Positions 1 to 44,939 of a stretch of DNA of 44,939 bases are shown piece by piece; within the stretch, counting starts at the first letter, position 1; each line of letters starts with the position of its first letter. Source of the DNA: Planktothrix serta PCC 8927 (GTDB lineage: Bacteria > Cyanobacteriota > Cyanobacteriia > Cyanobacteriales > Microcoleaceae); the NCBI RefSeq assembly GCF_900010725.2, contig NZ_LR734883.1:286981-331919 (forward strand), written 5' to 3'. A program made the position numbers and the translations under genes. Below the pieces are notes generated by a model that saw only the letters and a list, made by a program, of their open reading frames with translations, made no database searches and was not told the DNA's origin.

Positions 1-73
1 GTTTTGAGACAATATTGTTTTAAGCTGTTCAGCGTCTAAATTGTATAGTACGAAATCGTGGAATCTTTGCAGT

Positions 74-91
74 GCGAGCGTCCCCGCTCGC
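74..91. repeat. Short palindrome (REP-like hairpin)
   Basis: GCGAGCG is followed by a 4-base loop and its perfect complement CGCTCGC. It lies downstream of the minus-strand beta-lactamase-like gene, in otherwise featureless DNA. It could be a REP-type repeat or help end transcription; there is no T-run to make it a clear terminator. Confidence 0.45.
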
Positions 92-156
92 TAAGATATA
101 AAATTTAAGTGCGTAACAGTTTATGTTTTATAAAAATTATCCTTAAACTGTTGGGT

Positions 157-181
157 GGTGCGTGCGCTTGGCTTACGCACC
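157..181. repeat. GGTGCGT...ACGCACC hairpin repeat, copy 1
   Basis: A 7-bp perfect inverted repeat (157-163 with 175-181) ends just before the stop codon of the beta-lactamase-like gene. A second copy with the same TGGTGCGTGCG and CTTACGCACCCTAC ends lies at 37264-37290, also at the 3' end of a minus-strand gene. Both sit where a terminator or 3'-end processing signal would be expected. Confidence 0.5.
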
Positions 182-188
182 CTACGAT

Positions 189-1697
189 TTAGGGTTGATC
201 GTCTTGAACCTCATCGGGATCAGTTGAGGGTTGAGGGTTGGTTGAGGTATCAAAATATTGATAAATAGTAGAAGAAACTTGACGAATTAGTTCATTTGCT
301 TGGGGATCATCTGCTTCTCTTTCAACTAAAATCCCAACTAAATATCGTTTCCCATTTAGCATATCAATTAAACCAATATCCCCACAAACTGAGTCAATAT
401 TGCCCGTTTTATGAGCAATAAACGTTCCCTCTCCTAAACCACGGGGTAACAAAGAACGATTGCGAGTTTGCTGCATAATTCTTAACATAAAATCACGGGA
501 TTTCACAGAAACCAACTTTCCTTGATTAATTTCCGCCATTAAAGTGACTAAATCTTTGGCGCTGGTTTTATTTGTTCCTTCCAAATCAGGAAGAATATTT
601 TGCATTTGAGTCTGTTTTAATTGCCAAAAAGCAAACTGTTGATTTAACGATTCAATCCCTCCCAAACGATCAATGATCATATTCGTAGCAGTATTATCAC
701 TATTAGTAATCATTAAAGTAGCTGTTTCTAGGGCTGTAAATTTACTCCCTACGGGTTTATCTTGCAGTTCTCCAGACCCTTTAGCAATGTGTTTTTCCTC
801 CATTGTTAAGACTTCATCTAAACGGAGCCTGCCTTCATCAACTGCTTGAAAAAATGAGACTAAAATCGGAACTTTAATTGTACTAGCGGCGGGAAGTGGC
901 AATTCTCCTTGAATATCGACATAATTTCCTGTATCTAAATCCACTAAAAACACCCCAGGTTTTAACTTTGGTGAATCTTTTGCTAAACCTAAAATGGCTG
1001 TTTTTAAATCCGATGCTTCTTGAGTTAATTGTAAAGATTGAGCTAAAGAATTAGAGGAATTAGCATTCAAACTTTTTTGTTGTTCTGCGGTTAAACTGAC
1101 CGTTTGATTCGCCTCCGCACTAGAACGTCCCAAGGCATTTAAAGCCGAAAGAATCGTTCCCGAAATCACACCAATACCAATTCCTAAAATTAATAAACGG
1201 GTTGCATAGACCATCGGAGACACCCGACGTTTTTTTCGTACCCGTTTTACGGGTTTATTTCCCGGTGGAAGAAGAGATTCAGACGGGGAAAACTGAGCAA
1301 CGGGAGATCGGCGAGAGCGTACCGCAGTCGGAGCCGAGGACTGAGGAAACGGTATAATAGAAGGAGCAGCAGTTCCCCTAGATGAACGTTTACCCGGTTG
1401 AGATCGAGGTTTGCGAGATGGCGGAGGCGCAGACCGTTTCTGTCGCAGTTGAGAGAGCAGGGGATCAAAGGATTCAGAACGGCCGGGATCAATACCCTGT
1501 CGTTGTTCTACCGACGGAGATCGACGAGAAACAGGTTTCGGAGGTGGCGGAGTAGACCCACGAGAACGACGCCGAGGTTGGGATTTGGGTGAATTTCCAT
1601 TCCGAGACTTTGGCTCCGAGGATTTAGAGCCCGACTTAGAAAAAGAAAGTATTGAGAATAACGACTGACGAGGAGATCGCTGGGCCACACCTAACAC
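189..1697 (-). CDS. Membrane-anchored class A beta-lactamase-like serine hydrolase
   Basis: The C-terminal half carries the three landmark motifs of class A beta-lactamases and related serine hydrolases: STIK (Ser272-Lys275), SDN (333-335) and KTG (430-432). A single membrane segment lies at about 163-187. Before it are about 160 residues rich in Ser, Arg and Pro that should be disordered and cytoplasmic, so the catalytic domain would face the periplasm. It may hydrolyse beta-lactams or act on peptidoglycan-like substrates; the motifs cannot decide. The start is GTG and the first 160 residues have no recognisable domain, so a later start is possible. The C-terminal tail (about 483-502) is low complexity and encoded partly by a short GAGGGTT-type repeat. 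It is followed by a hairpin repeat. Confidence 0.85.
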   Translation of the reverse strand: MLGVAQRSPRQSLFSILSFSKSGSKSSEPKSRNGNSPKSQPRRRSRGSTPPPPKPVSRRSPSVEQRQGIDPGRSESFDPLLSQLRQKRSAPPPSRKPRSQPGKRSSRGTAAPSIIPFPQSSAPTAVRSRRSPVAQFSPSESLLPPGNKPVKRVRKKRRVSPMVYATRLLILGIGIGVISGTILSALNALGRSSAEANQTVSLTAEQQKSLNANSSNSLAQSLQLTQEASDLKTAILGLAKDSPKLKPGVFLVDLDTGNYVDIQGELPLPAASTIKVPILVSFFQAVDEGRLRLDEVLTMEEKHIAKGSGELQDKPVGSKFTALETATLMITNSDNTATNMIIDRLGGIESLNQQFAFWQLKQTQMQNILPDLEGTNKTSAKDLVTLMAEINQGKLVSVKSRDFMLRIMQQTRNRSLLPRGLGEGTFIAHKTGNIDSVCGDIGLIDMLNGKRYLVGILVEREADDPQANELIRQVSSTIYQYFDTSTNPQPSTDPDEVQDDQP

Positions 1698-1785
1698 CTG
1701 ACTAAGATTGAAATAATTCTTTTAAGACGATAAGGTTAATCACTTAAATTCCCGACACCCGTAACTAGACAAGACTGTCTACGGA

Positions 1786-2583
1786 TTAGTGATCGGGCGA
1801 CGTTTTTAGGGTATCATCAATTGCAGCATAATTGTTACAATTTAACGCCCATTCGACTTGACTCAAGATGCCCCGTAACATCATAACTTCTTCAGATGTT
1901 AAATTCGCTCGATTAAACAAACGCCGGAATTTTTTCATCCGACTATTTGCAGTATGGGGATAGACATATCCAATCTTCAGTAACATCGCTTCCAACTGTT
2001 GATAATATCCCTCTAAGACTTCCAAGGAAACAGTAGAAGGGGGGATTTCTATCGAGTCTTCTGTACCCTTTTGGGTTTCTAACACACAATATCGTAATTC
2101 ATAACAACACACCCCGACCGACTGAGCTAAATTTAATGAAGGATAGGCTAAACTCGACCGAATACGGAGAAACCTTTGAGCATAACTCAATTCATCATTA
2201 TTTAAACCCCGATCTTCCGGGCCAAAAATTAAAGCCGAGGGACAGTCTAATAACCAAGGTAAAACCGTTCTGGGATCTTCTAAATCCGTCGGTAAAGCAT
2301 CGGATCGAGATCTCGCCGTGGTTGCGATCGCACGTTGACATCCGGTTAAAGCTTCGGGTAAAGACGAAACCGTGATCGCTCGTTCTAAAATATCCCCAGC
2401 ATGAACCGCCATTCTTTTCGCCTCATCACAAGCGGGGTTACACTGAGGATTGACTAATACTAATTGCTCTAATCCCATATTTTTCATTACCCGCGCCACA
2501 GAACCCACATTTAAAGGCCCTGCGGGTTCCACTAAAACAATCCGAATGGGAGTTAATCGGGTGTACGAATCGGTCTGTGTCAT
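1786..2583 (-). CDS. trmJ: tRNA (cytidine/uridine-2'-O-)-methyltransferase, TrmJ/SpoU family
   Basis: This is a SPOUT-class RNA methyltransferase, 265 aa. The N-terminus has the TrmH-family motif 1 (VEPAGPLNVGSVARVMKNMG). The middle has IFGPEDRGL (motif 2), and SLAYPSLNLAQSVGV is the motif 3 region that forms the trefoil-knot SAM site. The C-terminal helical extension (LLKIGYVYP, then MKKFRRLFNRANL and LRGILSQVEWALN) resembles the tail of E. coli TrmJ, which 2'-O-methylates position 32 of tRNAs. That favours TrmJ over rRNA-modifying relatives. The gene is divergent from the DUF2256/isoaspartyl peptidase pair, with 47 bp between starts, so both promoters share a short region. Confidence 0.85.
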   Translation of the reverse strand: MTQTDSYTRLTPIRIVLVEPAGPLNVGSVARVMKNMGLEQLVLVNPQCNPACDEAKRMAVHAGDILERAITVSSLPEALTGCQRAIATTARSRSDALPTDLEDPRTVLPWLLDCPSALIFGPEDRGLNNDELSYAQRFLRIRSSLAYPSLNLAQSVGVCCYELRYCVLETQKGTEDSIEIPPSTVSLEVLEGYYQQLEAMLLKIGYVYPHTANSRMKKFRRLFNRANLTSEEVMMLRGILSQVEWALNCNNYAAIDDTLKTSPDH

Positions 2584-2630
2584 GGAAATGATATGATCAT
2601 CCCTGATTCAAGCAACTTCAATAACTTAGC

Positions 2631-2771
2631 ATGGCACAACCGCGTTCTAAGTCTGACTTACCGACTAAGATTTGTCCCGTTTGCGATCGCCCCTTTACCT
2701 GGCGAAAAAAATGGGCCGACTGTTGGGAAGAAGTTAAATATTGTTCTGAACGTTGTCGTCGTCGCCGTTGA
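2631..2771 (+). CDS. Small DUF2256-family zinc-ribbon-like protein
   Basis: A 46-aa basic protein easily missed because of its size. It reads from ATG 2631 and contains [16 protein letters not shown], a Cys at 31, then [13 protein letters not shown]. The spaced Cys pairs (CPVC, and YCSERC) look like a small metal-binding ribbon and match the DUF2256 family as I remember it. The function is unknown; the arginine-rich end suggests nucleic-acid contact, which is inference. It lies 20 bp upstream of the isoaspartyl peptidase and probably shares its transcript. A longer open frame over the same DNA (2593-2808) does not resemble any protein. Confidence 0.8.
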
Positions 2772-2791
2772 TCTTAAAAATTATTACATTC

Positions 2792-3724
2792 ATGGCTGTT
2801 CAACCTAAACTAATTATTCATGGCGGTGCTGGTAGTTCTCTCCAAGACAAAGGAGGATTAGAAGCGGTTCGTAAATCACTCTATCAAGTTATTGATCAAG
2901 TTTACGCCTTACTTCTCAAAGGAGCCACTGCTAAAGAAGCCGTTGTCCGGGGTTGTCAACTCCTCGAAGACGATCCCCGGTTTAATGCGGGAACAGGTTC
3001 GGTTTTACAATCCGATGGCCAAATTCGCATGAGTGCTGCGTTGATGGATGGAACTCTACAACGGTTTAGTGGGGTCATCAACGTTTCACGGGTGAAAAAT
3101 CCGATTGATTTAGCCGTTGTTCTACAAAACGCCTCAGATCATGTTTTATCCGACTATGGCGCCGCCGAATTAGCGCGAGAACTGCAACTTCCCCTTTATA
3201 ATCCCCTCACCGATCAACGGTTACAAGAGTGGCTCGAAGATCGCAAAGACAATTTTAAACGCAGCATGGCGAATGTTGTTTCTGAACCTGCGGGAACTGG
3301 AACTATCGGGGTTGTGGCTTTGGATCAAAATGGAGAATTAGCCGCCGGAACTTCCACCGGGGGTAAGGGGTTTGAACGTATTGGTCGGGTCAGTGACTCC
3401 GCAACTCCGGCGGGAAATTATGCAACGGATCAAGCGGGAGTTAGTTGTACTGGAATTGGAGAAGATATTCTGGATGAATGTTTAGCCGCCAAAATTGTGA
3501 TCCGGGTCACAGATGGTCAATCCTTGAAAACCGCCTTCGAGAAATCCTTTACTGAAGCGGATCAGCATCAACGGGATTTTGGGGCCATTGGTATTGATGC
3601 AACGGGTGCGATCGCCTGGGGAAAAACCTGTGATGTGATTCTTTCCGCTTTCCACGACGGTCAAAACAGGGGTGATAGCCTAGAATCTGCTAAAGGAACT
3701 CAAGTATTTTCTAGTAGCTGTTAA
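2792..3724 (+). CDS. Isoaspartyl peptidase / plant-type L-asparaginase (Ntn hydrolase)
   Basis: A 310-aa protein that should cleave itself into alpha and beta subunits. The beta subunit would start at the catalytic Thr171 in GTGTIGVVALD, with GTSTGGKGFERIGRVSDS downstream forming the substrate pocket. The N-terminus LIIHGGAGSS and the FNAGTGSVL segment are typical of the family. These enzymes remove isoaspartyl residues from beta-aspartyl dipeptides (for example products of protein or cyanophycin breakdown) and hydrolyse asparagine weakly. The start at ATG 2792 places the HGGAG motif at the usual distance from the N-terminus; an in-frame start at 2753 would add 13 residues and overlap the DUF2256 gene. 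Cyanophycin-linked use is plausible but not shown by context. Confidence 0.88.
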   Translation: MAVQPKLIIHGGAGSSLQDKGGLEAVRKSLYQVIDQVYALLLKGATAKEAVVRGCQLLEDDPRFNAGTGSVLQSDGQIRMSAALMDGTLQRFSGVINVSRVKNPIDLAVVLQNASDHVLSDYGAAELARELQLPLYNPLTDQRLQEWLEDRKDNFKRSMANVVSEPAGTGTIGVVALDQNGELAAGTSTGGKGFERIGRVSDSATPAGNYATDQAGVSCTGIGEDILDECLAAKIVIRVTDGQSLKTAFEKSFTEADQHQRDFGAIGIDATGAIAWGKTCDVILSAFHDGQNRGDSLESAKGTQVFSSSC

Positions 3725-3765
3725 GCGTTGGGAAGCAGGGCGAGTAGGGGCTTGTGTCCCTCCTC

Positions 3766-4015
3766 CAAGGAGTGTCAACTTAACGCTAAAAGTAGACGAT
3801 CAAACCCGAATTCACGCGCTATCTGATCCCAAGTCAATGATCCCCCCTAACCCCCCTTAACAAGGGGGGAACAGGAGATCCAACTTAACAAGGGGGGAAC
3901 AGGAGATCCAACTTAACAAGGGGGGAACAGGAGATCCAAGTCCCCCTTTTTAAGGGGGATTTAGGGGGATCTGATCTTTTAATCACGGGTTTTAGCCTTA
4001 AGTTGACACTCCTTA
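3766..4015. mobile_element. 250-bp MITE-like element with 25-bp terminal inverted repeats
   Basis: Inverted ends at 3767-3791 and 3990-4014 match at 24 of 25 positions (ends AAGGAGTGTCAACTTAA / TTAAGTTGACACTCCTT). Each is flanked, one base away, by the same 11-bp direct repeat TGTCCCTCCTC (3755-3765 and 4016-4026), as expected of a target duplication. The element has no reading frame. Its centre is a second inverted structure of C- and G-runs (about 3840-3972) that contains a threefold 28-bp tandem repeat. It would be mobilised in trans, if at all. Confidence 0.65.
3857..3940. repeat. Tandem repeat, 3 x 28 bp
   Basis: Three units start at 3857, 3885 and 3913, with the core TTAACAAGGGGGGAACAGGA; only the last base of the third unit differs. 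They sit between a GATCCCCCCTAACCCCCC-type arm and a GGGGGATTTAGGGGGATC arm. The G-run block is a common kind of cyanobacterial palindromic repeat that has been locally amplified. There are no spacers, so this is not a CRISPR array. Confidence 0.8.
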
Positions 4016-4030
4016 TGTCCCTCCTCGCCC

Positions 4031-4060
4031 ATCAACCGCCAACAGTCAACCGCCAACACC
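4031..4060. repeat. Heptameric repeat patch (TCAACCGCCAACAG type)
   Basis: A short degenerate array of 7-bp units related to GTCAACC/GCCAACA. The rest of 4061-4351 holds only a possible promoter and no gene that I can support. Confidence 0.5.
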
Positions 4061-4115
4061 CATTGCATCTGTTAATTTTTCAAACACTATTTAGAATTCC
4101 TAGAAGCTGATGATT

Positions 4116-4121
4116 TATAAT
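4116..4121 (+). promoter_or_regulatory. Possible -10 element of the chemosensory cluster
   Basis: A perfect TATAAT lies about 245 bp upstream of cheY, in the non-coding region preceding the whole cluster. The best -35-like hexamer (TTAGAA, 4091-4096) is poor and 19 bp away, so the assignment is weak. Confidence 0.25.
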
Positions 4122-4351
4122 GCAAGTGTGATTATTTGGCAAGTTAGTATGCTCATTGATCGCTTGCATGATTTGGCGAGGTAGAAATTCATTTACGAGG
4201 AATCAATGGTGTCATTTTTCTTAAGCTTACCATCCTTTAAATTAATCTACTTCCCTCTATGCTTTTCTGGAATTGTAGAAACACCAAAATCTGCATCTAC
4301 CAGGCAACTTTCGAGTCATAGTAAGACAAACTATTTGTGTCTTATTCGCTC

Positions 4352-4357
4352 AAGGAG
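4352..4357 (+). promoter_or_regulatory. Ribosome binding site deciding the cheY start
   Basis: AAGGAG lies 9 bases before ATG 4367 and only 3 before ATG 4361. This favours 4367 and argues against the upstream GTG at 4337, which would place the site inside the gene. Confidence 0.55.
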
Positions 4358-4366
4358 TTTATGATT

Positions 4367-4744
4367 ATGAGACGGATTTTAGTTGTTGATGATTCAGCAA
4401 CGATGCGAAAAATGGTAATCGCGTCCTTGCGAGATTTAAAAGATATCAGTTTTAGTGAAGCCGGGAATGGTTTAGAAGCAATTGAACAGGTTGAAATTGC
4501 GCCCTTTGATTTAATGATACTGGATTTGAATATGCCCGATATGCACGGGTTAGAAGTTCTAAAATTTGTTTTAGGACACCCAAATCATCAGGCTACACCG
4601 ATTATCATTCTTACTACAAAAGGTGATGAAAATAGTCGCAGTGAAGCACTTTCCGCAGGCGCGGCTTGCTATTTAACCAAACCATTTCAGCCTAAATTGT
4701 TAGCAGATCAAGTTCAAAAATTACTGACCTCGGTTTCAGTTTAA
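4367..4744 (+). CDS. CheY-like single-domain response regulator
   Basis: A free receiver domain of 125 aa. It has the acidic pair in LVVDDS (Asp8-Asp9), phospho-acceptor Asp53 in LMILDLNMPDMHG, the conserved Thr in IIILTTKGDE and Lys in LTKPF. No output domain follows, so it should work by binding a partner once phosphorylated by the CheA encoded 86 bp downstream. It is the first gene of the chemosensory cluster. In cyanobacterial Tax/Pix/Pil systems such CheYs act on type IV pili; that target is inferred here, as no motility gene is in the window. Confidence 0.85.
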   Translation: MRRILVVDDSATMRKMVIASLRDLKDISFSEAGNGLEAIEQVEIAPFDLMILDLNMPDMHGLEVLKFVLGHPNHQATPIIILTTKGDENSRSEALSAGAACYLTKPFQPKLLADQVQKLLTSVSV

Positions 4745-4830
4745 TAGAGATCTATATCCTTAATTGATTCAGTCTAAGCCCTGATTTTTGTAAGAGGTAG
4801 TGACATCATTCTTATGAGGTAAATTCCATT

Positions 4831-7413
4831 GTGTCTAATCCGAATAATAACAATTTTTTCGAGGATTTTTTAGAAGACTATTTTGCAGAATGTGAAGAAC
4901 ATTTAGCGGTTGTTAGACGAGAACTTTTAACCCTGGAATCGTGGATCAATCAATCTCCTCTTGAGCGTTCTCACCTCAATGAATTATTCCGTTGTTTCCA
5001 TTCTCTAAAAGGATTATCAGGGATGGTGGGAGTGAGTGTGGCGGAAGAATTAGCCCATCAAATGGAAAGCTATTTACGAGTATTACGAGATCAACAAATT
5101 GTTCTCTCTTCTGAAGGATTTGATGCTTTAATTGCCGGAACAAAACTGCTTGAACAAGTCATCACTTGTCGCCGAACCCAAACCCCAGCACCCGACATTA
5201 CCGACATCAGCGCCCAACTTAGGGCCGTGATTCCAGACGAACATCTCGACAACCCATCAAGTCTTGTTACCCCAATAGAGTTCAAACTCAAACCCGAAGA
5301 ACAAAACGAACTCAACACCGCAATTAGCAACGGGGAAACCCTCTGGCATTTTATTTTTTCACCGAGTACCCAACTCTCTGAACAGGGAATCCGAGTTAAT
5401 ACCGTTCGAGAACATTTACAAACCTTGGGGAGATTAATTTATATTGCCCCTCGCATGAGTGAGGGAAACAAAATTCTATTTGATTTGATCTTAGCCACCT
5501 CTGTCCCTGAAATTCCCTTTCAAGAAAGCGATCAACCGGGTTTAACCTGGCAACCCTATTTTAGAGCAAAAAAACCGGAGACTGCGGAGACACCCAGAGC
5601 CGGGAAAGATAGGAAAATAACTGAAACCCGACACCCGACACCTGACACCCATTTTTCAGTCAACAGTCAACCGTCAACAGCCAACACTCTGAATGTCGTG
5701 CGTGTAGACTTACCCAAACTGGATGATTTGATGCGAATGGTGGGAGATTTAGTGATTAGTCGCGCCCGTTTAGATGAGGATCTCAAATCAATAGCCGCCT
5801 GTCTTCGGGCGCCTCAAATTAGAGCCTTACAAGAAATTAACTTGATGTTAGAACGACAATTGCGAGATTTACGCCAAGGGGTGATGGAAGTGCGTTTAGT
5901 TCCCATTGGTGAGATTTTTGCCCGGATGCAATTTGTCGTTCGAGATTTAGTTCGAGCCAGTGGAAAACAAGTCACCCTAGAAATCAGTGGACAGGAAACC
6001 GAAATTGATAAATTCGTTGTAGAACGAATGTTAGATCCCCTGTTACATCTAGTGAGAAATGCCGTCAGTCATGGCATTGAAACCCCCGCAGAACGTCAGC
6101 AAGCCGGAAAAAACCCCCAAGGAACGATCACACTTCGGGCTACAACGGTAGGAGAAACCGTCGTTATTGAAATTGAAGATGATGGTCGTGGCGTTGATAT
6201 TGAAACGGTGATCCAACGAGTTAGTGACGAGACGCACCTTGGCGAGAACACTCTGTTGGCAGACAAGAATAGGGAAGCCGGAAAGCCAGAGCCATACAAT
6301 ATGATGGCAGTATTAGACATTCTCTGTTTTGCCGGATTTTCAACTAAAGATCAAGCGGATTTAATTTCTGGACGGGGGGTAGGAATGGCAATTGTCAAAA
6401 ATACAGTTCAGGAGTTAGGAGGTTCCTTGAGTTTGGATACTCACAAAGGTCACGGGACTCAATTTACGATTCAACTCCCTCTCACCTTAGCGATTACAGA
6501 TGCTCTGATTGTTAATGTTGGTAAACAAACCTTTGCGATTCCTCAAGCTTCTGTTTTAGAGGTGCTAGAAGTTTCGACATCCCAAATTATTACGTTTGAG
6601 AATAACGAAATTGTTAGCTATCGCAACACCATATTACCGCTTATCCGTCTCGCCCAGATTTTCTCCCTCTCTCCTCCTTCCATTACTTCCCCTGCTCCCC
6701 CTGCTTCCCCAATAGTCGTAGTGGGGATGGGAGAAAACTCGGTGGCGTTGGTGGTGGATCGGGTGACGGGACTGCGGGAAATTGTGGTTACGCCTTTAAC
6801 CGATCCTTTTGTACAAGTGATGGGAATAGCCGGAGCAACAGAACTTGGCGATCGCCGTGTGGTTTTAATTGTAGATGTGGGTGCTTTAATCCGATATTCA
6901 ACCTTACAAACTTCCCCATCCCCATTCCTTACCGCCAACCGCCAACCGCCAACTCTTACTCCCATGTCAGACCTTGCAACTTCCACCCAATCCTATATTT
7001 TGTTTGAACTCGCTGACACCCTCTATGGGATTCCATCTCAAATCGTGCAGCAAATGGAAATGATTGAACAAATTACGACTGTTCCTAATACTTTACCTTT
7101 TGTGGAGGGGGTTGTATTTTCCAGAGGACAGGTGATTCCGGTGATTAATTTACGAGTCCGATTTGGACTAGAGAAAACCGCTTATAATCTGCGAACTCGC
7201 TTAATCGTGATTCATACTAATCATCGTACCATTGGATTAATTGTAGATACTGCTAGGGAATTTTTAGCAATATCGGATCAAGCAATTCAACCTCCTCCAG
7301 AAGGAATATCCCCTTTAAGCGGTCGGTATTTAGGAGGTATTGCCACCTTGGGAAAACGAGTTATCCTAATCCTAAATGTGGAAGAATTACTCACAAATCA
7401 GTTATCAGTTTAG
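4831..7413 (+). CDS. cheA: CheA-type histidine kinase with two CheW-like domains
   Basis: An 860-aa kinase with GTG start. It has an Hpt/P1 domain at about 12-120 with phospho-acceptor His57 in HSLKG, a variable linker to about 287, a dimerisation helix pair from 288, and a CheA-type ATPase (N box HLVRNAVSHG near 405; DDGRGVD; GRGVGM near 513). Two successive CheW-like domains follow, from about 551 and 720. The second CheW-like domain may replace the separate CheW coupling protein, which is absent from the cluster. It should autophosphorylate under control of the neighbouring methyl-accepting protein and pass phosphate to CheY and CheB. Three low-complexity stretches (about 265-286, in CheW1 near 611-630, and between the CheW domains near 693-711) are encoded by, or resemble, the dispersed short repeats. 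The last residues NQLSV derive from a CAGTTAT repeat running into the stop codon. Confidence 0.9.
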   Translation: MSNPNNNNFFEDFLEDYFAECEEHLAVVRRELLTLESWINQSPLERSHLNELFRCFHSLKGLSGMVGVSVAEELAHQMESYLRVLRDQQIVLSSEGFDALIAGTKLLEQVITCRRTQTPAPDITDISAQLRAVIPDEHLDNPSSLVTPIEFKLKPEEQNELNTAISNGETLWHFIFSPSTQLSEQGIRVNTVREHLQTLGRLIYIAPRMSEGNKILFDLILATSVPEIPFQESDQPGLTWQPYFRAKKPETAETPRAGKDRKITETRHPTPDTHFSVNSQPSTANTLNVVRVDLPKLDDLMRMVGDLVISRARLDEDLKSIAACLRAPQIRALQEINLMLERQLRDLRQGVMEVRLVPIGEIFARMQFVVRDLVRASGKQVTLEISGQETEIDKFVVERMLDPLLHLVRNAVSHGIETPAERQQAGKNPQGTITLRATTVGETVVIEIEDDGRGVDIETVIQRVSDETHLGENTLLADKNREAGKPEPYNMMAVLDILCFAGFSTKDQADLISGRGVGMAIVKNTVQELGGSLSLDTHKGHGTQFTIQLPLTLAITDALIVNVGKQTFAIPQASVLEVLEVSTSQIITFENNEIVSYRNTILPLIRLAQIFSLSPPSITSPAPPASPIVVVGMGENSVALVVDRVTGLREIVVTPLTDPFVQVMGIAGATELGDRRVVLIVDVGALIRYSTLQTSPSPFLTANRQPPTLTPMSDLATSTQSYILFELADTLYGIPSQIVQQMEMIEQITTVPNTLPFVEGVVFSRGQVIPVINLRVRFGLEKTAYNLRTRLIVIHTNHRTIGLIVDTAREFLAISDQAIQPPPEGISPLSGRYLGGIATLGKRVILILNVEELLTNQLSV

Positions 7414-7419
7414 GGAGTA

Positions 7420-7454
7420 GGGAACAGGGAACAGGGAACAGGGAACAGGGAACA
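7420..7454. repeat. GGGAACA heptamer array, 5 copies
   Basis: Five perfect tandem GGGAACA units lie immediately after cheA. A second patch of ACTGATA/ACTGATG-type heptamers follows at about 7515-7552. Both lie in the 168-bp gap before the methyl-accepting protein gene, with no terminator-like hairpin. Confidence 0.85.
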
Positions 7455-7581
7455 GGGGTAATACTTCTAGCTGTTTCATATCAGTTTTAAATTATTACAA
7501 CCTATTTGGGATTGCTATAACTGATAACTGAAAACTGATGACTGATGACTGAAAATAATAACTATTTTAAGGAGAAAAATC

Positions 7582-9639
7582 ATGGCTAAAGTTAATAATA
7601 AGCACCAAAAAAATTATAAAAAATCTCAAAAAAAATCCCATGAAATCACCAACCCCAGCGCACCTGATCCGATTGTTAAACCAGCCAGAGAACAGAATCA
7701 GCAAATCCGGCTCAACACCCAAGATCTGCTGCAAACAGTGGAACATCTCTCATCGGGAATGGAATCTCAAAATCGCCTATTAGAAGAAAGTTGTACCGGA
7801 ATTTCAACTTTAGCCACCTCATTAAAACAAACCGCCTCCCAAACCCAATCCGTTGCCACTTCAGGAGAAGAAATCGTCTCTTCTATTAATGAAATGGCTG
7901 CCTCCATTGAACAAGTCACCGCCAGTAGCACTGAACTCGCAACGGCGATTCAACAAACGTCAACTTCCGTACAACAAAGCAGTATTTCCACCCGAAATGT
8001 TGCCAATAGTGCTCAAGAAATGGCAACTTCAGCCTCTCAAGTCACGGCATCAATGGTACAGGTTGCCGCCTCGATTAAAAGTGTCAGTATAGACACGGAA
8101 AATTTAGCCTCCGCCGTCAACGAAACCGCCGCCTCCATTGAAGAAATGACCAGTTCCATTGGAGGAGTTGCCCAAAATGCCGATGATTTAACTGCCGCCT
8201 CCGAAGAAACCACCGCTTCAATTAACGAAATGGCCGCCTCCATCGAAGAAGTCACCGCCACCACCGAAAATTTAGCCGCCACCGTTGAAGAAGTTTCGAC
8301 TTCTATGGAAGAAATGGCTCAATCTGTTGTTGGGGTAGCTCAAAATGGAGAACGAATTACCGAAGCCGCCACCAATGCAGCTACTTCTGCTGAACAGTTG
8401 GATCGATCCATTCGTTCGATTACCACCCTTACCCAACAAGCGGATGAAATTACCCGTCGAGTCATGCAGGATGCCGAAGGTGGGGGCAAAACCATTGAAA
8501 AAGCGATTCAAGGGTTAGGTCGGGTGCGAGAGTCGATGGTTAAATCCTCCGATGTGATTCGAGATATGGCCAAACGCACCAATGAAATTAGCAGTATTGT
8601 CGATACGATTAATTTAATCTCAGAGCGCACTAACTTACTCTCCTTGAATGCTTCCATTGAAGCCGCCCGGGCGGGAGATGCGGGACGGGGATTTGCGGTG
8701 GTGGCGGAAGAAATTAGAAATTTAGCCGATCGCGCAGCCCAAGCCACCTCCGACATTGCGGCTATTATCAAAGCCTTACAACAGGTTGCCCAAGATGCCG
8801 TTAATACCTCCAATGAAGGGACTCGTGTGGCTGAAGATAGCGGGAATTTAGCTGAAGAAGGATTAGGAGGATTAAAAAAAATCCTATCGGGGATTGAAAA
8901 AACAACTCAATTGGTGAGTCAAATAGCCACCGCTTCTGAGGAACAAATGATTGCGGGTCAAACGGTGGTTAATTCGATTAATACTACAGCTAACCAAGCG
9001 CGAGAAGTGGCAAAAGCCACAACGGAACAATCCAAAACCACCCAAGGCATTGTAGTCTCGACTCGGCAGATGCGACAAATCGCCCAACAAGTCACAAAAG
9101 CCATGAATGAACAAGCAACAGCGGCCCGTGATGTGATTAAAGCGGCTCAAAATACCACCACTTTAGCCGGACAAGTGCGGAAAGCTGCCTTTGAACAAAA
9201 TAAGGGAGCTTCCCAAATTATGCAGGCGGTAGAGTTAATGCGACGGGGGGTGATGACGACTTCTCGCGCTATTGCAGAACAGTCCTTAGCCGGAGATCAA
9301 ATCTCTCAAGAAGCCGAACGACTGGCTAACCTGATTAATAATATTAGTAAAGACATGACGGAACAGGCAACCACTGCCACTCAAATCACCCTAGCGGTTG
9401 ATAATATGCGAATTCAGTCAGAACAACTGGCAACATCAATGAGAGAACAATCAAAAGCTATTCAAGGAATGACCGGGGCGGTTCAAAGTATGACTCACAA
9501 AATTAATTTAATTCAAAATTCTAATTTAGAGCATTCCAATATTTTAACTCAGGCTTTGGAAGGGATGGAGAGTATGGGACAAATCAGTGAACGCCAACTG
9601 AATCAGTTATCAGTTATCAGTCATCAGTTATCAGTTTAG
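7582..9639 (+). CDS. Soluble methyl-accepting chemotaxis protein
   Basis: A 685-aa receptor-like protein with no membrane segment or separate sensor domain. The N-terminus is polar and lysine-rich. Almost all the rest is coiled coil built of repeating SINEMAASIEE/VTATTENLAATVEE heptads. The signalling hairpin tip is intact at about 340-395 (ERTNLLSLNASIEAARAGD and GRGFAVVAEEIRNLADRA), which is where CheA and CheW-like domains dock. Glu/Gln-rich flanks provide probable methylation sites for CheR and CheB encoded downstream. It should be cytoplasmic and sense an internal cue or take input from another protein, such as the PAS-HEAT protein 57 bp downstream. An AAGGAG site precedes the ATG. The C-terminal tail QLSVISHQLSV is the translation of a CAGTTATCAGT repeat running to the stop codon. 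Confidence 0.9.
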   Translation: MAKVNNKHQKNYKKSQKKSHEITNPSAPDPIVKPAREQNQQIRLNTQDLLQTVEHLSSGMESQNRLLEESCTGISTLATSLKQTASQTQSVATSGEEIVSSINEMAASIEQVTASSTELATAIQQTSTSVQQSSISTRNVANSAQEMATSASQVTASMVQVAASIKSVSIDTENLASAVNETAASIEEMTSSIGGVAQNADDLTAASEETTASINEMAASIEEVTATTENLAATVEEVSTSMEEMAQSVVGVAQNGERITEAATNAATSAEQLDRSIRSITTLTQQADEITRRVMQDAEGGGKTIEKAIQGLGRVRESMVKSSDVIRDMAKRTNEISSIVDTINLISERTNLLSLNASIEAARAGDAGRGFAVVAEEIRNLADRAAQATSDIAAIIKALQQVAQDAVNTSNEGTRVAEDSGNLAEEGLGGLKKILSGIEKTTQLVSQIATASEEQMIAGQTVVNSINTTANQAREVAKATTEQSKTTQGIVVSTRQMRQIAQQVTKAMNEQATAARDVIKAAQNTTTLAGQVRKAAFEQNKGASQIMQAVELMRRGVMTTSRAIAEQSLAGDQISQEAERLANLINNISKDMTEQATTATQITLAVDNMRIQSEQLATSMREQSKAIQGMTGAVQSMTHKINLIQNSNLEHSNILTQALEGMESMGQISERQLNQLSVISHQLSV
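9601..9637. repeat. CAGTTATCAG repeat forming the 3' end of the receptor gene
   Basis: Tandem AATCAGTTATCAGTTATCAG-like units run in frame through the last codons of the methyl-accepting protein and end at its stop codon. A hairpin repeat follows at once. Confidence 0.7.
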
Positions 9640-9659
9640 AGACGTGCCATGGCGCGTCT
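9640..9659. repeat. AGACGTGCC/GGCGCGTCT hairpin
   Basis: A near-perfect inverted repeat (8 of 9 pairs, 2-base loop) starts at the stop codon of the methyl-accepting protein. It is not followed by a T-run, and the next gene is only 57 bp away, so partial termination or mRNA 3'-end protection is possible. A related AGACGTTG hairpin occurs at 16312-16331. Confidence 0.5.
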
Positions 9660-9696
9660 GTAATAATCAGATCAACCGTCAACTATCAACCGAAAT

Positions 9697-12600
9697 ATGA
9701 GTATTGGTATTTTTACGACGGATATAAATTTAATCATCCGTTCCTGGGATTCTCGATTATTGGAACTAACGGGAATTAGTGCGGACATGAGTAGTGGACA
9801 ACGAATTACCGATCTAATTCCTGATTTAGAACAACGGGGTTTATTGCAACGATTTCAACGGGTGATCACCGAAGGGGTGATTGAAACCCTCGCGCCTGCT
9901 TTTCATCAATACTTAATTCCTTGTCCACCGTTAATCTCGTCTAAGTATTTTCAATATATGCAGCAGCGCGTCACAATTACCCCCTTACGAGACAAAAACC
10001 GGATTGTAGGAAGCATTGTTACCCTTGAGGATGTAACCGTTCGACGAGAACGAGAGATTGATATCGAGCAGCATTACCGCAGGGATGTGATGCCATCAGA
10101 AACGGGTTCTTCTCCCACCCTCAACAACGAACAATATCAGAATTTATTATTTTCTCTCTCTGATGATCTGGGTAAAGGAATCTCTTCCAATACGACTGAC
10201 TTTATGAATGCTTTGCAAGAAAGTAGTTGGCAAGTTCGGAGGGAAGTAGTGGAACGCTTAACCGCCAGCTACAACCCAGAAATTACCACAGAATTGTTAC
10301 AGCTTTTACGTCAAGAACATCGCAATGCCACGATTGTTAATAGTGTGATTCAAGTATTAGCACTGAGTCGGGTTGATTTAATTCCGGCTTTAATTGAATG
10401 TTTGCATGACTCCGATCCTGAACTGCGGATTTATGCAGCCCAAACCCTGGGACAACGGGAGGATCTGCGGGCTGTTCCGGCTTTAGTGTTAGCTTTAGCT
10501 GATCCCGATCAAAATGTTCGTTATCATGCGATTGAAGCGTTAGGACGTTTAAAAGCCAGAGACGCGATTGATCCCTTACTGGAAATTGCTCAATCCCAAG
10601 ACTTTTTCTTAGCGTTTCCGGCTTTAGATGCCTTGATGCAAATTGGAGATCTTACTGTTGCTGGACGTTTAATGCCCTTAATTCAAAAAACTCTTAATTG
10701 GCGGGTACGTCGGGAAGCGGTGGATAGCTTGGCGATGCAAGACGATCCCAGCTTAACCCAGGATTTATTACGCTTGCTTCGAGAACAACACCGCAATCCT
10801 GATATTCTCAATAGTGTGCTTCAGGTTTTAGTTCTTAGCCATATTGATCCGATTCCTTCTTTGGTGGGATGTTTAAGCGATCCTGATCCAGAGTTACGCA
10901 TTTACACTGCTTTAGCCTTGGGAGAACGTCATGATCCCAGAGCCATCCCTGCCTTAATTCCGCTACTGGATGATCCCGATATTAATGTTAGGTATCATAC
11001 GATTGAATCCTTAGGGCATCTGCGGGCAACGGAAGCCGTCGATAAATTAGTCGAAATTGCTCAGTCTGGAGATTTCTTTTTAGCCTTCCCAGCCTTGGAA
11101 GCGTTGATGAAAATTGGAGATGCTACGATTAGTTCTCAGATTGTTTATTTGTTAAAAAATGAATTATTAGGGGATAAGGTAGCTGAAGTATTAGGGGAAT
11201 TGGGAGATGCCGATGTGGTGACAGCGATCGCTTCCTGTCTCAATCAACCGGATACAAGCCTATTCCCTTGTCCGGTGAGCAGTTTGGCCATCGCCTTAGC
11301 TAAAATTTATCACCGCTATCATCAAGAATTCGGGGAAGGGGAGTTTGTCGCGGATCTCACCCGTCGTGCGGTTACTGACGCCGGAATTCAAAACTTGCTC
11401 AACACGATTAAAACGGCAAATCCCGAAGAACTAGGTGCGATTGTATTAATTCTGGGATGGTTAGAAGGGGAAAGCGTTGCTGCGGCATTAACGGAACTCT
11501 TAAGTAATCCCCAACTGCGAGAAACAATTATTGAAGCTTTAGTTCGATTTGGGAGTTCGATTGCCCCGTTATTAATTGCTCAATTAGATGCCCCAGATTT
11601 AGACACTCGTAAAGCCACAATTACGGCACTGGGTCGGATTGGCAGTAATCAAGCTGTTCCGGCTTTAACTGATTTACTCAGTGCAGATGCAGAATTAGTA
11701 ATGGTGACAACGGCGGCTTTAGCCCAAATTGGCGATCAACGGGCCTTTGAAGCTCTGTTAGAATTATTAGGACATCCCGATTCAGCCGTGCGTTTAGGGG
11801 CCATTGCCGCCCTGAATTCCCTCGGTCATCCCAACTTACCCGAACGGATTCTGCATTTACTCACTGCTCCTAATCCGGTGATTCGAGAGTCCGCCGTCAA
11901 AATTGCGGGTTATTTTGCCTTTGCGGAGTGCATCGAAGCCTTATTCAACTGTACCCATGATCCCGAAGAAAAAGTGCGACGGGCGGCGATTGAACATTTA
12001 CCTTATCTTGAGGATCAACGAGTTGTGCCCCGTTTAGTTCAAGCTTTAAGGGAGGAAGTTCCCCCTGTCCGGGCCGCAGTTGCCCACGCTTTAGGAGATT
12101 TAGAGGCAGGTGTGGCTTTACCCCACTTATTGACAGCTTTACAGGATAATGATTCTTGGGTACGGTATCAAGCGGCGCGTTCTATTGGTCGGCTGGATTT
12201 GCCAGCCTTGCTGATGTCTGAGGGAAAAATCCTCCTACAGGTATTTGAGGTTTTAGAAAATCTTGTCGCCCAGGACGTTGCTTATCCCGTAAGGGCGGCA
12301 GCAACTTCAGCTTTAGGCCACATTGGAGGAGATCAAGCTATTCCCCTGTTAACTTCCTTGGTTGGACTTGATATTGGGGACGGGGATATTGCTCGGGCTG
12401 CGGTGATGGCCTTGGGGCGGATTGAAAGTACAGAGGCCGTTGCACCCTTATTAATCGCGTTGAATTCCACGAACCCAGAACGCCGTTTAGATGCCCTTCA
12501 TGCTTTTCGAGAACGTGGGGGAGAAGAAGCCGGGGTGGCTTTACAATGGATGGCAGCGGCTGATCCAGAGGAAAAAGTGGTTCACGCGGCGATTGAGTCT

Positions 12601-12999
12601 CTGTCTCGCATGGGAACTCCAGAAGCGATCGCAGCCTTATTAGAGTTGTCGGTTGATTCCACCACACGCGAAGCTTGTATTGTGGCGTTAGCTTCTCGCA
12701 CTTTCGATCATTCTACTCTGAAAGAGAACTATATTGAAGGGATTAGTCAAGGATTGAACCATCTCCACCCGGCTGTCCGTTGTGCTGTCGTTGAAGTGTT
12801 AAAACGTCTAAAACATCCTTTTGCTTCAGAAATTTTAATTAGTGCCTTGAATGACCAGGATCAAAACGTCCGTTTATCGGCAGTTAACGCTTTGGTCTAC
12901 CTGGGAAATCGCGGCTGTACTGAAAAATTGGGGATATTAGCTCGCAATGATCCTTCTGCTGCTGTTCGTCGGGCGGCTCAAAAAGGATTGCATCAATAG
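9697..12999 (+). CDS. PAS domain plus HEAT-like repeat scaffold protein in the chemosensory cluster
   Basis: An 1100-aa protein. Residues 1-120 look like a PAS domain (IFTTDINLIIRSWDSRLLEL to SIVTLEDVTVRRERE). From about 175 to the end it is a chain of roughly 30-residue HEAT/PBS-lyase-type repeats (AIPALIPLLDDPDINVRYH, VRYHAIEALGRL and many others). There is no catalytic motif, so it is probably a scaffold with a sensory head. Two consecutive 157-residue blocks near the start of the repeats are closely similar, indicating internal duplication. Its position between the receptor and CheR suggests that it brings a PAS-sensed signal to the receptor array; that role is inferred. HEAT repeats of this kind also occur in phycobilin lyases, but the PAS head and context argue against a lyase. 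Confidence 0.8.
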   Translation: MSIGIFTTDINLIIRSWDSRLLELTGISADMSSGQRITDLIPDLEQRGLLQRFQRVITEGVIETLAPAFHQYLIPCPPLISSKYFQYMQQRVTITPLRDKNRIVGSIVTLEDVTVRREREIDIEQHYRRDVMPSETGSSPTLNNEQYQNLLFSLSDDLGKGISSNTTDFMNALQESSWQVRREVVERLTASYNPEITTELLQLLRQEHRNATIVNSVIQVLALSRVDLIPALIECLHDSDPELRIYAAQTLGQREDLRAVPALVLALADPDQNVRYHAIEALGRLKARDAIDPLLEIAQSQDFFLAFPALDALMQIGDLTVAGRLMPLIQKTLNWRVRREAVDSLAMQDDPSLTQDLLRLLREQHRNPDILNSVLQVLVLSHIDPIPSLVGCLSDPDPELRIYTALALGERHDPRAIPALIPLLDDPDINVRYHTIESLGHLRATEAVDKLVEIAQSGDFFLAFPALEALMKIGDATISSQIVYLLKNELLGDKVAEVLGELGDADVVTAIASCLNQPDTSLFPCPVSSLAIALAKIYHRYHQEFGEGEFVADLTRRAVTDAGIQNLLNTIKTANPEELGAIVLILGWLEGESVAAALTELLSNPQLRETIIEALVRFGSSIAPLLIAQLDAPDLDTRKATITALGRIGSNQAVPALTDLLSADAELVMVTTAALAQIGDQRAFEALLELLGHPDSAVRLGAIAALNSLGHPNLPERILHLLTAPNPVIRESAVKIAGYFAFAECIEALFNCTHDPEEKVRRAAIEHLPYLEDQRVVPRLVQALREEVPPVRAAVAHALGDLEAGVALPHLLTALQDNDSWVRYQAARSIGRLDLPALLMSEGKILLQVFEVLENLVAQDVAYPVRAAATSALGHIGGDQAIPLLTSLVGLDIGDGDIARAAVMALGRIESTEAVAPLLIALNSTNPERRLDALHAFRERGGEEAGVALQWMAAADPEEKVVHAAIESLSRMGTPEAIAALLELSVDSTTREACIVALASRTFDHSTLKENYIEGISQGLNHLHPAVRCAVVEVLKRLKHPFASEILISALNDQDQNVRLSAVNALVYLGNRGCTEKLGILARNDPSAAVRRAAQKGLHQ

Positions 13000-13239
13000 T
13001 CAGTTATCAGTGATCAGTTATCAGTCATCAGCCATTAATTTTTAGTTTTCAGTTATAGCCAGGAAAAACTTAATTGGGAAGTTCATAGAAACACAAGTTT
13101 AGGCTTGCGCTCATCAGTTTATGTCCTAACTGATGACTAATTACTGATAACTGATGACTAATTACTGATAACTGATGACTGATAACTAATTACTGATAAC
13201 TGATGACTGATGACTGATGACTGACAACTGATTACTGAT
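13000..13239. repeat. Intergenic heptamer repeat region (ACTGATA family)
   Basis: Two arrays of ACTGATA/ACTGATG/ACTAATT-like heptamers, at about 13000-13040 and 13126-13238, fill most of the gap between the PAS-HEAT gene and cheR. The unit phase is kept while single bases vary. The array runs right up to the cheR start, so cheR lacks an evident ribosome binding site. Confidence 0.75.
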
Positions 13240-14115
13240 ATGCGATTTTCCCCAGAACCTCTAAAGTTAAGCGATAATACCTTTATTATTTTGCGAGATC
13301 TAATCCATGAACGAACAGGATTATTTTATGAAATTTCTAAGCAAACGATGTTAGCTGATAAGCTATCGAGTCGAGTTAGAGAACTGATGTTTGATTCGTT
13401 TTTAGACTATTATTATCTGCTTAAATATGATATAAAAGCGGATGAAGAATGGCAACAGCTTATTAATATATTAACTGTGCAAGAAACCTATTTTTGGCGC
13501 GAGTATGACCAAATTAAGGTTTTAGTTGAGGTGTTATTACCTCAGTATTTAGAGCGGTTTTATAGTCTGTCTTATCCTTGTCAACCGATTCGGATTTGGA
13601 GTGCAGCTTGTTCTACCGGAGAAGAACCTTTAACGATTGCGATCGCTTTATCTGAGGCTGGTTTGTTTGAACGAGTTCCGATTGAAATTCATGCTAGTGA
13701 TGCCTCTTCTAGGGCAATTGATAAAGCTAAATTAGGAATCTATCGACCGTATTCGTTTCGCAATTTTTCTGAACCCTTAAAAGATAAATATTTTTCTGCT
13801 GAACCCGATGGATGGCGGGTGTCCCCCCAAATTCATAATCGCATTCATTGGTCAGTCAAGAATTTATTAATAGAGTCCGATATTCAATATTTAGCTCAAG
13901 CTCATTTTATTTTTTGTCGCAATGTCTTTATTTACTTTTCAGAAAAGTCTATTTCCAAAACTGTTAATTTTTTTTATCAACAAATGTTTAACCCAGCTTA
14001 TTTATTTTTGAGTTCTTCCGAGTCTTTACTCAAACTCAAAACCAAATTTCAGTTAGAGGAAATTCAGGGAGCATTTACCTATGTTAAACAGCAACCCAAA
14101 CCCCCATTTTTTTAG
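13240..14115 (+). CDS. cheR: CheR chemoreceptor methyltransferase
   Basis: A 291-aa SAM-dependent glutamate methyltransferase. It has the helical N-terminal CheR domain (about 10-80), the TVQETYFWRE segment corresponding to the family's NxTxFFR region, and the SAM-binding motif IRIWSAACSTGEEPLTIAIA (117-136). FIFCRNVFIYFSEKS lies near the C-terminus. It should add methyl groups to the methyl-accepting protein encoded upstream, with CheB removing them. No tetratricopeptide or pentapeptide-tether domain is present. The start codon follows a heptamer repeat array, so translation initiation may be weak or the start may be slightly misplaced. Confidence 0.88.
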   Translation: MRFSPEPLKLSDNTFIILRDLIHERTGLFYEISKQTMLADKLSSRVRELMFDSFLDYYYLLKYDIKADEEWQQLINILTVQETYFWREYDQIKVLVEVLLPQYLERFYSLSYPCQPIRIWSAACSTGEEPLTIAIALSEAGLFERVPIEIHASDASSRAIDKAKLGIYRPYSFRNFSEPLKDKYFSAEPDGWRVSPQIHNRIHWSVKNLLIESDIQYLAQAHFIFCRNVFIYFSEKSISKTVNFFYQQMFNPAYLFLSSSESLLKLKTKFQLEEIQGAFTYVKQQPKPPFF

Positions 14116-14263
14116 TCCCGGTTTTAAATTTAGGATAACCATAAAGGATTTTAAATGCTAAATTTAAGTAGGGTGCAATTTCCGATCCATCCTAAATATT
14201 AGGTAAAATGTCCTTGTTTCGGTTCTTTGACTTAATTTTAATTAAAAAAGGAGGATAAAAATC

Positions 14264-15316
14264 ATGAGTAATATTATTCGGGTTTTAATCGTTGACGATT
14301 CTGCTTATGTTCGCAAAGTGATTAAACAAATGTTAGCTCGTAGTCCCTTTATTGAAGTGGTGGGAACAGCCCATGATGGCGAAGAAGCATTAGAAATGCT
14401 AGAACGGATGAAAGATGAAGTCGATGTAATTACCTTAGATTTATTAATGCCCAAAATCGATGGAGTAGAGTTTTTACGGCAACAAATGGAACGCCGCCCG
14501 ATTCCTGTGATTATTGTTAGTATTGCCAATGAAGGAGGAGAAATGGTATTAGCGGCTTTAAATGCGGGGGCTGTTGATTTTATTCAGAAACCCACCGCTT
14601 TAGCCACTGAAAAAATGTATGAATTAGCTGAAGAATTAATTGATAAGGTCAAAGCCGCTGCTAAAGTTCCCCTAAATCGTCTTCCTGTTCCGGCTTTATT
14701 GAAGTCAACCCCGGCGGTTCTTCCGGTTCAACCTGCCCTTCATCCCGGTGTTATTGATTTAATTACGATTGGAATTTCAACGGGGGGCCCCCAAGCTTTA
14801 GCATTTTTAATTCCGCAATTACCGAGTAATCTTTCCGTACCGATTGCAATTGTTTTGCATATGCCGATTGGCTATACAAAAATGTATGCGGAACGATTAG
14901 ATCAATTATCGGCTTTGAAAGTTGTAGAAGCAATGGATGGAGATCTAATTTGTCCGGGTGTGGTATTTATTGCCCCTGCTGGGCGTCATTTAACCTTTAA
15001 ACGTCAAGGGGATAATGTGGTAGCTGCTTTAGCTGCCCAACCGTTTGATATGCCTCATCGTCCCTCTGTAGATGTGATGTTTCAATCCGCCGCAGAAGTT
15101 TATGGAAATCGGGTTTTAGGAATTGTGATGACGGGAATGGGTGCTGATGGAAAACAGGGTTCAGCTTGGATTAAATCTCATGGCGGTTCGATATTTACAG
15201 AAGCAGAAGAAACTTGCATTGTCTATGGAATGCCTCGCTCTGTTGTGGAATCGGGATTGAGCGATCGCTCCTATCCTCTTAATAGTATGGCACAAGCAAT
15301 TTTAGATGTTTTATAA
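14264..15316 (+). CDS. cheB: CheB receptor methylesterase/deamidase with receiver domain
   Basis: 350 aa, the usual CheB length. A receiver domain (6-125) has phospho-acceptor Asp59 in VITLDLLMPKIDG. The methylesterase domain (about 165-350) has the catalytic triad Ser172 (IGISTGGP), His199 (VLHMPIGYT) and Asp295 (VMTGMGADG). Phosphorylation by CheA would activate removal of methyl groups from the receptor and give adaptation. A strong AAAGGAGG site precedes the ATG. The intact catalytic residues and the adjacent cheR indicate a working methylation system. Confidence 0.93.
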   Translation: MSNIIRVLIVDDSAYVRKVIKQMLARSPFIEVVGTAHDGEEALEMLERMKDEVDVITLDLLMPKIDGVEFLRQQMERRPIPVIIVSIANEGGEMVLAALNAGAVDFIQKPTALATEKMYELAEELIDKVKAAAKVPLNRLPVPALLKSTPAVLPVQPALHPGVIDLITIGISTGGPQALAFLIPQLPSNLSVPIAIVLHMPIGYTKMYAERLDQLSALKVVEAMDGDLICPGVVFIAPAGRHLTFKRQGDNVVAALAAQPFDMPHRPSVDVMFQSAAEVYGNRVLGIVMTGMGADGKQGSAWIKSHGGSIFTEAEETCIVYGMPRSVVESGLSDRSYPLNSMAQAILDVL

Positions 15317-15397
15317 TCTCTCTCAACGCCCCATTATTATTAAGTAACAGTTAACCGTCAACAATTAAGCCCAGATTAACCTTCCAGAGGTATAGAG

Positions 15398-16027
15398 ATG
15401 CTACTCACTGAAAAACAAAAAATAGCCTTATCTAAATTCATGAAAATGGTTCTCTCTCGAAGGACAGCTAAGGCATTATCAGAATTAATTGGTTTTGAAG
15501 TGGTGATGAAAATTTCGCAGGTTTCTTTGTCTCCTTTGAGTAAATTAACCACAGAATTACCGAACTATTCTCAGGAAGATATTGTCAGTATTCATCAAAT
15601 GTTTCAAGGAAAAATTGAGGGCGAGGCGTTATTAATTTTAAATTATTCGTTTGCTGTTATGTTAACGAATTTACTCCGAAATAGTAGCCCCGATGGAATT
15701 TTACATTTGAATGTTTCTGCCTGTGAAGTTTTAACGGAAGCTGGGAATATTTTGTTAAATTCCTATGGCAGTATGTTAAGCACTTTGATGGGGTGTCAAT
15801 TGACCTTTTCTATTCCTACCTTCCAAATTGAACCTTTACCTGATTTAGTCCGATCTTTAATATTAAGTAAAAATGAAATGCGTTATGTGTTAATCGTTGA
15901 TACTACATTTCAATTCTATGATAATTCAGTCAAGGGTTATTTAGTTTTTGTTTCTGGGGTAATTCCTTTATCTTGTTTAATTAAGGGGATTGAAGCGTCC
16001 ATTGACTTAGCTATTCTCAATTGCTAA
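15398..16027 (+). CDS. CheC/CheX-type CheY-phosphate phosphatase
   Basis: A 209-aa protein resembling the CheC/CheX/FliY phosphatase fold. It contains one copy of the ExxN catalytic signature (Glu114-Asn117 in VLTEAGNILLNS), followed by a long helix and a Pro in SIPTF as in the family. CheC has two such sites and CheX one, so the single site is nearer CheX, but overall similarity is modest. It lies 81 bp downstream of cheB, which fits a role in dephosphorylating the cluster's CheY and ending the signal. No CheZ-like gene is present. Confidence 0.7.
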   Translation: MLLTEKQKIALSKFMKMVLSRRTAKALSELIGFEVVMKISQVSLSPLSKLTTELPNYSQEDIVSIHQMFQGKIEGEALLILNYSFAVMLTNLLRNSSPDGILHLNVSACEVLTEAGNILLNSYGSMLSTLMGCQLTFSIPTFQIEPLPDLVRSLILSKNEMRYVLIVDTTFQFYDNSVKGYLVFVSGVIPLSCLIKGIEASIDLAILNC

Positions 16028-16033
16028 AATTAT

Positions 16034-16371
16034 AGCAGGGAACAGGGAACAGGGGGAAATAGGGAATAGGGAATAGAAAAAAGTGATTAGCCACCCGAAC
16101 ACCCAATCTTAACAATTCGTAATGATTTGTTGTTAGAGGTGGAGCTTATTGTCAACCCGATAGCAGTGTGTCATAGACCTAAAGAATTGTTAAAAATACA
16201 ATCATCTATTATTCCTTCAGCTTGGCGAGTTTCTATTATTTGTTATACAATTAATTCAGCAATTTTAATAAAATTTTTAACCGTTAACAGTGATCAGTGA
16301 TTCCCCTGTAAAGACGTTGTATGCAACGTCTCTAAACTGATAACTGATAACTGATAACTGATAACTGATTT
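16034..16371. repeat. 344-bp gap with heptamer arrays and a hairpin
   Basis: The gap between the CheX-like gene and the hybrid kinase begins with GGGAACA/GGGAATA units next to TATAGC (16030-16077). It ends with ACTGATA heptamers (about 16334-16370) abutting the kinase start. A perfect hairpin, AGACGTTG-TATG-CAACGTCT, lies at 16312-16331. A 53-codon open frame from GTG 16139 to 16300 has no recognisable product and ends inside repeat DNA; I do not call it a gene. Confidence 0.7.
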
Positions 16372-19300
16372 ATGGTGATAGCCCAGCTTAACCCGATTAA
16401 AATCCTTAGCCAAACACCTTGGAAAAGACTGTTACCGTTGTTATTGGGTGTGGTAGCTTCTATTGCGGTTTTTTTTCTGTGGCAACAACTAACCTTAAAT
16501 GAACAACTCTATATTGAGCAGTTAATTCAGCAGGAAGCCCAGGGGATTGAGTTACAACTGAATAAAGAATTATCAAGCCGAATATTAACTCTCCAGCAAA
16601 TGGCTGATCGTTGGCAAGTGAGTGGAGGTAAAACAAAGAACCTTTGGGAAGCGGATGCTAAGACTTATATCGACAATTTTGTCGGTTATCAAGCGATTGA
16701 ATGGGTTGATCCGGCTTTTGTCGTGCGTTGGATTATACCACAAATTGGAACTAAAGCCGAGAAAAATATCTATTTCAATCAAGAACCCCGTCGTCAGATT
16801 ACATTAAAAGTCGCACGGGATCTAAATCAAGTGATTATAACGCGGCGTATTCCTCTCCCGAAAGGAGGTCAAGGTTTTGTAGCCACTGTACCTATATTTG
16901 TAGGCGATCGCTTTGATGGGTTTATTATCGGAGTTTTTCAATTTCAAACCCTATTTGATAGCATTTTAAAAGTGCCTCCGGGTTACAAAGTCGCAATTTA
17001 TGATGGCAAAGAATTAATTTATCGTCAACCCGAACTTCCTTCTGATCCCACACTGCAAAAAACAGTGATCATTAAAGCTTATGGTGCAGACTGGCGGGTT
17101 GTTGTTTTCGCCACTCCAGAATTGATCACAAAAGCCAAAACGCCTTTACCCCTAGTTGTCTTGATCGGAGGCTTAATTTTAGTTTGGTTATTTGTCTTGG
17201 TAATAAATCTTATACAAATCAGTCAAGATCAAATCCATCAATTGAAAATCGGAAATCGTCAATTGCAATGGGAAATCCAGCAACGACAACAAGCAGAAAT
17301 TCATTTAACTCAACTTGCTAACATTGTTGAATCCTCAGAAGATGCGATTATTAGTAAAGATTTACAAGGTGTAATTACAAGTTGGAATCACGGAGCCGAG
17401 AAAGTTTTTGGTTATACAGCCCTGGAAATAGTCGGTAAATCGATCACAACACTGATTCCCCCAGAATATCACGATGAGGAACAGAAAATTTTCCAAAGAA
17501 TCCTCCAAGGAAAAAGCATCGAACACTATGATACAAAGCGACTGAGAAAAGATGGAATCAAGATCGATGTTTCTGTTAGTATTTCCCCGGTTAAAGATCA
17601 GGCAGGAAATGTTATTGGGGCTTCAAAGATTGCGCGAAATATTACTGAAAGTAAACAGGCCGAAGAATCACTCCATCACAGCGAAAGCCGATATCGCCAA
17701 CTGATCAATAACTTAAGTGTGGGGTTTGTAATTCATGGGACTGATACCCGAATTCTACTCTGCAATTCAATGGCTTGTGAGTTATTAGGACTATCGATGG
17801 ATCAAATGATGGGAAAAACAGCAATTGATCCAGCATGGCATTTTGTCCAGGAAGATGGCACTATTATGCCCATTGAGGACTATCCGGTAAATCGAGTTTT
17901 ATCGACCCAAATTCCCCTCAAAAATTATGTTTTAGGAATCAATAAATTGACTCCTCCTGTGGCTTGGGTTTTAGTCAATGCCTTTCCAGAATTTGATCCC
18001 CATCATCAACTCCAACAAGTCGTAATTACGTTTATTGATATCACTCAATTGAAGCAAGCCGAGGCGGAAATTCAACAAACTCGTAATTTTTTACAGGCTT
18101 TATTAGATCATTTACCCGTTGCTGTATTTGTTAAAGATATTAATCCTGAACAATTTGGGGTCTTTCAGTTTTGGAATAAAACCAGTGAACGATTTTTTGG
18201 GATCTCCGCCGAAGAAGCGATTGGTAAAACCAGCTATGACTTTTTCCCCCTTGAGCAAGCCCAGTTTTTTGAACAAAAGGATAGAGATACCCTGAAAAAA
18301 GGGAATCTAGAAGATATTCCAGAAGAACCCATTAACAGTTTAAGTTTGGGCAAACGTTGGCTGCATACGATGAAAATTCCTGTTTACAATCAGCAGCATC
18401 AGCCCCAATATTTACTCTGTTTTTCAGAAGATATTACGGAGCGCAAACAAGTTGAGACTGAACGCAAAGAACTGATTGAGGTGATGGAAAATGCCGTATC
18501 AGGAATTTCCAAACTTGATGTCGAAGGTCGTTATCTTTATGTCAATAAAACCTATGCTCAGTTCGCCGGATATCAACCCGAAGAAATGATCGGGATGCTG
18601 TGGGAAAAGACTGTCCATCCTGATGAGTTAGAAAAACTGATTGCCGCTTATTGGCAGATGGTAAAAGAGGGTAGAGTCGAAGTAGAAACGATAGGAGTTC
18701 GCAAAGACGGTTCAATTTTTTATAAACAATTAGTCATGATTGCTACCTACGATGAACAGCAGCAACTGTTGGGACATTATTGCTTCATGAAGGATATTAG
18801 TGAAAGAGCACAACTCGAAGCCGAACGCAAACAAGCGGAAATTAATTTAGAAAGAGAACTTCTGCGAACAAAAGCCCTGTTTAATACTTCACTTGATGGC
18901 ATTGTTGTGATGAATTATCAAGGGGATGTGGTACAAGCCAGCCCTAGTTTTGCTCAGATGTTGGGTTATACTGTGGAAGAAACCCTAGGATTAAATGTTG
19001 CGGATTGGGATGCTCAATGGACACCTGAAGACCTAGAAGCGATTCTCAAAAGTGATGAAATTGTGCCTCTATTTGAAACTCGACATCGCCGCAAAGATGG
19101 TTCGGAATATGATGTCGAAATTAGCTACAGTCGCGTGGTACTAGAAGGCGAGATCATGCACTTCTCTATTTGCCGAGATATTAGCAAACGTAAACAAGCC
19201 GCCATTGACCTCCAAATCTCTCAAGCTCGGTTTGCCGGAATTTTAGAAATTGCCAGCGATGCGATTATTTCTATTAATATTGATCAGCAAATTACTCTAT

Positions 19301-21411
19301 TTAATAAAGGTGCCGAACAAATTTTTGGTTATCAGGCGGAGGAAGTTTTAGGACAACCCCTGACGCTGTTGATGCCCAATCGGTTTACAGACGTTCATCG
19401 TCAGCATATTGGTGACTATGCCCAAACGGGAGGCTATGCGCGACCGATGGCGCGAGGTGGGATTTTTGGGCGTCGCAAAGATGGGTCAGTGTTTCCGGCT
19501 GAGGCGTCTATTTCCAAGCTGAATCTCAATGGTGAGATTATCTTTACGGCTTTTTTGCGAGATATCACGGCTCGACACCAAGCTGAAGCCGCCTTGCATC
19601 TGAGCGAGGAACGCTTGCAACTGGCCCTAGAAGCCTCTGGAGATGGACTCTGGGATTGGTCTATTGAAACCGGAGAAATTTACTTAAGTTCTCGCTATCA
19701 GGAGATGCTGGGCTACAAACCGGGTGAGTTGGTGCTGGATTTGAACATCTGGACTCAGATGATTCATCCCGATGATCAATCTCAGACATGGGAGTGTTTG
19801 AATACTCATTTAAAAAATAGTTCTTGTCCTTATACTTTTGATTATCGCCTGCGTTGTAAGTCAGGGGAATGGAAATGGATTGCTGACTATGGAAAAATAG
19901 TGGCTTATAATTCCCAGGGTCAGCCTGTACGGATGATTGGAACCCATAAAGATATTAGCGATCGCAAACAAAAAGAAATAGCACTCCGAGAGGCAATGGA
20001 AGCCGCAGAACAAGCTAATTTAGCCAAAAGTATCTTTTTAGCCAATATGAGTCACGAACTCCGCACTCCCCTGAATGTGATTTTGGGATTTACTCAGGTT
20101 ATGGGTCATGACCTATCTTTAACCCCTAGCCAGCAAGAAGATCTACAAACGATTTGGCGGAGTGGTGATCATCTTCTGAATTTGATTAATGATGTTTTAG
20201 ATCTCTCCAAAATTGAATCGGGACACTGTACCCTAGAAGAAAGTAACTTTGACCTGATTGGGTTGCTGCATTCTCTCCGCAATATGTTAGCAGAACGGGC
20301 GAGTTCTAAAGGACTTGACCTCAATTTTGATATTGCTCCCGACGTTCCCCAATTTATTAATACTGATGCTCAAAAACTACGTCAAGTTTTGCTCAATCTT
20401 TTGGGTAATGCGATTAAATTTACCCATCAGGGAAGCATTACTTTACAGGTCAGGAATTCAGTTTCCACTCTTGAAGTTGGGACTACAACTCGATATATTC
20501 TCCAATTTGCAGTTATCGACACAGGTGTAGGGATTGCACCGGAAGAAATAGATACCATCTTTGATGCGTTTGTGCAAGCCCAAGCTGGGAAACACTCGGT
20601 CAGTGGTACGGGGTTGGGATTAACTATTAGCCGGAAACTCCTGGAAATCATGGGTGGAGAGATTTCAGTTCGGAGTACAATAGATCAGGGAAGTATATTT
20701 AGCTTTTCTCTTCCGGTGAGTTCTAGCGATATCGTTGAGGTGACACCAGAACAAAGCGATCGCTTGATCATCGGGTTAGCTCCCGGCCAAAGCCATCATC
20801 GAATTCTCGTTGTTGATGATCGGATTGAAAACCGTCTATTGATCGTGAGATTATTAACTCAGTTAGGATTTGAAGTCCGGGAAGCCAGTAACGGCCAAGA
20901 AGCGGTACAGCTATGGCAGGAATGGCAACCTGACCTGACTTGGATGGACATTCGGATGCCTGTCCTCGACGGATACGAAGCTACTAAACAAATTCGCGCT
21001 ATGGAATCTGGGCAGAATAGTATTATTATCGCACTGACAGCACAAGCTTCCCAGAGCGATCGGACTCTCGCCCTCGCTGCGGGTTGCAACGATTATATGA
21101 GCAAGCCTTTCCGTGAACAAACTTTGTTTCAGAAGATGGCTGAATATTTGGGTTTAGAGTATTGCTATGCTGAATCTATCCCATCAGAACCCTCCCCTTC
21201 ACTATCTAAGACTCTGACTTCAGAAGATTTGCAAATTATGCCTCTAGAATGGATTACTCAAGTCCATGAAGCAGCGCTTGATCTCAATGATTATCAGATC
21301 CTTCAACTCATCGGTCAAATTCCACCGGAGAACCAACTTCTAATTGAGGCGATGACCTCCCTCGTGGATAACTTTCAGCTTGAAGCGATCGCCATTATGA
21401 CTCAGATTTAG
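16372..21411 (+). CDS. CHASE and multi-PAS hybrid histidine kinase
   Basis: A 1679-aa membrane sensor kinase. Two membrane segments (about 18-42 and 262-285) enclose a periplasmic CHASE-like domain (AIEWVDPAFVVRW). Seven PAS domains follow, starting near 320, 440, 568, 700, 845, 955 and 1080. Next come HisKA with phospho-acceptor His1228 (NMSHELRTPLN), an HATPase (LLNLLGNAIKFTH; DTGVGI; GTGLGLTISRKLLE) and a receiver domain from about 1477 with Asp1526 (WMDIRMPVLDG). An unassigned tail of about 85 residues, typical of cyanobacterial hybrid kinases, completes it. It is probably co-transcribed with the REC-GGDEF gene that starts 10 bp after its stop, and likely sends phosphate to it. Whether it is functionally tied to the upstream chemosensory genes is inference from gene order. 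Confidence 0.9.
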   Translation: MVIAQLNPIKILSQTPWKRLLPLLLGVVASIAVFFLWQQLTLNEQLYIEQLIQQEAQGIELQLNKELSSRILTLQQMADRWQVSGGKTKNLWEADAKTYIDNFVGYQAIEWVDPAFVVRWIIPQIGTKAEKNIYFNQEPRRQITLKVARDLNQVIITRRIPLPKGGQGFVATVPIFVGDRFDGFIIGVFQFQTLFDSILKVPPGYKVAIYDGKELIYRQPELPSDPTLQKTVIIKAYGADWRVVVFATPELITKAKTPLPLVVLIGGLILVWLFVLVINLIQISQDQIHQLKIGNRQLQWEIQQRQQAEIHLTQLANIVESSEDAIISKDLQGVITSWNHGAEKVFGYTALEIVGKSITTLIPPEYHDEEQKIFQRILQGKSIEHYDTKRLRKDGIKIDVSVSISPVKDQAGNVIGASKIARNITESKQAEESLHHSESRYRQLINNLSVGFVIHGTDTRILLCNSMACELLGLSMDQMMGKTAIDPAWHFVQEDGTIMPIEDYPVNRVLSTQIPLKNYVLGINKLTPPVAWVLVNAFPEFDPHHQLQQVVITFIDITQLKQAEAEIQQTRNFLQALLDHLPVAVFVKDINPEQFGVFQFWNKTSERFFGISAEEAIGKTSYDFFPLEQAQFFEQKDRDTLKKGNLEDIPEEPINSLSLGKRWLHTMKIPVYNQQHQPQYLLCFSEDITERKQVETERKELIEVMENAVSGISKLDVEGRYLYVNKTYAQFAGYQPEEMIGMLWEKTVHPDELEKLIAAYWQMVKEGRVEVETIGVRKDGSIFYKQLVMIATYDEQQQLLGHYCFMKDISERAQLEAERKQAEINLERELLRTKALFNTSLDGIVVMNYQGDVVQASPSFAQMLGYTVEETLGLNVADWDAQWTPEDLEAILKSDEIVPLFETRHRRKDGSEYDVEISYSRVVLEGEIMHFSICRDISKRKQAAIDLQISQARFAGILEIASDAIISINIDQQITLFNKGAEQIFGYQAEEVLGQPLTLLMPNRFTDVHRQHIGDYAQTGGYARPMARGGIFGRRKDGSVFPAEASISKLNLNGEIIFTAFLRDITARHQAEAALHLSEERLQLALEASGDGLWDWSIETGEIYLSSRYQEMLGYKPGELVLDLNIWTQMIHPDDQSQTWECLNTHLKNSSCPYTFDYRLRCKSGEWKWIADYGKIVAYNSQGQPVRMIGTHKDISDRKQKEIALREAMEAAEQANLAKSIFLANMSHELRTPLNVILGFTQVMGHDLSLTPSQQEDLQTIWRSGDHLLNLINDVLDLSKIESGHCTLEESNFDLIGLLHSLRNMLAERASSKGLDLNFDIAPDVPQFINTDAQKLRQVLLNLLGNAIKFTHQGSITLQVRNSVSTLEVGTTTRYILQFAVIDTGVGIAPEEIDTIFDAFVQAQAGKHSVSGTGLGLTISRKLLEIMGGEISVRSTIDQGSIFSFSLPVSSSDIVEVTPEQSDRLIIGLAPGQSHHRILVVDDRIENRLLIVRLLTQLGFEVREASNGQEAVQLWQEWQPDLTWMDIRMPVLDGYEATKQIRAMESGQNSIIIALTAQASQSDRTLALAAGCNDYMSKPFREQTLFQKMAEYLGLEYCYAESIPSEPSPSLSKTLTSEDLQIMPLEWITQVHEAALDLNDYQILQLIGQIPPENQLLIEAMTSLVDNFQLEAIAIMTQI

Positions 21412-21421
21412 GGAGGAGACG

Positions 21422-22387
21422 ATGATCACTCTACTCAATTGTAAGACTGAAACGAATATTATGATCGTGGATGATACCCCAGATAATCTGCGATTGTTAG
21501 CCAAAATTTTAGAGACTCAAGGTTACATTGTCCGCAAATCTCTCAATGGGAGAATGGCACTTCAAGGGGTTCAGCGTGACCCACCGCATCTGATTTTGCT
21601 GGATATTAATATGCCAGAAATGAATGGTTATGAAATCTGCCAACAGTTAAAGGCGTCTGAAACAACGGCTCACATTCCAGTTATTTTTATTAGTGCCCTT
21701 GAACGTCTGGAAGATAAAGTACGGGCTTTTGAGTTGGGGGGTGTAGATTATATTACTAAACCGTTTCAAGAACAGGAAGTTTTGGTGCGAGTTAAAAACC
21801 AATTATTAATTCAACACCAACATCAACAATTAATTGAACAAAATCAAAGGTTAGAACAGGAAATTCAGGAACGTTTGAAAGCTGAAGCCGCAGTTAGACA
21901 GCTATCTTTAACCGATGAATTAACCGGACTGTATAACCGCCGGGGCTTTTTTTTACTCGCAGAACAACAATTAAAAATTGCTCGTCGCACCCAAACCTCC
22001 TGCTGTGTTTTGTTCGCTGATTTAGATGGTTTGAAAAAAATTAATGATACCCTCGGACATGAATTGGGAGACAGAGCTATTGTTGATGCCGCCCAAATTC
22101 TTAAACAAACTTTTCGGGATGCAGATATTGTGGCGCGACTCGGTGGCGATGAATTTGTTCTATTTGTTCCGGGTGAAGAAAACTATTCAACGGATTTTAA
22201 AACTCGGTTACAAACTAATATTGATGGCTTTAATCAACAGTCAAATCGAGCCTATAAACTCTCAATTAGTATGGGTGTACAACCCTACGATGTTAATGAT
22301 AATTGTTCACTGGAACAATGGATCGCCAAAGCTGATAAACTAATGTATGAACATAAATATACAAAATACCAGAGAAATTGTTGTTAA
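21422..22387 (+). CDS. Response regulator with diguanylate cyclase (REC-GGDEF)
   Basis: A 321-aa protein. The receiver domain (about 14-130) has the DDTPDN acidic patch, phospho-acceptor Asp in LILLDINMPEMNG, and the Thr/Ser and Lys switch residues (FISA, ITKPF). A coiled linker leads to a GGDEF domain (about 160-315) with intact active-site GGDEF in ARLGGDEFVLF. An RDAD motif five residues before GGDEF matches the inhibitory I-site (RxxD), so product feedback by c-di-GMP is expected. It should make c-di-GMP when phosphorylated by the hybrid kinase encoded just upstream, linking the sensor to motility or biofilm decisions. A GGGAGGAG site precedes the ATG. Confidence 0.92.
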   Translation: MITLLNCKTETNIMIVDDTPDNLRLLAKILETQGYIVRKSLNGRMALQGVQRDPPHLILLDINMPEMNGYEICQQLKASETTAHIPVIFISALERLEDKVRAFELGGVDYITKPFQEQEVLVRVKNQLLIQHQHQQLIEQNQRLEQEIQERLKAEAAVRQLSLTDELTGLYNRRGFFLLAEQQLKIARRTQTSCCVLFADLDGLKKINDTLGHELGDRAIVDAAQILKQTFRDADIVARLGGDEFVLFVPGEENYSTDFKTRLQTNIDGFNQQSNRAYKLSISMGVQPYDVNDNCSLEQWIAKADKLMYEHKYTKYQRNCC

Positions 22388-22415
22388 CTGTTGACGGTTG
22401 ACGGTTGACTGTTGG
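22384..22415. repeat. GTTGACG/GTTGACT heptamer patch
   Basis: About four degenerate heptamers start at the stop codon of the REC-GGDEF gene, in the short gap to the convergent gene ending at 22445. Confidence 0.6.
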
Positions 22416-22444
22416 TGAGCGAGGACAATTCCCCTGCTCCATCT

Positions 22445-23056
22445 TCAACAAATGGGACGCTGACCGGGTTTGACAGCATGAATATTTTCGCTTCCCGACT
22501 GCGGCCATCCCCGGCGATCTCCGGCTTCTCCAGGTTGTCCCCAACCCAATTGTAATAACATCTCTAAAAAACTGGCTTTTTCCCATTTCCAAATACAAGC
22601 CCATTCCGTGCGTTGGACAATTGCATCTACTTCTTCAACGCAAATTTGACGATAATCTTTCCCGCTATTTAAACTTAAATATAAATCCATTCCGGCGGTG
22701 ACATCATCCCAAAATTCTAATAATTGAATTTTTGCCGCTTTTAATTGTTCAAAATCACGGGGTAAGGCGATTAATTGTTCATCGACAATGGGAAAATATA
22801 AAGTTTTTCCCTGGACGGTAATTTCTCGCCCAATAATCCCAGAGACTTGATGTTCTTGTTGGTATTGGTGAATAGTTGCTTTAAAATTTTGATAAGCAGT
22901 AAACTTTTGAATTCCCTCCGGTTTCAAAAAACAATCAATGACTGGATTTCCGACCGCAGGAGTCGCCTTTAAATTCAAACGCTCCCCTTTCAGGCAAGCT
23001 TCGCGCTCCTGGTTCAAGATCTGGATCAGTTCCTCTGTACTGTAGATTTTAGACAT
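22445..23056 (-). CDS. Unrecognised conserved-looking protein, 203 aa
   Basis: I do not recognise this protein. It is soluble, with no signal peptide or membrane segment. It begins with a helical stretch (STEELIQILNQEREACLKG) after ATG 23056, has a mixed alpha/beta middle (EITVQGKTLYFPIVDEQ) and a tryptophan-containing segment (TEWACIWKWEKASFLEML). It ends in a Gly/Pro-rich low-complexity tail (GWGQPGEAGDRRG) that may be disordered. An AGGACG-like ribosome site precedes the start. It lies 119 bp downstream of another unrecognised minus-strand gene and may share its transcript. Codon use resembles the surroundings, which supports a real gene. Confidence 0.6.
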   Translation of the reverse strand: MSKIYSTEELIQILNQEREACLKGERLNLKATPAVGNPVIDCFLKPEGIQKFTAYQNFKATIHQYQQEHQVSGIIGREITVQGKTLYFPIVDEQLIALPRDFEQLKAAKIQLLEFWDDVTAGMDLYLSLNSGKDYRQICVEEVDAIVQRTEWACIWKWEKASFLEMLLQLGWGQPGEAGDRRGWPQSGSENIHAVKPGQRPIC

Positions 23057-23175
23057 CAGAAACGTCCTAACTTGCCAGTATTTACGAGATTTGTTTGTGA
23101 TTAGAGGATATGGTAGTGCATCTGTCCAAGAGATGTCAAGGAACCCATCAGAGGTTTAATCCAGTCACGATCGGA

Positions 23176-23685
23176 TTATTCAGGAGAAATGAGTTTAGAT
23201 TTTAATAAGTTCAGCCGATCTAAACTGAGGGTAATTTTCACTTCAATTAACTGTTGATGATCCCGTAATAAAATCATCCCATTTTTACCAACCGCCAAAT
23301 CTGGATCAGTTAATTCAATCATTTGATAGGGCGGTTGATAGCGTTGAACTCGAATCACAACTTGCTGTTGAGATTGGGGAAAAATATACAATCGTTTTTG
23401 GTGAAGATCCAGTTCTAATTTATGGGGCGTAATATTCCGTTCTTGAGGCTGTTCTGGTTTAAACCAATAGAGCGTAGCTCCCCGAACTTCTGGGGTCGTG
23501 ATCACAAAGGTTTCATCAAATCGTTGGGGCTCCCAGTCTAAATAGCTTAAATCTCCCTCGGCGGAAAGTAAACGTTGTTGCCAGTGAATTTCCTGACCCT
23601 GTAAAGATGCCCACCACTGGCGAATAGTGTCCAAATGGGTTGCATTATCGGGGTTACTACTGCCATACTGCCAAACGGTTGTCAT
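23176..23685 (-). CDS. Unrecognised protein, 169 aa
   Basis: A soluble protein without signal peptide or membrane segment. It starts MTTVWQYGSSNPDNATHLDT and is rich in beta-forming stretches (KRLYIFPQSQQQVVIRVQRY; GMILLRDHQQLIEVKITLSL). It has no motif I recognise. The amphipathic strands and the absence of catalytic signatures suggest a binding or accessory protein, perhaps a beta-barrel or lipocalin-like fold, but that is a guess. It is the upstream member of a two-gene minus-strand group, divergent from the ethylene-receptor-like kinase with 264 bp between the starts. That interval shows no other gene and probably holds both promoters. Confidence 0.6.
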   Translation of the reverse strand: MTTVWQYGSSNPDNATHLDTIRQWWASLQGQEIHWQQRLLSAEGDLSYLDWEPQRFDETFVITTPEVRGATLYWFKPEQPQERNITPHKLELDLHQKRLYIFPQSQQQVVIRVQRYQPPYQMIELTDPDLAVGKNGMILLRDHQQLIEVKITLSLDRLNLLKSKLISPE

Positions 23686-23949
23686 TGTTTTTTTCTCAAT
23701 CCTATTTTCTTTTACAATAACGTTTTAACTACACTTCTCTGGTATAGATTTACTGATTTTGATTAAATCAGCGACTCCTCATCCAATAAGTATATTTAAT
23801 TAGGAATAGGTTCAGGGAATATCAGGAATAATCGATAATATTGTTTCTCTTCGCTGGCGTTTAAGCGGTAAGTGTATCTACCAACTCACCTTGGGGTAGT
23901 TTAGACTAAAGATATAGATACCCTAAATTCTCATCCCAACGTTTCTCAA

Positions 23950-26565
23950 GTGATAATAATGATCACAACTTCATCCCCTCCTATTCTTTCAAGTACCATC
24001 GTTATTCTATCGATTCCCATTCTAATTGGGAGTTTTGTACCCGACCTGTTTCAAATTCTATTTAATGGGTCTGGTTTTATTCCGCATGGTCATTGTTTTT
24101 TATGGAAACCTGGACTGGTATGGATGCACGTCAGTTCTGATATTCTGATTGCTTCGGCTTATCTTTCCATTTCCGCCACGCTAGTTTATTTTGTCCATAA
24201 ATCTCGTCAACAAATTCCCTTTCATTGGATGTTCTTAGCATTTGGAGCCTTTATTATTGCTTGTGGAATTACCCATATTATGGAGGTATGGACGCTATGG
24301 AATCCGATGTATTGGTTGGCTGGAGTAATCAAAGTGATTACGGCGTTGGTGTCAGTGATCACGGCTTTGGCATTACCCCCTTTAGTTCCCCAAGCGTTAG
24401 CTTTAATTGAAACAGCAGATTTGTCAGAACAACGTCATCAAAATTTACAAGCAGCAAATCAAAAATTAGAAACTCTTTATGATCAACTCAAAGAATTAGA
24501 TCACCTCAAAACTCAATTTTTTGCCAATATGAGTCACGAGCTTCGGACTCCTTTGGCGTTAATTTTGGGGCCGACAGAACAGTTATTAGCATCAGCAGAA
24601 CTTTCTCAAAAACACCATCAAGACATCCAAATTATTGAACGAAATGCCCGTTTATTACTCAAACAAGTCAACGATTTATTAGATGTCTCAAAATTAGCAG
24701 AAGGTCAGATGCAGCTTCATTATAGTTCTGTGGATGTTGCCCATTTAGTTAGGGTGATGGCAGCGAATTTTGATGGACTAGCACAGGAACAACAGATCGA
24801 TTTTATTGTAGATACGCCACAGGAAGTTCTGGCAGAAATCGATGTAGAAAAAATGGAACGAATTTTATTAAATTTGCTTTCAAATGCTTTCAAATTCACA
24901 CCAACAGGAGGAAAAATTCAATGTTGTTTATCTCTATCGGAAAAAATGGATTCTCCTTGGGCAATTCTCAAGGTTCAAGATAGTGGAATTGGGATTGCTC
25001 CTGAACTCCGGGAGACAATTTTTGAACGGTTTCGTCAAGTAGATGCGGGGTTAAGTCGGCAGTTTGGAGGCACAGGATTAGGATTAGCAATTGTTAAAGA
25101 ATTTGTGGAACTTCAAGGCGGTTTTGTTACCGTTGAAGCAGCACCAGAAGCCGGAGCTTTATTTTCGGTAGAATTTCCATTAAGAATCATTTCTGAGGAG
25201 CTTGAAGTTGAATCTTTAACGTCTACTAGCATCAACAATCATCCCTCAGTTTGGGGTGAAAAGAAAATTCAACCTTGGTTAGATGAACTGCGAACCTTGA
25301 TGTCTAATGAGTCTTTATCCCAACTTTCCCAACCGGAAAAACCTCTAGTATTAGTGGTAGAAGATAATCCCACGATGAGTCAGTTTGTCTGCACAACTTT
25401 GGTATCAGAATATAACACAGCAATTGCGATTAATGGAGAAGAAGGTTTGCGGCAAGCACTCACCCTTCGTCCTGATTTAATTATTAGTGATATTATGATG
25501 CCGGGAATGAGTGGGGATGAACTGGTGAAAAAAATCCGCACTTATCCAGAATTGAATATTACTCCCATTGTGATGTTAACCGCTAAAACCGATGATGAAT
25601 CACGAGTACAATTGTTGCGGGAGGGAGCGCAAGATTATTTGATGAAACCCTTTTCTGTAGAAGAATTACGAGCTAGGGTCAGTAATTGGATTATCATCAA
25701 ACGAACTAGAGATTTATTACAGCAGGAATTAACGACTCAAAGCGTTGATTTAGAAACCTTAGCCAAGGAATTAACCTTAAGAAAACGAGAATTACAAATT
25801 GCGTTAAATGGACTCCAGCAACAAACTGAAGAATTAGCTCAAGCCAATCAATTAAAGAATGAATTTTTAGCAATTGTTTCCCATGAATTAAGAACGCCTT
25901 TAAATGTGATTCTCGGTTGGTTATATCTCCTGCGTACCCGTTCTTTAACTCCTGAACGCTCTGAAATTGCTTTAGAAACAGTGGAACGCAATGCTAAAGC
26001 CTTGACAAAATTAATTGAAAACTTGTTAGATATTTCTAATTTGTTGCAGGGTAAAACCAAGATTAATTTAAGTTCAGTCAAGTTACAGTCGGTGATTCAA
26101 TCGGTTTTAAAAACCCTAGAACCTGCGGCGATCGCTAAAGGAATTCACTTACAAATTCAAGTGGATGAATCTGTTGATAGTGTGATTGGAGATCCAGAAC
26201 GATTACAACAAATTGTGGAGCAGCTTTTAGATAATGCGATTAAATTTACACCCCAGGGAGGAGAAGTTACAATTGATTTAAAATCGAATCTGACTCAAGC
26301 GTGTATTCAAGTTACGGATACGGGTCAAGGCATCCCCCAAGAAGCCTTACCTTCTATTTTTGAATCTTTTCGGCAAGTCGATAGTTCAATGACCCGGAAG
26401 TATGGAGGATTAGGATTAGGATTAGCGATCGTTAAACAGTTAGTTACACTACAGCAAGGAACTGTTCAAGCTGAAAGTGAGGGTGAGGGAAAAGGAGCCA
26501 CTTTTACCGTTACATTACCCTTAAAAAACCCCTCCTATCTTGCCTCTTTTAATTCCAACAATTAG
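23950..26565 (+). CDS. Ethylene-receptor-like double hybrid histidine kinase
   Basis: 871 aa from GTG 23950; an ATG at 23959 is equally possible. The N-terminus has a first hydrophobic stretch (about 15-37) and three helices (about 62-150) that closely resemble the ethylene-binding domain of plant ETR1. Asp64, Tyr71, Ile102, Cys105 and His109 (SDILIASAY; FIIACGITHIMEVW) keep the spacing of ETR1 Asp25, Tyr32, Ile62, Cys65 and His69. The Cys and His of ETR1 bind the copper cofactor. Then follow HisKA1 (His196), HATPase1, a receiver (Asp514 in LIISDIMMPGMSG), HisKA2 (His645) and HATPase2 (GLGLGLAIVKQL). There is no GAF or PAS domain. Ethylene binding is inferred. A kinase-receiver-kinase order suggests an internal phosphorelay. 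Confidence 0.88.
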   Translation: MIIMITTSSPPILSSTIVILSIPILIGSFVPDLFQILFNGSGFIPHGHCFLWKPGLVWMHVSSDILIASAYLSISATLVYFVHKSRQQIPFHWMFLAFGAFIIACGITHIMEVWTLWNPMYWLAGVIKVITALVSVITALALPPLVPQALALIETADLSEQRHQNLQAANQKLETLYDQLKELDHLKTQFFANMSHELRTPLALILGPTEQLLASAELSQKHHQDIQIIERNARLLLKQVNDLLDVSKLAEGQMQLHYSSVDVAHLVRVMAANFDGLAQEQQIDFIVDTPQEVLAEIDVEKMERILLNLLSNAFKFTPTGGKIQCCLSLSEKMDSPWAILKVQDSGIGIAPELRETIFERFRQVDAGLSRQFGGTGLGLAIVKEFVELQGGFVTVEAAPEAGALFSVEFPLRIISEELEVESLTSTSINNHPSVWGEKKIQPWLDELRTLMSNESLSQLSQPEKPLVLVVEDNPTMSQFVCTTLVSEYNTAIAINGEEGLRQALTLRPDLIISDIMMPGMSGDELVKKIRTYPELNITPIVMLTAKTDDESRVQLLREGAQDYLMKPFSVEELRARVSNWIIIKRTRDLLQQELTTQSVDLETLAKELTLRKRELQIALNGLQQQTEELAQANQLKNEFLAIVSHELRTPLNVILGWLYLLRTRSLTPERSEIALETVERNAKALTKLIENLLDISNLLQGKTKINLSSVKLQSVIQSVLKTLEPAAIAKGIHLQIQVDESVDSVIGDPERLQQIVEQLLDNAIKFTPQGGEVTIDLKSNLTQACIQVTDTGQGIPQEALPSIFESFRQVDSSMTRKYGGLGLGLAIVKQLVTLQQGTVQAESEGEGKGATFTVTLPLKNPSYLASFNSNN

Positions 26566-26655
26566 GGAACATCAACCTAAACGTGCCACCAATACCTTAA
26601 TTGCTGAAAACAACTATAATACCCTTTTAAAATTGCTTTTCTACCTGTTTTGATC

Positions 26656-26946
26656 ATGATTGTACATCGCTTAGAACAATATACAATAAAACATCCTCAA
26701 GAAGTTTTAATTGTTAAAATTGAAATCAATGGAGAACCTGATGAAATTGCTATTTTTAAAGGATTTTCCAGTTCCTTAATGCGTCCTACCGCTTTTGATC
26801 CTGATATTCCTGTTCTTCCTGATACCGCTAAAATTATTGAAATTGATCGTCTATTCAGTCCTTATAATCCCACCGAACCCCGTTATATTCAACAGGGATT
26901 AACCTGGGACATGATGCAATTGTTATTGGTCGAAACAGAAAATTGA
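26656..26946 (+). CDS. Small conserved cyanobacterial protein (possibly DUF7734-like)
   Basis: A 96-aa soluble protein starting at ATG 26656 (a TTG at 26650 is the alternative). It contains EVLIVKIEINGEPDEIAIFK, then SSSLMRPTAFDPDIPVLP and YIQQGLTWDMMQLLL. I remember this pattern from short proteins shared by cyanobacteria and chloroplasts, but the family name is uncertain. The function is unknown. The next gene starts 14 bp after its stop codon, so the two are probably co-transcribed. Confidence 0.65.
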   Translation: MIVHRLEQYTIKHPQEVLIVKIEINGEPDEIAIFKGFSSSLMRPTAFDPDIPVLPDTAKIIEIDRLFSPYNPTEPRYIQQGLTWDMMQLLLVETEN

Positions 26947-26960
26947 CATTTAAAAAAATC

Positions 26961-27542
26961 ATGGAAACTCAAACTTATCATGCGCTGAAAGAATGGAATA
27001 TTGCGATTCAAGCCTTACAACAGGGTGAAACTATTATGTTATTGAGAAAAGGCGGAATTCGAGAACAAGGGGGAAAATTTAAGGTTGATCAGGAAAAAAT
27101 TCTACTTTATCCGACCTTTGAACATCAACAATCCAGTTTATTAAAACCCGAATATGCTAATCTTGTGCAACCTGTTCCTTCCGGTTGGCATTCTGAAACT
27201 GTTAAAATTAGTAGTTTTGCTGAAATTACTGATATTTTATCATGGAATAATTCTCAACAGGAATCTTTAATCCATTCTTTAAAAAACTTTCATATTTGGA
27301 ATGAAATTTTTGTGCGCGATCGCCTTCAATTTAAACCCCAACAACCCCTTTATATTTTATTACTGAGAACCTATAAACTCTCTCAAGTTTATAACATTCC
27401 TTATCATCCTAGTTATGGAGGATGTCGGTCTTGGATTAAGTTACAAGAACCAATTTCATTAGAAAATAGGATTCCTGTGTTAACGCAAGAAGACTACGAT
27501 CAACAAGTATCAACAATTGCTCAAATTCTTCAATCCTCGTAG
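26961..27542 (+). CDS. DUF1802-family protein
   Basis: A 193-aa soluble protein. Features I associate with DUF1802 are ALKEWNIAIQALQQGETIML near the N-terminus, LLRKGGIREQGGKF, LYPTFEHQ, a central variable part, then YILLLRTYKLSQVYNIPYHP and YGGCRSWIKLQEP. The biochemical role is unknown. ATG 26961 is preferred over a TTG at 26943, which overlaps the preceding stop codon. The last codons and stop (TAG at 27540) lie inside a perfect 23-bp inverted repeat that may act as the transcript end. Confidence 0.75.
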   Translation: METQTYHALKEWNIAIQALQQGETIMLLRKGGIREQGGKFKVDQEKILLYPTFEHQQSSLLKPEYANLVQPVPSGWHSETVKISSFAEITDILSWNNSQQESLIHSLKNFHIWNEIFVRDRLQFKPQQPLYILLLRTYKLSQVYNIPYHPSYGGCRSWIKLQEPISLENRIPVLTQEDYDQQVSTIAQILQSS

Positions 27543-27595
27543 TAAGCCCTTCAGGGCTTTATTCTTCTTAAGAAAGCCCTGAAGGGCTTACTACG
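27538..27595. repeat. Perfect 23-bp inverted repeat of the CGTAGTAAGCCCT family
   Basis: The arms 27538-27560 and 27573-27595 are exact complements with a 12-base loop. Each arm is itself partly palindromic (AAGCCCTTCAGGGCTT). A partial third arm follows at about 27606-27620. Related copies lie at 33626-33646 and 38412-38465. The structure overlaps the stop codon of the DUF1802 gene and could form a very stable RNA stem ending that transcript. The remainder of the gap to 27827 shows only a possible promoter. Confidence 0.8.
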
Positions 27596-27732
27596 GTAGA
27601 TGGCTCTGAAGGGCTTACGATTAAATCTGTAACTCCTGGTTGCAATGCAAAGTGTTCTTGATTTTTGTCCCAAGCTCAATTGTAAAGAAAGTTATATCTT
27701 ATCCTTACAGCTATAGTCTGCTCACTTTGAGC

Positions 27733-27738
27733 TATAAT
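27733..27738 (+). promoter_or_regulatory. Possible -10 element of the dynamin-like operon
   Basis: A perfect TATAAT lies 90 bp upstream of the first GTPase gene, in the non-coding gap. No good -35 hexamer lies 16-18 bp upstream, so this is a weak call. Confidence 0.3.
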
Positions 27739-27827
27739 TGAAGAGTCGGGCTGTGATTCCTCGATGAGTTGTGGCTCAAATATGTGATTTAAAATACATA
27801 TTTACTATCACCAGCAGGATTGCATAC

Positions 27828-30200
27828 ATGAGTAAACAATTAGACAAAATTTTTGATGAAGTAGAATTCAAAGCTCAACAGCTTGGTAAATACTGGAATA
27901 ATTTTGCTACAGAAATTTCTGAACATTTACCAGATTCATATCAGCCAGAAATGCAAGAACTCTCTATTAAATTAGAGGAAGCTTTAAATAATTTAATTAA
28001 TAAACTTCGTTATCCGACTTTGACTCTGGCAACAACAGGAACCACCAGTAGCGGTAAAAGCACTTTGGTAAATTTGTTATGTGGTGCAGAAATTGTTCCC
28101 GTAGCCGTCAGTGAAATGAGTGCAGGAGCCGTTACTATTGAATATAACCCAGAAAAGTCTTTAATTATCCATGAAACACCGGGCGCATTGTGGGAATGTG
28201 GAGAATGGAAAGGGATTACTGAAGATCAAATTTATCAGCGCTTATATCAAGTGATGATCAGTTATATTGATAATAGAGAAAAACAACCGAATTTAGCTTG
28301 TCCACAATCTACAATTTTTTACCCTTTTCGGCTTTTAAAAGAATCTCAACTACAACTACCACAAGGAACAAGAGTTAAAATTCTGGATTTACCCGGTTTG
28401 TCTTATGTGGGTGATCAAGAGAACGCCAAAGTTATTAAACAGTGCCGAGAGGCATTGTGCATAGTAACATACAATAGTGCAGAAACCGATGCACAGAAAG
28501 TAAAAAGCTTACTGCAAGAAGTTGTACAGCAGGTAAAAGATTTAGGAGGTTCCCCTGCGCGGATGTTGTTTATTTTGAATCGTATTGATGTTTTTCGAGC
28601 CGATAAAGAATGGCCAGAAACAGAAAATCGCTTTATTAAAAATACTATCTACAGTATTAAAAATGAGTTGACTGATCACTTAACAGAATATACACAATAT
28701 ATTGAGAATTTACAGGTTGTCAAACTAAGTACATGGCCTGCTTTACTAGCCCTTCAGATCCAAAATAATGATGATGTTTTCAGTGCTGAAGCGTGTAGAA
28801 TAGCCAAGAATTTTCCCAGATTAATTGAAGATGTATTAGATGACTTGCCCGGTAATGTACAAAAATGGTCTAGGCATGATCGAATCAGAGTTTCTGAAGC
28901 ATTATGGCAAAAATCTTATGCAGAGGAGTTTCAACAGAACTTAAAGGAACATATTACTCAACACTTTCCCCAGTTAGTAATACCGCAAGCTATAGAACAG
29001 TTTAATGTAGCTGCTGGAAATGCTGTAGCAGAGTGGGCTACCCAAACAACAACAGCTATTCTTAATAGTTCGGAAAAAGAATACAAACAGGAATGTGAAA
29101 ATATATTATATATTAGGTTAGCGATTGAGCAATTTCTGGAAGAGAACGATAAAAATCTGAGAAAGCCATTTGAAGAGATAGATACGGAAATCAAAAAAAT
29201 TTTTGCAGGTCAATCAAAAAATGATGCTTTGTACCAACTTCAAATCACCATTTCAAAAATTAATGAAAAAAAACCCTATAATGAATTAGGAAATAAATTA
29301 AGGCCTCTTTTTGGATGGCGGCAAGAATTAAAAAAAGGGATAAACCAAGTTTTAGAAGCAGTAGGAACGTCTTTAGATAGTGGAAGAGTAAACTTAGACA
29401 ATCCTAACCTAAAAAGAGCAAGCTTTTCCCATATCAAGCCCCTAGAAAATAACTTGAAACGGCTAATAGGTTTAAAATATACAGCTTCTATTGCTAAAAA
29501 TGGTGAAACAATACAAGCTAAAACAGATGATGATAAAAAGAAACTTTCCCAACTCAATCAAGAGTTAAATGAATTATCTATCCATCTTAATCATGTTATG
29601 GAGGATGTATTAAACAAAATTTCTAGTCAAGAAATAGAGAGAATTTATGAGGCAGTTGTTGAGCTTTTGAATTGCCATTTATCCCATTTAGAAAAAGGTG
29701 TTAATGATATTGCACCCAACATAATAATCAGGTTTCCTGAGTCTCAGCTAAACCAAGTTAAAAGAGAACTTTTATTTAGGTTAAACTTTGAATCTGGGTT
29801 TTCAATTAAAAAAGAAACTTGGAAGGAAGAAACTAGAAGTTTTTTGCACTGGTTGTGGTTGATCCCAAAATCCGAAACACGCTCTAGTGATAATGCTACA
29901 ATTCCCAGCACTGAACAGCTTCTTAAAAACTGGAATGATCAGCTACAACTAGCTGAACCAGAGATCATTAAAGAAATGATCAGTTGGTTGCTCGAACAAA
30001 TTGATTATCTCAACAAAGATGTCAAGAAAATTCAAAATGATATTTTTGACCGTTATCAGACTAGACTAGATAAAGCTCACCAAGAAATTACTTTAGATTA
30101 TGAAAAGCAAAAAAACGTTTGGCAACCGATGGAACGCAAAGCCCAAGGATTAGCAGAGGAATTTACTATTTTAGGAAAACTATTGAGAAAGGAGGATTAA
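27828..30200 (+). CDS. Dynamin-like large GTPase (first of a pair)
   Basis: 790 aa from ATG 27828; an upstream TTG start at 27771 would add 19 residues that look unrelated to the family. The GTPase domain has the P-loop GTTSSGKST (71-79), a G2 Thr near 103 (SAGAVTI), G3 DLPG (187-190) and G4 NRID (251-254). A long helical region follows, ending in a charged coiled coil (about 740-780), as in bacterial dynamin-like proteins that remodel membranes. One moderately hydrophobic stretch (SFLHWLWLIP, near 685) might touch a membrane; there is no clear transmembrane helix. It is the first gene of a tight operon with a small membrane protein (6 bp) and a second GTPase. The function is unknown; membrane fission, fusion or phage defence are possibilities known for relatives. 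Confidence 0.8.
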   Translation: MSKQLDKIFDEVEFKAQQLGKYWNNFATEISEHLPDSYQPEMQELSIKLEEALNNLINKLRYPTLTLATTGTTSSGKSTLVNLLCGAEIVPVAVSEMSAGAVTIEYNPEKSLIIHETPGALWECGEWKGITEDQIYQRLYQVMISYIDNREKQPNLACPQSTIFYPFRLLKESQLQLPQGTRVKILDLPGLSYVGDQENAKVIKQCREALCIVTYNSAETDAQKVKSLLQEVVQQVKDLGGSPARMLFILNRIDVFRADKEWPETENRFIKNTIYSIKNELTDHLTEYTQYIENLQVVKLSTWPALLALQIQNNDDVFSAEACRIAKNFPRLIEDVLDDLPGNVQKWSRHDRIRVSEALWQKSYAEEFQQNLKEHITQHFPQLVIPQAIEQFNVAAGNAVAEWATQTTTAILNSSEKEYKQECENILYIRLAIEQFLEENDKNLRKPFEEIDTEIKKIFAGQSKNDALYQLQITISKINEKKPYNELGNKLRPLFGWRQELKKGINQVLEAVGTSLDSGRVNLDNPNLKRASFSHIKPLENNLKRLIGLKYTASIAKNGETIQAKTDDDKKKLSQLNQELNELSIHLNHVMEDVLNKISSQEIERIYEAVVELLNCHLSHLEKGVNDIAPNIIIRFPESQLNQVKRELLFRLNFESGFSIKKETWKEETRSFLHWLWLIPKSETRSSDNATIPSTEQLLKNWNDQLQLAEPEIIKEMISWLLEQIDYLNKDVKKIQNDIFDRYQTRLDKAHQEITLDYEKQKNVWQPMERKAQGLAEEFTILGKLLRKED

Positions 30201-30206
30201 ATTAAA

Positions 30207-31028
30207 GTGGCAAATAATAAGTTAGAAACACGGTATCAAAAGGTTTTTGATCTAGTGTATCCTCAGATCAAAGATCAGAAAAATGGCGTTTTATACAAAG
30301 TAATACATATCTTACTTGAGGCAAGAGAATCAGAGGCATCGGAAATATGTAATGATCTTGATATAAAAGACAATGCTTCTTTAGATGATGATGAAAATGT
30401 GGTTGTTTATTTAATAGACAAACCGAATGCTATACCCTTACAATCATCACACGATAATTGGTTGAAAGAAAAATTCCGTGTTTTTATGAATCCTAACTTA
30501 GGAAAAATTGCTTGGATTGTGATTATAGCCTGCTTCCTTGTTGGAGTCCCTGTCTGTATCCAATACATAAATAAACGTAAACAAAAGCTAACAGGTAATA
30601 CAACAAAGCTGCCACCTAATTCTCCGTCTTCACAAGAGCTTCCACCAATTACTGCTGCTTTATGTCTTGTTGTTCAAGCCTCTGTATTTATTGATTTAAA
30701 GAATAAGCATCCAAATGCTTTGGAAGATAACCGCCTAAGCTGCTATGATGTCAAAATGCTCATAGATTATTCCTCACATTTTTTATGTATAGGACTTGAA
30801 GATGTTGCATCAATAGAGGAGCATTTAGAAATAACAAGAGAAGAAATAACAAATGATAGCAACCAAGAAGTTTATATCCGAATTCACATTGATAAAGGCC
30901 AAAATCTAATAGGAAAACAAGTTCCTTACATCCTCAAAAGAGACTTACCCTCTGATGGACAACGAATTATTCAACGGTATAATTGTCTAAAAAATCTGTC
31001 TGGATTAGAACACTTTAACCATATTTAA
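30207..31028 (+). CDS. Single-pass membrane protein between two dynamin-like GTPases
   Basis: I do not recognise this 273-aa protein. Residues 1-95 are charged and helical (TRYQKVFDLVYPQ; VLYKVIHILLEARESEASEI). One membrane helix lies at about 101-121 (IAWIVIIACFLVGVPVCIQY). A Pro/Ser linker (129-147) leads to a C-terminal domain of about 125 residues (DLKNKHPNALEDNRLSCYDV; EVYIRIHIDKGQNLIGKQVP). Translation starts at GTG 30207, after a GGAGG site only 6 bp past the first GTPase's stop. The second GTPase starts 11 bp after its own stop. This spacing suggests a stable stoichiometric partner that could anchor one or both GTPases to a membrane. Confidence 0.7.
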   Translation: MANNKLETRYQKVFDLVYPQIKDQKNGVLYKVIHILLEARESEASEICNDLDIKDNASLDDDENVVVYLIDKPNAIPLQSSHDNWLKEKFRVFMNPNLGKIAWIVIIACFLVGVPVCIQYINKRKQKLTGNTTKLPPNSPSSQELPPITAALCLVVQASVFIDLKNKHPNALEDNRLSCYDVKMLIDYSSHFLCIGLEDVASIEEHLEITREEITNDSNQEVYIRIHIDKGQNLIGKQVPYILKRDLPSDGQRIIQRYNCLKNLSGLEHFNHI

Positions 31029-31039
31029 GGAGTCTAAAA

Positions 31040-33364
31040 ATGGATTGGAAAACAAAATCTTCTTACTATGAAGCACGTCTTACTGACGCTCTAAACGTGC
31101 AACGACACGCGGTAAATTTAGCTAATTTACCCCAGGCACAAGTTCCGACTCGATTAAAAGACATACTTTTAGAAGAAGAAGAACCAACTCGTCGCCAACT
31201 TGAAAGACTCAAAAAACGTGAGTTTCGTATTGCTGTTGTGGGACTAGAAAAAGCTGGAAAAAGCACCTTTATTAATGCTTGGTTAGAATGTGATTTACTT
31301 CCTGCAAAAGCAGGTAGATGTACCTTTACAACGACTCAAATTTATTCCGTTGAAAATGAGTCTGAACAAAGTTTAGAAGTTCAAGCAAGAACCGAAGAAG
31401 AGTTTATCAATTTACTCAAGGAACTTGAAAAAATAGGAGCGAAAGAAGACCTAAAAACTATAAAAGCAAACGAGATAACTTTGCAACAGGTCAGAAGCGA
31501 ACCTAAGCGTGTTTTTCCATTCACGAGATTGGAAGATATTAGAGAGCCACTGAAGAAATATGTAGCAGATGAAAAGTATGCTCATGCTGTTTTAGAAGCT
31601 AGACTTTATACTAACAAACTCGCCCAAGCAGAAGGGATTGTTTTTTATGATGTTCCCGGTTTAGATTCAGGTTTAGCAAAGCACGTTGATGAAGCCCAAG
31701 CAATGCTATCTGATTGTGATGCTGTAATATTGGTACAACGTTTTACTAGCCTTCGAGAAAAAGAGCTAGAAATAATAAAATTTACGGAACTTGGTGATAA
31801 AAACGTTACCGTTGCTGATAAGCTTTTTGTATTTTTAAGTCGGATTGATTCATTGGCAAGTCCAGAGGCGTTAAAAACCCATATTGAAGAAGCATCCCAA
31901 GATTGGTTAAGACGCGCCAAGCTTCCCCCTGAGCGTATTGTCTCAGGTTCAGCCGGAGCTTACCTAAGCTTGAATAATTTAGCAGGAGAACAGACTAAGT
32001 TAGAGATTGGGGATGCTAGTGATATTAAAGCTAAATTGCAGAAATTAACTGGAATTACTGATGAAGAAACTCTTCAGACAAAAGAAACGGGTATTCCAGT
32101 TATTAAAGATAAAATATTTAACTATATTAACACAGAACGGGTTGATATTTTAACGAAAAGATGCGAAGCTTCTATCAATAAAATTATGAGCAGTTCTGAA
32201 GAAATTTATCGGATAGTTAGTAAAAATTATCCTGAAAATCCTGAAGAAGCAAAGCTTTTTGAAGAAAATAATCAGCTAGTCTTATTTACAGAGTGGTGGG
32301 ATCAAAAATGGGAAACTATTAAAGCTGATTTACAAAAATACTATCAAGATTCTATTGCTAATGAATCTTTTGAAAGTTCCGACTCTAAATCATTGGCTCA
32401 AATAGAAAAGTTTAGACAGCGATATTTACAAATCGTTGATGTCGAAATGAAAAAACTTCGAGAAGAAACATTTAAAAAGAAAGATACGATTTTTCTGGCT
32501 AATGCTTTTCCAGTCTTTGCTCAAATGAAAGCTAATTTTGCTTGGCGTGAGGATTTGTATAGTGATATTACCAAACTTCTTTCTTCAATTGCTCATCAAC
32601 TTGCTGTAGAACTTAAAGATGAAGCCTTAGAATTAGTTGAATACATGACCCATCTATTATGGGGAAGTAATCAAGTAAAATCCAGACTCATTCAAAATTC
32701 AGAGGAATATTTTTTAGAAAAACTAGAGAATAGCTTAAGTGTTTTATTTTTACGTTTTGCTCGTCCTGTTGCAGAAGCACTGATTCGTGGCCCTCTTAAG
32801 AGTGATATTCGCCATAAAATTATCAAAAGTTTAGGAGTAGATATTGAAATTATTGATAACTACTATACGGGTGAAGAAATTGCATTTAAAGTCCTTAAAA
32901 AATATGCAAAACATGGTTCTGATTTGCTATTTAATCCTGAACTTCGGCAACAAGTATTAGGAGTTAAAGAAGTAGCAACGCAAATCACAGAGGTAGTAAC
33001 ACAAATAGTTGTAGATGTTTCTAATGAGCTAGAATTTCCACAAGAAAAAGAAGAAGCTGAAGCGGTAGTTGTTGAGGTGAAACATGATATTAATGCGCTT
33101 GAGGAATATTTACGCTATGCAATTTTTGATGCAGCAGGTTTTGAGTCCTACTGTATTCAAGAATTAAAAGGTTTAATTGATAGTTTTAGAGATAAAAAAG
33201 GCACTTGGAATGGGGTTGCTATCAATGAATGGAGGCAAGAAAATTCACTGCTATTTGCTGAAATTCCTGATAACTTAAAGTCACAAGAATCAAATTTAGA
33301 AGTTAGTGAACGATTAAGACAATTATCGATTGCCTTAAAAAGAAATCCTTCACTAGAGGTATAA
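31040..33364 (+). CDS. Dynamin-like large GTPase (second of a pair)
   Basis: A 774-aa protein. The GTPase domain has the P-loop GLEKAGKST (68-76), the G2 segment TFTTT (95-99), G3 DVPG (204-207) and G4 SRID (267-270). A long helical stalk follows, with a charged helix near the C-terminus. It is clearly different from the first GTPase of the operon, so the two probably form a heteromeric pair, as in other bacterial tandem dynamins, rather than a recent duplication. No transmembrane helix is evident; membrane recruitment may depend on the small membrane protein encoded upstream. A GGAG-like ribosome site precedes the ATG. Eleos (LeoA/LeoBC) and DynA-type proteins are the nearest functional comparisons, from general knowledge only. 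Confidence 0.8.
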   Translation: MDWKTKSSYYEARLTDALNVQRHAVNLANLPQAQVPTRLKDILLEEEEPTRRQLERLKKREFRIAVVGLEKAGKSTFINAWLECDLLPAKAGRCTFTTTQIYSVENESEQSLEVQARTEEEFINLLKELEKIGAKEDLKTIKANEITLQQVRSEPKRVFPFTRLEDIREPLKKYVADEKYAHAVLEARLYTNKLAQAEGIVFYDVPGLDSGLAKHVDEAQAMLSDCDAVILVQRFTSLREKELEIIKFTELGDKNVTVADKLFVFLSRIDSLASPEALKTHIEEASQDWLRRAKLPPERIVSGSAGAYLSLNNLAGEQTKLEIGDASDIKAKLQKLTGITDEETLQTKETGIPVIKDKIFNYINTERVDILTKRCEASINKIMSSSEEIYRIVSKNYPENPEEAKLFEENNQLVLFTEWWDQKWETIKADLQKYYQDSIANESFESSDSKSLAQIEKFRQRYLQIVDVEMKKLREETFKKKDTIFLANAFPVFAQMKANFAWREDLYSDITKLLSSIAHQLAVELKDEALELVEYMTHLLWGSNQVKSRLIQNSEEYFLEKLENSLSVLFLRFARPVAEALIRGPLKSDIRHKIIKSLGVDIEIIDNYYTGEEIAFKVLKKYAKHGSDLLFNPELRQQVLGVKEVATQITEVVTQIVVDVSNELEFPQEKEEAEAVVVEVKHDINALEEYLRYAIFDAAGFESYCIQELKGLIDSFRDKKGTWNGVAINEWRQENSLLFAEIPDNLKSQESNLEVSERLRQLSIALKRNPSLEV

Positions 33365-33405
33365 TCATTAATACATGATATCGGGTTTAAGGTATGGGGA
33401 ATTCA

Positions 33406-33461
33406 GGATGATTAAATTCAATACCTTCGCCACAACTCATATCCCCTTACCTTAATCATCC
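33406..33461 (+). terminator. Possible terminator of the dynamin-like operon
   Basis: A 10-bp perfect inverted repeat with a long (36-base) loop lies 42 bp after the second GTPase's stop and is followed by a T-rich stretch. The long loop makes it a weak candidate. Confidence 0.25.
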
Positions 33462-33625
33462 TTCTTTCTTTGTGTCTTTGTTTCTTTGTGGTTGCGAGTA
33501 CAGAAACTCTCTTAAAGATCGACACGACAATATGAGCGAGGGTATTGTTAAAGAAACCTGGTTTTTGGGGTGTATCTCACGCGATCGCGCACTGCTTAGG
33601 TGCGGGAAAAATTATGACGGGAGAT

Positions 33626-33646
33626 AGCCCTGAAGGGCTTACTACG
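33626..33646. repeat. CGTAGTAAGCCCT-family repeat, single-arm copy
   Basis: This 21-bp sequence is the same as 20-plus bases of the right arm of the inverted repeat at 27573-27595, apart from its first bases. It is a solitary arm in non-coding DNA. Confidence 0.6.
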
Positions 33647-34257
33647 AGGGGAATTTTGACTTGAGTTAATATACTTTCAAATTTAACTTGTGACTGACTG
33701 TATAAAAACATACCACAAGTTAGCGATTCTGATAAAAAATCGGATCAGGGTTGATAATAATCATTATGGTTGTTTCAGATTATTCAAACTCTTGAAGAAT
33801 AAAATAGATTGATCAACGATTGTAGTTTTAATAACTCTAAACCGTAGAATTTATACGATAGTAAACCCATAAAATGGTTTATTGTACCTAAACTGTTCTG
33901 CTAGAATTGACCCCTAGCATTGTCGGTTTTTCAATGCTATCTTAGTTGCAGTCCTAAATCTAATTTGACGTGAGGAGGTGAGACGATTCAGGAAAATGGA
34001 ACTTTATCCAGTCAAACAAGTATAAGAGAACAATTTTTTAAATTGCAAACTCATCTAAAACTATTGCATCAGGAAAGCAGACTCTAAATTTATTGAAAAA
34101 TCATCTCTTTGAGGTTTGATTTTCTTAAAAATTTTAGAATTCTGGAATTCTACCCAAATTTCATCGCTTTAACATCCTTGTTTTTGAATTAATTTCTGAT
34201 TTAACTTGTTTGACTTTTGTTCCTGATGTTAATTGTATCGCATCTACCCCTATTAAC

Positions 34258-35325
34258 ATGAAAAATTCTAGATCACCCTCCAGAAACGATACATGGATTG
34301 GGAAAATGATGGATCAATTTCCTACTTTTATTATCGGATTTTTTACTGGATCTCTCATTACTGTTTATGGAACTCTGACTCAGATGGATTTCTTAAGCTA
34401 TCTGAATACTGACCAAAATATCCTAAAATTTTATCAAGAATTATTGGGATTTTCTACAGATTCTCTGGAGCAGAATAGACAATATCGAGGATATATTGAA
34501 AAGTTGAATATCAGTGTAAATCCCAATACATTGAATATTTCTGTTCTCCCAAACTCTATTTGTGAAGCTGCTATTTTAGAAGGAGATCGGGTAAAAATTT
34601 TGCCTTCTGTTGAGGTGATTGGCAAACAGAATTCTGATCAGAATACAGAATTTAATTTGTTTAAACAACGGATTAGCAAAATTATTAGTGATGGATTTGG
34701 ATATATTGAAGTTGTCAATCCTGAAAATGAATTAGCCTTGATTGAAATTAATTTACTGAATGAAGAACAAAATTGTGTGAGAAAACCCAAATATATTCAA
34801 GAATTAGAAAAGCTCCTAGAACAAAAAAAATGGAAAGATGCTGATCAAAAAACGAATCAAGTTTTACTTAAAATCACGAATCGAGAAAGCGTTGGCTATC
34901 TCAATGAAGATGCGATTAAAAAAATGTCTTGTCCCTACTTAAGAACGATTGATCAATTATGGAAAAAATACTCAGGTGGCTTGTTTGGGTTTAGCGTTCA
35001 AAAACGAATTTTTCTGGAAACAGAAAATCAAATAGAAGATGATGCTTTAACTCGATATGATCCCAATGCTTATATTCATTTTGCTGACTTAGTACGATGG
35101 ATTGAATCGAGTAAAAATGGAAAGGAAAAATGGAAAACCTACGATGAAATGACTTTTTCTCTGGAAGCACCGGAAGGTCATCTTCCCCGTCTGAATCAAC
35201 TTGCAAAAGGCATGAAAATGAAATCTAATTATCAGCTTGTTTCTCCAAACAATCTCCCCTTATCTTCTCAAGAAATCCAAGCCAGAACTTTATTTTTTGC
35301 ACGGGTTGATACTTGCAAACTGTAG
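34258..35325 (+). CDS. Membrane-anchored GUN4-like protein
   Basis: 355 aa from ATG 34258 (a TTG at 34210 would add 16 residues; neither has a clear ribosome site). One membrane segment lies at about 21-40 (FPTFIIGFFTGSLITVYGTL). A region of about 130 residues of unknown kind follows, then a GUN4 domain from about 178: LEKLLEQKKWKDADQKTNQV, then LRTIDQLWKKYSGGLFGFSV. True GUN4 binds porphyrins and stimulates Mg-chelatase. Many cyanobacteria carry extra GUN4-domain proteins fused to kinases, proteases or effector domains, where the tetrapyrrole role is unproven. With its membrane anchor and GTPase neighbours, this one is unlikely to be the housekeeping Gun4. Confidence 0.82.
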   Translation: MKNSRSPSRNDTWIGKMMDQFPTFIIGFFTGSLITVYGTLTQMDFLSYLNTDQNILKFYQELLGFSTDSLEQNRQYRGYIEKLNISVNPNTLNISVLPNSICEAAILEGDRVKILPSVEVIGKQNSDQNTEFNLFKQRISKIISDGFGYIEVVNPENELALIEINLLNEEQNCVRKPKYIQELEKLLEQKKWKDADQKTNQVLLKITNRESVGYLNEDAIKKMSCPYLRTIDQLWKKYSGGLFGFSVQKRIFLETENQIEDDALTRYDPNAYIHFADLVRWIESSKNGKEKWKTYDEMTFSLEAPEGHLPRLNQLAKGMKMKSNYQLVSPNNLPLSSQEIQARTLFFARVDTCKL

Positions 35326-35443
35326 GTTAATATGAGAGCTTAAGAAGATAGACGACTTCGGAGGGATGAATTCATCTCCTGAGTTAGTTACTATAGAAAT
35401 AGATCAACAAAATTGGCTCATTTGAGGTTGGAGCGATCGCACT

Positions 35444-37072
35444 ATGCCTATCTCCCGCTATTTACTATTAATTTTTGGGATTTGCCTAATTTTAGGGTTA
35501 ACAATTTGGCTGATTAGTTCCCTATCGGCTCTTTATACTCAGGTGATTTGGTCAGCTAATCCTATTTTAGCAAATTTGCTGCTTTTATTGTTAATTATAT
35601 TATTAGGATTAGCAATTTTTGCGTTTTTTTATTATACTCGATTCTTCCAGAATTCAGGAAAATCTCGTCAAAAACGGCGACCTTTAAAAATCCCCATCAA
35701 CAAAACAGAAGCGGCTGAAGAATCGATCAAATCTTTAAGACAACAAGTTACTCAAATTCAAGATGAAGTGGCTAAAAAAGCGTTATTAAGTCGTTCTCAA
35801 GATATCGCTTCTGAATTAGCCAAAGGTAATATTCAAGTGGTTATATTTGGCACAGGTTCGGCGGGAAAAACCTCTTTAGTTAATGCTTTAATGGGTCGAA
35901 TGGTAGGGAAAGTGAATGCACCGATGGGAACGACAGAAATAGGAGAAACCTATCATTTACAATTACAGGGAATTGAACGGGAAATTTTAATTACAGATAC
36001 CCCTGGAATTTTAGAAGCGGGGATGGGGGGATCTGAACGGGGAACATTAGCCCGTTCTTTAGCAACCGATGCTAATTTATTAATATTTGTTGTGGATAAT
36101 GATTTAAGACAATCGGAATATTACTCCTTACAAGCTTTAGTAGAAATTGGCAAGCGATCGCTAATTATTTTAAATAAAACGGATTTATATACAGAAGCCG
36201 ATCAAACGATGATTCTAGCTAAACTTCGAGATCGAGTCAAAACTTTTTTAGATCCCAGTGATGTGATTTCTGTAGCTGCAAATCCGCAATCAATTCGATT
36301 AGAAACAGGAGAAATTATCCAACCAGAACCGGATATTATGCCTTTAATTCGACGAATGGCAACAATTTTAAGAGCCGAAGGAGAAGAATTAATTGCTGAT
36401 AATATTTTACTACAATCCCAACGTTTAGGAGAAGAAGCACGACGATTAATTGATACCCAAAGAAAACGGGAAGCAGAAAAAATTGTTGAACGGTTTCAAT
36501 GGATAGGTGCGGGTGTAATTGCTGTCACTCCTTTACCTGTAATTGATTTAATTGCAACGGCGGCTGTTAATACCCAAATGGTAATCGAAATTGGTAAAAT
36601 ATATGGGTGTGAATTGAATGCAGATCGGGGTCGAGAATTAGCATTATCCTTAGCTAAAACTTTAGGGAGTTTAGGAGTAGTTAAAGGGGTGATTCAGTTA
36701 GTCTCAACGGCGTTACAATTAAATATTGCGACTTTGGTAGTTGGACGTGCGATTCAAGCGGTAAGTGCGGCTTATTTAACACGAATTGCGGGTAAAAGTT
36801 TTATTGAATATTTCCGCCATGATCAAGATTGGGGAGATGGAGGAATGACGGAAGTTGTCCAGCGACAATTTCAGTTAACTCGCCGGGATGAATTTGTGAA
36901 ACAATTTGTTCAAGATGCCTTTGCTAAAATTATTGAACCGCTTAATTTTAATTCTACTGAATTGGAGGAGGAAGAATTACCAATTGAAGCTGATATTAAA
37001 CCGTTATTAAAGCGTTATTTGGATGATTGGGAAGATCAGGATACTGTTGATCGGAGTGATTGGGAATCATGA
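35444..37072 (+). CDS. Membrane-anchored GTPase with DUF697-like C-terminus
   Basis: A 542-aa protein. Two membrane helices lie near the N-terminus (about 7-30 and 40-63). A basic linker and short coiled coil lead to an Era-like GTPase domain with P-loop GTGSAGKTS (136-144), G3 DTPG (185-188) and G4 NKTD (244-247). The C-terminal part (about 365-500) contains PVIDLIATAAVNTQMVIEIG and LALSLAKTLGSLGVVKGV, which look like the DUF697 domain commonly joined to such GTPases in cyanobacteria. The substrate and role are unknown; an envelope- or thylakoid-associated switch is likely. Its HIP1-containing leader and composition look like the core genome, unlike the dynamin-like pair upstream, so it is probably a separate, older gene. 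Confidence 0.82.
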   Translation: MPISRYLLLIFGICLILGLTIWLISSLSALYTQVIWSANPILANLLLLLLIILLGLAIFAFFYYTRFFQNSGKSRQKRRPLKIPINKTEAAEESIKSLRQQVTQIQDEVAKKALLSRSQDIASELAKGNIQVVIFGTGSAGKTSLVNALMGRMVGKVNAPMGTTEIGETYHLQLQGIEREILITDTPGILEAGMGGSERGTLARSLATDANLLIFVVDNDLRQSEYYSLQALVEIGKRSLIILNKTDLYTEADQTMILAKLRDRVKTFLDPSDVISVAANPQSIRLETGEIIQPEPDIMPLIRRMATILRAEGEELIADNILLQSQRLGEEARRLIDTQRKREAEKIVERFQWIGAGVIAVTPLPVIDLIATAAVNTQMVIEIGKIYGCELNADRGRELALSLAKTLGSLGVVKGVIQLVSTALQLNIATLVVGRAIQAVSAAYLTRIAGKSFIEYFRHDQDWGDGGMTEVVQRQFQLTRRDEFVKQFVQDAFAKIIEPLNFNSTELEEEELPIEADIKPLLKRYLDDWEDQDTVDRSDWES

Positions 37073-37109
37073 AAAATCAACAATTAATATTCCATGCTTT
37101 AATGTTTGC

Positions 37110-37222
37110 TATAGCGCTACTTGAAGAGGGAACAGGGAACAGGGAACAGGGAACAGGGAACAGTAAGAAGTGAAAGGGTTTCAGGATTTAGAAATGTCCT
37201 AACTGTAATGCGTAGTGCTATA
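37110..37222. mobile_element. TATAGC-ended MITE-like element, copy 1 (113 bp)
   Basis: The ends TATAGCGCTAC and GTAGTGCTATA are inverted repeats (10 of 11). Inside are five perfect GGGAACA heptamers (37128-37162), then a unique body including GTTTCAGGATTTAGAAATG. The same element is present in opposite orientation at 42820-42930. The TA at each end would suit insertion at TA, as for IS630/Tc1-type elements. No coding capacity is visible. Confidence 0.72.
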
Positions 37223-37263
37223 CACATTCCCCCGGTAGAGACTAGCTTAGTAATTATCAAGAT

Positions 37264-37290
37264 GGTGCGTGCGAGAAGCTCTTACGCACC
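37264..37290. repeat. GGTGCGT...ACGCACC hairpin repeat, copy 2
   Basis: The 7-bp inverted arms (37264-37270, 37284-37290) match the copy at 157-181. It directly abuts the stop codon of the M23 peptidase gene, as the first copy abuts the beta-lactamase-like gene. Confidence 0.5.
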
Positions 37291-38400
37291 CTACTGTTGG
37301 AGTTGGAGTTGTTTTTTGGTTTTAACTAAAGTGCGATCGCCTCGAATTAATTGATATTCGGCGTTCCAATTTCCAGAGGATAAGGGTTGTTGAGGATTAT
37401 TTTTTTTACCAATATAACCGATCCATGTTTTACTAGACTCATTCACAAAACTTTCATTATTAACAACTTTTTGACCTTGGGGATTATAGAGATTAAAAAT
37501 CATTTTATCTCCCGTTAATACCCCATAAACCTGTACCCAAAATAACAAGGCGGGACTATTTTGAGGTAGAATAGTTTCATTAAATTTACCTTGCCATAAT
37601 TCATCCATTGTGGGGGGTTGAGCCGAAAATCCTGCCCGAATTAACCCCGTGGGAATATAGGCCAAGGATTGTTCCCAAATTGGGTTACGAGTCACGTTAC
37701 ATCCGGCCTTTGCTCCTGGCCCCACAAAGGGATCAATCACTTCTCCGTTATAACGAATGGTGAGATGAACATGGGGAAAGGATGCTAACCCAGAGGCGCC
37801 AACTGATCCCAAAACCGTCCCTTTCTCAACACTATCCCCAGGTTTAACCTGAATACTTCCCCGTCGCAAATGACAATATTGAGTTTCCCATCCGGCACCA
37901 TTGGGAATAGAACTATGATCAATAACAATACCATTGCCACATTCTGTACCTTCCACGGCCGTTTTATCCGCTTCCTGTGCAATGCGTTTATCAACCACCC
38001 CATCCCGGACTCGCAACACCTTTCCCGCCGCCGACGCCACCACTGGAACTCCTCTAGCCATTGCTTGTTCGTCCGGTATGGCAAAATCCGTCCCTTTATG
38101 ACCATCATAGGTTTGCCGTCCACAGCCAAAATCAACGGCATTAGGACTAGGATCTCGATCCGGGTATAACAAAATAAAGCAATCTTGACCCAATTGACAA
38201 TCAATAGGTTGAGCAAAACGCGGAGTTTGGGGGGTTTGGGTAATCAATTGTTGGGTCATCCCTTCAGCCATCGTCTGAGCTTTTTGCAGAGAAGACTCAG
38301 CCGTTTGAGTAACTTCAGGACTCCAACAACTGACTAATACCATTAACCCCAAAGTCAGGAAAAATGCGACCCCGTATTTTTTAGCGCTTGATATCCTCAT
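37291..38400 (-). CDS. M23-family lipoprotein peptidase
   Basis: A 369-aa envelope protein with a lipoprotein signal peptide: hydrophobic stretch, then the lipobox LVSC with lipidated Cys25. The M23 domain has the zinc ligands His101 and Asp105 (HKGTD) and His212 in HVH, plus the conserved His177 (TQYCHL). It should cut peptidoglycan cross-links or, as some M23 proteins do, regulate an amidase. A C-terminal domain of about 130 residues without recognised motifs follows and may bind substrate. The gene ends in the GGTGCGT hairpin repeat. A palindromic repeat separates it from the upstream minus-strand gene. Confidence 0.87.
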   Translation of the reverse strand: MRISSAKKYGVAFFLTLGLMVLVSCWSPEVTQTAESSLQKAQTMAEGMTQQLITQTPQTPRFAQPIDCQLGQDCFILLYPDRDPSPNAVDFGCGRQTYDGHKGTDFAIPDEQAMARGVPVVASAAGKVLRVRDGVVDKRIAQEADKTAVEGTECGNGIVIDHSSIPNGAGWETQYCHLRRGSIQVKPGDSVEKGTVLGSVGASGLASFPHVHLTIRYNGEVIDPFVGPGAKAGCNVTRNPIWEQSLAYIPTGLIRAGFSAQPPTMDELWQGKFNETILPQNSPALLFWVQVYGVLTGDKMIFNLYNPQGQKVVNNESFVNESSKTWIGYIGKKNNPQQPLSSGNWNAEYQLIRGDRTLVKTKKQLQLQQ

Positions 38401-38411
38401 TATTTAGCCCC

Positions 38412-38465
38412 GTAGTCAGCCCTTTAGGGCTGTCTTTCCAGACAGAGGCGTGAACGCCTCACTAC
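38412..38465. repeat. Compound palindromic repeat (54 bp)
   Basis: Outer arms GTAGT and ACTAC enclose three consecutive small hairpins: CAGCCC-TTTA-GGGCTG, TGTCT-TTCC-AGACA and GAGGCG-TGAA-CGCCTC. It belongs to the same CGTAGT...ACTACG family as the repeats at 27538 and 33626. It fills the gap between the M23 peptidase gene and the stop of the next gene and could end the transcript of the latter. Confidence 0.65.
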
Positions 38466-38468
38466 AAT

Positions 38469-39116
38469 TTATCGGAATAGAATATCCGATTGTAAAGTTA
38501 AATTCAGGTCTTCACTCGGACGAACAACCACAACATCAACTTTACGACGGCCAACAAATATTCCGGTAATTGCACCGAGTCCAGCGCCGCCTAACACTTC
38601 TTCCGTTGCGATCGCATTATCCCCGACAACAGCACCAATCGCCGTCGCCGCCGCCGCCCCAATGGCTGCACCCCCCAAAATAGAACGCGCCGAAGCTCCT
38701 TTACGGATGGTTTCAGTCCGAGTCACCACTTCCGAATTCGCATCTAAGCGAAAGCGTTTCCCAGCACTAATAATCACTTCATTAGCGACAAATTGAGAAC
38801 CCCCCGAAGCGGGTTTTAATTGTCCAACAATTTCAGCACCCGCCGGAATCCAAACCCGTCCCTGACTGGTAACAACATCCCGTGCTACCGTAATCGTTAA
38901 CGGAACTGTTTCACTGGGCATAACAACGATTTTTTCAGCTTCCGGGTATTCTACTGAAATCATAGTTCCCGCTAAAATTCTATCCCGTTGTAAGGTATCC
39001 GGGAACGATTGAGCCGTCGCTGGAATTGCTTGCAAAAGGGGTGTCGCCACCGCCGTTGTTAAACCCAAAGCCAGGAAAACGGACAGTCCTGAACGAGAAA
39101 ATTTAGAACTGAACAT
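38469..39116 (-). CDS. Secreted cyanobacterial protein with glycine-zipper segment
   Basis: 215 aa from ATG 39116, chosen because AAAAGGA lies 11 bases upstream; an ATG at 39128 directly overlaps that site. It has a Sec signal peptide, probably cut after TATA/before QSFPD. A beta-rich domain follows (VPLTITVARDV; VWIPAGAEIVGQLKP) that recalls the VirB10/TrbI-like fold, at low confidence. Then comes a Gly/Ala-rich zipper (ILGGAAIGAAAATAIGAVVG; LGGAGLGAITGIFVG) typical of envelope proteins that insert in or span a membrane. The function is unknown. Confidence 0.65.
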   Translation of the reverse strand: MFSSKFSRSGLSVFLALGLTTAVATPLLQAIPATAQSFPDTLQRDRILAGTMISVEYPEAEKIVVMPSETVPLTITVARDVVTSQGRVWIPAGAEIVGQLKPASGGSQFVANEVIISAGKRFRLDANSEVVTRTETIRKGASARSILGGAAIGAAAATAIGAVVGDNAIATEEVLGGAGLGAITGIFVGRRKVDVVVVRPSEDLNLTLQSDILFR

Positions 39117-39239
39117 ACACAGAAACATCCTTTTTTTTCAAGATCTGATTTGACCCTTTATAACTTAAGAGTCGATAGAATCGCTTCATTGTTCCTGTTG
39201 AGATCAACTTTGACCCCAGAGCAGAAGGATGTGGATGTC

Positions 39240-39308
39240 GGTTAACAGTCAACAGTCAACCGTCAACAGTCAACAGTTAACCGTCAACCGTCAACCGTCA
39301 ACCGTCAA
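39240..39308. repeat. GTCAACA/GTCAACC heptamer array, about 9 copies
   Basis: Units alternate between GTCAACA, GTCAACC and GTTAACC in phase, ending 2 bp before the ferredoxin stop codon. CAACAGT heptamers are one of the classic cyanobacterial short tandemly repeated repetitive (STRR) sequences. Confidence 0.85.
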
Positions 39309-39310
39309 CA

Positions 39311-39619
39311 TTATTTTCCCTTTTTCGGTTTTGTTTGCACCGTAATATTGCCATTAACAACGGTTTGACAGGCTAATCGATAGGTATCGGGTTTTTTTCT
39401 AAGAATGCGTTCTTCAGCCTCCGTGCGAGGAGAAACATTCTCCAGACCTTCTACAATTTCCACAATACAAGTGCCACATTGACCATAACCGCCACAGTTC
39501 ATCATTTTGCCTGTGAACGTATATAAGTCAATCCGGTTTTCCAGGGCTTTGATTCTTAAGTTTGCCCCATCCGCCGCGATTACTTCCTGATTTTCACTCA
39601 CGAATTTGATATTAGCCAT
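39311..39619 (-). CDS. [2Fe-2S] ferredoxin
   Basis: A 102-aa ferredoxin with four cluster ligands: Cys42, Cys48, Cys51 ([10 protein letters not shown]) and Cys84 (LACQTVV). The first gap is five residues, as in adrenodoxin-like ferredoxins. The major photosynthetic ferredoxin PetF has CxxxxCxxC, so this is probably not PetF but an auxiliary electron carrier. The C-terminus is lysine-rich (KPKKGK). The gene stands alone between an STRR array and a convergent repeat-rich gap; its redox partner cannot be deduced from the neighbours. Confidence 0.88.
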
Positions 39620-39747
39620 TTCAATTGCAATGTCCTAGCTTCATTAACACAGCGTTTCTTCTAAATTATTACAAAATGTTAACAAATCGGAAGTGTGGAA
39701 CAGACATCTTGCCTGTTAAGCCCAACATCCGACACCCGACACCCAAC

Positions 39748-42093
39748 TTAGCGAGGATAATCCGACAGAATATTACCCGGAAGGTTACTGACGGCTCGTT
39801 GCAGGGCGGACAGAGCGCGGTTATAACCGATGATGGCGTTCAGGAGTCGGTTTTGGGCGCGGGTTAAGTCCGTTTCCTGGTTAATCACTTCTAACTGAGT
39901 TCCCACCCCAGCTTGAAACCGTAAACGAGCTAAACGTAAAGCTTCCGTTGCTTCTTCAACGCCTAAGCTGGCCGTTTGAATATTATCAAAGTTAGCTTGC
40001 AGGTCATAGTAAGCTCGTTCGACCTCTAAGCGAATTTGATTGAGTAATTGATCAAAGCGCTCGTCTGCGATGCCAATATCTAACTCACGCTGTCTGGCTT
40101 GGGCTTTGGCTGCACCGCCATCAAAGAAATTCCAAGAAAACTGGACTTGAGCGTCATAACCATCAGCCCAACCCTGGACAGCCCTGTAATCAGGGTTATC
40201 GTTAATTTGTCCCAAAAGATTATAACTGGCGGCGAGGGTGACACTAGGACGAGTGGCTGCTAATGCTGCTCGGCGTAACTGTTGAGCGCGATCGCGTTCA
40301 GCTAACTGTTCTTCCAACTCAGCCCGATTTTGATAAGCCTGAACAATCGTATCTTCTAAGGTGAAATCCCAAGCTCCCGCCAAAGCAATTGGATCTCCCG
40401 CCAATAAATTCGCATTTTCATCAATATTGAGAACCGCAGCCAGTTCTCGCCGACTTTGCAGTTGATCCCGTCGTGAATTCGTCAAATCCTGTTGGGCGTT
40501 AGCGAGGGTAACGCGAGCTTGCAACACTTCAAAACGGGTTCCAACTCCGGCTCGTTCTAAAGCTTCGGCATCCTCTAAACTCTTTTGGGAGTTTCGCACA
40601 GCAGCCGCTTGAATTTCAACCGCAGCATCGGCTTCTTGCAAATTGTAATAGGCACGAGTCACATCAAATCGAACTTCTTCTATGGTGGTTTCTAATCTTA
40701 ATTCAAAAATCCGTAACTGTTTTTCAGAAGCCCGAATTCTTGATCCCCTTAATCCATTAATTCCTAAGTCGTACTGCAATTGCAGCGAATTATCAAAGGA
40801 ATAGGTACCGAAGCGAGTCTGAAATTCCTGTTGATCAGCACCTTGGACACCATTAAAGCGTTGGACTCGCAGGGCGCGGTTTTGCGCCCGGACTTGTAAG
40901 TCTTGCAGAGCAGAGACAGTCCGACCAAAACTAGAACTAAAGATCAAACTCGGATATAAATCCGCTTGGTTTTCGCGTAAACTGGCTAAGTTTTGCTCGA
41001 CTTGCAGTTGGGCAATGCCGACATTTTGATTATTGCGAATTGCTAAATCAACTGCTTGTTGGAGAGTAACCGGAACGGTTTCCTCAATATTAACTTGATC
41101 GGGTAAGGTGGGCTTATAAAGCGGATTCTGACTGGGTAGCAGAATAGAGGGAGGATTGGTTTGTAAGGTTCCGTTGGGTGTGGGAGGCGGAAAGGGAGTC
41201 GTTGGCGGTGTCAGGTCAGGAACTTCTAAGGCGGGTGTACTAACTTGAGCCAGGAGGGAGGGTTGAGAATTTCCGCTACCCCGCCCGGAAGTTGTGAACG
41301 GTGAGGTTAGGGTTGTTGCTGAGGTCGAGGCATTCGGTAAGGCTACTTCAACCTGTAAGGGAGGATTAATCTCTGGGGATAAGGAATTGTCCTTTGAGGG
41401 ATGGGGTAAGTTAGGAGGATTGGCTGCTGTTGTTGGTGTCTCGGAAGTTGGCGTCGAACGCTGTTGCTGCACAGAAGGTGGTTCTGGAGTTGTATTAACA
41501 ACGGTGGGTTCTGTAGGAGTCGAGAGAGAATCTTGATCGGTTTTTGTAGGATTTTGTTTAAAAGCTAAGGTGGGTGACTCTGATGAAGGAGACGGTTGAG
41601 GAACGGATTCCGGTTTTGTTAAGAAGTTATCGATCAGACGACGAGGAGCCGTTGAAACTAAAGGTTGAGATTTTTTAGGATTTTGTTTAAATGTTGAGGT
41701 GAGGATGGACGAAGGTAAAGGCTCCTGAGCAGAATCACCTGATTCCATCGATGGGGAAAAGCTTGGCACTGACTCCTGATGGGGGAGTTCAGATTTAGAG
41801 GTAGAAATCTGTTGTCCCTTTTGAGGGGTTGCTTCTTGGCCAGCATCAGAAGTTTCCTCTGAGGGATGAGTCACCGTAGGGGATAAGGATTCAACACTCG
41901 GTTCTACAACAGCCGTCGCCGGATGCTGAGATTTTGTTGGATTTTGTTTAAACCCTTGCGGTTGAGTTGCATTCGAGTTGGGCGAATTATCTGGCGATTC
42001 AATGGGGGAAGGAACGGCCGTTCCTGGCCCCACATTGATTAACGTAATTGCTCCACTCACTCCCACAGCCATCAAATTACGAAGAACGGACAT
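39748..42093 (-). CDS. TolC-family outer membrane efflux protein with long N-terminal extension
   Basis: A 781-aa protein. A signal-like hydrophobic N-terminus (MSVLRNLMAVGVSGAITLIN) precedes about 300 residues rich in Pro, Ser and Thr, with three copies of the motif FKQNPxK. From about 330 it is a typical outer membrane factor with two internally similar halves: LQQAVDLAIRNNQNVGIAQ, LEDAEALERAGVGTRFEVLQ and RLRFQAGVGTQLEVINQET, with alternating helical and beta-barrel segments. It should form the trimeric exit duct of a type I secretion or RND-type export system (as HgdD/TolC does in Nostoc). No inner-membrane partner is encoded nearby, so it may be shared among pumps. The extension is about 300 residues longer than an ordinary TolC. 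Confidence 0.88.
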   Translation of the reverse strand: MSVLRNLMAVGVSGAITLINVGPGTAVPSPIESPDNSPNSNATQPQGFKQNPTKSQHPATAVVEPSVESLSPTVTHPSEETSDAGQEATPQKGQQISTSKSELPHQESVPSFSPSMESGDSAQEPLPSSILTSTFKQNPKKSQPLVSTAPRRLIDNFLTKPESVPQPSPSSESPTLAFKQNPTKTDQDSLSTPTEPTVVNTTPEPPSVQQQRSTPTSETPTTAANPPNLPHPSKDNSLSPEINPPLQVEVALPNASTSATTLTSPFTTSGRGSGNSQPSLLAQVSTPALEVPDLTPPTTPFPPPTPNGTLQTNPPSILLPSQNPLYKPTLPDQVNIEETVPVTLQQAVDLAIRNNQNVGIAQLQVEQNLASLRENQADLYPSLIFSSSFGRTVSALQDLQVRAQNRALRVQRFNGVQGADQQEFQTRFGTYSFDNSLQLQYDLGINGLRGSRIRASEKQLRIFELRLETTIEEVRFDVTRAYYNLQEADAAVEIQAAAVRNSQKSLEDAEALERAGVGTRFEVLQARVTLANAQQDLTNSRRDQLQSRRELAAVLNIDENANLLAGDPIALAGAWDFTLEDTIVQAYQNRAELEEQLAERDRAQQLRRAALAATRPSVTLAASYNLLGQINDNPDYRAVQGWADGYDAQVQFSWNFFDGGAAKAQARQRELDIGIADERFDQLLNQIRLEVERAYYDLQANFDNIQTASLGVEEATEALRLARLRFQAGVGTQLEVINQETDLTRAQNRLLNAIIGYNRALSALQRAVSNLPGNILSDYPR

Positions 42094-42164
42094 AAGGCTT
42101 CTTTTCTGTCTACAAGTCCAGAAACAATTTTAGAGCAAGCGAGCAATATTCCTAAGTTTTTTGA

Positions 42165-42207
42165 TGCTATAGCAGGGAACAGGGAACAGCTTAACAGGGA
42201 ACAGGAT
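42165..42207. repeat. TATAGC plus GGGAACA fragment
   Basis: TATAGC followed by GGGAACA units and TTAACAGGGAACAGG looks like the truncated left end of the TATAGC element found whole at 37110 and 42820. It lies between the TolC-like gene and the DUF4278 gene. A similar fragment is at 16030-16077. Confidence 0.5.
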
Positions 42208-42211
42208 TCTC

Positions 42212-42634
42212 TTAGCAGGCAATTTGTTTTGCTTCTAAATCTAGCAAGCGCAACAAATTCAGGTCGCCCCGGGCGGCGGCGGCTTGACGGCGGCGTTCCA
42301 ATAAACGGCATAAATGATCCGTATGAACTTGTGCTAGATTCTCGTCCAGAACTTGCTCAAAAGTAGCCACCCGCACGGTCACAGCCTGCCGTGTCTCTAC
42401 AGGTTGCATTGCGGTCGGGGTGAAAGGGGAGACTTCGTTGAGCGACGGTTTTGGTTCTGCATTGCTGTAGCAAACACCCCGATACTTTAGGGGATAGGTT
42501 TGAGGCACAGGAACATGGCGAGGATAGCGAAACTGTACGCTTTGACCCCGATATTTACCTGTGAGTTCGCTTTCCACCTGATCAACAGCAGGAAAAGAGG
42601 CTTCATACTGATTGCCACGATAGTTGAGTTTCAT
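42212..42634 (-). CDS. DUF4278-family protein
   Basis: A 140-aa soluble protein with two short DUF4278-like motifs, MKLNYRGNQYEAS at the start and PLKYRGVCYS at about 48-57. A C-terminal helix rich in Arg, Ala and Leu (LCRLLERRRQAAAARGDLN) follows. A clear AGGAG site lies 8 bases before the ATG. The function of DUF4278 proteins is unknown; they are small, common in cyanobacteria and often multicopy. No membrane segment or signal peptide is seen. Confidence 0.78.
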   Translation of the reverse strand: MKLNYRGNQYEASFPAVDQVESELTGKYRGQSVQFRYPRHVPVPQTYPLKYRGVCYSNAEPKPSLNEVSPFTPTAMQPVETRQAVTVRVATFEQVLDENLAQVHTDHLCRLLERRRQAAAARGDLNLLRLLDLEAKQIAC

Positions 42635-42765
42635 ATCTATTTCTCCTGACCTTCGCTTTAAAGAGGCTGTCTCAAAGACAAATTCTAAACGATTTTTTTA
42701 TTTCTGTATTCATTGTTACATTTTTTTAGGTCAGATCAGCAAACTTAACAAAAATTTATACTTTT

Positions 42766-42820
42766 TCTGTTGACTGTTGACTGTTGACTGTTGACTGTTG
42801 ACTGTTAACTGTTGACTGTT
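42766..42820. repeat. GTTGACT heptamer array, about 7 copies
   Basis: Tandem GTTGACT units, one of them GTTAACT, run directly into the terminal TATAG of the MITE-like element at 42820. The element therefore seems to have inserted next to, or within, an STRR array. Confidence 0.8.
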
Positions 42821-42930
42821 ATAGTGCTACGCATTACAGTTAGGACATTTCTAAATCCTGAAACCCTTCACTTCTTACTGTTCCCTGTTCCCTGTTCCCT
42901 GTTCCCGGTTCCCTTGCGCGTAGCGCTATA
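42820..42930. mobile_element. TATAGC-ended MITE-like element, copy 2 (111 bp, inverted)
   Basis: The inverted copy of the element at 37110-37222: ends TATAGTGCTAC and GTAGCGCTATA, with the same internal body read on the other strand. It has four perfect TGTTCCC units (42879-42906) and one degenerate unit, where the other copy has five perfect units. The bodies are otherwise nearly the same, so the copies are recent or kept alike by recombination. Confidence 0.72.
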
Positions 42931-42943
42931 ATAGCCAACCCCA

Positions 42944-43288
42944 CTATTCAATACTGACTTGAGAAGTATCGACCTCGGCAGTTCCCGGTTGGAATTGGGC
43001 GATGTTGACAGCTTTATCCAGAAAACCTTGACTGGGGACTTTTCCTTTGAGAACAACAGTTCCGCCTTTTTGAGCCACCCATAAAGAACCAATATCATCC
43101 AGTTCTGGATCTTCATCAAAGGCTAAGGCGACCCGTTTGGCTAAACCACTTTCGTCATATTCTCCCGCAATTCCAATTCGTTCTGGGGGAAGGGAAGTAT
43201 TAGCCGCCGCTTGTTGTACAACATCATTAGAAGGTTTACTGGGAGTATCACCTGTGAGGGCGCCAAAAATACGCTCAAACCATGCCAT
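42944..43288 (-). CDS. Small protein with BON-like C-terminus
   Basis: A 114-aa protein. It starts MAWFERIFGALTGD, has a low-complexity spacer, and ends in a beta-alpha-beta-like segment (VAQKGGTVVLKGKVPSQGF; KAVNIAQFQPGTAEVDTSQV) that resembles a BON domain, a fold tied to phospholipid or periplasmic surface binding. LysM, the usual partner, is absent, and there is no signal peptide. It lies 42 bp downstream of the Ser/Thr kinase gene on the same strand and is probably co-transcribed with it, so it may be a target or partner of the kinase. Confidence 0.65.
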   Translation of the reverse strand: MAWFERIFGALTGDTPSKPSNDVVQQAAANTSLPPERIGIAGEYDESGLAKRVALAFDEDPELDDIGSLWVAQKGGTVVLKGKVPSQGFLDKAVNIAQFQPGTAEVDTSQVSIE

Positions 43289-43330
43289 AAAATCAAATAT
43301 CCTGAATTAATTAATAAAGACGGCTTTAGT

Positions 43331-44782
43331 CTAGTAGAGATTCGTTTGAGAAGCAAGCCATTTTTGCAATTCTTGTTTTAACCATTTTAATTCTTCTTCG
43401 GGTAATTGATGTCCAAAACGATAGGTTTTGCGCCGAGATAAAAAGAAGATATTGGGTTCTTGGGTAACGATTTCTAAACTCGGATAAAAATTACCTTGAT
43501 TATCGGTTGTTCTAATTAAATTAATTTGTTGAATTTGAGAAATATCCCCGGATTTTCGGAAAGGAAAATAAGAAGACCAAAAAATTTCAAAAGTTTGATT
43601 ATTAAAATTGAGTTGGACTTTTTCAAAGGGTTTATAATCAACAAACGCTTTATAAATTAGCAAAATTATACTAGCCGGAATTCCCAATAAAGTTAAATAA
43701 AATAAAATAATCAACCCTAAATCAAGTTGTTGAAAGCTGGATGATTCTAAAACAGAATAAAGTTTGTAAGCGATTAAAACAGCGATCGCACCTAATCCTA
43801 AGGTTTTAATTGTCCTTGATCCAGGCAGAATTTGCAACCCTTTTTTAATTCCCGTGATCGGATTGACTAAAATCTTCTGCACTGGGGAAATATATTGTAA
43901 GGAAAAGCGAGAAGGAATATTAACTTTTAATTGGTTAGGAGATTGAGATAACTGGATAGAAGGTTCAGAGGTAGTTTTTGAAGGTAATTTAGGTTGATAA
44001 TTCAAAGCATATAAGGCGACTTGAGCCGTAGAAAAACGAGACTCTATCGCAGGTTCTATTAAGGTTTCTAACCAATTTTTAAACGCTGGATCTAGGGTAT
44101 CTGCGTTAAACTTCATCTTAAACTTTTCTTGAGGTAATTCCGCCGGAGGAATGGCTGTTAATAGATGAATTAATGTAGCTCCCAACGCATATAAATCGGA
44201 AGCCGGAACCGCTAAACCCCCAAATTGTTCAATGGGAGTATAACCAAAGGTTCCCACAACGGTAAAAGTCGATCCTGGGGTTCTGGGTTGAATTTGAACA
44301 GCACCTAAATCAATTAAATAAATATGATGATCTTCACCCCAAATTAAATTACTGGGTTTAATATCCCGGTGCAAAACAGGCGGATGAAGTTGATGTAAAT
44401 AATTGAGAATTTCTAAGATTTCAAAGGCTATCCAGTAGAGTTGTTGTTGGGTAAAGCGATGATGATTTTCTAACTTCTGTTTTAAGGAATGGCCGGGAAT
44501 ATATTCGGTGATTAAGGCAAACCAGACATTCTGATCATCAAGGGAAAAATAATCTCGATATTTGACTAAGTGAGGATGATTTAATTGTTTTAAAATTTGG
44601 GCTTCCCGTTCTAATAATTTTAAATCTTCCCATTGCATTGAACCTCCTAACGCCAACAATTTGACAACGGCCTTATCCTTCAGGATTAAATCATCCGCTA
44701 ACCAAGTTTGGCGAATGGGATTTTCATTCAGTTGGCGTTTCAGTCGAAACCGACGGTTCAGAAGGGTTCCCGCAGTCAGCAT
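43331..44782 (-). CDS. Membrane-associated serine/threonine protein kinase
   Basis: 483 aa from ATG 44782 (TTG 44791 is an alternative). The N-terminal Hanks-type kinase domain (about 9-275) has Lys41 (AVVKLLAL), Glu in the alphaC helix, the catalytic loop LHRDIKPSN with Asp140, and DLG (158-160) in place of DFG. GTFGYTPIEQFGG follows in the activation segment. The glycine loop is degenerate, which is common in cyanobacterial SpkF/G-like kinases and does not exclude activity. Two membrane stretches lie at about 333-350 and 362-385, and a C-terminal domain of about 95 residues follows without a known motif. The substrate is unknown; the BON-like protein encoded just downstream is a candidate. 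Confidence 0.86.
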   Translation of the reverse strand: MLTAGTLLNRRFRLKRQLNENPIRQTWLADDLILKDKAVVKLLALGGSMQWEDLKLLEREAQILKQLNHPHLVKYRDYFSLDDQNVWFALITEYIPGHSLKQKLENHHRFTQQQLYWIAFEILEILNYLHQLHPPVLHRDIKPSNLIWGEDHHIYLIDLGAVQIQPRTPGSTFTVVGTFGYTPIEQFGGLAVPASDLYALGATLIHLLTAIPPAELPQEKFKMKFNADTLDPAFKNWLETLIEPAIESRFSTAQVALYALNYQPKLPSKTTSEPSIQLSQSPNQLKVNIPSRFSLQYISPVQKILVNPITGIKKGLQILPGSRTIKTLGLGAIAVLIAYKLYSVLESSSFQQLDLGLIILFYLTLLGIPASIILLIYKAFVDYKPFEKVQLNFNNQTFEIFWSSYFPFRKSGDISQIQQINLIRTTDNQGNFYPSLEIVTQEPNIFFLSRRKTYRFGHQLPEEELKWLKQELQKWLASQTNLY

Positions 44783-44863
44783 GATCCCCAAAATATAAAA
44801 TAAAGGCTGATATGATATTGTAGCTAAAAAATGTTCCTTATTGTTTAGATCAGTAAGTCAGCA

Positions 44864-44884
44864 CCCCGCTCTGAAGAGACGGGG
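44864..44884. repeat. CCCCG...CGGGG hairpin at the window edge
   Basis: CCCCG and TCT pair with AGA and CGGGG around a GAAG loop, with one bulged C. GGGGCTTCATGCC follows. Hairpins of this look occur at ends of IS200/IS605-type elements in cyanobacteria, but no transposase or TnpB gene is in the window, so this is only a hint of an element edge to the right. Confidence 0.3.
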
Positions 44885-44939
44885 CTTCATGCCTCCAACT
44901 TTAGATAGCTGACCAGCCTAAGCCTAACGGCTACGTTTT

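Follow-up and report, generated by a model that had tools for sequence, protein, structure and literature searches.

A dynamin cassette with an interposed membrane protein occupies a variable, defense-accepting slot in Planktothrix serta and is a candidate immune module

Bacterial dynamins are often paired, and a few of them protect against phage, which raises the question of what anchors them and which agent does the damage. Stress roles also exist for these proteins, which counts against an immune reading of a new dynamin locus. Anti-phage dynamins in a tandem layout form the LeoA/LeoBC system, called Eleos and defined by LeoA plus LeoBC matched over their length. In the available text of PMC6104087, most bacterial dynamin-like proteins (DLPs) are reported to be paired in operons, and Bacillus subtilis DynA is a single protein made of two fused DLPs; the accessible part of PMC8844932 links DynA to membrane integrity and to phage tolerance at the population level. 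Excerpts of two further papers list dynamins among the defenses of bloom-forming cyanobacteria (PMC11265339) and describe dynamins on a mobile island as inactive against the phages tested there (PMC12595487). Cyanobacterial DLPs fall into six clades by sequence and neighbors (KGK, HSR1, chaperone, Tandem A, Tandem B, and unclassified), as set out in the available portion of PMC5827413. In the Juk system, according to the accessible part of PMC13282480, JukB acts on the early phage vesicle, where it forms tetrameric pores, and phospholipases are among the effectors.

The locus described here lies in a 44,939-nucleotide stretch of Planktothrix serta PCC 8927 (hereafter the window), from a genome of 6.27 Mb in 155 contigs. 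Three genes, A, B, and C, form a tight operon with intergenic gaps of 6 bp (A-B) and 11 bp (B-C) (Table 1), and the open reading frame calls agree with an earlier sequence-only reading in coordinates and gaps. The motifs reported in that reading, P-loops GTTSSGKST (A) and GLEKAGKST (C), DLPG/DVPG, and NRID/SRID, recur in the translations, and its assignment of two divergent dynamins is borne out by Dynamin_N scores of 44.0 bits for A and 60.4 bits for C (Pfam cut-off 27). A carries the G1, G3, and G4 motifs of a dynamin GTPase domain, and its P-loop, DLPG, and N..D residues are invariant or nearly so in an alignment of A relatives (alignment A2); the GTPase motif residues of C are likewise mostly invariant (alignment A6), its G4 motif being SRID, not NxxD. 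An alternative in-frame GTG start of A at 27771 would give a protein of 809 residues. The GC content of the three genes resembles that of adjacent genes, so that recent import is not indicated by composition. Since the order A-B-C is seen in several genera and in another phylum, the arrangement goes beyond chance.

Table 1. Positions of the cassette, its repeats, and the neighboring genes in the window
Feature	Position	Strand	Description
A	27828..30200	+	dynamin-like GTPase, 790 aa, ATG 27828; constant component of both cassette types
B	30207..31028	+	single-pass membrane protein, 273 aa, GTG 30207
C	31040..33364	+	second dynamin-like GTPase, 774 aa, ATG 31040; third slot
Insert	27597..33697	.	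6.1 kb, against 167 bp at the orthologous site of G002 (L220); blastn
Inverted pair of repeat GCCCTGAAGGGCTTACTACG	27538-27557, 27576-27595	-, +	exact copies, left insert edge
Third copy of GCCCTGAAGGGCTTACTACG	33627..33646	+	exact copy, right insert edge
DUF1802 gene	26943-27542		slot flank
GUN4-domain gene	34210-35325		outside cassette
DUF697 GTPase gene	35444-37072		slot flank; membrane GTPase, slr1306 family

Comparison with known systems (we use the PADLOC labels for Hma, Juk, LeoA/LeoBC, and PDC-M28) does not support membership of Eleos, a pair that the sequence-only reading named among phage-protective dynamins. The cassette shares dynamin-like GTPases with Eleos, and A scores against LeoBC (E = 1.9e-8), but the best stretch spans residues 3–84 of 790, up to the P-loop, and at E 0.1 none of the PADLOC models detects C. 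Because A has no full-length LeoA or LeoBC match and C has no match at that threshold, membership of Eleos was rejected. The cassette also differs from Eleos in its separate membrane protein between the GTPases and in a third gene that can be replaced by another, D (see below). The idea of a divergent Eleos with an added membrane subunit could further appeal to a LeoA match (E = 8e-11) in A′ of L103, an A homolog from the sister cassette described below; since the best stretches reach the P-loop only, C is without a PADLOC match, and the window's DUF697 GTPase, which lies outside the cassette, fits LeoA better (1.4e-11), we consider this idea very unlikely.

Among other described dynamins, the Tandem A and Tandem B DLPs (N. 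punctiforme BDLP) resemble the locus in being cyanobacterial DLP pairs, and the profile of C matches BDLP (2j68, E = 1.3e-4). The available portion of PMC5827413 mentions no small membrane gene between two DLPs for any of the six clades, a difference from the cassette in published description. B and C were modeled, and the predicted structure of C (pLDDT 82), with a helical neck/trunk after the G domain, resembles mitofusin, SynDLP, and BDLP. Its nearest fold is mitofusin 1, with SynDLP and the Campylobacter Cj-DLP1/2 pair among the best rows, although these proteins are only 12–16% identical to C in the aligned rows and no B-type partner is described for them in the text available from PMC6104087. 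DynA is alike as a dynamin that protects against phage (PMC8844932), but is a single protein, for which the accessible parts of PMC8844932 and PMC6104087 mention neither a B nor a swappable third subunit. Elsewhere in the genome of the window, contig C5 holds a second tandem dynamin-like pair (L048:9153-13762; 804 and 724 aa, 20 bp apart), beside which no A, B, or C hit was found.

The middle protein had been read from sequence as a one-helix membrane protein of no known family, and the scans agree: B has a single hydrophobic helix, no family in Pfam or PADLOC at E 0.1, and a sole NCBIfam match (E = 0.094) far below cut-off. Its architecture comprises a helical N-domain (residues 2–71), a transmembrane (TM) helix at about 100–120, and an α/β C-domain (150–261), and the predicted structure (pLDDT 86.6) contains a helix at 100–129. 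Across 56 aligned B rows, at least 60% of the region is retained for the C-domain in 56, for the TM region in 52, and for the N-domain in 46, leaving less than 60% of the N-domain in 10 rows and of the TM region in 4; in L126 the N-part of B is on a separate ORF. Given the incomplete N-domain or TM region of some rows, membrane anchoring by B may not be universal. The C-domain is predicted to lie on the cytosolic side from positive-inside counts, which favor this topology in 31 of 46 and oppose it in 9.

We traced the flanks of the chromosomal slot, a DUF1802 gene and the DUF697 GTPase gene, in ten members of the genus. DUF1802 is present in 9/10 and the DUF697 GTPase in 10/10 of these genomes, and both flanks are on one contig in six of the eight other genomes that have both. 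A-B-C occupies the slot in the genome of the window and in Planktothrix sp. PCC 11201 (G004), where it is split by contig ends, with A on one and B-C on another; B occurs in only these two of the ten. PCC 11201 supplies the closest named relative of A (93% identity), its proteins being 93.3% (A), 80.9% (B, 209 residues compared), and 96.1% (C) identical to those of the window. The orthologous site is empty in G002 and also in G003 (L221), where 101 bp stand against 6.15 kb (blastn), and no A, B, or C remnant was found at either site (best tblastn E 0.09). Different cargo fills the slot in other genomes: G008 (L224:6888-17439) has a type I-D CRISPR-Cas system (Cas3d, Cas10d, Cas7d, Cas5d, Cas6, Cas4, and Cas1) with a WYL regulator, and G001 (L222:3174-6339) has two genes matching PDC-M28A (2e-7), PDC-M28B (6.6e-41), and PDC-M28C (5.5e-28), the latter two matches in one protein. 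Two genes in G009 (L223:3136-6301) are sized as in G001 (154–155 and 895–896 aa) by a comparison of sizes only, and G006, which is without the cassette and without the GUN4 gene, carries a 263-aa gene with no family found. In G007 the two slot ends are on different contigs, and in G005 (73% complete) the left flank was not found.

The insert edges are marked by GCCCTGAAGGGCTTACTACG, a short palindromic repeat of 20 bases whose only exact copies in the window are the three in Table 1; similar repeats occur near the cargo edges in G008 and around cargo in congeners. These comparisons give direct evidence of a variable slot that accepts defense genes, alternating between A-B-C and known defense systems (type I-D CRISPR-Cas in G008, PDC-M28 in G001). 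Proximity to defense genes, a check proposed in the sequence-only reading, takes the form of an accessory slot shared with CRISPR-Cas and PDC-M28 across congeners, and it is from this context that we infer a defense role for A-B-C itself. At the right-hand side of the slot, the GUN4-domain gene adjoins the DUF697 membrane GTPase gene, and this pair is kept in G002, G003, G007, and G008.

In a sample of 386 cyanobacterial genomes evenly spread over the phylum, A was counted in 31 and C in 18 (both at E ≤ 1e-20) and B in 14, numbers that make the GTPases accessory and B their regular companion. A core housekeeping role, which the sequence-only reading gave as a refuting outcome beside a middle gene not conserved next to the GTPases, is at odds with these counts, and B is conserved beside the GTPases: it lies directly 5′ of C, with A before it, in 13/13 genomes whose C match begins at residue 1. 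Variants of the order include A-B-B-C with A divided between two contigs (G136), A-B-A-B-C with a short first A (G043), A in two ORFs with a C that ends after 373 aa (G179), and a broken A plus B without C (G015). The other five C-positive genomes (G151, G284, G292, G335, and G344) hold C remnants only, and in their gene maps neither A nor B is matched next to the fragment; a second remnant site is found in G043, and the remnants are mostly of the 3′ part. Two Microcystis genomes have a full-length C after A and B, whereas only fragments of C are present in a third, in which the closest three genes upstream are 92–99.9% identical; genus g19 has two genomes with an intact operon and two sites with matching upstream genes (72–96% identical) and C remnants. 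Remnants of C at conserved sites show repeated loss.

A profile of A, searched against 84,980 species genomes, found 114 relatives, the best 80 of which gave 79 loci. Complete A-B-C cassettes occur in Methylococcales (L162, L165, L166, L167, and L169), with C 44–46% identical to that of the window, and Nitrosomonas has A, B, and a short dynamin. The Nitrosomonas A homolog (L172:4984-9189) is 1401 aa long, with Dynamin_N from residue 648 and no Pfam family before it, and is followed by B and the 349-aa dynamin. An Anaerolineales metagenome-assembled genome (MAG) has A and B before a contig end, a Desulfovibrio MAG has A at a contig end, and in acetic acid bacteria the gene after A encodes a small membrane protein (in one case, in L176, a B-like one) or nothing recognizable. 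Two short Flavobacteriaceae-labeled contigs cluster with cyanobacterial A in the tree and may be mis-binned.

Weaker A matches revealed a second arrangement, in which A′ is followed by a B-like or small membrane protein (B′) and then by D. A′ mostly matches A at 31–42% identity over the GTPase region, and B′ was detected with an iterated B profile. D is about 370–460 aa long (585 in L119), and profile comparison showed no relation of it to C or A. Approximately its first 150 residues match PADLOC JukB in 5/5 common-type D proteins scanned (E 1.3e-11 to 5.9e-16); in L119:12564-14321 a class-3 lipase N-terminus (Lipase_3, E = 1.2e-31) replaces the JukB-like region, while the C-terminal half is shared with the other D proteins. 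D is present in 17 of the 386 genomes; in 14 of them it spans 270 profile positions or more, and each of these 14 also has A′ on the contig that carries D. In L101, the gene that follows the second B is of the TldD/PmbA type and was left out of the D count. No genome of the 386 is on both the C and D lists, and both cassette types occur under the same organism name for Microcoleus FACHB-DQ6 (A′ at a contig end), Phorm 6, and Anabaena UHCC 0204 (C missing). At L197:9953-12799 a 948-aa A homolog stands directly before D with no separate B called, possibly an A-B fusion.

Among the loci from the best 80 of the 114 relatives, 48 have an A no shorter than 690 aa and no less than 3.3 kb of sequence downstream, a set that partly overlaps the 386-genome sample. 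B is the next cassette gene in 43/48; the arrangements are A-B-C (32), A-B-D (9), A-D (1), A-B (1), A-B-short dynamin (1), A-membrane protein (2), and A alone (2), proportions that lean toward cassettes since the query profile was made from known cassettes. The gap 5′ of the third gene is 9–15 bp in 25/32 cases for C and 9–17 bp in 9/10 for D. In a tree of A, made by a quick method and with some long branches, a fully supported branch parts 16 D-partnered A proteins (plus two unassigned) from 37 C-partnered ones. The conserved trio of the sequence-only reading stands, whereas the replacement of C by a JukB-like or lipase D was not anticipated there. This replacement points to an effector encoded by the third gene, with B as the partner that stays with A; as C and D are without detectable similarity, equal roles would follow from position only. 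The likeness to Juk lies in D, which has the N-terminal region of JukB or, in one case, a lipase N-terminus. In PADLOC scans, A, B, and C matched neither JukA nor JukB, and one A′ and two B′ did not match JukA; Juk membership of A-B-C was rejected, there being no such match and the window holding C, not D.

The conjugative Nostoc plasmid pTCL26-01_C (MOBF, MPF_T) carries A′-B′-D, with an HmaC-like gene (1.8e-97) 560 bp after it and then an HmaB-like gene (9.3e-44). Searches of plasmid and phage records turned up no A-B-C, B being left out of the phage/viral-contig search. Beyond the genus, enrichment of defense genes around the cassette is weak: at E ≤ 1e-10, 97 PADLOC families (families, not genes) were matched for 130 of 312 near genes versus 61 for 130 of 203 far genes. 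Among nine hand-picked neighbors, PADLOC models matched six, and several of these matches are to generic helicases or ATPases. The plasmid copy, the membrane-damaging look of D, and the repeated decay that leaves mostly 3′ parts of C would also suit a selfish or addiction module, in which a toxic C or D is held by A/B and kept by its own toxicity. No antitoxin-like partner is seen, however, a plasmid location is found for one mapped copy only, and both the strong conservation of the GTPase motifs of A and C and the sharing of the slot with defense systems argue against such a module, which we regard as quite improbable.

A different non-immune explanation is a membrane-maintenance or stress module of niche use, in which B would anchor a heteromeric fusion or tethering machine, formed by A and C, for the repair or remodeling of plasma or thylakoid membranes. 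The mitofusin-like fold of C, with SynDLP and the Cj-DLP pair close behind, is in keeping with it, as are the prevalence of operon pairs among bacterial DLPs (in the available text of PMC6104087) and the support of membrane integrity by DynA; yet DynA is itself phage-protective at the population level (both in the accessible part of PMC8844932). Contrary to what maintenance suggests, the cassette is rare and patchy and decays to remnants, its slot is common to CRISPR-Cas and PDC-M28, and its third gene is exchanged for a JukB-like or lipase protein. We therefore consider a maintenance role unlikely.

The trio travels together and occupies a slot where sister strains keep defense genes, which makes it probably an undescribed anti-virus system. 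In our judgment A-B-C is rather likely to be an accessory, horizontally exchanged, membrane-acting immune cassette, the defense role being drawn from genomic context. More tentatively, Cyanobacteria and Pseudomonadota could share an undescribed immune system in which A and B are the constant core and the third slot swaps membrane-attacking effectors: the dynamin C, a class-3 lipase, or a pore protein resembling JukB. B would carry a new domain that couples dynamin GTPase activity to the effector.

In such an immune cassette, A would be the common regulatory GTPase that senses or integrates the infection signal, a role proposed because it is the constant GTPase of both cassettes. B would anchor A at the membrane through its TM helix and couple it to the third subunit. 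The trigger on infection would probably lie at the membrane, as a disturbance of it or as a phage product located there. A and C may then assemble at B in a GTP-driven step that leads C to remodel or break the membrane. Given the pores of JukB, the phospholipases of Juk, and D in the third slot, C would by position be the effector, and the JukB-like or lipase protein in the sister slot makes membrane damage a likelier output than repair. The target may be a phage-associated membrane or the infected cell itself (abortive infection).

A fixed dynamin and membrane adaptor with an alternating third gene would make the question of what anchors bacterial dynamins, and what does the damage, testable by a natural swap. 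If the immune reading is true, dynamins would act as both regulators and effectors in bacterial immunity, and a dynamin branch would be added to the defense of bloom-forming cyanobacterial genera.
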